From contig WHUZ01000091.1 in the NCBI GenBank assembly GCA_015179045.1, positions 124,001 through 188,000 on the forward strand: a stretch of DNA of 64,000 nt. The letters run 5' to 3'. Under the pieces are notes generated by a model, which worked only from the letters and a program-made list of their open reading frames with translations, made no database searches and was not told the origin of the DNA. Below are positions 1-64,000 of this stretch, one piece after another (positions within the stretch are counted from its first letter, which is position 1; the number at the start of each line of letters is the position of its first letter). The translations under genes were made by a program, and so were the position numbers. This stretch comes from Kalaharituber pfeilii. Its lineage: Eukaryota > Ascomycota > Pezizomycetes > Pezizales > Pezizaceae.

Positions 1-346
1 GCTCGCTAAAATGCTCAGCCAGTGCAGGGTTTCATAAACTGTAAATACCTAATATGGTAATAAATTAGAGACTCGGAGCTCATTCCAACCTGCCAAAAAC
101 TTCTATAAATATCAGAAGTGGTTTAATTACATAGACCTATATCAAGTCTTTTACGTTTAATATCTCTCAAGGTCTCTAGAAGGTAAGTTGCACATTTTAA
201 GAGTGTATATGTCTGTCTATTCTTAGTCTCGTAACCAGGTCTATTCTCTCTATCCTCTTGAAATTCTTTTCTCTTTACTACTACCCAATATCAAGACTTC
301 GAGACTCATACTACGCTTCGAGACCCTGAATCCTCATACTACACTT

Positions 347-407
347 TTATCGCCATAGCCCATAGGGCGGCACACGATCAATGATATAAAAAAAAAAACA
401 AAAAAAA
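347..407 (+). mobile_element. Ultrashort retroposon, family 1 (LINE-tail hairpin)
   Basis: The 61-bp insertion consists of the hairpin CGCCATAGCCCATAGGGCGG, a short linker ending in TGATAT, and an A-rich tail. It is flanked by near-identical 12-bp target-site duplications, CATACTACACTT (335-346) and CATACTGCACTT (408-419), differing at one base. The stem pairs ATCG with CGAT. The tail plus duplication shows insertion by target-primed reverse transcription. It has no coding capacity. Confidence 0.85.
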
Positions 408-442
408 CATACTGCACTTCAAGATCCTTGTTCTTTATAGGC

Positions 443-508
443 CAGTGTTTCCAACGGGCCGGCCAGGCCAGGCGGCCTGATGGGCGGCCTGGCCGGTTGG
501 GAACACTG
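443..508. mobile_element. 66-bp palindromic hAT-like mini-element
   Basis: The sequence begins CAGTGTTTCCAAC and ends with the near inverse complement GTTGGGAACACTG. Between them lies an almost perfectly palindromic GGCC/CCTGG-rich core. CAGTG with TTCCAAC is typical of hAT terminal inverted repeats. TTATAGG occurs on both sides, but on the right it is displaced by four bases, so the 8-bp target duplication expected of hAT is not clean. It shares the GGCCTG composition with the large element at 50.3-51.2 kb. Confidence 0.55.
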
Positions 509-797
509 CAAGTTATAGGACATTACCAATCTATCAATATGACAACCGCTGTCTTATCTCAACAAATTCACCAATCAAACTAGCAGAAAAGACATCATTT
601 CTAGAGCTCCTCCAATATTGCAACCCCAAGTCCAGAAAATGTCAGCTCGTGCTATACATAGAGATATTCTGAAACTCTATAACAAAACTCGTGAAGGTGT
701 CATTCAACTTTTTAGACAGAAATAGTGAATTTAGCGGATAGCGGCGAGGAGGATGAAGCTGTAGAATAGTTTAGATTGGTTATCAATATCATGTAAT

Positions 798-905
798 CAA
801 GGCTCGCTGGCTCGAGGCAACCTTCTATTTGACGAGCTCGAGCTCGCTTACCCACGAGCTGGCTCAAGCTCACCCTCCAGCTCGGCTCGAGCTAGCTCGT
901 GCCAC
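798..905. repeat. GAGCTC-rich palindromic repeat
   Basis: A dense run of GAGCTCGAGCTCG-type motifs with roughly inverted ends (GGCTCGCTGGCTCGAG on the left, a diverged inverse on the right). It may be another small palindromic hAT-like element, but I cannot define its ends or a target duplication. Confidence 0.35.
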
Positions 906-1731
906 TCACTAACTGGTATCGCAACCTCTAGGAAACATAACGTCTCAGATCCTTTCTCTCATCTCTTCCACATACTCAACACTGTGCTAGGTTCAACCTC
1001 AATCATCCAACTATCCACACCACTCCCCTCCTTCTCCTCCCTCTCCTCCTTCTCATTACGCTGTACCTACCCGTTCAAGTCCACTTCCGTTGAAGTCTAC
1101 CACGTACACTCGAGTTTTCCTCGAGTGTAGGTTGGTAGATAATCCTTTCTGGAGTTTGAAGAAGTTAGAACTTAAATTGATGTAACGAAGGATTGCATTA
1201 ACATACCAAGGAGCACCTCCTACGTTATTTATTTCTATCCGCAACTTCTCATGCATGATAAATTAGCCTGCCAGTCCCAGTATTATAATACACTTGCAAG
1301 TAGAGGGTACCACTTCAAGCAAGTCAACATGCCCTCAAATCATCGGCTACTTGCGCAGCATAGACTTCAATCTTATTATTGAAAGCCTCTATCTCCTTTT
1401 CGTGTCGATCCAGCAATTTTTCCCCTTCCTTTCAAGCGGATCCAGAAATTTCCCTCGGTATTTGCTGCCCCCATCCTCAAGAAGGTTTAAAAATGTTGCA
1501 ATTTCTACCTTCTTTGCGTCTACACTATTGCTATATATGCGCATGCCGCCGGGCCTCATTGCGAAAAGAATAGTAGGGCAAGAATGTCTTCGAAGACTTT
1601 GATTGACTTGAGTGTTCAGTGCTTTGAACATCGCATCGTGGTCGGAAGCCTAATAGTCAGTAAGCCACGGTCACTGCTCAATTGCTGCGTGTAGCCGACC
1701 TTGTTGACTATGGCGCTATCTTTATCACTGC

Positions 1732-1791
1732 ATTTTTTTGTTTTTTTTGATAATCACGTATCCCCGCTTATCGCTACTCGCTATGGTAGGG
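1732..1791 (-). mobile_element. Ultrashort retroposon, family 2
   Basis: A 60-bp insertion read from the minus strand: a CCCTACCATAGCGAGTAGCG-type hairpin, a linker TACGTGAT and an A-tail, seen here as leading T runs. It is flanked by CTTTATCACTGC (1720-1731) and CTTTATTACTGC (1792-1803), a 12-bp duplication with one mismatch. Confidence 0.8.
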
Positions 1792-3487
1792 CTTTATTAC
1801 TGCTTTGCAAAGCTGAATCGTTTGGCAATATTAGGAGGTGAAGGATGAACTGTTTAGAAATAGACAATGGGATGTACAGGTTGGGCTTCGCATGACGCTG
1901 GTTACATAACCGGCTTACGTAATTCGGTCAAAATCCCTTGCAATTCTAAGCCAAGCTCACGTGCCAGTCTTGGCATTCCACTGGAAGGAAGGCTACTAGA
2001 ACCCACTCCATGGTTCTACACTTGACCAATATACTTCCAAACATAATTGACGCATTACTTCTTGCTGCCTTTGTTCATGGATGGTATCTTGTACAAGTTT
2101 CTCTGCGGCATAACAATCATCCGCAATTCCGGCTGCCCCCGTGCAACTGGAAGCCTATCACTCCAGAAAGGATGTGGTGTCCATATATATACGCAGCGTT
2201 TCTTGCACATGCGTTTGTCTACAGATCAACATATTTAGCAGAGAAAAAAAAAAGGAGAGAAATGATAAAACAAGGGGACAGGCATGTGCGAGAAGAGGGC
2301 TAGGGGAAAGGGCGTCTATATGCACCTTTCCCTCAATAAGTATTCCACGATTGAGTTAGCATTGAATTATCCTCGTGGTTCCGAGTATAACGCACTCCAC
2401 GTTACCAGCAATATGTGTTTGTAATATTTACCTTATCCCGTAAAGTCCGAACCCCGGCCTCCCTTTTCTAGCAACAAATCTATGTAGAGCTCAACCTGCG
2501 TTCTATACGCTTCGTACCTCCTTGGTATGAGTTAGCGTAATGGGTCGATTAAACATCTTTCCTCCCACGTTTTCTGCACACATATAAACACACAAAGCAC
2601 TGCAGTGCATTCTCACTCCGTCGATCCTGCACCCTGTGTGCACTGTTACATCTACCTACTCTTGTCCCCAACCTTCACCTCCTCTTTCCTCCTCTCCCTG
2701 CACCTATCCGTATATCGTTCCTGAAATATCTCCCACCGAGCTCGATCATCATCACATCGGCTCCCTTCGCCACCTGAGATTGTTCGTCCATCGAATCGCG
2801 TGGCCTTCGTGCTTTGTCACACCAGCATCCTCATATTATACGACTGTGGCACGAAACTTTAATATTCTATATGGGAGGCAGTGCAACCCGACTATTTTCT
2901 ATAATTTTGTGCATCGGCCATAGAATTGTCCATGCAAACGCAAGACACCGCCAATTTGCGGCATGCATGCAGGGGCGGGCGGTGTGGAGTTAGGTTAGGG
3001 CTTCTCATGTGGGCATTTTGTGCAGAGCAGAGAAGTTGAATCGAGAAGTATATCGAGTCCATGCATACTAGAACCTTGCGGGACTCAAACAAAACAAACC
3101 AACACTGCCACATGTGAAAAAACCCAAATCTATGTCCTAAGTCCACATGTGTAGATCCCATGAACTCTATGTAACTCCATACATACTCGGTCGGAAAGCT
3201 GCCACTGCCTCCGTGTTGGCTCTCGTCCACAGACTCCCTGTATGTTGTGGTTTGTTTTACATTCCCACTTGCATCTAGCTGCTGAGCTCACACCACCCCA
3301 ATTTTGCGCGCGGTCCAGAAACGGTACTAGTGTCTATATCGGCCGAGCAAACGAGCGCGGATTTTTGATGTTATGGCCAGATTTGGGGCGCGGCTTACGA
3401 CTCACATATGCATACACCGCATTGCATCGTGGGACGAAGACAGCATTGAAGGGTCGGAGGCAAACAACCAGGATTACCTAATCCCGA

Positions 3488-3535
3488 GCCCGTGCGAGTC
3501 TTGCACAAATTGCCCGTGCGAGTCTTGCACAAATT
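3488..3535 (+). repeat. 24-bp direct repeat, two copies
   Basis: A 24-bp unit containing CGTGCGAGTCTTGCAC is repeated in tandem with no spacer, about 260 bp upstream of the start codon at 3794. Each unit contains the imperfect palindrome GTGCGAGTCTTGCAC. It could be promoter-proximal, but no function is shown. Confidence 0.6.
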
Positions 3536-3793
3536 CATAACAACCCTCCATCCGCCATCCTCCATCATTATCATCTCGTCTCATCTCATCGGCAAAGAAG
3601 AAATCTTACTCTCACTTACTTCTATCGACATAAGACGAATACCTCCCATCTACAGACTTACTTTATCCTTACATCTACAGTTAACCCAACCTACATACAG
3701 ACACAGTCAACCCAACCGACGTACACACTCACAGAGTCACTCACTGACATACTCATTCACTCACACACACATCCACATACTTACTCACTCACA

Positions 3794-6130
3794 ATGCCAT
3801 CCTCCATCGTTAAGAAAACCACCACGGTCCCCAAGATGACTCTCACTGCGGCCTCTTTCCGTCCCCGCCGCACCAACGCTAAATATAACACCGCAGCAGC
3901 TCGCAATTCCACCCCTGCCGCTGCCGCCGGTCGAGCCTCCAAGCGTTCTCGCACGCCGGAGCAACAAGCAGTCGAAGATGATCTGCTCGACTGCATCGTC
4001 GTCTCCCAAGAAATTCGCCCAGTCACTCCCCTCGAGCAGCAGTACATCAATGGCGCGGCCACAGGGCTTCGCCCGGTTCAGTCCCCTGCCCTAGTCGCAC
4101 AGGGAGTCAGGCAAAGCGCCCCACCAGCCCAAGGGGCAAAGAGAAAATATAGTGCCCCTGAAGAGGTCCCTGCACGCAAGAAGAACTGCAGGTATAACCT
4201 ACGTTCTTTGGGCCCGGTGAAAGAGGAGGAGCAATCACCTGAACCTGTGGTTGAGACAAGGGCAGCAACGCCTGAGGCCGAGACAAGGCCAGTAACACCA
4301 GAGCTTTGGGTATGGCCAGCGATTTCAGAGTCGGAAGCTGAAATCGCGAATTGGGAGTCCTTTACCTACACCCCTCCATGGATGGAGGAGGGGGAGGAAC
4401 GAGCCGCGACGCCCGGGGTTGAGACAAGGGGCGTGACACCTGAGGTTGAGCCAACGCCCGCGATGCCAGAAATTTGGGTGTGGCCACCAACCTCAGATTC
4501 GGAAGCTGAGGCGGCTGAATACTCCGAAAGCCCTGCCGACACACCCCGCCCGAGTCAATCAGTGCCAGCAGCTCCTCACCAAGTGAGGATGAGCACTATG
4601 GCTCGGAAAACAGGTCGACTTCTCCGTATCTCGCTGAGCAGGATTACGACGCCAGCAGCTCCCCGCGCCTCAGTGCAGGAGTCCATTGACACTGAGAGCA
4701 GCGTCAAGGCGAACGTCGACCAGGAGGATTATGACGCCAGCTCTTCCGAGCTGGCGGTGGTGGAATCAACAGACAGCGTAGCAGCGTCGACGTTGTCTGG
4801 GAGCACCGGGTCAGTCGCAAGCGGAAGATGGTAAGTTCTAGTCCCCTATTTCCATACATTGTTATCTCCCCCCCCCATATATACATCCAATCGCTAACAA
4901 CCTCGCAGGCTGCCCGCGCCCCTGCACCCTCCAAGCGTCTCTGCACCTCCGCGCGCCCTTCGTTCGTCATCCGCAGAGACCTGGACTCCCCTGCGCCCGC
5001 GGACACTCCATCCGCACCACATCAAACGCCTACCCTCACCCCGCTCCAATACGAGTACCCCTCGGCTGGAGCCCCACCGCCTCTCTCGCAGGGCACGAAA
5101 ACTCGCCCTCCTTCCTCACAGAGCACGCCCACGACACTCTGAACCTGTCTGCGACGCCGTCTCGCATTCCCGACATCGACGCCACTGACGGTGTCATGAC
5201 ATTTCATCTCGTGGACACCAGGGGGTGGGAGGTCCTAACCTCGGCCACGCGCCTGACCAGAGAGAAACGATGGGAACTCCTCATGGCAAAGTGGGCCATT
5301 GAGGAGAAGGACAGGTTGTGGGATGCGTTGGAGAAGGACGACAGGGAGGTGCTGGAGGGGAAAGCGGAGGGGAGATGGAGGGAGCTCTACCCCGAGGAGA
5401 AGCATAGGTTCTGGCTGGAGAGGGTGATGGGGGTGTCGTGGTCCGAAAGGCCAGAGCCCGGATCTGATTCTGATCCCGATTCAGGCTCCGACAAAGAAAA
5501 CATGGCCCCTCCGGCCACAGGCGGCTCCGACAAGGAGAACATCGCCCCTCCGGCCACAGGCGGCTCCGACAAGGAGAACATCGCCCCTCCGCGCACAGTC
5601 GAAGCCACCCCCCCACTCTCCACTGGACCGCGCATCCCCTTCGCGCCCTACGAAGTCTCTCCGGATGAGGACCACCTCTCCTCCCCCAACCAGACCCCCT
5701 CCCCTCGCCCCGGGCGTCTTGCGCCCGTATACTGCCGTGCCGCATACCGCGTTCCGTATTTCGACGCGGAGAACCGCTGCGGAATGCCCCCGGAGTGGGA
5801 TACCGGGTACATCCTGTCCGGCAGCGACGACAGTCCTGGGGAGATGTATGTCGGACTGGGGCGAGAGGCACCAACGGACGAGGAGGAGTACGAGTCCCGG
5901 GAGGAGATGGAAGAGCTGCCCCATGTGAGCTGGAGACAGAGGAGGATGGCGGAAAGGCAGCTCTATCCGCGGGCTCCGGGGGGTTCAGGAGGAACCATTT
6001 CGAGAGGTTGGGGCCGAGGGGGTGGTGGAGGGTCTGAGAGCCCAGCAATGTTATTATTGACACCGACATGCTGGATTTTAGTCCTCCGCGGCGCAGCCTG
6101 GACATCTCTTATATCTCACTGCCGCCATGA
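3794..6130 (+). pseudogene. Acidic, repeat-rich lineage-specific gene, frame-broken
   Basis: Exon 1 (3794-4830) encodes about 345 residues: a basic Ala/Arg/Lys N-terminus (KRSRTPEQ near residue 53), then acidic Pro/Glu/Thr-rich sequence with two copies of a unit ending WVWP..S(E/D)SEAE. A textbook intron follows (GTAAGT at 4831, CAG at 4906-4908). After it the spliced frame stops by about 5185. Good coding continues in another frame: 5196 onward has a Trp/Glu-rich segment (WELLMAKWAIEEKDRLWDAL) and three 13-residue GSDKEN repeats. Near 5980, at a G6 run, the coding frame appears to shift again (FRRNHFERLG), meets a TGA, then reads IIDTDMLDFSPP to a stop at 6128-6130. Exon 1 and its intron look genuine. 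The downstream breaks suggest a decaying gene or unresolved homopolymer errors. I do not recognise the family. Composition resembles the genes at 55-60 kb, and a nuclear role is only a guess from the basic N-terminus. Confidence 0.5.
5484..5600 (+). repeat. 39-bp coding minisatellite (GSDKEN repeat) x3
   Basis: Three in-frame 39-bp units start at about 5484, 5523 and 5562. Each encodes GSDKEN(M/I)APP followed by ATG or RTV. The first two differ by only a few bases, so the array is young and likely varies in copy number. Confidence 0.85.
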
Positions 6131-6492
6131 ACAGTGAGATAACCTCGACATTCGCCTGCTGCATCATCGACAATCCTCTCTCCATTGGCTTCACCAGAGT
6201 GACCCTGATTCAAAGTAAGCACCTTTTCCAGGCTGGTTGAATTTGTCTCCGTTTGCATAAAATTTATGTTGACTTACCTGCAACAGCAATATAGAGCTAA
6301 GCATCTATCCAACGGTCACCACACACATACTATATCGCGGTATGCCAGCTGACTCGGAGTCACAAGAAATTCGATGGGCACTCGTGGTTGAGATGGGATA
6401 AGGGCGTGTTTGGAGGGAGGGGAGATGGTGGGCCTTGAGAGAAATGGCGATGAAGGGTTTAGAGACCCTCTGAGAGAGCGAATATTCGAATG

Positions 6493-6751
6493 AAGAAAAA
6501 AAAAAATAAGAAAAAAAAAAAAAGAAAAAAATAAGAAAAGAAAAAAGAAAAAAAAAAAAAAAAAAGGAAAAATAAAAAAAAAATAAAAAAAATAAAAAAT
6601 AAAAAAGGAAACAGAGACTCCCCTTTAAACGAAAAAGATAAATTTTAAAAATTTACACTTGATAAAAAATTAAAAAAACTTAAGAAAGAAAAATTTGTAA
6701 AAAAAAAAAAAAAAAAAAATTATAACAATTACAACAATTTAAAAATAAATC

Positions 6752-6796
<45 letters not shown>

Positions 6797-7040
6797 AAAA
6801 AGCGCGGGTAAAAAAGCACCCGGCAAAATTAAAAATTTACAAGTTAAAAACAAGATTAAAAAAAAAAAAGTCGACAAAGCAAAAGAAAAAGAAAGATTAT
6901 AAAGATAAAAAGAAAAGTGAAAACACTAGTTGAAAAATTTTTTTTAAAAAAAAAAATTAAAATTAAAAATAAAGTACAATAATAAAATTACAAATATTAT
7001 AAAATATTACAAAAAAAAAAAAAAAAAAAAAATCAAACCC
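6493..7040 (+). repeat. A-rich low-complexity block
   Basis: About 550 bp of nearly pure adenine with scattered G and T, including uninterrupted A runs above 25 bases. It begins about 360 bp after the acidic gene at 3.8-6.1 kb and ends sharply at GC-rich sequence. No target duplication or LINE hairpin is visible at its left edge, so it is not simply one of the retroposon tails. Confidence 0.85.
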
Positions 7041-7502
7041 TCGACATCGCCTCGAAATCAGCACACCGCACCACAAACTACTGCAGCCACCTCACGGCAC
7101 GGATACCTCCCCGCTTTCAAGTACTCTCCAGGAAGGGCCCTCCTGGAGCGGACTTTTGAATGCGGGGTTGGAAGTTTCCAGGAGCTCGTGAGGGGGTGAG
7201 GGTTGTCGCCCCGGGGGGAATAAGTTTGTCGGGTTTTGTGTGCGGAGGAAAAGAGGAGGTGGATGAAGGGAATTTGTTCGGGTTGGAGCTTGGTTGGTTC
7301 GTGCTGAGGAGAGGGTGGAGGAAGGTGGATGATGAGCTGGAAAGGTGGTTTTAATTCGCATCGGCAGGGTTGGGGACCTGGATGGAAGGGAGTTGATAGT
7401 GTTTCAAGGGAAAATAGAAGTTGTCGGAGCTGTGGGGGGGTGCGCAGGGAAGGTGGAGGTGGTGAAGGGACTGGAAAGGGGGTGTATACTTGGTGCTGGT
7501 AG

Positions 7503-7741
7503 GGTTGGGAACATGGACGGAAGGGACTTGGACGGAAGGGATTTGGACGACTGTTTCCGGCGAGGGTTAGAAAGGTTCGGGGCGGCCAGGAGGAGGGGGA
7601 CGGCAAAGTTACCGGTGGAACGAGGTATAGAATACGGGGAGTGGATGGGGTGGGGGGACGAGATGATACTCTCGGAGCAGCCTGGGGACAGAACCAGCAA
7701 ACAACGCTGGAGACACAGGGGGACCCGGAGATGGAACTGTA
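7503..7741 (+). CDS. Possible short hypothetical coding segment
   Basis: The plus strand has an open frame of G-rich codons reading through GTRYRIRGVDGV and WGQNQQTTLETQ to EMEL and a stop at 7739-7741. A good intron-like sequence overlaps the end: GTAAGT at 7739, GCTAAC branch-like site, CAG at 7795-7797. Splicing in a neighbouring frame would instead give an exon ending IVQQMKLYY with a stop near 7844. I cannot place a start codon. The opposite strand also has a long open frame, as is common in such biased sequence. This may be a gene fragment or chance. Confidence 0.25.
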
Positions 7742-8019
7742 AGTACCTACCCACCTTGTTGCTGTTCATAACTGGAATAGATGCTAACGATGTGCAGTTA
7801 AAGAAGCTATCGATATCGTACAGCAAATGAAACTTTACTACTAGCAATAGGGTCGAATGGTTGTTTCTCCTCCACATCAGGATCTGCATCGACTATTCTT
7901 CCCCCAATCTGCTGTTGCCAACCGTTTACCGTTCCATTAATGGCATCTGTTTCTCACCCCCGAGATGCCTCCGAATGTACCATTACTATCCCCGCTGAGT
8001 CCCATGGATGTAACAAACG

Positions 8020-9910
8020 CTAGCACTCGGTATGACAGCCCCAACTACCGTCCTCCATGGCTAGTGTCGGCCTATTTCGTATCCCAACTTTCGGTCCCTG
8101 AGTCGTTCTTCTTTCGATGTCACAGCCGCTTGTCATAACATTGGGGTTATCGTTTGTTGAATCTGCAGATAGTTCAGCTCCTGGGTCTTGTCTTTCCTCA
8201 GGAGCAGGAAGCTCTGCACGCCTTGCGATGTTGCACTCATCTGAAGAGTTTCCGCTACATGAATTTCGGGGCGGTAATGAAGTCTGGGAAGTAGCTCCCA
8301 CGGCTGGGTTCTCGGAGTTTTCTTGACTGGTGAGATCATTCTGCGCCACTTCTTCGGACGGATTGGCTGACCCAGGAGATTGTGGTGTTACAGAACTCAG
8401 TGCAGTGCCACGGGGGTCGTGAGAGAGACCGTCATCACCACCGCCGTTAGTACTCTCGCGCGTTATCGCAGATGCTTTGAGAAATTCTGGTATCAGCATG
8501 CCTTATACATATGATGTGACGCGGTTTGGAAAGCAATACCTCCAGAGAATGTACCCAATATCTTGAAGCAAACCTCGGTAATTAGTGGAAGCCACGTGAG
8601 TATTGCTGCTATTTGACCCACTCCCCATTCGCTTTGAATATCGGCTGAAGTACCATACTCCCTTAAAAGGTAACGAGACCTATTGATTGTGATCGTGGAC
8701 TGAATGCATAGAAACGGTAGATAAAACCACAATGGAAAGAATGAAATCCGCATTGTCAAATTGTGGTAGCGTGCAGTCGACTCATTTCTCCTAGCTGTAT
8801 GACTTGATTCTTCCCTCTCCTTTGAATGTGTTAATGGCAACAAGCGCAACATAACTCGATAGATTAGTATGACAATGCCGTCACCTAGGAGCAAAAATAT
8901 GAACAAACCCATACCAACAACCGTATTCCAAGTGCAAGGATCGGGAGTCAGTGAAGTCAACCCATACAGAGATAAATATAACACAACAGAAGTTATAGAA
9001 CCTGAAACAGATAGTATACTTATGCTGTAGTTGTAGAACTTTTCAATTCGCTGTCCATAATTTTGCGATAGGGAGTATTTCTTCAACAACAAAGATCCTC
9101 CATCTCTCAACATGCACCCAAAAAGAGCAGAAGTATGTAGAACGGTTTTGCAAGGAAAAGAACTGAGTAAAATAATACCGAAGAGTTCACTATTAATTGT
9201 AAACTGCGACGAGTAACAATTATCAATTATCCTCTCTAAGAAGTAAACTTGTTCTGCTGAAATCATCCCTCCGGCGTAAAGCATAACATACTCAATAATG
9301 ACAACTAGCAAAAGGTAGAATAGGTATAAGGGGAATTTTCTCCAATCTGTGTACATCCTGCCACCTAGGACCAGAGCAAGAAGATTGAATGTTAGTAGAT
9401 CGGCCTGGAGCGGAATTAACAAGCGTAACGTTGCATGTTCATAGAATGAGGCTGGTTGTAAAGTCCTAGCAAATGAGGACATTACCACTGTGAGGATAAT
9501 ATATGCATTTGTCTCGACAAATAGGCGGTGAATATCAATAAACAATTGCCACCGTGTCGATTCTTGGGCTTTTGGAATTCCAGCACCAAAATATGAAATG
9601 AGTGTGAATAATGAGGTTAAAGCGAGCTGGATACAATAGGTAACAAAGAGCTGTGAAGCCGAACGGTAATAGGAATTAGTATTAAAGACGAATACCCACG
9701 GAATTGTAGAGAAGAATAGAATCAACCTACTCCAATGCCAAGCAGGTCTGGATTTCCATTTCCAATCGCAATGTCACAAATTTGGGGGCATTGTTGAAAG
9801 ATTGCCGTTAAATTTGTACTATTGTTTGGCTCTAACAAGAACTCGAGGCTGTGGAAATCTGAACCTGGCGGGAAATGGTAGGGGCAATTTGAACTGTTTG
9901 ATGGCTCCAT
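8020..9910 (-). CDS. Multi-pass membrane protein of unknown function, paralog 1
   Basis: Three exons join in frame: 9910-9731, 9650-8555 and 8486-8020. Intron 1 is 80 bp (GTAGGT donor, TACTAAT branch site, CACAG acceptor) and intron 2 is 68 bp (GTACAT donor, CTGAT branch, CCAG acceptor). The product is 580 residues. The N-terminal 60 residues carry N-glycosylation-type Asn-Ser/Thr sites and Cys residues, ending in the motif NPDLLGIG, and probably face outside. About eight hydrophobic segments follow. The last about 155 residues are polar, Ser/Glu-rich and lack hydrophobic stretches, likely a cytosolic disordered tail. The G-I-G motif followed by a TM segment containing Y-x-Q is shared with the copies at 16.4 and 26.3 kb and, from general knowledge, with many uncharacterised fungal membrane proteins. 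Function unknown; a receptor- or sensor-like role is speculation. Confidence 0.8.
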
Positions 9911-10049
9911 GGACAGAGAGCTCAGATAGACAAGGTCCGCGTTATTATGCGCTAATCTTCGACTCGGTACGTGACGGTTAAAAGCCTGTGACTGTACTTT
10001 GCCGACGGAAGGGGCAGTAATATTGTGGAATCATACACGCTTAAATATT

Positions 10050-10670
10050 GCATAGTGGAATGCCTGACTATAGTGTGCATTAGGAATATACTATGATTGG
10101 GAAATAGCAACCCAGATGTTTTAATCCGTATGCGTGATTATCGCCACTTCATGCAGCGTGCGGCAGATTACGATACGCTACATTTGACCATTCGTTTTTG
10201 CAACATGACTTAACTCATTGTGACCGGCTCTATCCTATATTTTTGGTCCCACTTTTCTTTTTTATTTTCATTACCTGTGTGCAGCCTTTCTGAACTTTTA
10301 TGTAGGACATTGTGGATTACCTCCTGCAACATTTCGGTTATATATTCATTTTTTTTTTTTTCCAATAATACTTCTTTCCATTAATGACTTTAGTCTCCTC
10401 ACTATTTCTTTTGCCAACTGTTTCCTTCTGTAATACAGTAGTCAATATGGAGCCACGAGAACCCAATAGTTTCCATAGCTGCTATATTGTTATTCATACA
10501 AGGCAGGTGTTCTGCAGCGCTAACATCGCACCATGGGAAGAGGGGGGATCGCCAAGCTTTGCTCGTGTCCAGCAACCGATACACCATGAGATACGATTGG
10601 CTAATGATCCGGCACATATTGCTAGTGTAAGGGATGGGAAGCATATAGCAGGCTGTTGACTTAACGTACC
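10050..10670. repeat. Dispersed repeat R1, copy a
   Basis: About 600 bp just upstream of membrane-protein paralog 1. It matches the stretches at 21541-21895 and 28143-28670 across several landmarks, for example GCAACCCAGATG, GCAGATTACGATA, TTTGCAACATGACTTAA, CCATTTCCTTCTG-like and CGCCAAGCTTTGCTCG. A short fragment of its left end is at 12868-12935. No long ORF is conserved between copies, so it is probably non-coding or long dead. Confidence 0.7.
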
Positions 10671-11270
10671 GATCTCGGGTGGTAGGTAGTAGCCAAGTAG
10701 CCACTTCGACAGTAGAGAAAGAGTGAGTATATGAAGGAATGACTGTATTGACTGTATTGGGCTAAAGTACATATCTATTTCTTGCATGAGTTGCATGTTG
10801 AGGAGCCATCTGCAGGTGGCTTAATTCTTTCTTATCTTCGTTTCACATGTCGTTTACATGGATGGTTGCTATGTTTATCTCGTATATTAATTCTTTCATT
10901 TATTTTTCGGAATTACTTCGGATATCACATTCAGCTGGGATTTGTTTCGAACTCGCATACAGCTTGTTTTACTTCGTCTTTTCTTTACGAAACTGTACAA
11001 GTTTGTTGCCTATATCTACGGCTACCATTTGGGTATAGTCGTCTCGCTTTCTGTGTATATAGTCTGCGGAAACCCGCACCCACTTAATACCATAGAGTCG
11101 CTCAACTCCTCTCCTCGTTACCTTCCTCCGTGCCTCCACTCCATTGCTGCCTCCGTTTGCACCATTATCTTTCTCTATAGCGCTTGCCCCGCTATCCTTA
11201 TTCTTCCGCTACGCATCGTGTTACCCTCTCGTGGGTTACGTTGTTAGAGATCGGCTATCAGTCAGTGATT

Positions 11271-11329
11271 TTTTTTTTTTTTTTTTTTTAATATCATTAC
11301 TCGCTTGCCGCCCTATGGGCTATGGCGAG
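11271..11329 (-). mobile_element. Ultrashort retroposon, family 1
   Basis: A 59-bp insertion: a T run (A-tail of the minus-strand copy), ATATCATTACTCGC, then the hairpin ending GGGCTATGGCGAG. It is flanked by perfect 11-bp duplications AGTCAGTGATT at 11260-11270 and 11330-11340. The perfect duplication and long clean tail suggest a recent insertion. Confidence 0.92.
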
Positions 11330-11372
11330 AGTCAGTGATTGTTTTTGGGTAACTTGACTTAGCTTCACAGTA

Positions 11373-12171
11373 CAGTCTAACCTTGCTATACCGGATGGCG
11401 TCTGATTCGGACAACCGTTCCCCATACAAATTGCCCTTCCTATACCGGACGCTCTAACAATACCTGAACGGACAGAAACCACCAGGCAAGTACCCTATGT
11501 CTCCATACAAATAACATTTGCTATACCGGACACACTAAATACTAATACATCTTAGACTACCCCACTTTACCACTGTTTACCACTCTCTGCCGCTAGGAGG
11601 CTGGAACATTCTTGTAGAGTTTTTGGCGTGAATTGAGAGACTATTAAAGAAACAGTCAGAGTAGCATGGTTTGGCTCTAGTTAATACTTGTATTTTTTTT
11701 TTTTTTTTTATATCATTAATCGCGTGCCGCCCTACGGGCTATGGCGATGTTGTGCTATAATAAAAAGAAAAGTTAACTACACCGACAGAAACTATCCGCC
11801 TAAAAAAAAAAAAAACCCCAATCCTAGCCCAGCCTTAATTACATGTGTTTCCCGCAGTCTCCAATTGTTTTCGCGGGGGGAAATACGCCCAGCCGAATTG
11901 CCTCACCTCCGTCCCCTTTCGGCCTCGTACCGAGACGCCCTTGTATATTTGATGCTCCATCTGTTCTAGCTAGTGAGAGCGATGCAGATTGAACAGACTT
12001 TGATTCAGTTAAGGTTTGCTGAACTTGTTTACTTCCTACTCTGGGAATTTGTATACAAATTTTGCCACCCCCTTTTTACAGCTGCAAAGCATTTTATTCT
12101 ATACTGGAACCTTGCTATACAGGACAAAAAGTGCCGGATTTTTACTCGTCCAGTATAGCAAGGTTAGACTG
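11373..12171. mobile_element. Pogo/Fot1-like MITE
   Basis: A 799-bp element bounded by inverted termini CAGTCTAACCTTGCTATAC and GTATAGCAAGGTTAGACTG, with TA on both outer sides (11371-11372 and 12172-12173), the target duplication expected of Tc1/mariner elements. Inside the ends are repeated CTATACCGGAC(A/G)C motifs typical of pogo-type subterminal repeats. No transposase ORF is present, so it is non-autonomous. A 5'-truncated LINE fragment (11697-11946) has inserted into it. Confidence 0.85.
11697..11946 (-). mobile_element. 5'-truncated LINE fragment with family 1 tail
   Basis: A T run and the family 1 hairpin (here in the ATCGC/GCGAT version) continue into about 180 bp that match the ORF1-proximal part of the copies at 14.8 and 37.7 kb (CGTCCCCTTTCGGCCTCGTACCG). 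The flanking CTTGTAT repeats suggest a short target duplication. It lies inside the pogo-like MITE, so it is the younger insertion. Confidence 0.7.
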
Positions 12172-12867
12172 TATTCATCTCCATTAAGGAAAAAATCGCC
12201 ACATGCGCCCGGAGCATAGGGCGCACAGGAAAAAAATGGGGATCATGTCACAACGCATCCCTGTCGTGTGCGCCCTGTCGCTCGTGAATCGCCCTGGGAA
12301 ATGCGGTAACATGACAACCTCCCTTGGCATTCAAGAACATGTTAACCTAGCCCGGAACGTAAGCGGTCCCCATAGCGCAATACAAAGCTAACTTCACACC
12401 TTTGATGTACCAGACAATAGTGGCAATACCTGGGCTAAGCTGCTTCTGTGTGTTGCCTCCTAGCATCATCTACAATGAGACTTTGCTGCATGAGTTTACT
12501 GACAGATTTAACTACATTTCCGACGTTTCAAGTGGGACAGATAATGTTTGGAACTTTACTTCATTCTAAGCCGTACTCCTCATGATTGTGAACACAAGCT
12601 CTGACCCCTCAAACAATCATTGAATTTTGAACTCTTCTGGAAATATATACATTTCATCCAAGGTGTCTCTAGACAATAGTTTGAATTTGTGAAATTCCTG
12701 AATGCAATTAAGTATGTATGTCCCCTTAGAGTTGCGAATAAAGTCTCTTCACCCCAGAACTTGCACTCTCAAGCTGACTGATTGCAGCAACGAGTAATCT
12801 GACCTACGAACTCAATGGACATAGCACATCGGAAAGAGCCTTAAATATGGGATAGAAGGATTGTCTG

Positions 12868-12935
12868 ATGGGGTGGGAGACTAGTGTGCATTGGGCGTAT
12901 GCCATGATTGGGGGAGATAGCAACCCAGATACTCT
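12868..12935. repeat. Dispersed repeat R1, end fragment (copy b)
   Basis: GGGTGGGAGACTAGTGTGC and GGGAGATAGCAACCCAGAT match the left end of the other R1 copies. The match stops where LINE ORF2 sequence begins, so R1 was probably cut by the LINE insertion. Confidence 0.6.
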
Positions 12936-12959
12936 TGACTTCAACCATCACTGGAAAAG

Positions 12960-14300
12960 CCGGATCGAGAAAGCCAGGAAGCTCCTGGACACCTTGTCTG
13001 GGTTAGGCAACTCGTAATGCGGCATGAGCCCACTCTCATGGAGAAAGGAAACCACAGGCACGGTAAGGGCAGTGGCACTGTGGGGGTCCGAAGATTGGGT
13101 GGAGAGATCAGAAGCAGTGGAGAGAGGAGTTCAAGAGGCTTCAGTATCAGGCCCTTCGGAAGTGTACAGGGGCAGTGCAAGGAGCAGCGAGAGGGAAGGT
13201 GGAGGCAATTGCAGGCGTTGAGAATGTAGGCACAATCTTGGATCAGAGCCAGGCAAGATATGCTCTAAGGTCAATAAAAGACTCTACAGGGGTAGGGGAT
13301 CTATGGCCTGAGAGCTTCAGATGGGTTGAAACCACAGACCCAGACCGGGAAGGAGAGAAGGGGAGAGACTGGATAGACTGCAGCCTAGCATATGCCACAA
13401 AGAAGAATGATGGCTTTGAGTTAGTAGCAGATAAGATTGCCAGCACACTTGAGGCCGGTGGGGATGAGAAAGTGTCCTGGGGTCAGGAAGTTCCACCACT
13501 TAGAACAGAAATTGAGGTCATTGACCTTAAGCTGGGCAAGGAGGATGCGCCAAGGGCGATTCCGGAGCCATATTCACAGGTGGCAGTCGCAGTGAGGAAG
13601 GAGAGGTTGGAGGTGGATAGTGCTGGAAGCAGGTAGTGGCAGGAGAGTCAGAAGGATCCCGGTGGATCGGCACTAAGGCGACGGTATAGGATGGAGAGGT
13701 CGCAGGCATGAGAGGGGCCCTCGAGGCAGTGGATGGCAGGGCGAAAGTGTTACTGCTTGCAGACTCTCAAGCAGCAATCAGCGCAGTTAAGACAGCATGG
13801 AGAACTGGAAAAGCGAGGACTGCGGACCTGGCGTGTGTGGTAGAGCTCATAGCAGAAAGGCTGCAGAACTTGAGGTATCCTGGAGCTGTGAGGCTTGCGT
13901 GGGTCAAGGCCCATATGGGAAGAGAGGGCAATGAGTTCGCAGAGGAGAGGGCCAAAGAGGAGGCCAGATGCATGAGGTACGATGGGCAGGCCACTGAGGG
14001 CGGTCTGCGCCAGGAGTTAGTTCGAAAGAGAAAGGAGGAGAGGGAGCGAGCTGGGTTCGGGAAGGGCAAGTTCAAGAAGTGGTTCAGAATGGCCCTCACC
14101 AACTACACCTGGCTGCGGACTGGGAAAGGCGGGGCCATGTGGCGGAGGAAAATCAGTGAAGAGGAGGCGCGGTGCTCTTGTGGAGCAGCTTGGAGTGCAG
14201 AACATGTGGTGTTCCAGTGTGGCGAGCTGGAGCGGCCAGAGAGGAAGAAGAAGAGTGGTGAGATGGTCACCTGGCATGCTGGGAGGACTTAGAGGAGAAA
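12960..14300 (+). mobile_element. Tad1-like LINE ORF2 fragment (RT end and RNase H)
   Basis: This is the C-terminal half of a LINE ORF2 in several broken frames. About 13175-13636 encodes a segment with ALRKCTGAVQG-like and VEAIAGVENVGTILDQ motifs, found in fungal LINEs between the reverse transcriptase and RNase H domains. 13708-14292 encodes RNase H: LLLADSQAAIS holds a catalytic Asp, and LAWVKAHMGREGNEFAEERA is the usual C-terminal His/Asp block. A Cys-rich segment CSCGAAWSAEHVVFQC near the end matches the terminal CCHC-type motif of these LINEs. The reverse transcriptase core is missing. The 3' end is cut by the minus-strand LINE beginning at about 14310. Dead copy. Confidence 0.8.
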
Positions 14301-14309
14301 GGGTGGAAT

Positions 14310-14805
14310 TTTTTTTTTTTTTTTTTTTTTTTGTTCATATCATTAATCGTGTGCCGCCCTTGGGACTATGGCGATGTTTAGTTGCATGAAAACGTAAACA
14401 GGAAAAGGAAAGAAATAAACAGAGAAGGGTGATATTAGACAGAAAAGGGTGACATTAGACATAACTGCTGGCGTCGCGTCTAGCGCTCCATCCATTCCAA
14501 CAATGATCTGATCGGGTCCCCGGCATCTCCGTCCTCTCTTGGTGGTTTGAGTAACGCCTCCCTCCCCCTGGCCATCGTGTTTTCCATACCCGGCAGCTGT
14601 TAAGTACATGATTGGTTGTTTCCTCCTCTTCTCCACACCATCGCCATTCCGGGCCGTCTGTTTTCCCTAACTTGTATTGCCAGTGTCTCAGTCCCTCGCC
14701 CCTCAAGAGGCCAGCCAGTGCCCTACCCCGTGTCCCAGTCTTTGGAGTGGTCTGTCGGTCATGCCTAATCTGTTTCGTTCCTCCGACCTTCGGGCTCTAG
14801 CCTGT
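14310..14805 (-). mobile_element. LINE 3' end with family 1 tail
   Basis: Read on the minus strand, this holds the end of LINE ORF2 (GLRHWQYKLGKTDGPEWRWC, then CGEEEETTNHVLNSC, a CCHC-like motif), a 3' UTR, the family 1 hairpin (ending GGGACTATGGCGAT on the plus strand) and a long A-tail at 14310-14332. It links the ultrashort family 1 copies to their likely source: they carry the same terminal hairpin and linker as this LINE. Its 5' end is truncated or hidden by the next insertion. Confidence 0.8.
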
Positions 14806-14821
14806 TGGTGTATGCCAGCTT

Positions 14822-15600
14822 CTTTTTTTTTTTTTTTTTTTTTTTATATCAATACTCGCAGGCCGCCCAAAGGGCTATGGCGAGGGTTTATTATAACAGA
14901 AAAAGAAAGAAGTCAACATCTGCGTCTAACTAAGTACCCCTACCTACATGTAATGCCCGCGAAACTCCTTCATGGTGCGGGTGACAGGTCCGGTATGTCC
15001 TACTTCCGTCCCCTCTCCGATTCATACCGGTCCCACCTTAGCCAACGTCTCCCGAGCCTCACCCTCCCAGCCTCGGTCTCCTTCTCCAAGTAAACTACCG
15101 CCGAGCTGGTTTTCTTTCCTTCCTCAACCAGCGTGGTCTTCTTCCTCAGCCAGCGAATTCCGGAGATCTTTCCCAATTCCTTATTCGCTGCCTCCAACCA
15201 TTGTCTGACCTTCCCTAGGTCCTTCCGTAGGGCGATCCCGTGTACTACGATGCCGGTTTTAAGTCTGGTGGTGGCATCGGGGTTGGTTGGTGGGGAGGTG
15301 GAGGTGCTCCTGGGGCGGGGAGAGGGACCTTTGCGTGAGGTGACTGCCAGGTGGCGCTTGAAGGCTTCGTCTTGGCTCGGCAGCTTTCCTTTGCCCTTCC
15401 TGCCAGCTTCGGTTAACATCTCGTCTTGGTATTGTAAGAAGGTGCCTATCTTGGCCCCCTTGTCTGCTGAAAGGGTGGAAGCAGGAGAGGGTGGGCAACC
15501 TAGTCGAGGTATGGTTCGCCAGCCTCGATCTGAGCTAGCTGAAGGGCCGGAGGGTACGTTGTGTACCAAGCGTGTACGTAGTGTAGATAGGTAGCTGCTT
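14822..15600 (-). mobile_element. ORF1-only LINE derivative, copy 1
   Basis: Minus strand: an ORF1-like frame (15569-15000, about 189 residues) ends close to the family 1 hairpin and A-tail (T run from 14822). The ORF is Pro/Ser/Thr-rich at first, then has a conserved core: IVVHGIALRKDLG, then SGIRWLRKK and VVYLEKE. The same core occurs in the copy at 37.7 kb (LVIHGVALRRELG, SIRWLRKK, VVYLEE). In an autonomous Tad1-like LINE, ORF1 is followed by a long ORF2. Here only about 140 bp separates the ORF1 stop from the tail, so ORF2 has been skipped. I could not find its target duplication. Confidence 0.7.
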
Positions 15601-15624
15601 TAACCTGACCCGGGTGTATGGGTC

Positions 15625-15665
15625 CCTGCCATAGGCTGGTAGCCTGTATGCGGGGTTACGTGAAC

Positions 15666-15698
<33 letters not shown>
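15625..15698 (+). mobile_element. Retroposon of family 2 with long A-tail
   Basis: The hairpin CCCTGCCATAGGCTGGTAGC with AGCCT pairing and a GCGGGG foot, linker TTACGTGAACC, then about 32 adenines. Family 2 pattern is clear. I see no clean target duplication, so the 5' boundary is approximate. Confidence 0.7.
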
Positions 15699-15699
<1 letters not shown>

Positions 15700-15824
15700 C
15701 CTAAATTGGACAAAGAGGTCTAGGAGAACATGAAACCGCAATCGTGGTAACTGAAAGGCTCAATAGGACACAATTCGAGCTAAGGGTCTCTAGGAAAAGT
15801 TAAATTAGAGCTAACGGGTGCAAT

Positions 15825-15873
15825 GTCCCTGCCATAGCGAGTAGCGGTAAGCGGGGTTATTTGATATAACAAA
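15825..15873 (+). mobile_element. Ultrashort retroposon, family 2, decayed tail
   Basis: Insertion of 49 bp: CCCTGCCATAGCGAGTAGCG hairpin, GCGGGG foot, linker TTATTTGATAT and a degraded A-tail. It lies between ACGGGTGCAAT (15814-15824) and ACGGGTACAAT (15874-15884), an 11-bp duplication with one mismatch. The eroded tail suggests an old copy. Confidence 0.8.
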
Positions 15874-16374
15874 ACGGGTACAATCTTTGACGTTCTAAAA
15901 GAAATTGACAGTTCGAAAAACGGCAGATACGGTGATGAAGGCTGTTAGGTACCGCCGACAGGACGGCTACAAATAGAAGGGATCGTGCCAACCTAACCAA
16001 CGAATAGGCAACCTCAACCTGCTAATACGAAGCTCGTTCAAGCCCACACCGAACTGTACTTTCGGAGTAGGAGGTTTGGGAAACCTGGCTGCAGGAGACG
16101 TTTTGATAATGGGAGGATTGGGGAAGATGGGTAGGCGAATTTAGGAGGTCTACCTATTATTTACGGCAGTGCTCGAGGTAGTCTGTTTTCTCCGAGCGAA
16201 ATTCCAGAGTGTTATCTCAATAGGAAGAGACGTCCGGAATCCTGCTCTAGAAGAGGGATTGCATTACACCTCCCACCGCTTCAGGGTTCTGCACTAGCAC
16301 GTTGGATGTTTTTCTGTCCAAATTATTGTTTATTTCTGGTTATCATGGCCGAGTCCCATCGATGTAACAACAAA

Positions 16375-18278
16375 CTAGGTATGACTGCCCTCAGGACCTT
16401 CTTCTATGGCTAATGTCGGCCTCTTCCGTATTCCTACTTGCGGCCCCTGAGCCATTCTTGCTTCCTTGCCACAGCCGCTTGACACAACATTGGTGTTTTC
16501 GCTTGTTGATTCTGCGGAAGGTTCTGCTGCCGCATCTTGTCTATTCTCAAGAGTAGCAAGCTCTTCACGCCCTATGATGTTGTCTTCATCTGAAGACTCT
16601 CCGCTACGTAAATTTCTAGGCGGTAATGAATATTGAGCAGCAGCTCCAGCTGCGTGGCTCTCGGAGTGTTCTGAACGGATCGGGTCAGATTGCGCCACTT
16701 CTTCGGACGGATTCGGCGGCCCAGCGGATTGTAGTGTCACAGGGCTCGTTTGCAAGATAAGGGGGTCTTGGAAAACTCCATGAGATCTATTGCTCGTTGC
16801 TATCGTAGATGTTTTGTGGAATTCTACCATTAGATTAGCATGTTATGCTGCATATGAATATGATGTGATAGGAATTGAAACGCAATGCCCGCAGAGAACG
16901 TACGCCATATCTTGATGACTCCCTCGACAATTAGTGGAAGCCATGTAAGTATTGCTGCTGTTTGCCCCACTCCCCATTCACTTTGAGTGTCGGCTGAAGC
17001 ACGATACTCCTTCAGGAGGTAACGATACCTATTGATTCCGACCATGTATAGAATGCTTCGAAATGGTAAATAAAACCATAATGGAAAGGATAAAATCCGC
17101 ATTATCAACTTTGAGTACTGTGGAGTCGACTTATTTACTCTAACCGTGGGAGTTGATTCTTCCGTCTCCTTTGAATGTGTTAGTTGTTTAGGTAACAAGC
17201 GCAACATAAGCAGGGAGAGGACTTTGCAAACACAGTCACCAAAAAAGGAAAACATGACCAAAACTATACCAACAATGAGATGCATCCAATTAGTGAGGAA
17301 CGGAATCTGCACATAAAGGACCAGATATAAAACGCTAGAACATGAAATTGAGAGTATACTCATAGCATAATTGTAGAACTTTCCAATTCGCTGTCTGTAG
17401 TTCTGCGGTCGAGGCAGCGCTGCTTTGAGGAGCGCAGATCCTACAACGGTCCTAAAGCAAAATAACCACAAAACAGCCAACGGGTGTAGATTGCCTGCTC
17501 TAGAAAAACGGTTGCGTGACATGATAGGAAAGATGGAGTCACTACGTAATTGTTGTACAGTGGTATCACGCGTCGACGTCGAATAACAACCATCAATGAT
17601 CGTCTCTAACTGGTCGAATTTCTCAATTGGACGCAACACTGTGGTGTTATATGTAGTGATTTCAAAAATGACAACTAGCAGAAGAAAGAAGAGGTATATG
17701 GAGAATTTTCTCCAATCTGTGTTCTTCCTGCATTCTGGGACCAGAGCGAGAAGATTGACAGTTAATAGATCGCCCTGGACAGGAAGTAGGAGACACAGCA
17801 ATCCACGCTCATAGAGTGAGAGGTTTTGGAAAGCTCTGACAAATGAAGAAATTGCAACTGTGAGGACAATATATGCATTGGTTTCGATAAATAGACGGTG
17901 AATATCAATAAACGTTTGCCACCATCTTGATTCTTGCACTTTCGGAATTCCAGTGCCAAAATATGAAATGAATGCGAATAAAGAGGTTAAAGCGAGCTGG
18001 ATACAATAGGTAGTAAAGAGCTGTCAAAGCCGAACAGCAACAGGAATTAGTACTTAATACGAGTACCCAGGAAATAGGAGACGAGAATAGAATCAACCTA
18101 CGCCAATGCCAAACAGGTCTGGGTTTCCATTGCCAATCGCAATGTCACATACTTGGGGGCATTGTTGAAAGATTGCCGTTAAATCTGTACTATTGTTTGG
18201 TTCCAAGAACTCGAGGCTGAGGAAATCTGCACCTGGCGGGAAATGGTAGGGGCAACTTGAACGGTTTGAGGGTTCCAT
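16375..18278 (-). CDS. Multi-pass membrane protein of unknown function, paralog 2
   Basis: Exons 18278-18102, 18020-16904 and 16823-16375 join in frame and give 580 residues, exactly the same total as paralog 1. Intron positions and phases match paralog 1, with a GTAGGT donor in intron 1 and GTACGT in intron 2. Layout is the same: Asn/Cys-rich external N-terminus ending NPDLFGIG, about eight TM segments, and a disordered polar tail sharing NPSEEVAQ and IRKRPTLAIEE-type motifs with paralog 1. Both copies are open throughout, so both are probably functional or recently so. The duplicated block extends about 140 bp into the 5' flank. Function unknown. Confidence 0.8.
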
Positions 18279-18879
18279 GGACAGAGAGGTTCAAATAGAA
18301 ATGTTCAACGTTCTCATGCACTGAACTTCGACTCAGTATGTAATGGTCAACAGCGTGTGATTTTACTTCGCTGAGGGAGCGAAGAAATTTGGTGGATTCA
18401 TACGTGATTAAGTATTGCATAGTAGAATTTAAAAAGACAATATTCAAAGGTGTGTGGCGAAGACATGTAGAAAAAGCAACTACCATCTCACAGTTCTTGT
18501 GATGAAGTTGGTCATATGAGAACCTTCGCACACTCGATGCTAGTCCAAAATAAGAGAGTATCGAAGAAGCCTGCATACAGCCGAATAAGCATAAACTGAT
18601 AATTGCTTTTTTCGTTGGACCACCCACATGTGTCACAATAGTAGCTAACGACTGTACCCCATTACAATACATTATAGGATAGTTCCAAGGCATGCAGTAA
18701 GAATCAACTGCATGCGTTCGTAGCTGTCACGGATAATCCTTGAGTTGCAGACGGCAAGTCTGTACACATGCATATTGCACTCACACCAATTTACTGACGA
18801 TCATGTTTTCATCGCCTGATGACGTATCACTTAGGAGTTCATGCAGGAGTAAAATTAGGGCAACCGTCCAAACTACAGC

Positions 18880-19080
18880 TTGCAACAGCGCTAGGATAGT
18901 CACTGTCAAGGGTCGTTTTTTCTTAATTTTGGAATTTCACCAATGGGTTATCGGCGATGTAAGTGTCCTCGTACGTCCTTGCAACCTTCAAAATCCGCCC
19001 ATACTCGCTAATGCAGTATTCCGACACTGGAAGAACCATACGGGCTATGCCCTTCTGGGAATAGCATTATGTCGCAATGT
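18880..19080 (-). pseudogene. Conserved exon-like fragment upstream of paralog 2
   Basis: The minus strand reads SEYGRILKVARTYEDTYIAD with PLVKF, then a putative short intron (GTGAAATTCC to GACAG), then ILALLQAVVWTVALILLLHE, a hydrophobic helix. The same order is found at 28000-28125 (YGQILEIAGMYEVTYTAD, then ILALLQA). The junction frame does not close cleanly here, so it may be a broken gene end or a second small membrane-protein gene. Confidence 0.4.
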
Positions 19081-19409
19081 TCGCTTGCTTGCAAGAATGA
19101 GATAGAATTCGAAACTATTTAGATACTAGTACCTACTGTTTTATATCGGGATACGACCGTCGACCGGGATATGGCGTTTCTTGGCACGTCTGCTGGGGAT
19201 ACTACATTTGGCTATATCTCGTGCAACAGACATGCTAGCAGCTTACAGTAAATAGTTATATGTACAGCATAGCTGATACTACAATTCTAGCATATTGTAT
19301 TAATTCTGTGAACAATAGTTCACTTGCTATATCAATATATGCAATAATAATATTAAATTACCACCCCCCTCCTCAACCTTCTGCATATTATCTATCAATA
19401 GGTCTATAT

Positions 19410-19915
19410 CTATCTTTCCTATAGTAAGAGTTAGTCATTAATGGCTATAGTATATGATAGCATACGCAATATAGGCTAGAATAACTTACAGCTCTATTCG
19501 CGAGGCCTGAAACTAGCTGCTGCAGCTGCTGCATTTGCTGAATTATTTCCTCAAGTGTCGAAGGAGGGGGTAGTGGTGGCTGAGAGTCAGTAGCTCCAAA
19601 TAATGCTGTTGACTTTACTACTATCTTATTGTCTGTATCTTTTGCAGCCCTAGTTCGTCCCCTTTTACCACTCCCTTGCCCTCTAGCCTGCCGTTTTCCT
19701 CCTTTCCCACTAGTAGTTGACCCCCCCCCCTTAACTTCTAGTATATTAGTAGTAAGCCTATCTGTTGGAGTACTTTGGTTCGGACCATCTACAGAAGACT
19801 CAGGAGAGTTATTAGAGTCCGAATTAAGGTCAATATGATAATCATTTACATTTTTCTGACCCTCCAACTGTCGTAGTCGAGCATTAAGATAATTTCGATC
19901 CAGAACTTATCTAGA
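19410..19915 (-). CDS. Hypothetical protein fragment with basic and Gln-rich segments
   Basis: The frame reads NARLRQLEGQKNVNDYHIDL, then a Ser/Asn-rich and a basic Gly/Arg/Lys segment (GKRGRTRAAKDTDNK), and a Gln-rich end (EEIIQQMQQLQQLVSGLANR). A GTAAGT donor lies at 19489-19484, followed by a TATAG acceptor and a stop two codons later. The 5' end is unclear, and a family 2 retroposon sits just upstream. No known family recognised. Confidence 0.35.
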
Positions 19916-19953
19916 TGATAGTTTTTTTTTCAACTTCGAGTTTGTAACGGAGG

Positions 19954-20014
19954 TTTTCTTTTTTTTTTTATCTCACATAACAACCCTGCTTGCAGCTGTT
20001 CGCCATAGCAGGGC
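19954..20014 (-). mobile_element. Ultrashort retroposon, family 2
   Basis: A 61-bp insertion on the minus strand with hairpin foot CCCTGC/GCAGGG, here perfectly paired, inner GCTATGGCGAACAGC, linker TTATGTGAGAT and A-tail. Flanks are TTGTAACGGAGG (19942-19953) and TTGTAATGGAGG (20015-20026), one mismatch in 12. Confidence 0.85.
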
Positions 20015-20519
20015 TTGTAATGGAGGTGGTAAACGCAGAGAGTTACCATCCGCTAGGCCAAAAAGACACTTGACTAGAGATACTCGCTAGTCCTCTGCGT
20101 AGCTCATATAGTACTCATTTATGCGATTTCGATGCCGCCTGCCAGCGTCGGCTCACATATTGCTTGCGTCGCATATATGCATTTCATATGCGCGTGCATT
20201 TTTCGCATTTCGCGCACTCCACTGGCCGCCCACACAACTGCCAGTACTTCAGCAGCTGAATTTGACTTTGACTTAGAGTGTTGAGAGCGATGGTGAATTG
20301 GTTTGGAGAGTATATTCGGGCTTGAAGGTATATCTGGGGGTGGAGATTGTAAGCGGCAAGCCGTTAAGGGCATATCTAACAGCTGGGAATAGCAATCTGG
20401 ATTCCGTTTAGGAAGCAAATCTGAGGTTTGGCAGCAGCAGCTCATGTGAGACAGTGGCAGCCACAAATCATGAGACATGTATCCGAGCACCCCTTGTATC
20501 ACCTGTCAGTACTATTCAA

Positions 20520-21540
20520 TAAAATCACAAAAAATTATTAAAAGAGCAAAAAAATTAAGGAAAAATGGTGGGTTACATAAGTAAACATCAGAGAATCCAA
20601 ATCCTTTCTCAGAATTCATATTCGTACAATTATGGCTGAGCTGTGAGGGTTTTTGCTAGTGGGGTCCGCTTGACTGCATGTCTCATACTCTTAGAGATAT
20701 CAGCTGGGAATGAGTATATCATCTTCAACTAGTAAACTAGGATGGTCTAAAGGCGCAGATAGCCCTATATCAATCTTGTAAGCAGTTGTAGAGTGTATAA
20801 CAGTATGTTCAGCCTCGGTACCTTCTATTTATTATAACTAAGTATAAATTTGTACAGCTACAGTTGCTGCAATTGCTCACTTTTAAACTTGCGAATAGAG
20901 CTTGAAGTATCCTACCCCCCTATAGCATATGCCACCATATACTATGGCCATTAGTGAGTGACAGCAGCTATAAGAGCATAGATGTTAGTACTATTTAACT
21001 GGCAATATATAGGAGCGTAAGAGGGAGGGGGGTTAAATTGACCTGTTGACATATTTATTGATATGGCAGGAGCTTGATATTGAATATAGGCAATAGAATA
21101 TGTAGATAATGTTGTCCCGACATCATTGTATCTATATCACTTTATTTGATGTTACTGGCATCTAAGTTGCCAAAGATATTGTGAAAATGGTTTCTCATGA
21201 GGCATGCCAAGATGCGCGTCGTTTCTAGGTAGGCGATCGTTTCCCGATATAAAATAGTAAGTATATGTCCAAGCGCCTAAAATGCACTGCCGATGGGGAA
21301 ATGAAGGTCCTCATATCCACTATAATGTCTTGTATCTTCCTAATTTTCTTAGGCATCATTTTCAGCTCAATCCGCATCATTTGTCTCATGAGCAGGAGTG
21401 GCATGACCATTGCTTAATACAACAGTAGCTAGTTCTGTACTGCGCTATCCCCAAAACCGTGTTGTACATATGCATTATACAGTTTTTGAATACCTTTTGA
21501 GCTATGAGTATAAATATTTCTTGCCGGTGAAATTAAAATT
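20520..21540. other. AT-rich spacer without recognised genes
   Basis: About 1 kb of AT-rich sequence with many TATA-like steps. Open frames are short and carry no recognisable motif. I see no clear terminal repeats or tails in it. Confidence 0.6.
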
Positions 21541-21895
21541 CCCTGGTGTGGGTGGGAGACTAGTGTACTCAGTACATTGTCGTAAATCAGCCCTTATGCG
21601 TGGTTATCGCAATGTCACATCGTGTAGCAGCCCTGCCATGGCGAACAGCTGCAAGCGGGGTTATGTGACAAAAAAAACAAAAAAAAAAAAACATCGTGTA
21701 GCAGATTACGATATTACTACATACGACCTTTAGTTTTTGTGATATGACTTAAACCATTTTATCATGTGATGTTGTGTTTTCGCCTTTTGTTTTTGTTTTC
21801 ATTGCCCGTGTGTAGCCCTTCTGAAGCGTGGCGTAGCATCTTACAGTACCGGTTACCTTGCATCATTTCAGCTTTGTATTCAGAGAATTTTTTTT
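21541..21895. repeat. Dispersed repeat R1, copy c
   Basis: Starts GGTGGGAGACTAGTG and matches copies a and d through CATACGACC, GATATGACTTAA and the CCTTTTGTTTTTGTTTTCATT region. It serves as an empty-site comparison: the family 2 retroposon at 21631-21690 is absent from copy a at the same place. Confidence 0.7.
21631..21690 (+). mobile_element. Ultrashort retroposon, family 2 (best example)
   Basis: Exactly 60 bp: CCCTGCCATGGCGAACAGCT hairpin, foot GCGGGG, linker TTATGTGAC and A-tail. It is flanked by perfect 14-bp duplications ACATCGTGTAGCAG at 21617-21630 and 21691-21704. It sits inside repeat R1. R1 copy a has the uninterrupted sequence (ATGCAGCGTGCGGCAGATTA), so both the boundaries and the insertion event are confirmed. 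Confidence 0.95.
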
Positions 21896-22268
21896 TTCTT
21901 AAAAAGTGACTCACTAACTACCATCACCGTATAGGTAACGATATGCATACCGGTCACCTTGGCACCCTCCCCTACCGCTGAACGCAGGCAATATCTCAGG
22001 AAATATAGTGTTGATATGTGCAATGAATTAATTATTGACTATATTGACTGCACTGATTCTGACTTTGAAAGAAAAAATGTGAAAATGCCACATCTAGTGC
22101 ATCTATAGTTGTATTGCCTCTGCACCTGGTGAAATACTTCCCTCCAGTACTCACCAGCAAATGCCCACTCTCTGTAAAACCCCACCTGCTCACATAATGG
22201 TGGCAATAGTACTACCAGTGCTATATTACAATACAAGGTTAGTAAAAGCTTGAGACCTACAACATCTA

Positions 22269-24107
22269 CCAGTACTGGATAGGATACGATCTGCGGATAG
22301 GAAGCGACCGGGATAAGAGTACCCTCCCCAACTACCAAATGCAGTCAATATTTCACAGAATAGTAAATACATATATGTGATACATTGAGTATGGGCTAAA
22401 TTGAGTACGCTGATTTTAAATCTGCAGTCAAAAGGACCAAAAAGCTATATCTACAGCATCTACAATTTTATACACCTCACTACCTTGCAGAATACCCCCC
22501 TCCGGCCCTCATAAGCTTATACCCATTCTAAAATACACTACTCGCCTGGCTACTGATGGCAACGGGGTTGTGAGGACTAAATTATAATATAAGGTTAGTA
22601 GAAGCTCAAGATCTATTGTATAGCATTGTAAGTACTATTATATATATTTTCAAAAGTTCATATATTTTTCTAGTTATTAATCTCAATCTTATTTAGCTCT
22701 TCAGAGGAGGAGAATTGAAGATACCGGTTTGGAATCAAGCTCCATATATATTGGGTAGAAGAGTGCATGCAAATGCCACTACTTCTTCAGATATCTGAGT
22801 CTCTAGCAGCTCTACCTCCAAGAATTCAGCTATATAGGTGGCTCTGCTACCTCTTCTCCTCTCTAGTATTTTTCTAGCTCTCATCTATATAACTAGCACG
22901 GAGAGCATGGAAGGATGCTGTCAAGTAGTAATATGTGTGAATTTGAGACTTACAGTGATATGAGGGTCACTAGAACATATGGGAGATAGTAGAGGAGAAG
23001 CTCGATAGAGTAAGGCTTATGATAATTTGAATACAAGTAATTCTGGCTATAATAAACCTCTTTTTAGTGAAAAACTCACTGTAGTGAAGGAATGGACTAG
23101 ATTTTTTATGTATACAGGTAAAGAAAGGGCGTTTGCTATAGTAAAAACTAGTTATAGTAAAGAAATCGGTTGGATTCTTGCCTATATTATAACCAGAGTC
23201 ACCTCTACTAGGATTGAAGTAGAACCTAGTACAAGAGCAGGTAGTAATATCTCATTAGTGATACAAGAAACCAGAGTATATCCTTCTATTAAGAGTTAAC
23301 AGGCAGTTACTGGTATTCTTTTATTAACTTCTTAAAAATAACAGAAGTAGCTACTTAACCGAGCCAAAACAGTTAAATAGCTGTTGCTGGACTATGAGTC
23401 AAGTACAAACACTATAGCTGTGGCTTTGATAAGTAAGGATGTAGTCAAGGACATGGGCAATAGTGTAGGCAATGAGCTATTGTGGTTAGGGTGAGGTGAG
23501 GGTTGAAGCTGATGGTAGAGTGGTGGTGCAGGAGAGCTTTTAGAGTTAAACTCTCATAGTACTAGAGCTGTGAGGTGTTTGGGAGAGAAGGTGCAGCATC
23601 TACATGAGCTCCTAGGTCTATAGAAGTCAATTCGCAGCCAGCTAGGTCAGAATGGAAGTTGCTGAAGTCACAATCCAGAGGTGATGTGCTTGAAGTCAGT
23701 GATTTGGACTAAAAAATAGATTTAGGCTCTATATAAGAAGGTACGTACAGTGCTATAGTGCAAGCCTTGAGCTTCCGCTAATCTCTTATCATACTATAAC
23801 ACTGGAGGCACCACTGCCAGCAATGTACTAGTGGGTGGAATGCTGTAAGATGAGTATGAGCTCGTGAATGCTGGAGGGGGGTATTCTGCAAGGTAGTGAG
23901 GTGTATAAAATTGCAGATACTTTAGATGTAGCTTTTTCGTTTTTTTGACTGTAGATTTAGAATCAGCGCACTCAATTTGGCCCATACTCACAGCATCGCA
24001 TATATGTATTTACTATTCAATGAAATATTGACTGCGTTGGTAATTGGGGGAGGGTACTCTAATCCCGGTCGCTTCCTATCCGCAGATCGTATCCTATCCA
24101 GTACTGG
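22269..24107. mobile_element. 1.8-kb long-TIR DNA element
   Basis: The left end CCAGTACTGGATAGGATACG and its inverse at the right end begin inverted repeats of about 240-260 bp (22269 to about 22530; about 23870 to 24107). TA lies outside both ends. The TIRs contain GGAAGCGACCGGGAT and GAGTACCCTCCCC. The interior (about 22530-23870) holds only short ORFs and no transposase. The stretch 21950-22265 is a diverged direct copy of 22320-22640, so the left side has been duplicated or nested. Confidence 0.75.
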
Positions 24108-24635
24108 TATATAGTACTGAGATAAAAATTTTCGAGAATAACTTGGGCCTCCTCTCTTATCGGGCCAATAGATTTCTATACTTTGTAGCTATGACCTCTA
24201 CAAGTGGCTTCTGATCAGCACTTTTAATAATACTGTGCAAATCTCTGTCAACTTGAGAAAGTCGTCCCATCAAACTAATCAAAATAAAGATAGCTTGACT
24301 TCTATGATATTCTCCTGAATTAAGAATAAATCTATCTTAAAACTACCTCCTCACCTGCACCCCTTTACAACTCCGCAACTTGACAATGCGAAGGTAAGAG
24401 TCACTTTTATTCCATTGGCACTACTATATTAATACTGAAAAAAATATAGGTTATCGGGTTGTACTCTACTAAACTTGCTACTTGAGGAACTTGAATGCTA
24501 TGGTGGATAGCCTAATAGGTAAGTGAGAATGCACTATACGATTCAGTGAAGGGTTCAGCAAGCAATTCATTATGTCGAGCTAACTAGCAGCTTAGCAGAT
24601 GAGTTAGAAAGTTCAACAAACAAGTTCAGCATGTA

Positions 24636-24836
24636 GTTCTACAAGTGATTCGGCAAGTGATTCGGTAGGGGATTCAGCAAGCATTTTAGCGGGGGATTCA
24701 GCAGGCACTTTAGCGGAGGATTCAGCAGGGGATTCAGGAGATTCAGCAGCCAATTTAACAAGCGATTCAGCAGGCTATTCAGCGGGGGATTCAGCAGGCC
24801 ATTCAGCGGGCAATTCAGCGAGTGATTAAGCAAGTT
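24636..24836. repeat. Degenerate minisatellite (GATTCAGCRGG units)
   Basis: About 200 bp of irregular 12-15 bp units such as GGGGGATTCAGCAGG and ATTCAGCGGG. It produces an artefactual Leu/Asn/Pro-repeat frame on the minus strand. Confidence 0.7.
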
Positions 24837-25089
24837 GTAGTTAATGGGTGGGCAACTGGAAAGTGGAAATTTAGAAGAGATAGTGAGCGTAGTGGTGAGA
24901 TTTTAGTTAGAGAAGTTGATTAGATAAAGTTGACAGATATAGTTGTTGGAAATATGACTGCAGCGGAGGGATGTGAGTTTCCAGATAGGAATGTGACATC
25001 TAAGGGTAGAGACCAATTTTAAAGGTGCGGGTCTTGATAATACAGTGCTATCCTTCGGTGTTAAATGTACACCTCTATCAGTTTTTCTC

Positions 25090-25420
25090 CTCTTGATGTC
25101 ACCCCCCAGGGCGCATCACCCCTCTAGGCGCGTCACCCCCTAGGCGCGTCACTTCCCTAGGTGCGTCACCCTCCCCAGCAGTTGTATAGACCCCCGAGCG
25201 AAGCGAGTGGGGTCTCTCAGTAAGCATGTGTGCAAGTGGCTGAAAAGTATGTTTACTACTCCGTGACAGCACCAAAGCCCCTAATCCCGGTCGCGAGTGT
25301 CGCAAGCTCTGCCTTAGCTCCCGCCGCACGCTCTGCCCCCATTGCGAGCGTAGCGAGCGAGCATTCTCTCGTAGTACTGTACGTTCCTGTACCAAGATAT
25401 TGAGCATAACTTAGATGTGG
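25090..25420. repeat. Short tandem GGCGCGTCACC repeats and GAGCGAAGCGAG patch
   Basis: Four to five copies of CTAGGCGCGTCACCCC-like units (about 25105-25180), followed by GC-richer sequence with CGAGCGAAGCGAGTGG and GCGAGCGTAGCGAGCGAG. This contrasts sharply with the AT-rich surroundings. No gene is recognised. Confidence 0.6.
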
Positions 25421-26320
25421 CACATTTCTCGGAAACTACAACAAAATCTCAAGTGGGTTCAAATTGAATCCAGAGCATAGTAGAATGTAGTGAATTATAT
25501 TCCGCATATTCATTAACCTGATTTCTGGTATATGAGCAGTGATTTATTTGGTATATGCTAGATCCTGTAGGGGATATATTTTGCCACCAGGTGTCAATGA
25601 GTTCTTATTCATCTTGATGTATGCTCTATTGCCTATGCTAAGGATATATAGCAGGTTCGCGGGGTCATGAGGCCACCACGACTATAGAGTGAGTGGCCTG
25701 CCATATAAGATATGTCGAATACGCAATATCACGTACGTACGATACATATTAGCAATAATTGCATCACTATTGTGCAGTGCTATTAAGCTGTACATAGTCT
25801 CGAACTAGCATAGAGGACTAGGCCTATAGGTGAATATATAGAGTGACACTGTCATACCCAGTAGTACATTCTCGCTTATGCGAATACATAGTATCTGTAT
25901 TTCACCACATCTCGACGCACACCACAATTCGACGCACTTTCCCACCAAAACTGAGTGAATGAGATCCTGTACATCCCCACGCACAGGATCTACTTTTCTA
26001 TGCGCCTTTTAGGAGGCTTCAAGTAAGCATCATCAGATCCTGCATCTCTACTTATATAAAAAAAAGTAGTTATGAATGAATTATATCTCTGCACATTTTC
26101 ACATAACTCTTGGCATATGTTTTTGCGGTAAAATTGCAAATATGGAAATCTACCCAATTCGTGAGGAATGCCATTTGTTCCTCACGAACATGGCAGGATC
26201 GCGAATGAGAAAGGGTCCATCGCAGGTTGCGGCAGACAGCGATAGTACAACTTGAGCAATATGCTTCGAGCGGCCAAAAATGAAGAACAAAGAACCTGAA
26301 GGCGAGACAAAAAAAAAGAT
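25420..26320. other. AT-rich spacer
   Basis: No gene, tRNA or clear transposon terminus is recognised between the GC-richer patch and the 3' end of the membrane-protein paralog 3. Confidence 0.5.
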
Positions 26321-26327
26321 TAACACA

Positions 26328-27687
26328 TTAGACTTTCCAAGTAGCCCGCCTGGGAGGCAGGATTACTCGGTTTCGGGTACTGGCTTTCGTGGCCCGATAA
26401 TAGTTGGGAAAGGCTGTCAATAAAGATCCTGAAGCAACCACAAACGCCATCATCTGTCCAGTGGAGCGGATATCATTTATTGCAGCAACCCCGCCACGTT
26501 TGAGTCTAAATTCCACAATGATCACCGTGAAGAGAGACTCAAAGAGCGCCAAAATGAAACATATTCGACGACTTATACGTCGTATTTCGGCATCCGAGTG
26601 CATTTCTCGTATTTCCCTCCATTTCAGGTAGTTATCTATGCTGTAACCAAGCTCCTTTCGTATTACACGGTAATGATCACTAAGGTGGCAATGAAAACGA
26701 TACTGCATACGTTCCTAGCTAAGCAGTCAGATAGTCGATGTTCAGGTGCAGCAATAAGGTCCATACCATTGCGGCTTTTACCCCTATCCCAAAAAATGGA
26801 AACTTTGTGTGAGCAATGGTACTAGCTTCTGACCCATACACGATGATTTGCAAGTCCGTATTGGGAACAGTAAGCAAATAATCTAGGCATAACCGCGTTG
26901 TGGAAGGTAACGCTCCAGGATGGGACCGTTCGATGGAGGTCATACGGAAAAGAATGAGGTAGCAGATCATAACCCCGCACATGAGATGACGGAGGGTAGA
27001 AAGGAGGTTCCACAGTAGAAATATAAGACTCTCTATTTGATAAACTTGCACTATTGTAGAAAAAGATACTGGCAGGACGGAAACTATGGTTGAAATCATG
27101 GGCCACAGGAGATCGCATTCGTTTGGAATTTCAACTTTCGGTAATTCGCCCCATGCGTAGTAAACCTCGACGGAAGCGGCCATCGAAACCACCGCTGATC
27201 TCCAAAAGGTTGTGAACTCATTCTCAAAAGCAACCAAGCCGTCATGATAGCCTAAATCGAGTATGGTTGCATAACCGGTAGTTAAGGCTAGCACAATTTG
27301 TAAATCCCAGATGGTTTGCTCGATGTCCCTTAGTAGAATAAATGAGACAATCGTAAGTGCCATGGTGAACCATATGTTGATCGGAACAAGGTTTGCGGCA
27401 AGTTTTGAATGGTAGAAGTCAAGAAACGTTGTCAGTAATAGCTGTATATAAACCGCCATGCGGATTCCAATTCCATATAGATCCTGATTCTCGAGACGGG
27501 AAGCCGATGGACATTGCTGAACACCATTACGCAGATTAATCAAGGAAAGTGTAAGGAGGGCCAGTATGAGAGCACTTTGAACATAAAGCAGTATCCAGAA
27601 AAAGTAGTTGTAGGCCCGTGTAGTTTTAACGGACGGCCGGCTGCAGCTACTCTTGTAGGGTCTAACCGTGGTTGTCACTGGTCCCAT
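26328..27687 (-). CDS. Multi-pass membrane protein of unknown function, paralog 3
   Basis: Two exons, 27687-26767 and 26702-26328, join in frame at a 64-bp intron (GTATGG donor, CTGACT branch-like site, GCAG acceptor) to give 431 residues. Seven to eight hydrophobic segments are visible. The motif NQDLYGIGIRMAVYIQ near residue 70 matches NPDL(L/F)GIG plus the Y-x-Q helix of paralogs 1 and 2, which places it in the same broad family. A first TM segment precedes this motif, unlike paralogs 1 and 2, and it lacks their long disordered tail. The order of a GIG motif followed by a TM with Tyr and Gln is common in uncharacterised fungal membrane proteins. Exon 2 begins YRFHCHLSDHYRV and contains a basic loop. 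Substrate and role are unknown. Confidence 0.75.
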
Positions 27688-27999
27688 CGCAGAAAAAATG
27701 TGTTGACAGTATCAGCGTTGTTGTGCCTTGTGGAACAGCCCTCACATTTCCATGCCAGGAATTCCGGATTTATATGACCTTGCAGCCGCCAGGGCAATAA
27801 ATTACAGGTACAGTGATGCTGAGCGGTATGCCTTCGCGGCTACCACACATCGTGCTTGAGAAGACTGCGCCTGTACGGTACGCATGCACATATACGTAGT
27901 CACATCAACTTACCTCCATAATGCCGATGATTCATCACTTTAACTGTCCATCCGAAAGAAAAATTGGGGGGCTCGTCCAATCGCAGCTTGCAAGAGTGC

Positions 28000-28125
28000 C
28001 AGGATCTAGTTGTCAAGGGGCAGCTTTTTTTTCTTATTTTTGAAATTTCACTAATGGAATATCGGCGGTGTAAGTGACCTCGTACATCCCTGCAATCTCC
28101 AAAATCTGTCCATACATAACGTCAT
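28000..28125 (-). pseudogene. Conserved exon-like fragment upstream of paralog 3
   Basis: The minus strand reads YGQILEIAGMYEVTYTAD with IPLVKF, an intron-like gap, then ILALLQAAIGRAPQF. It matches 18880-19080 at DNA and protein level, but the hydrophobic helix is degraded here. In both places the fragment lies upstream of a membrane-protein paralog. Confidence 0.4.
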
Positions 28126-28142
28126 CTGCTCATTGAAATAAA

Positions 28143-28670
28143 AGTTGTCTGCTGGAGGTGCGAGACTACTGTGCATTGGGCGTATAACGTGATTAGGGAG
28201 ATAGTAACCTAGATGTTTTTTAACCCTTATGCTTTTTTTTGTTTTTTTGATCACATAACCCTGCATACAGCTACCAGGGGATTGTGTGTAATATAGCGTG
28301 CAGCAGATTATGATGCACCACATACGACCATTAGTTTTTGCAACATGACTTAACCCATCGTGACCGGTCCTATCTTGTTTTTTTGTTTGCCCTCGCAGAA
28401 TATTGTGGGTTACCTCCTACGCGCATCAGTTCCGATATGCATTCAGAGCTGTTTTATTATTCTTGATTCTTTTTTCATATAAAAAAATGACTTCAGCTTC
28501 TTCATTTTTTCCTTTCCCGACCATTTCCTTCTGCAGCAGTCGATATGATGCCACGATATGCCAATAGTTTTCATAACTGTTGCATTCTCATTCATGCAAG
28601 GCAGCATCATGGGAAGACGTCGATCGCCAAGCTTCGCTCGCGTCACCGACAATGGATACGATTGGCTATA
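28143..28670. repeat. Dispersed repeat R1, copy d
   Basis: Matches R1 copy a across its length (GTGCATTGGGCGTATAACGT, TTTGCAACATGACTTAACCC, ACCATTTCCTTCTGCAG, CGCCAAGCTTCGCTCGCGTC). It contains a family 2 retroposon-like insertion at 28233-28290. As with copy a, it lies upstream of a membrane-protein gene. Confidence 0.7.
28233..28290 (-). mobile_element. Family 2 retroposon-like insertion
   Basis: T runs, then GATCACATAACCCTGCATACAGCT, the minus-strand form of the family 2 linker and hairpin foot. The rest of the hairpin is eroded (ACCAGGGG). It interrupts repeat R1 at nearly the same place as the insertion in copy c. No clear target duplication. Confidence 0.6.
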
Positions 28671-29231
28671 CTAGTAGGTTCAGTAATACTGGGTAGTTTA
28701 ACGCATTCGCTAATTTTGGAACAGGTCCGCACAATTCACCTTTGCATTGGTAGATTGAGCAAACGATACGTTATGATATGGGCGAGGCAGTTGCCTCCTC
28801 GTCCGGTATACTCCTCTAAAATGTCGCTACAGCTGGAGGAGAACAATAGTAGCAGTGGGCGAGTGGGACTTAGGACCCCTTGTGGGCTGGAGAGGTCTAT
28901 TCGATAATATGCGACAGAAAGGAATACAAATGAATTATCAACACATGCCTTGATATGTGCTGTGTGTGGCGGTCAGACCATCCTTATATGCCCAGGGCCT
29001 GGTTACGGGACTAGCCTAGGGTTGCGATATCCGATATGTCCTCCTCACGTGCCCACATATTGCGCCACACCAGTAGCCGGCTGGCCTATCACAACGTTGC
29101 AGTGTACTCCAATAAGCAATACGAGGAGGCAACGTTGAATGGGTCGAACGATACGGTAACATCCCCACAAAAGGTACTACCTGCAGGTCCATCACCTACG
29201 CTTCCGCTTAAACTCACTCGCCTTAATTTTT

Positions 29232-29330
29232 TTTAAATAAAATAAGGAAAAAAGCAAATAAAAATAAAAATAAAAATAAAAATAAAAATAAAAATAAAAA
29301 TAAAAATAAAAATAAAAATAAAAATAAAAC
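29232..29330 (+). repeat. (AAAAAT)n microsatellite
   Basis: A run of at least eleven AAAAAT/AAATAA units centred on 29260-29330. Confidence 0.9.
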
Positions 29331-29784
29331 AAAATAGCAAGGAAAAATTAAAACTGTGTTGCTCTGGTTCCCGCTATCATTCATGATATGGAACCGAGCG
29401 TTAATAATGTTACAGAGGGATGGATGCATAGAATAAACGGAAACGGAGAAATGCATGAATGGGTATGCATGGAGCAAACTACAAACGGCATGGGTACAAA
29501 CATGGATTCCCGTTTGCATATGACGCTTTCATGAAATTTGTTAGTGTTCTAAGGGGACTTTTTGAGAGGCCCTTCCGCTCCTTTTTTTTGTAACTAGAAC
29601 AACAACCTCAGCGAATGCCAGATCTGTGATTCCTGTGCCTCAGTATTACTGTGTTCTTCTGTGTTTCCTACCATAGTCCCTTGAGCCGCTCAACCCCTGT
29701 TTACGCTGTTTTTACTGGAGCCTGATACGGGGCGGCTCAATACTACAACTTCCTTATCGAGCAGAGATTCTTGAGTCAGCCACG

Positions 29785-31640
29785 GTGGATTCTAATGAGG
29801 AGGCACTCCTTCTACTTCAGCTACCCCCATTTGAGGTACCAAGTAAGAGCCCTATTACCAGTGATCTTCTACCAATTCTGAGTGTAGATCATCTATTGGT
29901 GAAAGCAGCGGCCAAACTTTACTGGTTTGGGAAGAAGAGGGATCCTACATACTTGTTTGGAAGGCTGTCTCTTGAAAATAAATCCGTGTGTCATAAAATT
30001 GTTTCCCGGGCGGTTACCCAAGAGACTTTGCCGTATTTTGTTGAGATTTTGCAAGAGGAGAATGCGAAGAGGTATCCATCTCTGTTTGGGGAATTTGAAG
30101 GGAGGAATTCACTGGGGAAAAAACTACCTACGTACTTCCTAGAGTGGACTCAATTCGAAGACACCTACAAACACTACCTCAAGTGTTTTGAAGAAAGCCC
30201 AGCAGCGAAAATCTTTTACCAGTGGTATAAAGGAAAAATTGACATCACACCCGAGCTAGCTCAAAATCAACCTCCAGATTTGTCGGCTACATTACCCTCA
30301 TCTACCGCAAGCTCATACAACTACCTAGAATCACTTTACGACGATTTCGAGGACGAAGACGGTGATTCTACACCTACTCCGGAAAAGCAGGCTGGAAAAG
30401 GGAAAAAGTAAGTGGGGTAATCAGAATCTCAATCAGGAACATCTCAGAAATCGAATCAACCGAAGCCGGAATTGGAACCCTCTGAAGACTCTCAAGGTAA
30501 CCCACTTGATACAGAAGACGAAATGGTGGCCGCAGCAGCAGCAGCTGCTGAACAACTGCGTGCTCAATATATTACATTAATCATCTCCAAAGAATTCACT
30601 GGGACCACCAAATTCTGTGGATTCCTCCATACTTTTGAGACCTTCGTGAGGCTACATGACACAGTAGGAGGGCAAACAAATTGAGAACCTATGGATGGAG
30701 AAACGAAGAGAGAACTGCTGATAGCCACACTAAGAGACCCAAGCACTCCCCCTGCCAAAGGCTTGGATAGTAGAGAGTTCATTGGAGCACAGTCATGGTT
30801 GGCTGAATAGCAAGACACTGAAATCGATACCTATGCAAAGTTAGTTCAGTGACTGACAACAAAATATGGGGATAGAAATGAAGAGATCACTGCGGCAACG
30901 GTAGTTGCTCAATTGAAGATGGTCAAGCAAGACAGAAAAACCTGTGGATGAGTACATTGCGCGATATGAAGACATCAGAGATCAGGTTCCTGCAACTCAG
31001 TTAACTACTATGATAACGGATTACAACCATGTCTCATATCTGGCCTGGATCCTGCATTTCTGAGGTTTTACGTAGGTGAAGAGAAGGATTTTAGAACAGA
31101 GACTTGGGAGGAGACTAAGAGGAAGCTGCGTGCAGTAGAAGCAAAGTACAAACTGGTTGAGGATCCGATCTTTCTCAATAACCGCAAGAAATAGAACAAA
31201 CCAGAAGATGCCGACTTTCAGCAAAAAGGCATCGCCAGCAGACCTCCAAATATCAACAGGAGAAAGTCGAATTACAACGTCAACTGGATGAAGCCCTAGC
31301 TAGAGAGAGGATATATATCGAAAGTCAGAAACGACTATATGAAAAGCTCAGTGCAGACAGTAAGCCGAAGGGTAAGGAGCCGGAGAAGGGTAAGGCGGCG
31401 GAGAGCAAAAAATCAACCTCGGATAAATAAGCCGGAAAGACTCAGCGAACTCGGGCCAATCCTAGCGGAACCTCCGGAGATACCAACACTCCTAGCAGTT
31501 CTGGAAGCAACAGAGAAGGAAATAGACTGACACAAACTCTTTGTTGGATCTGTTGGACTAAGGGCCATCATGCTGGAATTTGCAATAAGCCATATCGAAA
31601 TGAAGAGGAAAGAGAGAACCTCAGAATCCAGAAGGGGGTA
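29785..31640 (+). pseudogene. gag region of the gypsy element
   Basis: 29785-30411 is an open frame of about 208 residues ending in an acidic, Ser/Thr-rich tail, of no recognised family. From about 30520 gag-like sequence runs through several frames and stops (EFTGTTKFCGFLHTFETFVR, then VVAQLKMVKQ and YIARYEDIRDQ). A CCHC zinc knuckle, CWICWTKGHHAGIC, is readable near 31540-31582. The zinc knuckle normally binds element RNA for packaging. Confidence 0.65.
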
Positions 31641-31751
31641 CCCGCCCCAACAGCGTGCCAGCATCGTCTTGAGCAGAGCCGGTGAGAGAGGGCAATAAAG
31701 ACAGAATTCGCTGCCAGAGTCTTAGAAGATGAGGATGACGATGAAATCGGC

Positions 31752-32684
31752 TTGAGCGCAGTGGGTATGATAGCAGGTTATATATTGAATGACTTTCCAA
31801 GTGCCATGCCGGCAAGGCGAAATCCAGACACTATATTCCCTACACCTGCAGAACGAAGACAAGATCAGACAAAGGCTCAGGCACTCAATGCAGAGCAGTG
31901 GGCGGAAAATACATCACTAACCTTACCTTTTAAGCAGCTCTGCTATGAGTTGAAAACGTTCCGCAACAACCTCTTCAAAACTCTTACTCCAGAATTGGAA
32001 TTAGAAGAGGCACCCTCAGTGCCCTCAGCACCTCCGAGACCAGAGCCACAAAGGATTCTGCGTCGACATCAGCAACCGCCGCCCCACGATGAAGAGATTC
32101 TGCCACCTCCACGAACATTAAGACGCCAACCAGAACAAGCTACCGGTATATCCGAGACCGAGACCGAGACCAAGAATGACGCCGGTGATGCCAGTGATTC
32201 CGATGTAGGGAGTTTTATCCGAGTACAACAGCCGCAATTACGACGACCTCCAAGAGCTCTGAGAGCTCCTCAACAAGGCATATATGCAACCTCTGCAGAC
32301 CCCTTTCGCCTATGCATCAACTATATCTACCTGAACTCAATCTCTGAAAAAGGTGTGGGTCAACTCAAATTCCTGAAGGAAGTTCTTCAAACCCTGGCGG
32401 GGAGAAGGGTCTATAGTGTGGTGGATGGCTTCTCAGAATACTTCTACATACCAATGGAGGAGGAATCGATTTATCTGACTGCCTTTGTTGTACTTGGACT
32501 AGGTGCGTACGTATGGCACTACATGCCTTTTGGCTTACTACAAGGAGCCCCGGGGACCTATTCAGCCTTCATGCAGATTGTATTTGGTGATGTTGTGGGC
32601 CCGAATTTGCAGTTTTATCTTGACAACCTTGATATCACGAGTGGGAATGCGAATGGCAGTGATGAAGTCGCTATTGATGCATAA
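31752..32684 (+). pseudogene. Reverse transcriptase region of the gypsy element
   Basis: A 310-residue frame. The first part is Pro/Glu-rich linker (RRQPEQATGISETETETKND). From about residue 180 RT motifs appear: PFRLCINYIYLNSI, VYSVVDGFSEYFYIPM (the DGFSGF(Y/H)QIP-type motif), YMPFGLLQGAPGTYSAFM and FYLDNLDI. The last should be Y/F-x-D-D; the second catalytic Asp is Asn here, so the enzyme is predicted inactive. The protease domain and the N-terminal RT fingers are not visible. Confidence 0.75.
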
Positions 32685-32759
32685 CTGGATGTTTTAGAAT
32701 TTATCGTTTTCCCACACTATAGGAGAGCAAACACATCTATCAATCCACGGAAGTCGCCA

Positions 32760-33700
32760 CTTTTAATAAGGACCCAAAAGCTGCTTGGCCATATTGTTTC
32801 GAAAAAAGGCTTATCGAAGTCTCCGAAGCTCGTCGACAAGTTCTCAACCTTATTCTGGAAGCCCGTCACTGGCCCTGAAGATGTGGAAAGAAACCAGGCT
32901 GCAATCCAGTGGATGGCGAAGTTCATTCCAAGCCTTTCGGATAAAACAAAGTTTATGAGTGAAAAGCTATGAGGCTGGAAGAAAGGTATTACCAAGCTGG
33001 GGAATCTAGGAGTGAAAGGGCGAATGGGACGAAGACTTACTGCAAAGGACTACACCTTTTACTGGTCTGAAGAAGACCAACAAAAGATGATGCAGTTGGT
33101 GGTAGATATCCAAATGGACATTACACTGCAGGCATATGACCCTACAAGCCCTGTGATCATGATATTTGATGCATCTCCTTGGGCGATTTCGTGCGTCATC
33201 GGACAGCTCGTTCCGGCGTCAAGCATTCCAGCATCAAGCATTCCAGCATTGAATGTTCCAGTACCAAGCGCCCCAACACTGAGCCTTCCGGGAACGAAGC
33301 TTACACCAGCTACTAGTTTTCGTGAAGCTCGTCCAATCACTTTTCTCTTGAAGGTATTAAACGAAACTCAGCAACGGTGGGTGTAGACTGAGCGAGAGGC
33401 CTATGCAATTTACTACTTCGTCAGCAAAAACCGGCACCTTCTATATGGTATTCGATTATTTTTCTATACAGACTGTCAGTGCCTTACCTATATATACAAC
33501 ATGAGATCAACAAATAGTAAGATCAACAGATGGGTCCTTGCCTTACAAGAGTTCGATTTTACATTACATCACGTTCCAGGAAGGACCTTAGTTGTTGCAG
33601 ATTCTCTATCTCGGGTCCCACAGGAGTTGCTTGAGCAGGTGGAACAAGAGGAAAGGTTGAAAATGGAAGAAAGGCATGGCATGGAAATGGTTGAATAGCT
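32760..33700 (+). pseudogene. RT connection and RNase H region of the gypsy element
   Basis: Broken frames read LLGHIVSKKGLSKSPK, then IQWMAKFIPSLSDKTKFMSE, then the RNase H start PVIMIFDASPWAISCVIGQL with a catalytic Asp. The RNase H end and chromodomain-free tail follow: MRSTNSKINRWVLALQEFDF and HHVPGRTLVVADSLSRVP. A short GCATCAAGCATTCCA repeat (about 33219-33250) has expanded inside the frame. Confidence 0.75.
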
Positions 33701-33815
33701 AGTAAAATAGTCAGAAGTGACATGAGATGATTGGAGGAGTGGTCTTCGTTTTTTTCTACTGTTTGGAGAATTTGAAGAGGGATGGACGCAAGGTGAGAGG
33801 AGTAGGATTAAACAC

Positions 33816-34470
33816 ATGGCAAGGAGATACCGAATCGATGAGACTGGGAGATTGATGTTAGAAGGATATGATGGCCTTTGGAAAGCAGTCCCGAACTTGA
33901 GGCAAATTCAATTGATCCTGAAGAAATTCCATGATGACACCTGTGTAAGGCACTATGCAGCAGAGATCACCCACAGAAGAATCCTACAGGCAGGCTATGC
34001 CTGGCTGACAATGATGCGCGACTGTCGCTAATACTGCAAATCCCGCAAGAGATGTCAAAAATGTGCAGATCTGATAGATTTTCCGGTGGAACCACTAAGG
34101 CTGATCATAATGCTGGAGCCTTTTGAGATGATTATAGTAGACTATGCTGGTCCCTTCGAGCCTATGGGAGGTCGTGCATACATTCTTGTTATGATTGACA
34201 ACTTTACAGAGTTTCTAAAACTACTGACCTATCGAATTGCTGATGGCGCAGCTACTGTCCGGCTACTGCAACAAACCTTCTTAAGACATGGTTTCCCTCG
34301 CATCATCCATTCAGACCGGGGTTCGCACTTCTACAATTCTCGCCATAGCCCATTGGGCGGCATGCGAGTACTGATATAAAAAAAAAAAAAAAAAAAAAAA
34401 GCACTTCTACAACTATGAGACTATGGAGTTTGCAAAGGAACATGGCATCAAATGGGTCTTCAAGCCTTAG
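33816..34470 (+). pseudogene. Integrase region of the gypsy element
   Basis: The N-terminal zinc-binding part reads LILKKFHDDTCVRHYAAEIT and a following CXXXXXXC block after a stop (YCKSRKRCQKC). The catalytic core follows: MIIVDYAGPFEPMGGRAYIL with the first Asp and IIHSDRGSHFYN with the second. The ultrashort retroposon at 34337-34400 splits the core directly after SDRGSHFYN, and the frame resumes as YETMEFAKEHGIKWVF. The C-terminal domain is lost. Confidence 0.75.
34337..34400 (+). mobile_element. Ultrashort retroposon, family 1 (inside gypsy integrase)
   Basis: A 64-bp insertion: TTCT, hairpin CGCCATAGCCCATTGGGCGG, foot CATGCGAG, linker TACTGATAT and 23 adenines. It is flanked by perfect 12-bp duplications GCACTTCTACAA at 34325-34336 and 34401-34412. 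Removing the insertion and one duplication restores a continuous integrase reading across the site, so the insertion boundaries are certain. Confidence 0.95.
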
Positions 34471-34479
34471 CTTTCTTGC

Positions 34480-35480
34480 ATTTTAGACCGGTCATCAATT
34501 GCCGGCCACAAATGGCTAGACGTACAGGGATATGAAATGTACAAATGTTCCATTCTGTAGATAATTGATGACCACCGCTATTATGTTAAATGGCCAATAT
34601 AGTCTACTTTAGTTTCAATAACCTTTCTTTTATTAATCAACGATTTTGATAAGGGCACCAAACGGTGCCGCTTTTGAAGAGTCGCTCAATGAGGCATTGA
34701 AAGTGTTCGATCGATTACACTGATTAGACCCCCCCGATTACACCTCCGATTAAATTTTTGACCATGTAATTCGAACTCCCCTACCGGAATTGTGCCAAGT
34801 CCTCATATGCGGAGAGCTAACCCTTATACCGTAGACCCTTATACCGTAGATTCCTACATCCTTTACTTTTCAACATATACAGTATGTCTCGATTAAAAGC
34901 CAAAAATAGCTCAACCGATTTTTCTGCTTAATGATGACCATTTTACTGCTGTACGGGCGCCAAATTCCATGCCGTCATTTCACCAAGCGAGTTTGGATGA
35001 GTACCTGCCTGAACCCACAAACCCTCACACGCTGAAGCATGATTACGAATTCCCAAGTTACCCGCAAGTTTCAGCAATCATGCAAAACCACCTGGTTACG
35101 AGACTACAAAACCACTATAGAATAACCTTACACAAATCTTCCGTTATGATACACTCTCTCCGCCAAGAACTTCTAATTTGTATTCGCTAGTGCACACGAG
35201 CCTCATCCTCTTACTCATGATACAGAGTAAAGAATCTGCTCCTGCACGAATTCGTTGATTCTAGTCACCTCCCCCTCCTCCTATCGCTTATTCAGCTGTT
35301 TCAACGCCTAAACATCCCTTTGTGCGAGTCAACCTTGGCGAGGTTTCACTTATATTGATGGTATTATCTATGCTTAACAATCGTCATCGGAGTCCGCGTC
35401 CTACAATACTGTGGTTCACCACTCCCTAGGCAGCCTGGCAATCCGGACACATTTACCACCAAAACAATATCTCAACGACG
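34480..35480. other. Spacer without recognised genes
   Basis: AT-rich sequence with AATTGATGACC and TAATGATGACC motifs and the doublet ACCCTTATACCGTAGA. It may include the edge of a DNA element, but I cannot define termini. No ORF with a recognisable family is present. Confidence 0.5.
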
Positions 35481-35487
35481 ACAACAG

Positions 35488-35949
35488 CATTTGTGAATGC
35501 GCTTTCTGTAGGTAGACTAGTAGACAAAGGGTAATTATTGCTATCTAGCACTTTACCTTCCTCAAAAATTGTGGGTGAGAAGGAATTATGACTTGTCACA
35601 TTTCTGTTGCAAGGCTTGTATTTACGTTGCCTTGACTTGTTCAGTTGTCAACTCCCAAAAGTAGATATGTATGCACTAGCTCTGTAATCTAACGAATAAA
35701 AGGCAAATTAAATATAGCACCTTACTAAACCTCTTCAGGTGATTCTTGACATATAATATCATAGCTTTGAAGAGTAGGAGTACTTCTGAACGATTTGTAT
35801 GGGACCCCATACAAATAAATGTCAGGCCTTCCGACAGAAATGCGACAAGCCAAAATTCCTTCACACCCACAACGTTTGAGGAAGAAAAGTACTAGATAGC
35901 AAGAATTACCCTTTATCTATTAGCTACACAAAGCGCATAAACAAATGCT
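35488..35949. mobile_element. Small fold-back element with ~110-bp TIRs
   Basis: The left arm begins GCATTTGTGAATGCGCTTT and includes AAAGGGTAATTATTGCTATC and TTGTGGGTGAGAAGGAATT. Its diverged inverse forms the right arm (about 35840-35949). About 240 bp of unique AT-rich sequence separates them. There is no ORF. A target duplication is not clear. Confidence 0.7.
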
Positions 35950-36218
35950 CCGGAATCCCGGGTGTCCAGGAAAGTGATGAACAAATATCGAAGGTATAGT
36001 AACTTTCCACTCCGAACCTTTCTCTTTCTCCTTCAGTTCCTCTGTTGTCAGAATATCTGTTGTATATCAGGGATATGTTGAGACTATGTTGATATTAGAA
36101 ATACCAGCCACTGTATGTTGGAAGTTTGATGGTAGTTGGACCAATATTGGCAGAGTCGCATACCATCTCCAAGAGCATATTTTGCTTATATGGGCATATT
36201 TGATATTAGGGTTGTTAT

Positions 36219-36277
36219 TTTTTTTTTTTTTTTTTTTATTTCATTACTCGCATGCCACCTTATAGGCTATGGCGAGG
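36219..36277 (-). mobile_element. Ultrashort retroposon, family 1
   Basis: A T run of about 20, TTCATTACTCGC, then the hairpin in mutated form (GCCACCTTATAGGCTATGGC). Flanking duplications TTAGGGTTGTTAT are perfect over 13 bp at 36206-36218 and 36278-36290. The TTAGGG in the duplication is target sequence and not a telomere. Confidence 0.93.
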
Positions 36278-36832
36278 TTAGGGTTGTTATGTGGTGAAAG
36301 CAAACATGTAAGAATTTCTACAGGTACACAATGGATTTCTAGGCCTTCATCCAGATACCCAGAAGTATAGTCATATGGGCGAGGCTGAAGTACTTCGCAC
36401 ATGATATATAGTCTAGTTGGCATGACCCCCGACCGTACATTATACATATATATGTGCCGGGCCATTCGTAACAACGTTCCAGTGGCCACTGGCCCGGACT
36501 ACTCAGAGGAACGCTGGTTCGTGATCACACACTAGTACAACGCATTGACCTTTTTGTTCTGCGCACAGAACTACAACAGAATGTTGGTATGTTGGTGGCT
36601 GTTAAAATACTCGAAGGTTCGAAATTGTAATTGCCTAAATCATTTGTTTATTTTTTTGTTTATTTACTCAAGTATTTAAACTTGATATTTTTCCATGCTG
36701 TCGGTATTTTGAATGTATTCTACATATATCGCATTCTGTTCCATACACTTCTCTAGTATACAACGCCAAGCCTATCTTATTTACCTAAACTGGTATATAC
36801 TTTTCAGCCTCATTCCTTAACAATCTTTACCT

Positions 36833-37195
36833 ATGGAGCCTTTTACACCCGAAGTTCGCCATCAATTCGAGCTATATATTCAATCTCGGGATCATACAAA
36901 TAGATATCGAATGGAACCTCAGAAGTTACGTGAAATTCGAATTTTCTGTCGTGATCCAGAACGGCCCATATCTTCAGCAGCTGAGAATAATGTTAAAAAT
37001 CTTGCCAAGGTAAGTATAACCTATAATGGGATATTTTAATAAGATATTAACAAATTAGAAATTTTTTATTAATGAGGATGGCGTTCTAATGCGCAAAGCG
37101 AATCCTCCCCAAAACGAATACCATCGTGAGGCCATTATAGAAGATCGAGCATTTAACATTATTCAAGATATTCATTGCAATCTTAAAGTTGTTTT
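36833..37195 (+). pseudogene. H2C2-type integrase N-terminal fragment
   Basis: Exons 36833-37009 and 37059 onward join in phase across a 49-bp intron (GTAAGT to TTAG). The product begins MEPFTPEVRHQFELYIQSRD and continues KFFINEDGVLMRKANPPQNE and AIIEDRAFNIIQDIHCNLK. This resembles the segment before and into the His-His-Cys-Cys zinc domain of integrase-type transposases, as in Ginger- or GIN-like elements. The second His, the Cys pair and the catalytic core are absent because the frame runs into a minisatellite. The family call rests on motif spacing and is tentative. Confidence 0.45.
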
Positions 37196-37575
37196 TCCTG
37201 TCGTCGGAGGGGGTCATTCATCACGCTGTATTTTTTTTGCCCTGTCGCCGGAGGGGTCCTTGATGAAGCTGATTTTTCCTGTCGCTGGAGGGGTCCTTGA
37301 TAAAGCTGTTTATTCCTGTCGCTGGGGGTCTTTGATGAAGCTGTTTTTCCTGTCGCCGGAGGGGTCCTTGCTGCTGCTGTTTCTCCGTTTGTTTTTCACC
37401 GGAGACGGTCCTTGATGAAGCTGTTTTTTCCTGTCACTGGAGGGGTCCTTGATGAAGCTGTTTTTTCCTGTAGCCGGAGGGGTCCTTGCTGCTGCTGTTT
37501 TTTTTTTTCGCCGGAGACGGTCCTTGATGAAGCTGTTTTTTCCTGTCGCTGGAGGGGTCCTTGGTAGAGCTGTTT
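37180..37575 (+). repeat. Minisatellite with GTCGCYGGAGGGGTCCTTGATG units
   Basis: About ten irregular copies of a 30-40 bp unit (TGTCGCCGGAGGGGTCCTTG followed by ATGAAGCTGTTTTTTCC or GCTGCTGCTGTT). It replaces the downstream part of the integrase-like gene inside the 36.4-38.4 kb element. Confidence 0.85.
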
Positions 37576-37723
37576 TTTTCAAACAGTGGATATGTGGACA
37601 CGCGAGTGTGTGTGTGTGAGTTTGAGAGGGTGAATTGTAGGTAGAATGAGAAAATTCAAATTCTGAGTGGCCCGGGCCAGTCACGAACCAGCGTTCCATT
37701 GAGTAGTCCGGGCCAGTGGCTAC

Positions 37724-38379
37724 TTTTTTTTTTTATTTTTTTATTTCATTACTCGCATGCCGCCCTATGGGCTATGGCGAGGGTTTAATTTAACTAAAAC
37801 AAAATCAAAACGAATACGGTCTTAAATACATGATGCCCGCGGTCTTTAGAAGGTGTTGCGGGGAGAGCGGTCAGCATCCTGAATCTTCATCTCCGTCCTC
37901 TTTCAGGCTCATACCGACACGCCTTGAGCCACTTCCCTCCGAGTCGCACCTTGTCCTTGTCTAGGTCTTCCTCCAAGTATACCACTATGGAACTTGTCTT
38001 CTTCCCCTCTCCGACCAAAATGTCCTTTTTCCTTAGCCATCTGATGCTGGTGATCTTTGGCATGTCTTTATTGTCCTCGGACAGCCATCTTCTGACGTTG
38101 CCCAGTTCCCTTCTCAGGGCAACGCCATGTATGACTAGTCCGGATTTGGCTTTCGTCGTCGTCGGGGTCGGCGGGGTAGCCTTTTTGGTGTCTTTTGGCG
38201 GGGTGCTACGGGGTTGTGGCTTTGGGTTGGCTGGGGCTGGTGCCGGAGCCGGGTTCGTGGGTGTGGGGGTGGCTGGAGCTGATGCTGGAGCCGGGGCGGG
38301 TGAATTCGGGACCGGGGAAGGTGTCGTTTTTCCTGTCTTCCTCTTCCTCCTTGTGGGTGTCTTAGCCGGGGGCGGGGGT
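37724..38379 (-). mobile_element. ORF1-only LINE derivative, copy 2
   Basis: A minus-strand insertion of about 656 bp with flanking GGCCAGTGGCTACT repeats (about 37711-37723 and 38381-38393). It encodes a Pro/Ala-rich segment and then the ORF1 core (LVIHGVALRRELG, SIRWLRKK, VVYLEE, ending EPERGRR). The family 1 3' region, hairpin and A-tail follow directly. As in copy 1, ORF1 joins the tail with no ORF2. The clean duplication makes it a genuine transposition product, not a chance deletion after insertion. Confidence 0.85.
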
Positions 38380-38449
38380 GGGCCAGTGGCTACTGGAACG
38401 TTTGTTACGAATGGCCCGGCACATATATATACTAGAGTTCTCAGCCACC

Positions 38450-39125
38450 CACGTTAACCAGTATCATCAGGCATTCAGCACATAATTTTCTATGCATACA
38501 TTCTACTTTGGAGCTGTCGAGCGTTACCCACGCTATGCAGGACTGTAATGTTCACTGCATCAAGGCCCCCATGTATATTCCGCTGCACCTATTTAGATAT
38601 TCGAGCATTTGTTTGTCAATAATAACTTAACTTAGATACCTCCGCGTCCTGTTGCAATCCCTGCATGCAGGCTATCAGCCTGAGGCACCGGAAATACCTC
38701 CGATGCGTACCCCGCCTAACGCCTGCATATTAGCGTGCGTGACTGGTGTTCCGCTTACCTTGTATACAAGCACCTGTCGGGAGTTGTCCCGGTACGCCTA
38801 ATGCCACGGGGAGTCCCGGTGGGCAGCCTAACCTCTCAGAGGTGGGGTACTACCTATGTGTTCTCCCCCATGGCTTCCATTATCTCCGCTACCACCTGCC
38901 ATCTCCAGTGGTAACGGCGAGAGAGTGCTCGGTCTGCCTCGTATATTCGGCCCGTTCGCCTAACTGGTGAATTGTGTCTCAATAGAAGGTCTCGAGCTAC
39001 TCTCCCCAACTTTTGCCGGCGCTATCCTAAATCGAGGCGCGCGAACCACATTTAGTCCACATTGCGCTCTACTTCGTCCAGTTTCCACCCCTTCTAAGTC
39101 CTTACGCCACTGCCAGCTGGCTGCC
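38450..39125. other. Spacer without recognised genes
   Basis: Open frames exist on both strands but none carries a recognisable domain or intron. Sequence composition is mixed. Confidence 0.5.
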
Positions 39126-39138
39126 TCCTCTCCACAAC

Positions 39139-39195
39139 TCGCCATAGCCCATAGCGGGGCATGCGATGGTGATATTAAAAGAAAAAAAAAAAAAA
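39139..39195 (+). mobile_element. Ultrashort retroposon, family 1
   Basis: A 57-bp insertion: TCGCCATAGCCCATAGCGGG hairpin, foot ATGCGA, linker TGATAT and an A-tail with one G. Duplications CCTCTCCACAAC (39127-39138) and CCTTTCCACAAC (39196-39207) differ at one base. Confidence 0.85.
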
Positions 39196-39570
39196 CCTTT
39201 CCACAACCATCACTACCACGTGTCCCAATCTGCAGTCCTCCCGTTCAGCTTGAAGGCTGCCTGGGAATATACGAGCAGCAGCCTAATTTTGCCGCTACCA
39301 ATGTGCTCCAGGTCGGCTCCTCAATGGCCTCCAGGGTTCCCTTCCTCCCGGCGGCTTCTCCGCCCCACAAGGCCGCCTTGGGTGACTACATAGCAGCTGC
39401 CTCCCGCCTCTCCGGCTGTCGCTCTCCTCCAGCACAAACTCCTCTTACTCGCCAAGCGTGCAAGAGTGTTGAGAGCTGGGGTGTAACTGGAAGGCGTAGC
39501 TGCACCCGACCTCTACCATTGCCTTATCGCCATGCCTCCCTATGCCTGGATATTGTCCAGCCCAGCTATT

Positions 39571-39632
39571 GACTCTTTTTTTTTAATCACATAACCCCGC
39601 TTGCAGCTATTCGCCATGGCAGAGCTCCTGGG
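39571..39632 (-). mobile_element. Retroposon of family 2
   Basis: T run, then AATCACATAACCCCGCTTGC and CAGCTATTCGCCATGGCAG, the minus-strand form of family 2. I see no clean target duplication, so the boundaries are approximate. Confidence 0.7.
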
Positions 39633-39639
39633 CCGCGGC

Positions 39640-40430
39640 CCTCAATGCTCAGAGGCAAGTAACCAGTTGTAGACTCTCTAACACTCCCCGTTACGCTTGA
39701 TAGGCACCTGTGAACCTCCTCTATTACTGGTATTGGAATTGCTCCCCACTGTGCAGCCCTTGGAGCCCTGTTACCCTAATTATTAATGTTATAGCTGCCT
39801 CAGCTTTGTATTCGTGCCAGTCTACCTATGAAAGGGCCGGTTTGTCGTCATACTGTCCGGCTCAACCCCTAGGACGACCGTGATAACCCCCACCATTCGC
39901 TACCTTTCCGGTCTACAGTATCTCGCATTCCACCCTCCCCAGCTCATCTGCTGCCGTCCGGTCTGCCATGCAGATGTTCTTCGCAAGTCCTCTCACTTGG
40001 GCATATTCCTACATCTATGAGCTCTGTCACTACGCAGGTGGCTAAGCTCTTCCAAATCATCCTACACTGCCTTTCTTGGCGTACCAAGCCAATTCATTTT
40101 TCAGGTAACAGATTTTAACCGCATTACAATGCCAAAGTACTCAAACCTACAAGTGTTGCAATCGGGTATTTTAAGTGAAACCACAGAGAATCGTGAACCC
40201 ACTGCGATTGCAGCAGCGTGGGCAAAACAAAAATCCTAAACGTTAATTTTGAATACCCTGTTCTATTTCTTTAAGTATATATTATCTACAACCACTCTTT
40301 CATGGAATGCCTTGGACAAAACTCGATGTCAATAAGCGGTATCGTAGTTAAGAAAAGTGCCCATCTATCTAGTGGCCGCGTCGCTGACCTCCTACGGAGC
40401 CTACCGTCGGGAGAGCCTCATCATCCTCCG
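39640..40430. other. Spacer without recognised genes
   Basis: Pyrimidine-rich on the plus strand, with no recognisable coding or repeat structure. Confidence 0.5.
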
Positions 40431-40434
40431 AGGA

Positions 40435-43400
40435 TCAATCGCTAGCATCCATGTGCGAAGTGGCTCGTCCCCCATGATAGCGATCGACCATTGAGGCCTC
40501 GTGAGCTTGAAGTATGCGGATCACGTCGTCTTTGAACGGTGTGGGTGAACGAGTAGCCAGCTGCAAAGGGGTATGGCCTTCATTATCGCAATCTGTGACG
40601 GAGGCTCCATGTGCCAGTAAGATCTCGACAGCGCTCACACGACCCAGCACAGCAGCTATGTGCAAAAGTGGTTTGATGCAATCATTGCAGCTCCTCATGG
40701 ATGCCCCGTGTGCGAGTAAGATCTTGACAACGCTTGTATTATTCCCCATATGGTACTCCATATTCTGCTAACCAGCATGTGACAATGTCATTGCCAGTGT
40801 CCGTATGACGAAGAATCCAGTCAAGGACATGAGAATATGTGGGGTCATAGTACTGCTCCTCGATGGTCGCCCTTCTACTGTTAGGTTGCAGGAAGCATTG
40901 TGCTGTCACATGAACTGCTGAAAGCAGACGATGTCCAGCCTTGTTGGCTTCATTGGTTTTCGGTGGGTGTTCAAGCAGTGCCTTGACCAGGTCCATATGT
41001 GACTCCATCATTGCAAGGAGTAATACAAGGGCATCTCGATAATGTGTGCTAGAGACTAATGGTTCAGAAATGTTGTGCATCCTGATATACTGCCCAGAAT
41101 ACAGAAGGGCCATCACATGCAGGAGCATGGCATCTAGCAGGGTAATGAATACGTGAGCCCCAGGTCCCAGATATCGGCGGGGAACGATGGATAATCTCCT
41201 CATTAGAAAGAACCCAACTACCTTCTGCATTGTTGCCATTATTTCCAGGTCTTATTTCTGGGCCTGGTGCCTGCCCCTCCCAGATCGTCAAGTCTTTGAA
41301 GTTGTCTCGGAGCTGAGGAAGTCGGATGCTCCTGTCCTGTAGACGTTTAAACTCATCATTGACTGCCTGCTCTTTGCGTTACGTATATTTCTTATTGTCT
41401 GCTAGCGGCTACATGCTCAACTTTACTTACTTTTATCAATCGCTGGATATCAAACCTGACCTTGGTCTCAACATATCCAAGCTGAGGATGAACTGTCACA
41501 ACATCTGTCAGGATCCATGATGCTTTTAACAAATTCAGATACACTTTTTGAGGCAGCTCTGCATCCATATCAGGTGAGCGGAGCTCTGTATGCGCCTTAA
41601 GTAGCCACCATCTACCCGCTTTGATCCATTCTTCGATGCCAATGACTGTCCACCGCTGGGCTACCTCCGCAGCCTTCATGCATTGTTCCGTAAACATGAT
41701 CCGGTCAAATGCATCTGTGCCACCAGCAGACATAACCGGTGGTGCGATCATGGCAGCTTGAGAGGTGCCTATTTGTGCACATGTGATGTAGGTTTTCAGT
41801 TCCTGGATGCCATGGTCTATAGATTGAGTCACGTCCTCAAGGCGTTGCAAAGAGGAACTAGAAGTAGGCATCAGCTGTTTTCGTATTCTGGAACCTTATC
41901 TATAGGAATTGAGGTCATTCTTTCCAGCACACGTTAGGATCAGATTAAGTATCCCATTGTGGTAGGTCAGCTGGCAGGAACCTGTTACCGTCACTTACCT
42001 AGTAGTGCCTGGCGACCGGGATGTGCAGGTTTTCTTGGCACCCCTCCTCCTACACTTCCAAACGTAATATCTCCAGCATCAGGCATGTTAGCAGCATCAT
42101 GTAAAGTGCAGCATATTTAGTAGGCATAGCTGAATATTTGGAGGATATCTGATAGCTGCACTTTTTGTACACCATTTTTCATTCAATTATATACACAAAA
42201 AGTACAGTCTCTACCCCCCTTGCATACCACAGAATAGCATATACCAAGTACTACATGACTGTGCTCAATTATAGCTCTTCGCACTCTCAAGTGGCCATAG
42301 AGGAAGGTTAGCTAACTCATACAATCATAGAATAGGGTTGGTGCAGATTTTTAAGGGCTCAAAAGCAGTAGCCGAAATGTCCGACAGTGCCGGAAATGCC
42401 GAAACTACCAAAATGTCCCTACTGTTACTCGAAGCAGCAATAGTATACATTAGGAATGATAGGATTGATGGGTATGAAACTGCCCTCTTAACTGCAGCGC
42501 TGTATACTATGACTGATAGCGTTTACTGCTAGGAAGACACCCACCCACGAATATCATTGCATGTAGCAGGACTGATAGTACTTACTGCTAGAAAAATGCT
42601 CTCATGAATGCCACAGTATAGCAAGATTACAGGATTGGTAGCTACGATAGGCGTCTACACTGAGGACAGTATTTAGCAGTAGAATTGGCAGGTATGGAAG
42701 CATTCCTATGAGCACTCCTATGGCCATAATAGTATATGCCTAACTGACAGGATTAACAGGTGAGATGAGCTCTTGTGACATCGATATATATCAGAACTGA
42801 TAGGCAGGATAAGGATTACAAAACCACTGCCATACAGGTCTATATAGGTTGATATAGATATTAATATTGATAAGGATTGCATCTTCCTTATAGTAATAGA
42901 ACAAGCTAGTATACTTCTAGACGTCCATTGCCCTACAATGGCTGCATAGGCGTCAGAGTGACTAGATAAGGGAGTATTTATCAGGGTGTTCAGTGTTGAG
43001 CAATGACATTAGGACAGTACACTGTAAGAAGCTGTATAAAGAGGCCAAGGGCACCCATGATACCTATGACAGTAAGGGTGGCAGGAACACTCGGAATGCC
43101 TATGATACTAAGAATTATGGATATCCAGAGTGTGCAAAGCAGCCAGGAAATAGTCTATAGAGTATAACGGCATCCTGCGGTCAAGCTGGTAGCACTTAGC
43201 ATAAATTTTTCCTTGCTAATACAATAAAGTGGTGAAAGAATTAATGTATTATACAATGACCATTCTAGTGCATATTTGCTGTACAAAACTTTATAGACTA
43301 TAGGGAGAGTATGGAAATACTGCTTAGAGTGGTATATGGGTCGCGGTAGGCTATATTATATCTACAATAGGACATATTGGCAGTTTCGGCATTTCCGGCA

Positions 43401-44260
43401 CTTTCGGACATTTCGGCTACTGCTTTTGAGCCCTTAAAAATCTACACCAACCCTATTCTATGATTGTATGAGTTAGCCAACCTTCCTTTATGGCCACTTG
43501 AGAGTGCGAAGAGCCATAATTGAGCACAGTCATGTAGTACTTGGTATATGCTATTCTGTGGTATGCAAGGGGGGTAGAGAACTGTACTTTTTGTGCATAT
43601 AATTGAATGAAAAATGGTGTACGAAAAGTGCGGCAATCAGATGTCCTCCAAATATTCAGCTATGCCTGCTAAATATGCTGCACTTTACATGATGCTGCTA
43701 ACATGCCTAATGCTAGAGATATTACGTTTGGAAATATAGGAGGAGGGGTGCCAAGAAAACCTGCACATCCCGGTCGCCAGGCACTACTAGGTAAGCGACG
43801 GTAGTATGCTATGTTAATAGTTTATGGATATCTAAATGAAGGTTCAAACATGCCTTGCTCCTCAGTGCATCAACCTCTTTGGCATCTAGGGACCACTTGA
43901 ATCTATCCCACCGCTGCTTCAGCTCTGGCCTGGATGTGTTGCCTAGCTTGCGGTGCTTTTGAAAAATATCATTCAATGTATTTAGGGTATGTTCAAGGCT
44001 CTGAAGCATCTCCTTCAGCATGCGCTTTCGGTTCTCCCCTCCTTTCATCAGGATGGATGTGGGATCCTTAACCTCCTCATCAAATACAAACATCATCACA
44101 TGGAGTCACTTTAGTTCATCAACTAGCAATCTGAACTCTTGAGGCGCCCCACGAGAAACACGAATTAGGTCATTGTAAATGGTCAATGCTGTAAGGGCGA
44201 TGCTGGGATCAGTAGGCGAAGGCACGATCGCGGGTGCTACGAGACAGCAGGGACAGAGAG
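40435..44260 (-). pseudogene. Fungal STAND-type/ankyrin gene, interrupted
   Basis: Read on the minus strand. The N-terminal part (about 44260-43809) reads LTIYNDLIRVSRGAPQEF, RLLVDELK, a stop codon, then MMFVFDEEVKDPTSILMKGG and WDRFKWSLDAKEVDALRS, which matches the helical N-terminal region of fungal NLR-like/ankyrin proteins. It continues at 41855-41431 (SSLQRLEDVTQSIDHGIQEL), then a GTAAGT intron and an exon from 41366 (AVNDEFKRLQDRSIRLPQL). Downstream are frame shifts and two ankyrin-type repeats (VVKILLAHGAS, AVEILLAHGASVTDCDNEGH, TPLQLA) at 40761-40435. The gene is dead: one in-frame TGA, frame shifts, and a 1.8-kb element inserted at the intron after KLLT. Intact relatives are thought to act in self/non-self or stress signalling. 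Confidence 0.65.
41988..43801. mobile_element. 1.8-kb element with ~420-bp TIRs
   Basis: TIRs begin CCGTCRCTTACCTAGTAGTG and run about 420 bp (41988 to about 42415; about 43375 to 43801), with TA outside both ends (41986-41987, 43802-43803). They contain TGGCGACCGGGAT and TTTTAAGGGCTCAAAAGC. The 0.95-kb interior has no transposase. It interrupts the STAND/ankyrin gene. The shared CGACCGGGAT stretch relates it loosely to the element at 22.3-24.1 kb. Confidence 0.85.
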
Positions 44261-44347
44261 GGACAAGGTGGAAGAGAGAATGAGCGTACGTTGACCAGTG
44301 GAGACTACATACAGGCGGGTAGAAGAGGTATATATAGACGAGAGAGA

Positions 44348-44383
44348 TTTTTTTTTTTTTTTTTTTTTATATCATTGATCGCT
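44348..44383 (-). mobile_element. 36-bp retroposon insertion, extreme truncation
   Basis: Only a T run of about 20 plus ATATCATTGATCGCT, the last 15 or so bases of the family 1 tail. It lies between perfect 11-bp duplications GACGAGAGAGA at 44337-44347 and 44384-44394. Reverse transcription stopped within the 3' foot of the hairpin. Confidence 0.9.
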
Positions 44384-44399
44384 GACGAGAGAGAGTGAA

Positions 44400-45410
44400 C
44401 AGAAGTAGCAGGTACGAGTATTGCATGAACTTGGACATGACGACATAGAAGAAGACAGATGGAAATAGAAACATACATGACGACATAGAAGAGTGCTTGT
44501 AGAATGCTGTAGAATGATGTGGAATGATGTAGAGCTATGGCGGCGGTTCGAGAGCATTCTGTGGTTCGGGTCGATCACTGCATGGTGGTTACCAAGAACT
44601 AATCCCTGTTATTTCCTATTGCGGCATGACAAATGCAAGCTTTCCCACCGTTAGAAAATCATTAACACCAAATCCGAATGACATTGAGCGGGTTGTGTTG
44701 CAATTAGCAGTTTGGATTTGGAGTTTTTGCGAGATTGATGAGATGAAATTATGCGCGCTGTACGTTGCTATGATATTGCAAAACTTAGAATCCGCAACGT
44801 TCAAGTTGTTAAATTTGGACGCAGAATCGTGGGCTTATTGCAATGTTGGCTCCCCAGCCCGGGTCGGGAATTCAACGTAATGCAACAAGAAATTTTCGTT
44901 CCGGGCTGCGAAAGTGTGGAGGAAGGAGAGGAGACGGGAGGGGGGAGAGGTGGAGATATATATAGGGGAGCTTCCCCGTCCGGAAGTTTCTGGAATCAGG
45001 TTTTCTAGAAGGGGAGAGAGGGGGTGGAACGGCAACGTGTATGTAGAACTTTCTTTGTTAAGTCTGTCTCCGGGATTTGAGGGAGGCTGTGCGCAAACCC
45101 TTGCTGTGCGTAAACCTAACCTGTACTGCATGTTTAACCCTTGTTGGCCTAGACACCTTGTAGACAGCGATACTACCTTAAGTGTACATCCAATTAGTCT
45201 AGTGCTAAGGATTCTTTGATCCCTGTGTATGCATGCATGTTTACTGGGCCATATCAATTTCGTACGCACGAGATCATGTGCTAGTATGGCGGCTTTTTGT
45301 ATATGAGCTGACCAGTTGAAATCTTTTTTTCAGTAACATCGCTGAATCATCTCGATATATGCCCTGTAATCAAGATTTTATTTTTGTAATGGGTGCCTTC
45401 TCCTAAGGGT
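44400..45410. other. Spacer without recognised genes
   Basis: Several short frames overlap on both strands. A G/A-rich stretch lies at 44915-45025. No family is recognised. Confidence 0.5.
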
Positions 45411-45415
45411 TTATG

Positions 45416-45920
45416 TGAAATTCAAACCCCGGCTTTGAAATAAAACCGGGTTCCGTATCCCTGTTTTATTGTTTGGTAGAGCGTTTGAAACAATTTTTGA
45501 AAGAGAGGTACCCCCTCCCCCTCTTTGAAAATACTCACTTGAATAAACAATAAACAATAAACGACAAAAGCAGTTAGTTAGAGTACACTACTGCTGAGGT
45601 AGCATAGTTTATAATAACTATAGCATATAGAGGATATTTAAATTCACATTTGCATCATCCGCACCTATTCCTGTTTGCATATGTAATACCCAGTAATGCA
45701 TTCTTATCCTCCAGTGGAAAAGTTTCACTTCAAGAGTTCAGCGCCCTCTACGGAGTACTCTTTCGCTTTTTAAATACATCGATACCTGACTGCTACCTAG
45801 TGCTGGCAGAACTTTCTAGATTTATTACTTACTCACATCCATGTGCTTAGAGAAACTACCCGCTCCTTTGCGGTGGAAATGTACCCTAGTAAAATATGGT
45901 TTGAATTTCACATAAATCCT
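45416..45920. mobile_element. 505-bp MITE with TA target duplication
   Basis: Ends AGGGTTTATGTGAAATTCAA and its inverse TTGAATTTCACATAAATCCT form TIRs of about 24 bp, with TA on both outer sides (45414-45415, 45921-45922). AT-rich interior, no ORF. This suits a Tc1/mariner-derived MITE. Confidence 0.8.
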
Positions 45921-46356
45921 TATGGAAATGTCTGAGAATCCATAATCTGTTTTGCGACGGTGTGATTGCGACAATGACCAATACAAGGCTGGCATTCGCT
46001 GTGTTGGCAATCTTCCAGACTGGCACCCCGCATTCATTGTCGCAACAGGGAGAATGCCAAGCTTTTACCCTGGTCAGTGGCCGTGGCCACATCACTGGCC
46101 CTGCAAACCTCACTTCACACAAACGTATGCTGTGAACGTCCGTTGGACAGTTACTACTAGTAGAAACAAAATCTGCAGAAAATTCATTTTTTGTTTTTAC
46201 TTGTTTCAAAATTTGTTTTGGGTCATTACCCGTAGTAGCCCAATTAGAGCATGACGGGAAGAAAATCATATTAAAGGCACTTTGGACGTCGAAAAGTGAC
46301 AAAGAACGTCGACAAGTGACATAAGAATCGAAAGGTTTATTTTCCTTGTACCGAAA

Positions 46357-46437
46357 TCTTCAGTAGTATAGTGGTTAGTATTCCCGCCTGTCATTGACTG
46401 TTCGCGGGCGACCGGGGTTCAATTCCCCGCTGAAGAG
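46357..46437 (+). tRNA. tRNA-Asp(GUC) with 9-nt intron
   Basis: Acceptor stem TCTTCAG pairs with CTGAAGA. A D-arm containing AGTATAGTGGTTAGTAT follows, then anticodon stem CCCGC/GCGGG and T-arm CCGGGGTTCAATTCCCCG. The loop reads CTGTCA, then TTGACTGTT, then C. Removing the 9-nt TTGACTGTT after position 37 leaves a normal seven-base loop with anticodon GTC. The gene is followed by GATTTTTTTT, a Pol III terminator. It appears intact. Confidence 0.92.
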
Positions 46438-46630
46438 ATTTTTTTTATTCAGCGACAATCATTTCGATAGGACGAGCGCTTGGCAGCCGCTCTAAGCCAA
46501 AAGTACCCGATTCAATTTTTTTCCCCAGCATTGAGATTTTGCATTTCCTCACTCCTTTGGCAGCAGATGGTGCGGAGTTATCTGTTATCCTCTATTCGTG
46601 TCTTGGTTAATTCCTTATCTCTTATGTACG

Positions 46631-46694
46631 TAAAATCGCCGTAGCCGTGGTGCGGCACTCGATTAATGATAAAAAAAAAGAAAAAAAAAAAAAG
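46631..46694 (+). mobile_element. Retroposon of family 1, diverged
   Basis: ATCGCCGTAGCCGTGGTGCG hairpin, foot GGCACTCGAT, linker TAATGAT and an A-tail with one G. The stem foot pairs ATCG with CGAT. No clear target duplication. Confidence 0.7.
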
Positions 46695-46939
46695 TCTACC
46701 TACCCGAAATCTCTACCTACCCGATTTCTTGGCATTCCCCACGTGTGGAGTGGGAGGGAGACTATTGAGGGGGCCACCTTCAGGTCATTTGAACGCGGAT
46801 TTAATATAAGATTTCGATATTCTTGCATAACTATCTAGACTTTTTACTGAGAAGCGCTTTTCGTAGGTATTCAGGTACTGTACGTAATCTTAAGTATCCC
46901 TTGACTATATACTAATGTCTTTTTTTAGCACAGGATGCA

Positions 46940-47500
46940 GACAGACTTTTTTTTTTCTTTTTTTTTGTGTTCTTGGTCATGTAACCCCACATACAGGCAT
47001 AGCAGGACCCCTTTGTTACCCGGAGACAGGTCTGTGACACCGGATTGTGGGTCGGATCACCCATGAGCCCTACAAAACTCCACAGGATCGCACAGGGACG
47101 CCCTACCCATGACGGCGCGACACAGAAAGTTAGGTCAGCATGGGAAGGACGGGTAGCGAGGGGCGATCTGGACGTAGCAGCGATGTGGGTTAAAGGACAC
47201 AAGGGTCTCCACGGCAACACGGAGGCAGACAAAGCGGCCAAATAGGCGCTTTCTTGCAATACGAACCGAAGTCATCACTGAGGCCGGAATGAGACAACAC
47301 GCCAAAATCATGGAGAGCTGAACAGAGAGGGAGACTGGAAATGAGTTATAGACCACCACGGAGGCTCGGACATACGGTCTCCACCATGGCGGGTCTCCTG
47401 AGCGGCAAAGGCCTACGAAACTGGCAGTACAAACTGGGGAGATCCGACGGACCCGAATGCCGATGGTGCGGCGAAGCAAACTGAATTCTCCGACGCCGGA
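46940..47500. mobile_element. LINE remnants (RNase H end, plus; family 2 tail, minus)
   Basis: 47045-47245 (+) encodes an RNase H C-terminal block, VAAMWVKGHKGLHGNTEADK. Downstream in broken frame is GLRNWQYKLGRSDGPECRWC with GEAN, which aligns with the LINE C-terminus at 14.6 kb. At 46948-47010 T runs, GTCATGTAACCCCACATACAG and a partial hairpin give a minus-strand family 2 tail. The two may belong to different insertions. Confidence 0.65.
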
Positions 47501-47509
47501 ATGACTCCT

Positions 47510-49640
47510 ACCGCTCTACCATTACAAGTAATTTTAGCGCAGGTGTCTGTGTTGATCCGTATTGATATATCGCAATGTTACATCGCCGACGGACGCGATA
47601 GTGTACAATTTCTTCTACTATTCCGTCCTGTGCCATTTCCTATTTGGTAGATTTCACCTCCGCAACGGGCGGGGAGTGTTCATGAAAAGAAATCTAAACT
47701 GGAGTAAACTTGCTGTAAGGTGCTGCTCGTAACGATAAACGAAACAATTCAACTACCTGTCTCGACTATCGCTATAAAAGTGACTAGGTTTTACATGATC
47801 GCATATTCACTTAGGGTTGCATAACCCTCCAACCGGACATTTTTTCGGTTCTTTAGCATGACATAGGCGCACGGGTACATACATTTTCGGGGACGGTTTC
47901 TATATATAGCAATGTCAATTGCCGTAGTTTTCTCTTCCGTGTTTCTATACACGCCACTTCTGGTATTTGTTTCCCAATTGTTGAAAATAGTACAGTACAA
48001 CTTCCAGTCTTTCCACCACGTTCTGTTTCTGCTATTTCGTCTATATCATTCTGTAATGTTCTACCACTTTCTTATTCTATTTCTAGTTCTCTCATACATC
48101 ATGTATTCATCTCTCATACATCATGTACTCTGGATGTTTCTGTCTCTGCGTTCTTTACTCTTGATGCTTCTAGATATTTCTAAAGACATACGCCTGACTT
48201 GTTTTGTTTCCATTCCTTATTTGGAAATATCTACATTCTCTGTGTACTCGAGATTTCAAATATAAATACTATTTGGTCACGAAGTTCCTCCTGTACGTAG
48301 GTTGAACTTCAATTAATCGATTCAGTCCTTCCTCTAACACCAATGAGTCGAATATCACCTTCTGATATCTCTGCTTCGCACACCGCTAGGAATCAGTCAA
48401 ACGCACCTCTCCAGTCCATCGCCCATCTAGCTTCGAAGCGCCCATGTTTCATGCCCATAATGTATAGATTATCCCAGGCCTCCTCCTGAAACAATTTAAC
48501 AATATCCTTATCCGCTACAGAGGTATCCAGTCTCCACCCCAATGCATTCATTTTCTTCCAAAATCTTCTCCTGCCTCAACAAGTATTTAACATATTTGTT
48601 TTTCATCTTCTTTTCCACCCTATATCTCCCACATTCTCAGTTGCCCCCCCGCTGATCGCGCACTTTGTTGAATCGATCCTTTGTTCCCCATCCCGAATGC
48701 AACACTGTAAATAGGTTAGTGAAACTTACGTTCATTGTATCCGTTGTAGGTCACCGCCCAAATCCTGGATCCGTACGCAGCACCAATCCGAACGCAGCAC
48801 CAATCCGAACGCTATTCTTGCCCAAACAGTTGGTCACTACCTCCCTTAACCTACCCGCATGTAACCGCATCAAACCCGATTGCGGACAGCAGATAACCCC
48901 ATCCTAGAGATATCTCCCTCTTGCATCTTTCCCACGTCGCCATTGGCATAATCAATCCGGCTTGTGCGACTCTCCCGCCTTCCCCAAGTCATGTAACTTT
49001 AAAGTAGATTATTGTGACAATCGTCCTCTCCACGGCCCTTATGCCTGCACCAGCAGTTGCTCCAAACTGATAAATTACACAGACAAAGAGCATCACTGGG
49101 GTTTCTTCCGCGGGGATTGCCACCGAAGTTTCTTCCTTGAAGAAAATACCGGGTAACACTGATTAGGGTTATTCACCATCGAAGGGCCACCGAAGGGTAA
49201 AAGTCAGATGACTATTGCCTCAAGGCTGCCGATTTACGCATCGAGCCATAACCCAAGGCTCCTGTGCATTAAAATTGTAATTCATCCATCCTAGGTCTAG
49301 ATATAGGAAGATAATATACATCAGACTCTTTCTCATTCAGATGCCCATGTCACCCATCAACACAGCACCATGTCCTGACGTTCCATCATAAACAGTCATG
49401 AACAGCATTAAATATCCATCCACCACAACCGCTCTGACACCTACAGATGCCGTTCATTTAGGGGGCACATACATTCTCGAAATATTTAAAATAAGCCGTA
49501 CTCGAGCTCCAGGCCAGACCATCAATACAGTCAACTTATTTACATCCTGGGTTCAAGTAAGCTTCCTTTCTCTGCTGCAAAACCCCAAGTGGACGAATAA
49601 AGGTTTGTAGTAAGTGGGGAAGCGGCTTAATCAAAAAAAA
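47510..49640. other. Spacer without recognised genes
   Basis: About 2 kb, pyrimidine-rich on the plus strand, with no ORF of recognisable family, no transposon termini and no strong repeats that I can see. CACCAATCCGAACGCAGCAC is a short local direct repeat near 48781-48811. Confidence 0.5.
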
Positions 49641-49645
49641 TTATT

Positions 49646-49755
49646 GGCTCAACTGGGAATTGAACCCAGATCCCCCACCTCATACCTCAGCCCTGCTTTC
49701 ACTTCACAGGATGTAGCCTTGTCTAGTAGGTGTCTTACCATTAGACCACCGAACC
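49646..49755 (-). tRNA. tRNA-like gene with long insert, isotype uncertain
   Basis: On the minus strand, acceptor GGTTCGG can pair with TTGAGCC using G-T pairs. A D-arm GGTCTAATGGTAAGAC and a perfect T-arm CTGGGTTCAATTCCCAG are present, and an oligo-T stretch follows. The 110-nt length requires an intron or a large variable region. The candidate anticodon stem CACCT/AGGTG pairs perfectly but does not put a T at position 33. It could be an intron-containing gene or a pseudogene. Confidence 0.5.
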
Positions 49756-50313
49756 TGATTGTTGATACATATGAGCGTGGCATGCTTATCTACAGATGGG
49801 CCTTACGCGTGCCCTTAATGCTGCACCCTGTCCCGATTACTGTAAACGCTCTCCATAGATCTCTCACGCTTTGCAAAATTCTGAGCCAGTGATTGAGAAT
49901 CCCGACAGTACTACGTATTCAACTTCACTCGCCCGTTACCCTGACACTCCCGTCTCTAACCATCCCCACCACCAAGTCATAACACCGTGACAACCGTCTC
50001 TTTCCCCAGCCATCCCTTCCCTTGCCCTGCCGTCCTCCAAAACCTGAAAAGTCAAATATGAAACAAACGGCAAATGTTTCCTCCGCATGGATTATTGGGA
50101 TTTATTTTTATTACTATTATCATTTTCATGTTGTTCAGTAAATCGTATACGGCCCTGCTAGTCCATGGCGAGATCTATAGACGTGGCCACCTACGATTTT
50201 ATTTACTTATTTGACCTAACGGCCTAGAGGCCATTTTGGGACTGCTTATTGCAGTAAACACTGACACGAAAAGCTCACCCCGCACTAATAGTCCGTCAGT
50301 CGTTGAGCATGGC

Positions 50314-51215
50314 CAATGAATCCAACAGGCCAGGCCGGCCGACCAGGCCGCCTGGCCTGGCCTGACAGGCCGTGATCTGCATTGGACTGAAACCGCCTGG
50401 ACCGGTCCAGGCCGGTATTCTCAGTGGCCTGGACCGGCCTGGACCGGCCTGGACCGGCCTGATCCACATGAATCAGGTCAACCAGGCCAGTCCAGGCCAA
50501 TCAGGCCGGTTCAGGCCAATCAGGCCGGTTCAGGCCAATCAGGCCGGTTCAGGCCAATCAGGCCGGTTCAGGCCAATTAAACGAATCACTCCACAGCTAT
50601 CCAGCTGAATTGAGGCCAGCATTTACCAGATTGTTTGAGTATTTAGATGAGTAGAATCTCCCGTATGTCTAGAATTTTAAACAGCAGCGGTCTACGACTT
50701 TTGTCAAGTATGTATCACACTTTGTATTCAAGTATATATACTAAGAAATAATTTAGAAATGATGGACCTTCCAGATAATACAACAGACTGGACCCAATTC
50801 TTCGATGATGATACCTGATGCGCAACTGTCAATTACTGATAGTGGAAATATCCAGGATTATTAAAATCTAATTCACCTGGGTTAAATTCCAAAATCGCTT
50901 GAATTTACGTAAATGGCCTGGTCGGCCTGGACTGGCCTGAATGGCCTGAACCGGCCTGATTGGCCTGGACCGGCCTGAATGGCCTGAACCGGCCTGAATG
51001 GCCTGAATGGCCTGAACCGGCCTGAATGGCCTGAACCGGCCTGATTGGCCTGAACCGGCCTGATTGGCCTGATTGTTTCAGGCCGCCTGGGCCGGTCCAG
51101 GCGGCCCTCACGGCCTGGCCTGATTGTTCAGGCCAGGCCAGGCCCAGAATTTCACGGTCCAGGCCAGTCCAGGCCTCCGGTTGGCCTGGCCTGGCCTGGC
51201 CTGTTGGATTCATTG
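50314..51215. mobile_element. hAT-like element made of GGCCTG minisatellites
   Basis: A 902-bp element with termini CAATGAATCCAACAGGCC and the exact inverse GGCCTGTTGGATTCATTG, flanked by perfect 8-bp duplications AGCATGGC (50306-50313, 51216-51223), the hAT hallmark. Each end continues into about 270-300 bp of tandem GGCCTG-type units: AATCAGGCCGGTTCAGGCC on the left and the inverse on the right. About 330 bp of AT-rich unique sequence lies between. No transposase ORF. Confidence 0.88.
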
Positions 51216-51499
51216 AGCATGGCGTTACCCCTGATTTTCCTCTCTCCGCACATCGCCAACATAAACCCTCGGGTTTCTTGAAGGTTATACCATCGAGACT
51301 ACCCCCCCTCCCCAGTCCCCTGCCCCACAACCGTCAAAAACTGACGCTGCAAACGACGAAGAGAATGGTAGACAATACCTCCGCCTGGTTTCCGATAAAT
51401 TATTCAGGTATAAAGAAAAACATTCAACTTTTCCGATTTTCCTTGTTCCAAAGGTCCACCCCTCGACGCTTTCACGACGTATACGCCTCATCAACGGAC

Positions 51500-52739
51500 G
51501 AATCCCCAACCAAGTAACTCTGTGAGCCTACCTCCCCCATTATCCTTACTCCTCCCATTTGCACATAGTGAAATTCCGCACAACGAGATTCCGAGAACAT
51601 ACTCCACTCTCAAACCACGTCCAACTGCGCCTCCGCCAAGTTAGTCCACGATAAGGTAAAGCTCCACACGTACTTACAAAATCTCAAAACTAATAATATT
51701 CAACCTTTATCCACCCTTCCTCCACCCCCACGTTCCGAATCTCAGAAACATAGTACCATGACCACCCTCCTTTCCCCTACCCACGCAACTACAGTCGTCC
51801 CAAACTACAAGTGCAAAGACTACTTCACCAAATGGAACCTTCCGCAAATCTCCCTCCATTCGATCCAGCGGCATAAGCTGCTTACACTGTCACGCTTTCC
51901 GGTTTTTCGATTCCTGCCAAGGATCTTGTCCAAGTCCCACGCAGTGAGCTCATGTACTGTCCGTGATGTAGGAACCTAAAGTGCGAGGAAAAATGTTTGG
52001 GACAACGTAGATAAAGTATATTTAGCTTGAAAGTAGCTAACCGTCCTTTGCCCATCCCTTGCCCCGCAGGTCGTCCTAAATTGAAGTGAACGAAGTGAAC
52101 GAAGCGAATGACAGATGTTTCCTCTGCTTGGATCCCCGTACGCCTTTACTCGACCCCAGCGTCATATCCCATGCTTTCCGCTGTTCCCGTCCATTATACC
52201 GTCCCATGGAAGTCTAACGACGCAAGCACGCCATGCAGCTTCCCTAGTCAGCTATCTCACGCCCCCCCAAAATGTCAACGCAAATCACCACAACAACAAA
52301 ACTAAACTTAGCTCCACTTACCCGGTACCCTAACCGTCCCCTCCTCACCCTTCTGCCCCATCACAAGACCCAAGAACATAATCTAAATTCCTCGTGGATA
52401 ACCCCTCTGCACCCTCCCCAACTCACCTCATCCATCACAAACGCAACCTCCAGATTGCAAATCTTCAAACACCCTTTTCCAAATCCTGCAGCTTGGGGGT
52501 TATAGTACCATGACCACCGTTCTTGTCCCAGTTGCCCACAATCTCGATGCAAAGATGAACTCTCCCGTTGGGGTATCCATTTTGATCCAAACATTCAAAC
52601 TGCATATCCTATCAAGTCTCCCGATCTTTTCGATTCGTACAAACAATCTCACTCTGGAGAAAAACACGCTGTGCAACTTTCCGAGTCAGATGTAATGTAC
52701 AAGAAAACAACGCTGCAGAACGACCCCTCCCTCTCAAAA

Positions 52740-52772
<33 letters not shown>

Positions 52773-54960
52773 TACATATCACCCTGATCGCTCTTCCCCA
52801 TTTCCACCGAGAACATGTACAATCCCCCCCCCCCCCCCCCCCCCACTCACATTCTTTCAAACTATTTCCCCAATACATCATTCCCTCACCTATACTCCAT
52901 TCACCACACGACCACGGGAAAATTCCGCAGCAAAATAAAACATGAAAAATTGACCCACTATCGTATCCAGTTTACCGACCCCCCCCGCGCTGCTCCTCCA
53001 CACACACATTCCCCCACCTCGTATACTTGGAAGTATAGTACTGTGACTATCGACCTTCGCCCAGGTAGCCGCTTAACCCCCCCAACCACCGGCGGTAACA
53101 GTCTAAATTGAAGCATGCAAATACAAAGTAAGACACTGGGAGGCGTATCCTCTGGACCCGCAGCAAAGTATGAGACAACGACCCCAGTCCCGTACCCCCG
53201 CCCCAGCAGTCGTCCCCGAACTGAAGGTTCAAGGGCAAAAGAAACTTTAATCGCCGCCGTCTCCTGCTTCACAACCTCCATCCAGTTAACACCCCGGTTT
53301 ATCATCTCATGGCGTTGCGACCGTAGTGTTGCAAATCCCAAGAGTCGAGCACCGGCAAAAAAAAAAACGTTCTGCGTACCGTCAATCCCAAATACAAGGC
53401 CCCATCAGTCTAAACTTACCCTATCACCCTGATTCTTCCTGTCTTTCAGTTTCCCACACTTTCTTTGTACGCCGATCAACACATGTAAATTGCAGAAATA
53501 AAATCCACGAACTTACCCTATAATATTTTTAAAGAACCCCGCACACCCAAATCCATGTATCCATGATCGTCCTTCCCCCCCATCTAGTCCCCTTCCCACG
53601 AAACTGAATATTTCGTTATTTTTCTCCGCGAGCATTAATACGACCCAAATCCTAAAGTCCGGCTTCCGATTTTTGTTTAATCATCCTCCATGAACCATCC
53701 CACCGCGTAGACCGGCTTTGCAAGTTCCCCGCGTCAGTAATGTCTAGCCCCCAAAAGCTAGCAGAGAAAGCGTAACGTACCTGTTACCCTGATACCTAGG
53801 CGTTGCCTTCCTTCAACACCTTGTATGCGACAGCATCGCATTCTCTGATCAGAAGTCAGTACGGAAATAAACACCACTCTAACCTTTACATCACCCCCTC
53901 ACCTCAGCTCGCTTTTCCAGATATTTTCAATCGCTTTGGTACCCCTTTTGTGGAAAGTCTCCTGAAGTAACACACACGCTGCAAGCACATCTGCAAGGTC
54001 AGCAAATTCTCTAAATCCGCAAGCCCACCGACAACGTAACCTCAGCTTACCCGCTTACGCTGAGGCTGCCCCAAAACGGCACGGCGTGCGAGAAACATAA
54101 CCTAGGCCCCCACATACCCCGCTACATCAGCACACCCCTACGCCAACCTCAAATCCCACAAAATCCAAACATACCTTGCACCCCTTCCCCTCCCATCGCG
54201 AGCTTTCACTTCCAATAACTCCCCATCCAATGGACAGCATCCTTGAAAAAGTCCCATTTCCCAAACTTTCATGCTCTTAACGTTTTCTTCCTTTCTTTCG
54301 ATCGACACAACCTCCGGCAACCAGTATCCAAACGCCAGGTATGTATGCACGGTCAGGTGACGTCAGGCGGCGATTATTGTTTGTTCCAATTCCCGCTGAA
54401 CAGCAAAACAACCTCTAAGCCACAAAACTGAGACAACCAGAAGAAATTGACCCCCACCAACCACCGGGTGTCCCTCCCCAGCGCTGTTCAAGTATCAACC
54501 CTCCTAGTTCCCAATCCTTAGGCCCAAAAGCCCATGAATATCCCCCCCCCCCCAACTCCGGAGCAAAAATGAAATCCCTCCCACCCCCGGGCGTCCCTTC
54601 CCGTGGTGCTCAGTATATCATCACCCCTTCCAGCACTAAGCCAACATCAACAACCACACACAACCGTGCAATCGCAAGACTGAACATCCAGAAGAATCCG
54701 AAACTACCTCAACCACCGAGTGTCCCTTCCCAGAGTTGTGCAAGTTCTCACTCACTCGCAGTTCCTAAATGTTATAGCCAAGCAACGCGAATCAAAAATA
54801 ACAACCTCCAATTGTAGGGTAGCCCCCGGAGCCAACAAAATCCCTCACACCGCTGGGCGTCCCTTCCCAGGGTGATCAGTGTTCCGTGACTCCTTCGAGC
54901 GCCGAGCAAGATCACCAGCCATAACTGTGCAATGCATGACCGAAAAATGGTTTTGTTATT
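51500..54960. repeat. Field of degenerate C-rich repeats
   Basis: Phrases recur at irregular spacing: AGTACCATGACCACC (51750s, 52500s), AGTACTGTGACTATCG (53030s), CCGTCCTTTGCCC/GTCGTCC tracts, and GATGTTTCCTCTGCTTGGAT near 52110 matching AATGTTTCCTCCGCATGGAT near 50070. From 54440 to 54950 four units of about 120-150 bp contain (G/A)CGTCCCTTCCC. Poly-A (about 52740) and poly-C (about 52825) tracts are embedded. No gene is recognised. It could be an eroded satellite or a RIP-free repeat graveyard. Confidence 0.55.
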
Positions 54961-55001
54961 TCATGTACCCTCCGCTCCCTCCTCCCTCCGCCACAGCACG
55001 C

Positions 55002-57052
55002 TCATAAGACACCATCCTCATGCTCGTCCTGTCTAGTCAAACGCGACTGTAACAGCCTGTACCGCGTCCCCGCAGCGTCACGAGAGTTGAACGAGACTTC
55101 GTCCTCCTCCTCTAGCACATCATCGCCCGTATCTCCGTCCCCGTCCGAGACGTCGGCCACCGAAGGGTCAACTGCCTTCCGCGCCTCTTCGTCCACCTCC
55201 TCGTCCTCGTAAATCTGCACTAGGTCTGGTCCCTCGTCATCATCGTTTTCGGAAGTCGAGTAATCATACAAGTCAAATACGATGTCCTCCTCCTCCAAAA
55301 TATCATCGCTCATCTCCTCGTCCCCATCCCCGACCACCCCTTGTAGTGTAGCTGCCGACGACGGCGGCACCGGTGCACGGTCGCCTAATTCCACCCTCGA
55401 TTCATCCCCTTTGTAGCCGTCGTCGTAATCGTCGTAAACTGGTACTCTGCGGCTCCCTAGTTGTAGAGTCCCAGACCATTCTTGCTCTTCATCAACGTCG
55501 TTTTCGACATCATAGTCCCTATTTCCTGCTGGACTACACCACGGAGAAACGGGCGACGATGGCGGCACCGGCGGAGGCTCCACTGACTCCAGCGACCATT
55601 CTTCCATTCCGTCATCGTAGTCCTCGTAAATCTTTATTGGCGGCCGACGCGCCTGCCTCCTGTCATCGTCATCTTCATCATAATCCTCATCCACCTGCAC
55701 TTTGCGCATGGGAGGAGTCGTGACAGCCGCCGCATTGCGGTTCTCACTCTCACCGCCCTGTTCTTGACCCTGTGTCTGTATCTGAACCACTTGCTGTACC
55801 GGCATACCGCGTCGCGCCCAGCGCAGGGATGGACGATCCGGGCAAGGCCTGTCGAAATTGTCAGTATGTTAATTTGCACCACCCCAACATCGCACGCACC
55901 TCTTGTTGGCCTCAAACTCCTCCGCCGTCTCCACCTTCCTCTTTCTATGCCGTGGACGTCGGCACGGGGTTTCCTATCAAATTCTATTAGTCTCACGCAC
56001 ACATCCTTACACACGCACCGAAAGATGGCATCGTGGGTATCGAAAACTTACATTTTGCCTCTTCCTCATCTGTGGCCACGCCTCCGCCATCTCATCGCCG
56101 TCCTGGCGCAACCACTCCATGCATTCCAGCTGCGAGTAGTAAATCATCGCTGCGTACTATATATCTCCCCCCATTCATCAGTCCACACTAACCCGCGCTC
56201 AAGCACACACCCGAGAACTTACCTCCCTATCACCCATAACCTCCATCTCCTCCCCGTCTTTCAGAATCCCCGATTCTCCGGAATACGCGCCGCCGTCCTG
56301 CAAGTTGCGGTGCACTGCGTAGGAGAGCGAGTATGCGCTAGAGCGGCGGAACGGGTCTCGGGCGGGGGCACCAGGGAAGACGTTCGGGGTCGTGAGGGGC
56401 GAGGGCACTAATTGGATGTTTCCGCGAAGGAGCGGGGATGGGGAACTGTGGTCGAGCGGGGTGACGGGTTGTCGTTGTCGTCATCGTTGTTGTTGTCATC
56501 GTTGTCGTTATCGTTGTTGTTGTCATCGTTGTTGTTGGTGGTTGTGGTTGGTAGTGGCTCTAGAGCAGAAGGAGATATGGGCTCTTGCTTGATGGGAGGC
56601 TCCTGGGATGGCGGGGTTGGAGCAGCTGGGGCGGCTGGTGTCGGTGGAGGAGACCTCTGCTGAGCCTTGCCCTTGCCCTTCCCCTTCCTCTTCCCCGTCC
56701 CTTCCCTTCGGCCCGTCGATCCACGGCCGTGACTCGAGCGTCTGCCGGCAGCTGCGGGCCGGGGCTCCAGTACCGCCCTCACCTCCTGCGCAAACTCGAT
56801 CTGCACAGCATTGGGCCGCCCAACATCATTCTGCTGATCCCCGGCCTCTGCAACGGGATCCACCGGGGCCTCAGAACACTGCTTCCTCTTCGGCCTCCTT
56901 CTCTCCCGCTTCGGCGCCTCGAGCTTGAGAAAGCGGGCCTCAACATTCTCCCCATTGGCCCGGGCGGCGCGCGCAAGGCTGCGGGTGAAGGGCCGCTTCG
57001 CTACGGCGGCTGCGGCTGCGGCGCGTCGAGTGGAGCTGCGGATAGCAGGCAT
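55002..57052 (-). CDS. Acidic repeat protein of unknown function, copy A
   Basis: Four splice-linked blocks follow exon 1. Exon 1 starts at 57052 (MPAIRSSTRRAAAAAAVAKR). The later exons are 56156-56052, 55973-55900 and 55848-55002, joined by introns with GTAAGT or GTGCGT donors, an ACTGAC branch site and TAG/CAG acceptors. The block ending at 56223 (VPSPLTTPNVFPGAPARDPF through LKDGEEMEVMGDRE) is in a different frame from the start, so exon 1 holds a net frameshift between a GAC/AAC microsatellite (about 56470-56540) and 56410. The N-terminus is basic (FTRSLARAARANGEN). The middle reads YYSQLECMEWL and RPRHRKRKVETAEEFEANKR. The last about 280 residues are very acidic with three to four repeats around (I/V)YEDYDDG and PPVPPSS. 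Family unknown. It looks nuclear or scaffold-like only by composition. Confidence 0.6.
56465..56545 (-). repeat. GAC/AAC coding microsatellite
   Basis: Trinucleotide runs encode an Asn/Asp tract in the start frame (NNNDDNNNDNDNDD) or Gln/Arg in the frame that would fit the downstream block. The frame problem of copy A is located at or just after this tract. Confidence 0.8.
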
Positions 57053-57084
57053 CGTTTGTGTGTGTGTGTGTGTGTGTGTGTGGA
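57053..57084 (-). repeat. (CA)n tract directly upstream of copy A start codon
   Basis: About 13 CA units on the coding strand end a few bases before the ATG at 57052, so they would lie in the 5' leader or core promoter. Copy B lacks the tract. Confidence 0.8.
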
Positions 57085-58390
57085 AAACTGCGGTCGGCGG
57101 TTAGAGGACCTGCTTTTTGTGCACAATGGGGAGTGGGGGTGGGTAACTATACGGACTGAAATTGACTGGGAGTTGTATGTTCGATAGAAACTTGATTTTT
57201 GCAGACCTACGCGCTGCGGTCAAGAAATTGGGATGATAGCTCAAGTAATCGATAAATAGGAGGCTGGCTGTGCTGCTGTGAGGATTGGAATTGGATACTT
57301 GACAGTTGTAGAGGCCGTCGACGATAGCGCTTGCAAAAAAACGAAACTACCACCTGGAAAAAAAAAAAAAAAAAAAACAACACAACAGCACACACACCCA
57401 ACCCACCCGCACGCACAAAATGGAAAAAGACAGTCACGGCACAAATACCGCAGGTCTCCGCACCCCCCGCACACACAAACGCGACTTTGCGCGTACATAG
57501 CCTTGCTTCGCACAACTAACGTATATAACGCCAAAGCACGACTCATTGGCCAAATGGCTTGCTTCTGCGCACGCCGGCTGGCCCGACAGACCAGGCGAGC
57601 TGCGGTCTGTGTCTTCGTTGTATAGGCCGGGCGGGTGTGCGGGATACGATGCAGTGTACATTGACGTCTCAATGAGGGGGAATGCTCTCCTGAACGCTCT
57701 GCAGCACACCGCACTCCCGCCCGGCCCGGCCCAGGCTCATTGCCCCACCCCCACCCACGAGTAATACCGTGACAGTCGTCATCCACAGTATCCAGCTGCA
57801 AAGCACTCGTCAACTTCCACGATACATATGCCTGATCACTGTACCGCCCCCTCGCTCCCCGTAGCCCGTCACAAAACGGAAACCCATATTGCTGCAGAGC
57901 TTCTTGCGTTCTTTCAGTCACGCAATGCGGGATCACCATAGTGCCCACTGACCTGCTCAATCCAGCAAAAGGCAACACAGCGGAGGTCAGATGCAAATGT
58001 ATACTTACACGTGATTATTGGTTTCAAGATTCGTTAACAGTTGACGATTTGCTATACCGCAAAAGCAGTTGACCTGAGATGAACGAGGGTGGCTCTCCTG
58101 TATTAGGATAGCGCTAAATATATCAATCGACATTCTTCCCATTTGTCACAATGATCTTTTTTTCTTTGTATCGCATGTCAATCTCGCACCATTGCAGCTT
58201 TTGCTACGCAATACAACATATGTATGTAACCCATTTCACGCACATTATTCGTGCCTCGTGGTAGTCCAGCAGGGCTCCATACGAGTATTGAACGGCCTCG
58301 GGAAAAAAAAAATCAGAAAATAAAAATTACTAGTATGATTTGGATAAGTTTGATTCCCATGGGGCACTGATAGCGGAGAAAATCTCGCGC
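57085..58390. other. Spacer between copies A and B
   Basis: The first about 450 bp resembles the region upstream of copy B (shared poly-A tract flanked by CACAACAGC/AGCACAACC and the CACACAAACGC..TTGCGCGTA block), so the tandem duplication includes 5' flank. The remainder has no recognised gene. Confidence 0.6.
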
Positions 58391-58844
58391 CTGACACTCC
58401 CCGTCGTCGTCCGGTTCACTCAAACACGACTGTAGCCGTTCCTCTAGCTTGCGCGAGCCCTCCCCCACAAACACACTTCGTCCCCCTGATCTCCCTCATC
58501 CCCGTCCGGGGGGGCTCCGCCGGCGGAAGCCCAACTACCTCCGACGTCATTCCCACCCCCCCCGTCCTCCTAACTCCGCACTAGCTCCTCTCTCTCGTCG
58601 TCGTACGAAAAACCTGCCCCCATGACGGAGAAACTCGCTTTAGACTCCCTGCTTTGAATTGCGGTGTCACTCACTCGGCGCACGCGAGGCGGGTCAACTG
58701 AGTCCAGCGCGGCTTCGTCCACCTCTTCATTATCCTCGTAAGGCACCCCGTTTTGCAACTAGGCTCCAGACGATTCCCGTCCTCGTCAACCGCCGTCTTC
58801 GTCATAATATATCTCATTTTCCTCTGGGCCTATAGCGTCCTTTC

Positions 58845-59445
58845 TCCATTCTTATTATTACTATTATCATTATGTTGCGGTGTCTACGATAATGTAGGGT
58901 GTAACTTGGGACATCTCTCGATGGTAGAAGGCCCTCCTTACATAGCCAGCCCCCCGCGCATGCCTACTGTATATTCTACTGCTTATGCTAGCTATGCTTA
59001 ACAATCAATATCGAACGTACCCTTGCCACCCAATGGCGCAGCTCTTGCCACTCACTCAATCCATGCGCTGTCGCAAAACCCTGGAGAGGACCTTGGCATT
59101 TCACGTGCCCTGGTAAAGGAGGGCCCGAGGAGAGGGTACTAGAAGGTTCGGCGGGTTGAAGAACCGGGAGACTAAAAAGGGGAAGTGGGTAACTTGAGAA
59201 TTACGGGTATATCAAGAGGGGCGAGGAGGAGGCCTTCTCTGTAGCATACAATAATCATCGCTACAAGGTTGAAGAAAAGTCAGATTCCATAGACCTCGAT
59301 CAATTCCAGCTATTTGCTCCTTCTTCCCTCTAGTCCAGCGCCCTGCTTGTGATACGCTTTAGATATCCCCTTTCCGGGTAGACGCTGACAGTACTCGCAT
59401 GCCGCCTATGCCACGTTATGGGCTACGACGGGAATCAGTACACCT
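58845..59445. other. Insertion inside copy B
   Basis: About 600 bp with no counterpart in copy A. Its left part has TTATTATTACTATTATCATTATG. Its right end carries ACTCGCATGCCGCC and TTATGGGCTACGACGGG, a diverged family 1 hairpin with a small internal insertion and no clean A-tail. It is probably an old LINE-related insertion. Confidence 0.4.
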
Positions 59446-59512
59446 GTGATGAAAAGAATAAAAGGGAACGCAAAATCCCACTTCAGACACGAACCAGATA
59501 ACCTCCGAACCC

Positions 59513-59532
59513 CCCCCCCCCCCCCCCCCCCT
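59513..59532 (+). repeat. Poly-C tract
   Basis: About 20 cytosines in a row, giving the Gly run on the minus strand inside decayed copy B. Confidence 0.9.
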
Positions 59533-60859
59533 CCGGCGGCCGACAGCTCAGTTGGTGGGTCCTCCTCGCCCTTCTTGCCCGCCGGCGGCATCCGTGAATC
59601 GTCCGCCGACCCCAGTGTCAGTTGTTCCGTTTCGTCTTTGGCCGAAGAACTTGTGGTCTCCGTCATCGCCGTCGTCACCGCAATCCTCATCCACCTACAC
59701 CTTGCGCATGCATGGATGCGAGCGGCAGGCAGCCACTGCATTGCCGACCTCATCCTGGCATTGTGGTCCTAATCCCGCATCCTCCTGTTTCGATGCAGCG
59801 CGCGCCGGCACGGAGATTCCTTTTCAAATCTATCAGCCATACGCTCACATACATACATACAGTACACCCAAACGACTCCATGCACTAACGTATAAGAAAG
59901 TTGATTTAGAACTTACATCCAGCCCATCGAGCCACGTGCTCACCAACTTGTCGTCCAGCCCGGCCTTCGTAAACCACTCCTCGCAGTCAAGTTGCGACCA
60001 CTGAAGCATGTCGTCGTACTATATACACCCCATGCATTAGTTCCACGCATCCCTCATCAAGGACGACGAGACTCACATCAGCATCATTCATAACCAGTAT
60101 CTCCTCCCCGTCCTGCACCATCCCCGAAGTTTCGGAATACGCGCCAGGGAACACGATGGGTGCCCTCCCCTCCTGCGCAAACCAGAACAGTGCGGCGTTG
60201 GGCAGACCATCGTTCCGCAACTGTTGAGCCCTCTTTACGCGCTTCGGAGTGTTTACTTTCAGAAAGCGGGGCTGGATGTCCTCCCCATTCGCGCGGGCGG
60301 CGCGGGTAGCACTCCGGGTGAAGTGATGCTTCTCTGTTGCTGCTGCTGCGGCGGCTGCGGCGAGTCGAGTGGACCTGCGGGCAGCCGGCATCGTTGTGCG
60401 CAACGCGATTGAAAGAACTGGATCACTCGGTCGGTGTTGGTGAGTTTTTCGCTCCGGATAAATCAAAGCAAGCAGTTGATGGGAAGTGGGGTAGGTGGGT
60501 AGGGTGGGTGAGGTGGGGTGGGTGGGGCATACGGACGGAAATTAACTGGGTGCAAGAGTCGATAGACTTGACTTGTCGGCGCGCGCTGCTGAGAGATAGA
60601 TATTGGCGTCGAAGAATCTGAATACTTTGCTGTTCGAGGTGCGCTCCGCTTGCTGAGGAGGGAGAAAAAAAACCAAGAAGCAGCACAACCCGCCGGCACC
60701 TTATTTTCAAAAAAAAAAAAAAAAAAAGGACAGATAGACAATAAACCTACCCCCCTCCAAAATTTGCCCCCAACACACAAACGCAATTGCGCGTATCTTA
60801 CTCGTTGGAAAAAAAATATTTCACATCTGTTTGCCACTCATATGCAATCCTGATTAACT

Positions 60860-61730
60860 TGCATATGCGTGACTCACCCCTCAATAGCTGTTGCTGTTCT
60901 CCTACTGGTTCATTCATCACGTACCGGTATGTATGCCGGTGGCGGCTGAAGGCTCAGGTGACGTCACTGACCGGGTCAGGCGCACCTGTGGAAAAATCCC
61001 TGTCACTTACGGAAAATTCCCGCAGAAGCGGGGACTTTTGGTCTCATGCCAAGACCTTGTTAGGCGAGCGCAGCGAAGGTCTTGATTTGTTGTTGATTAT
61101 GCAACGAGCATCACGGGACATATCACGTGAATCTATCATGGCCGAGATCATGGTATGCGGTAATTCTACGTGATGCGATATAGGAATTAGCAACGTCATA
61201 CTTCCACCAATTTGCTGGCAGCTCATGTCTATATATACGGGTGTTAGGAAACGCATATTGTACGTAGTTTATGCTGAAGTTGATAAGAAGAGAATGAGAA
61301 TAAGAGAGGTTAAAAACAATACGTATCCCTGCGCACTTTATATGTTGCTTCATGATCCTTATGTATTTTCCAGTCGGCTAATTTGAATCTAAGACTTAGT
61401 ACTACCCCGCAGGTGTGATTTTGGCCCCCTTTAGATCCAAGTCTCAGGGACAAGCTTCGTGACCAGATGCAGGCAGGGGTAAGCGACGCTAGCCATACCG
61501 TATATGTATTTTAAAGCGACGCCCATTCTAGTAGTGCGTACAAATCCATGCTCAGATCCATGCAAGGATAGATTGGAAAAAAAGAAATTGGTCGATGCTT
61601 CTCATGCGACCTCACCTCTACCCACTGGTATTGCTTCAGCTCACAAATTCTCACCTCCTACTGCCTCATCTCGTATCGCATCACATCGGCTCGCTTCACA
61701 CCCACGTATTTTCAAAATTGCCGACAACAT
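60860..61730. other. Spacer without recognised genes
   Basis: No gene, tRNA or transposon terminus is recognised. The block GGTGGCGGCTGAAGGCTCAGGTGACGTCA-type sequence near 60940 contains TGACGTCA, a perfect CRE/bZIP-like palindrome, but no gene next to it makes this meaningful. Confidence 0.45.
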
Positions 61731-61734
61731 CTGC

Positions 61735-61799
61735 TTTCCCTGCCGTAGGCTGGTAGCCTGTGTGCGGGGCTACTTGACCCAAAAAAAAACAAAAAAAAA
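61735..61799 (+). mobile_element. Ultrashort retroposon, family 2
   Basis: CCCTGCCGTAGGCTGGTAGC hairpin with inner AGGCT/AGCCT stem, foot GTGCGGGG, linker CTACTTGACC and A-tail with one C. Candidate duplications GACAACATCTGC (61723-61734) and GACAATGTCCGC (61800-61811) match at 9 of 12 positions, so the copy would be old. Confidence 0.7.
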
Positions 61800-61814
61800 G
61801 ACAATGTCCGCATC

Positions 61815-63140
61815 ACTCCTACGTGCACGTGAACTCATTGCCGCTTTTGCCGGCTGCATATTTGAAAAGGGGGAAAGCTATGGGCTAAACCGAGACCCCG
61901 ACTACAAGCCTATGCACTTTCTCAAGGCTTCTTGATTTCGGCAGTAAGTAGCTCGGTATTCAAGAATGTGATGATATTGCTGAAAATCACACTCGGGACG
62001 ATATCATTCCATACGCTCGGCTGAAAGTGGCTGAAGCACCAGAAAGTTCATGACTTGACGGAGGAGAGTAACTGAAACGCCGGAATACAGTATTAAGGAA
62101 TGCAGGAGCGTATTGTTCTGCACTCTTTCAGGACAGTTAAGGAGGATACAGTACCGAAGTAGATATCCAAGTATTGGATGGAGTAGGTGGCCTGGCAGCG
62201 CCCTAGAAAACGGTGGGCATGGATCTGAACATGTGTTGTACGTACTACTAGATTGGCGGTCGCGTTTAAATACATATATAGCTAGCATCGCTTACCCCTA
62301 CCGACATCCAGTCAGAAAAAGTGACTGGACAGAGACATTTCGTCCAACCGTTTTAGTCACCGTCTGGTTACGAGACTATAGTAAGGCTTCTACTTGTAGA
62401 AGCCCCCAGCGCTTGAAGGCAAGCACCCAGCAGTATTCTTAATAGTACCTAAGCTGAAAGATACCTATTGTTCTGAGAATCAAGCCTACGGGAACTTTGA
62501 AATTAATACAGACCTTACTTCATACATGAACATTAGCATAAGACTTAAGTATAGAACTAATATATGAAACTACTCCTTATACAGTATATGGAAGTATTTT
62601 TAGATATGCTGTATACATCGGAATATATGAGGTTAAGTACAAATTGGATTTATCTATGATAAAGGAGTATGAAGAAGTTTGTGCTTGATTATTACGTTCT
62701 ACGTGTATCTTGATATTTTTGTGCTCTGAGTACCATATATGTGGATACGAGACTATATGTGGATCTACCTAGTACAAACCGTAGCTAGCTAGGTGTGCTT
62801 AGCGCTTGGCTAGAGAACTCGGTTGCTAGGCAAAATGCACTGCCAACATAAGAATCAAGACCCCCGCTGCGCTCGGCTTTTCGCAGCCAGAGGGTCTTGG
62901 AGAGCGCGATGCAGGGGCACTGCAAGACAGTGTTAAATCCCTCTATAACGTAACCATCTACACTTTCCAATATAAAAGAGACGTATAGGAATCAGTAAAG
63001 TCCTGCCAGCGAGATCTCCAGCAGCACTTAACAAAATCGAGTTTGGGATGATCCGGCCAATAATAGTTAATGACGAGAGATACTGCAACTTGTGTTTTAA
63101 TTCAGACGCACAAAACCGAGTCCATCAACAAAAAAACAAA
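61815..63140. other. AT-rich spacer
   Basis: No recognisable gene. CCCCGCTGCGCTCGGC with a GAGAGCGCG neighbour near 62873 is a local GC-rich patch. Confidence 0.5.
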
Positions 63141-63141
63141 A

Positions 63142-63570
63142 ATGGACATTCATAACAACTTAAAAAGGACCTTGACAAAGCCACACCAAACAAAAGCAGG
63201 AAAAACCAGAAAACGAACGAGATAAGACACAAGAAAACTAAAGCACACAAAGCCAAGTACACAAGCTGTACACAAAACAAAAAATAAAAATAAAAACTTA
63301 AAAAGGACCTTGACAAAGCCGCACCAAACAAAAGCAGGAAAAAGCAGAAAACGAACGAGATAAGACACAAGAAAACTAAAGTACACAAAGACAAGTACAC
63401 AAAACTGTACACAAAACAAAAAACAAAAATGGACATTCATAACAACCTATAAAGGACATTGACAAAGCTACACCAGACAAAAGCAGGAAAAACCAGAAAA
63501 CGAACGAGATAGGACACAGGAAAACTAAAGCACAAGATAACTAAAGCACACAAACTGTACACAAAACAGC
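63142..63570 (+). repeat. ~142-bp tandem repeat, three copies
   Basis: Units start near 63142, 63285 and 63430. Each contains AAAGGACCTTGACAAAGCC or a close variant, then ACGAACGAGATARGACAC and GTACACAAAAC. Units 1 and 2 are the most alike; unit 3 has an internal duplication of GAAAACTAAAGCACA. The three long, overlapping Phe/Leu/Cys-rich frames on the minus strand are by-products of this repeat. Confidence 0.85.
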
Positions 63571-63602
63571 CGTACACTAGAAGCTCAAAACACACAAACA
63601 AA

Positions 63603-63642
63603 AAAAGGGGGGGGGGGAAAATCATTTCCCCCCCCCCCCCCA
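63603..63642 (+). repeat. Poly-G/poly-C hairpin
   Basis: A run of about 11 G is followed after ten bases by a run of about 12 C. The two can form a very stable hairpin, and this spot is prone to sequencing error. Confidence 0.8.
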
Positions 63643-64000
63643 TCATCAACATCGGACCCATCAGGGGTTACCAGTTTTCCCCGTCGAAATTTTTCCCTAT
63701 GTTGAGTCCAATTAGTCCGAGATATGTCAACCGGTGAGGAATCTGGCTTACCTCAACTTGTCCTGACAGAAACTGCTTGGAGCTTCTTCCATCATATTCC
63801 ACCCACTCTTTCCTACCTCCCATCCCCATCCAAGCGAACAAACCTCAAAGAAGCATAACGTAACTCAAGGAATTCATCTGGAAGCAACCCAGCGCCCCCG
63901 TCTCCTTTTTCTCCGCATGTCAATCTCCATCTAAACACCCACCAAACCATACAAAGTATCCTCTTTATCTCCCGTTACTCACTCAACAGCTGCCCACTTG

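What the first reader, a model, noticed from the sequence alone, without database searches (positions are those of the whole stretch)
34337..34400. Ultrashort retroposons: a LINE-tail hairpin plus poly(A) that moves as a unit of about 60 bp
Family 1 copies at 347, 11271, 34337, 36219 and 39139 are 57-64 bp including tail, far shorter than ordinary SINEs, and all have 11-13 bp target duplications. All five begin at the 5' foot of one hairpin (within about 0-4 nt). Random 5' truncation of a LINE would give scattered ends, so the uniform start calls for a mechanism. Either a discrete tiny RNA is mobilised by the LINE machinery, or reverse transcription always stops at the stable hairpin. Both would be unusual.
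Basis: partly seen in the sequence, partly recalled or inferred. Interest (0 to 1): 0.92.

Follow-up and report, generated by a model that had tools for sequence, protein, structure and literature searches.

The report
Tiny hairpin retroposons in desert truffle
A desert truffle genome carries many jumping-DNA copies only about 40 letters long plus a run of A's, cut off at the foot of one RNA hairpin, and one subfamily appears to spread as this tiny unit in its own right.

Summary
Confirmed and extended. The window lies in a 78-Mb fungal genome, very probably Kalaharituber pfeilii. The family-1 hairpin has 5,769 sites. Of 64 copies read with flanks, 16 are ultrashort: a target duplication (TSD) and a start within 3 nt of the hairpin foot (shuffled flanks: 0.2). 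Other starts with a TSD lie 21 to about 1,400 nt upstream. A second LINE family with a different hairpin ends at its own foot (11 of 23 copies). 'RT always stops' is wrong: long copies abound. One family-2 subtype has 516 exact copies; 507 begin with a G absent from the LINE, preceded by mixed bases. None of 24 listed copies is joined to the LINE end; of 11 fetched, 10 are ultrashort with TSD and A-tail. So hairpin plus A-tail moves as a unit. Best model: LINE machinery copies a discrete RNA that ends at the hairpin foot; what makes that end (nuclease, promoter, or RT release instead) is not shown.

The parts
34337..34400 (+). Ultrashort family-1 retroposon: hairpin CTCGC-CATA-GCCC-ATT-GGGC-GGCAT-GCGAG, TACTGATAT, A-tail; 64 bp
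34325..34336 (.). Target duplication, left copy GCACTTCTACAA (inside what reads by eye like a Ty3-type pol gene; no search made)
34401..34412 (.). Target duplication, right copy GCACTTCTACAA
347..407 (+). Ultrashort family-1 copy, 61 bp, TSD 12 bp (1 mismatch), A-U foot subtype
11270..11330 (-). Ultrashort family-1 copy, 61 bp, TSD 11 bp
36218..36277 (-). Ultrashort family-1 copy, 60 bp, TSD 13 bp
39139..39195 (+). Ultrashort family-1 copy, 57 bp, TSD 12 bp (1 mismatch)
44348..44383 (-). Even shorter family-1 insert: A, then the 3' strand of the outer stem (GCGATCAATGATAT) and A-tail; TSD TCTCTCTCGTC
14827..14884 (-). Family-1 hairpin tail of a long copy; ORF1-like frame ends 120 nt upstream
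14318..14375 (-). Family-1 hairpin tail (A-U foot subtype) of a long copy; frame resembling an ORF2 C-terminus (by eye) ends 84 nt upstream
37724..37781 (-). Family-1 hairpin tail of a long copy (TSD 15 bp, 600 nt upstream); ORF1-like frame ends 110 nt upstream
11691..11748 (-). Family-1 hairpin with LINE-like upstream; no convincing TSD found
46635..46692 (+). Divergent family-1 hairpin with A-tail; no TSD found
21631..21691 (+). Ultrashort family-2 copy (CCCTGCCATGGCGAACAGCTGCAAGCGGGGTTATGTGA + A-tail), 14-bp TSD
19954..20014 (-). Ultrashort family-2 copy, 13-bp TSD (1 mismatch), starts at G
1733..1791 (-). Older ultrashort family-2 copy, 15-bp TSD with 2 mismatches
15624..15698 (+). Family-2 hairpin, AGGCT-GGT-AGCCT inner-stem subtype, A-tail; no convincing TSD found
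61738..61799 (+). Family-2 hairpin, AGGCT inner-stem subtype, A-tail; no convincing TSD found
39576..39624 (-). Family-2 hairpin preceded by LINE-like GGCCCAGGAG

Best explanation
These are LINE-mobilised mini-retroposons whose whole body is the LINE's 3'-terminal recognition hairpin plus a poly(A) tail. LINE reverse transcriptase primes on the A-tail at a nicked target and copies through the hairpin. Most ultrashort templates end there because the RNA itself ends at the first paired base of the hairpin, so copying runs off the template; TSDs form as in any LINE insertion. From LINE transcripts this yields a steady by-product. In family 2 at least one line of such units has become independent: it carries its own diagnostic bases, including the first base, and has multiplied to hundreds of identical copies, probably from one or a few strongly transcribed source copies. 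SHOWN by sequence: TSDs, A-tails, 5' ends clustered at the foot in two hairpin families, covariation in family 1, the LINE link, and an almost purely ultrashort subtype. INFERRED: LINE protein as the machinery, RNA end rather than RT release as the cause, nuclease trimming or cleavage at the foot as the source of that end, and a master copy.
For: 5' ends at the foot: 16 of 64 family-1 copies against a shuffled mean of 0.2, and 15 of 27 family-2 copies against 0.08 (4 of those 15 are L093-L096, picked as one subtype). LINE link: the family-2 hairpin begins 124 nt after the TAG that closes the 1,248-aa frame holding the EN and RT domains at C26; in L054 a family-1 hairpin lies 58 nt after a frame with a sub-cutoff RNase H match. 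Hairpin: C-G/A-U covariation at the foot (40 and 11 of 54 rows) and C-G/U-A in the inner stem (46 and 6 of 54); 97.5% of cells paired, slid controls at most 47%. LINE-linked subtype: 155 of 166 copies not joined to GGGA still start with the LINE's A (326 copies, 315 with A, 160 joined), so the end is sharp. Independent subtype: 516 exact copies, 507 with G at that place, where the LINE has A; next base mixed, 387 of 507 not G and of the first 100 of these listed T 59, C 29, A 12; 0 of 24 listed CTAC copies exactly joined to CAGGGA against 35 of 76 of other subtypes (p=1e-5); of 11 CTAC copies fetched, 10 have TSD plus A-tail at the foot (read by eye). An end on the 5' side of the hairpin is not where a hairpin would block an RT coming from the 3' side (reasoning).
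Against: No RNA data. RT release at the foot, once the bound recognition hairpin has been copied, would leave the same ends. Six family-1 insertions start inside the hairpin, three of them within one base of the 3' strand of the outer stem, so ends are not confined to one point and some RT drop-off within the hairpin is likely. T is over-represented at the base before the G (about 45% of the 507, extrapolated from 100 listed), and L093 and L102 carry an extra T before the G, so some templates extend at least one base further. One fetched copy (L100) has flanking repeats but no A-tail. A 39-nt element has no room for the usual SINE promoter (recalled). Family-2 covariation could not be shown: 14 rows, no two-sided change. 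Predicted folding energies are only moderately better than shuffles (z -1.2 to -2.2). In family 1 the tail variants of ultrashort and other copies overlap, so independence is shown for family 2 only.
Confidence: 0.55

Rival explanations
1. The reverse transcriptase lets go at the foot. The LINE protein holds its recognition hairpin while it starts; when the last bound base has been copied it must switch to free elongation, and it often fails, leaving a 40-nt insert. No tiny RNA is needed.
For: Starts inside the hairpin exist (6 cases with TSD) and among the 38 starts with TSD score of at least 9 none lies 5-20 nt upstream of the foot, as expected for a failed early phase followed by processive copying. 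Locus L024 joins an ORF1-type LINE sequence directly to the hairpin foot inside one outer TSD pair with 11 of 12 bases alike, as when RT leaves one template at the foot and jumps to another. Jump sites near predicted hairpins are described for the MGL LINE of Magnaporthe (PMC2104539, section 4 part 1 and section 9 read).
Against: The independent family-2 subtype shows no LINE-joined copy among 24 listed and no long copy among 11 fetched; under this rival its source RNA must be long, yet about half of the copies of a LINE-linked subtype are long (160 of 326).
Confidence: 0.27
2. A dedicated small-RNA gene: a promoter next to one family-2 hairpin starts transcription at the G, making a tiny SINE RNA.
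For: 507 of 516 exact copies have the G, which the LINE lacks at that place, and the preceding base is mixed.
Against: A LINE-linked subtype has the same end with A as first base, so a foot-dependent process exists already; some copies carry an extra T. No source gene was sought beyond the fetched flanks.
Confidence: 0.13
3. Ordinary random 5' truncation of LINE copies, with the peak a sampling accident.
For: LINE copies with scattered 5' ends exist (16 of 28 starts at 21-1,376 nt).
Against: 12 of 28 starts lie within 6 nt (P about 5e-19); the same holds in a hairpin family of different sequence; near one-base sharpness over hundreds of copies.
Confidence: 0.02
4. Remnants of longer SINEs or retropseudogenes with a tRNA or other small-RNA head sharing the LINE tail.
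For: Fungal SINEs that share a LINE tail are known (Mg-SINE/MGL; sections of PMC2104539 and passages of PMC3747384).
Against: No Rfam family reaches its cut-off in the window outside two tRNA genes, and none in the stretches of L092 and window 34250-34450 searched loosely. Upstream of long copies the open frames that I could recognise are LINE or ORF1-like; many copies gave no recognisable frame.
Confidence: 0.03

Closest known systems
SINEs that share a 3' tail with a LINE (UnaSINE1/UnaL2 in eel; Mg-SINE/MGL in Magnaporthe)
   Same: Non-autonomous, LINE-derived 3' end, TSDs, LINE partner in the same genome; hairpin tail as in the eel pair (passages of PMC5135761 and PMC3747384; sections of PMC2104539)
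   Different: No small-RNA head: the element is only the tail hairpin plus A-run, about 39 nt in the independent family-2 subtype
5'-truncated LINE copies
   Same: LINE-linked ultrashort copies carry the LINE's own 3' bases
   Different: 5' ends cluster at the hairpin foot; the independent subtype has bases (G first, CTAC, GTCA) not seen on the LINE-joined copies listed
MINE chimeras and template-switch hot spots of the MGL LINE, Magnaporthe grisea
   Same: A fungal LINE with preferred template-leaving sites, predicted hairpins beside them; locus L024 here looks like a jump at the foot
   Different: MGL parts are 230-5461 nt and fused to another RNA (PMC2104539, section 9); the ultrashort inserts here are hairpin alone
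3'-truncated snRNA pseudogenes mobilised by L1
   Same: Truncation points follow RNA secondary structure (single-stranded segments; passages of PMC4476161)
   Different: Those are 3' truncations; here the 5' end is set by structure and the A-tail is present

Membership tests
SINE | Non-autonomous, dispersed, TSDs, LINE-like 3' tail | tested here: met
SINE | Head from a Pol III small RNA (tRNA, 7SL, 5S) with internal promoter (definition recalled) | tested here: not met
   0-4 nt between TSD and hairpin in the foot copies; no Rfam match at cut-off in the copies tested
SINE | Own subfamily propagating separately from the LINE | tested here: met
   one family-2 subtype: 516 exact copies, 507 with G first, 0 of 24 listed CTAC copies LINE-joined; not shown for family 1
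5'-truncated LINE copy | 3' sequence identical to a LINE of the genome | tested here: inconclusive
   met for the CCAAGTGCTAC subtype (160 of 326 joined); no exact LINE-joined match among 24 listed CTAC copies
5'-truncated LINE copy | Scattered 5' ends without a peak | tested here: not met
   peak at the foot, with a scattered remainder
Stringent-type LINE 3' stem-loop | Conserved hairpin at the end of the LINE 3' UTR with an asymmetric internal loop | tested here: met
   family 1 by covariation, family 2 by position and predicted fold only
Stringent-type LINE 3' stem-loop | LINE protein binds and requires the hairpin | not testable with these tools
   needs protein and RNA assays
Template-switch chimera (MINE type) | 5' part from another transcript inside one TSD pair | tested here: not met
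   foot copies have only 0-4 nt between TSD and hairpin; one possible chimera, L024
Tailless retropseudogene | No A-tail | tested here: not met
   A-tails in 10 of 11 fetched CTAC copies, not in L100; the scans required an A-run, so tailless copies would have been missed there

The most novel reading that the evidence does not exclude
A free-standing retroposon of 39 nt plus A-tail, whose 5' boundary is set by RNA structure and not by a promoter. Any transcript passing through a copy could be trimmed to the hairpin foot and re-inserted without carrying neighbouring DNA. It would be the smallest SINE-like unit that I know of, with a body that is nothing but the handle the LINE enzyme grips.
Probability: 0.35. 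Interest if true: 0.85.

Novelty: new variant of a known kind. Interest (0 to 1): 0.7.

Why it matters
If the LINE handle alone is enough to make a mobile unit, the minimal requirements for trans-mobilisation are a hairpin, an A-tail and a defined RNA 5' end. Two LINE families in one genome with the same behaviour give a natural experiment on how LINE RT starts, runs off or lets go, with hundreds of identical copies to read. It also suggests that repeat annotation with length cut-offs would miss very many recent insertions (inference). The step that makes the 5' end is open but testable with small-RNA reads.

Tried and rejected
Random truncation as sole cause: rejected. Known RNA family or ribozyme: no Rfam match above cut-off in what was searched. 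Different hairpin variants in ultrashort and other family-1 copies: tail types overlap, so no pure ultrashort family-1 subtype was shown. Escape from RIP through small size: dropped; dinucleotide indices of L061-L090 pooled show no clear RIP. A published report of such elements: not seen in the listings of ten searches of a library that lacks most subscription journals; one search returned no paper and mostly unrelated ones, so this is weak. Papers seen: PMC2104539 outline, section 4 part 1 and section 9; passages by term search of PMC5135761, PMC4476161, PMC3747384, PMC7550596; all others as listings only. Recalled, from no call: SINE promoter layout, LINE clade names, order of the fungus. 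LINE clade of the two families: not determined. TSD matches far upstream with score 9-10 may partly be chance.

Full report
WHERE. The window is contig C352:124001-188000 of a 78.03-Mb assembly in 360 contigs. All 11 hits of an element protein are named Kalaharituber pfeilii, and one source contig length, 1,541,133, equals that of C2; so the host is very probably this desert truffle.

OBSERVATION. Genome-wide the family-1 core has 5,769 sites with up to 3 mismatches, the reversed control none (the tool heads its answers with a warning that counts of repeats may be lower bounds and ends them by calling the counts whole). In the window and L001-L091, 64 distinct copies with an A-run were found, repeats of one context in overlapping loci being removed by the script. 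Sixteen start at -1 to +4 nt from the CGCC of the stem with a TSD score of at least 8; one more starts 21 nt upstream; swapping flanks between copies gives a mean of 0.2 (max 2 of 200). With TSD score of at least 11 there are 28 starts: 12 at the foot, 16 between 21 and 1,376 nt; with score of at least 9, 14 of 38, and 26 of the 64 have no TSD at that score. So the truth is a sharp peak plus a broad tail. The share of 16 in 64 is a lower bound because old TSDs decay; scaled to 5,769 it suggests about 1,400 ultrashort family-1 copies, a rough figure, since 30 of the loci were chosen as the first exact matches.

SECOND FAMILY. Another hairpin, [A/G]CCCTGC-CAT-GGC-N5-GCT-RCAA-GCGGGGT followed by YAYGTGA and A's (an AGGCT-stem subtype also occurs), behaves the same way. 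Of 23 copies not chosen by subtype, 11 have a TSD with the start at -1 to +4; one has a TSD 278 nt upstream and the others no convincing TSD. In one search, 27 of 28 rows were scored (by elimination L092 was dropped for its short right flank) and 15 were at the foot, four of them the fetched L093-L096; null mean 0.08.

LINE LINK. At C26 a frame of 1,248 aa holds the endonuclease and RT domains; read on into L091 it closes at 15615-15617, and the family-2 hairpin begins at 15741. For family 1, L054 has a frame with a weak RNase H match (E=2e-4, below cut-off) ending 58 nt before the hairpin, and many long copies carry an ORF1-like frame ending about 105-120 nt before it. That second type looks like a non-autonomous half-LINE.

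STRUCTURE. Family 1 is predicted to fold as two stems around an internal loop. Over 54 distinct rows 97.5% of cells pair, slid versions at most 47%, shuffles at most 94.9%; foot pair C-G 40, A-U 11; inner pair C-G 46, U-A 6; 17 two-sided changes against a shuffled mean of 3.6, max 9. Family 2: 96.4% of cells paired in 14 rows, slid at most 50%, but no two-sided change. Predicted energies are only moderately better than shuffles (z -1.2 to -2.2).

SHARP END AND AN INDEPENDENT SUBTYPE. In the LINE-linked subtype CCAAGTGCTAC there are 326 exact copies: 160 joined to GGGA, 315 with A before CCC, 5 with G. Hence 155 of 166 not-joined copies keep the A that can pair at the foot. In the subtype GAACAGCTAC..GTCA there are 516 exact copies, 507 with G at that place; one base further out the 507 are mixed: 120 G, 387 other, and of the first 100 of these listed T 59, C 29, A 12. 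Of the 100 exact sites listed on C1-C2, 0 of 24 with CTAC are exactly joined to CAGGGA against 35 of 76 of the rest. Eleven CTAC copies were fetched, five from the listing and six chosen for T before the G; ten carry GTCA, L095 carries GTTA. Ten of the eleven (nine of the ten GTCA copies) are ultrashort with A-tail and direct repeats, read by eye; L100 has direct repeats but no A-tail. No long copy in 11 gives an upper 95% bound of 24%. This subtype therefore moves mainly as the short unit.

ENDS INSIDE THE HAIRPIN. Six family-1 insertions with TSD start inside it: three within one base of the 3' strand of the outer stem (L010, L041, window 44383), one at the 3' strand of the inner stem (L012), two elsewhere (L022, L033). 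Ends thus tend to lie where a paired strand begins. Both RNA trimming to the next stem and RT leaving at stem boundaries would do this.

MECHANISM. A hairpin should halt an RT at its 3' side, yet the common end is on the 5' side, after the hairpin has been copied. A template that ends there explains this simply, and explains the almost purely ultrashort subtype. RT release when its bound handle has been consumed is the main rival; L024, where an ORF1-type sequence joins the foot directly inside one TSD pair, fits both. I put 0.55 on the run-off model, 0.27 on RT release, 0.13 on a dedicated gene.

PLACE AMONG KNOWN THINGS. It works like a tail-sharing SINE but fails the head and promoter feature, and it is not a plain truncated LINE. 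I call it a new variant of a known kind.

Noticed in passing
L008, L011, L017, L026 (starts 156-167 nt before the hairpin); L019 126, L024 (minus) 132: Six family-1 long-copy starts cluster at 126-167 nt before the hairpin; four lie close together in the ORF1-like C-terminus. Possibly a second structure-set end.
   Followed up: partly
L020:1-1392, L021, L010, L009, window 14882-, 37779-: Many long family-1 copies show only an ORF1-like frame ending like RLGGKWLR..YE..RGRK, like half-LINEs; the 11 homologs found for the L020 frame are all named Kalaharituber.
   Followed up: partly
L024:508-1560: ORF1-type LINE sequence joined directly to the hairpin foot within one outer TSD pair: a template jump or internal deletion.
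   Followed up: partly
L100 (C2:213046-213190): Family-2 hairpin with flanking direct repeats but no A-tail.
   Followed up: no
window 50473-51100: Arrays of GGCCTGAA-type tandem repeats in both orientations.
   Followed up: no
window 8025-9920 and 16374-18288: Two diverged copies of a region with a membrane-protein-like frame (by eye), about 8.35 kb apart.
   Followed up: no
window 41986-43803: Long inverted repeat (95-97% complementary) with an inner gap of about 1 kb.
   Followed up: no
window 46357-46437, 49645-49755: Two tRNA matches longer than the model, suggesting introns.
   Followed up: no
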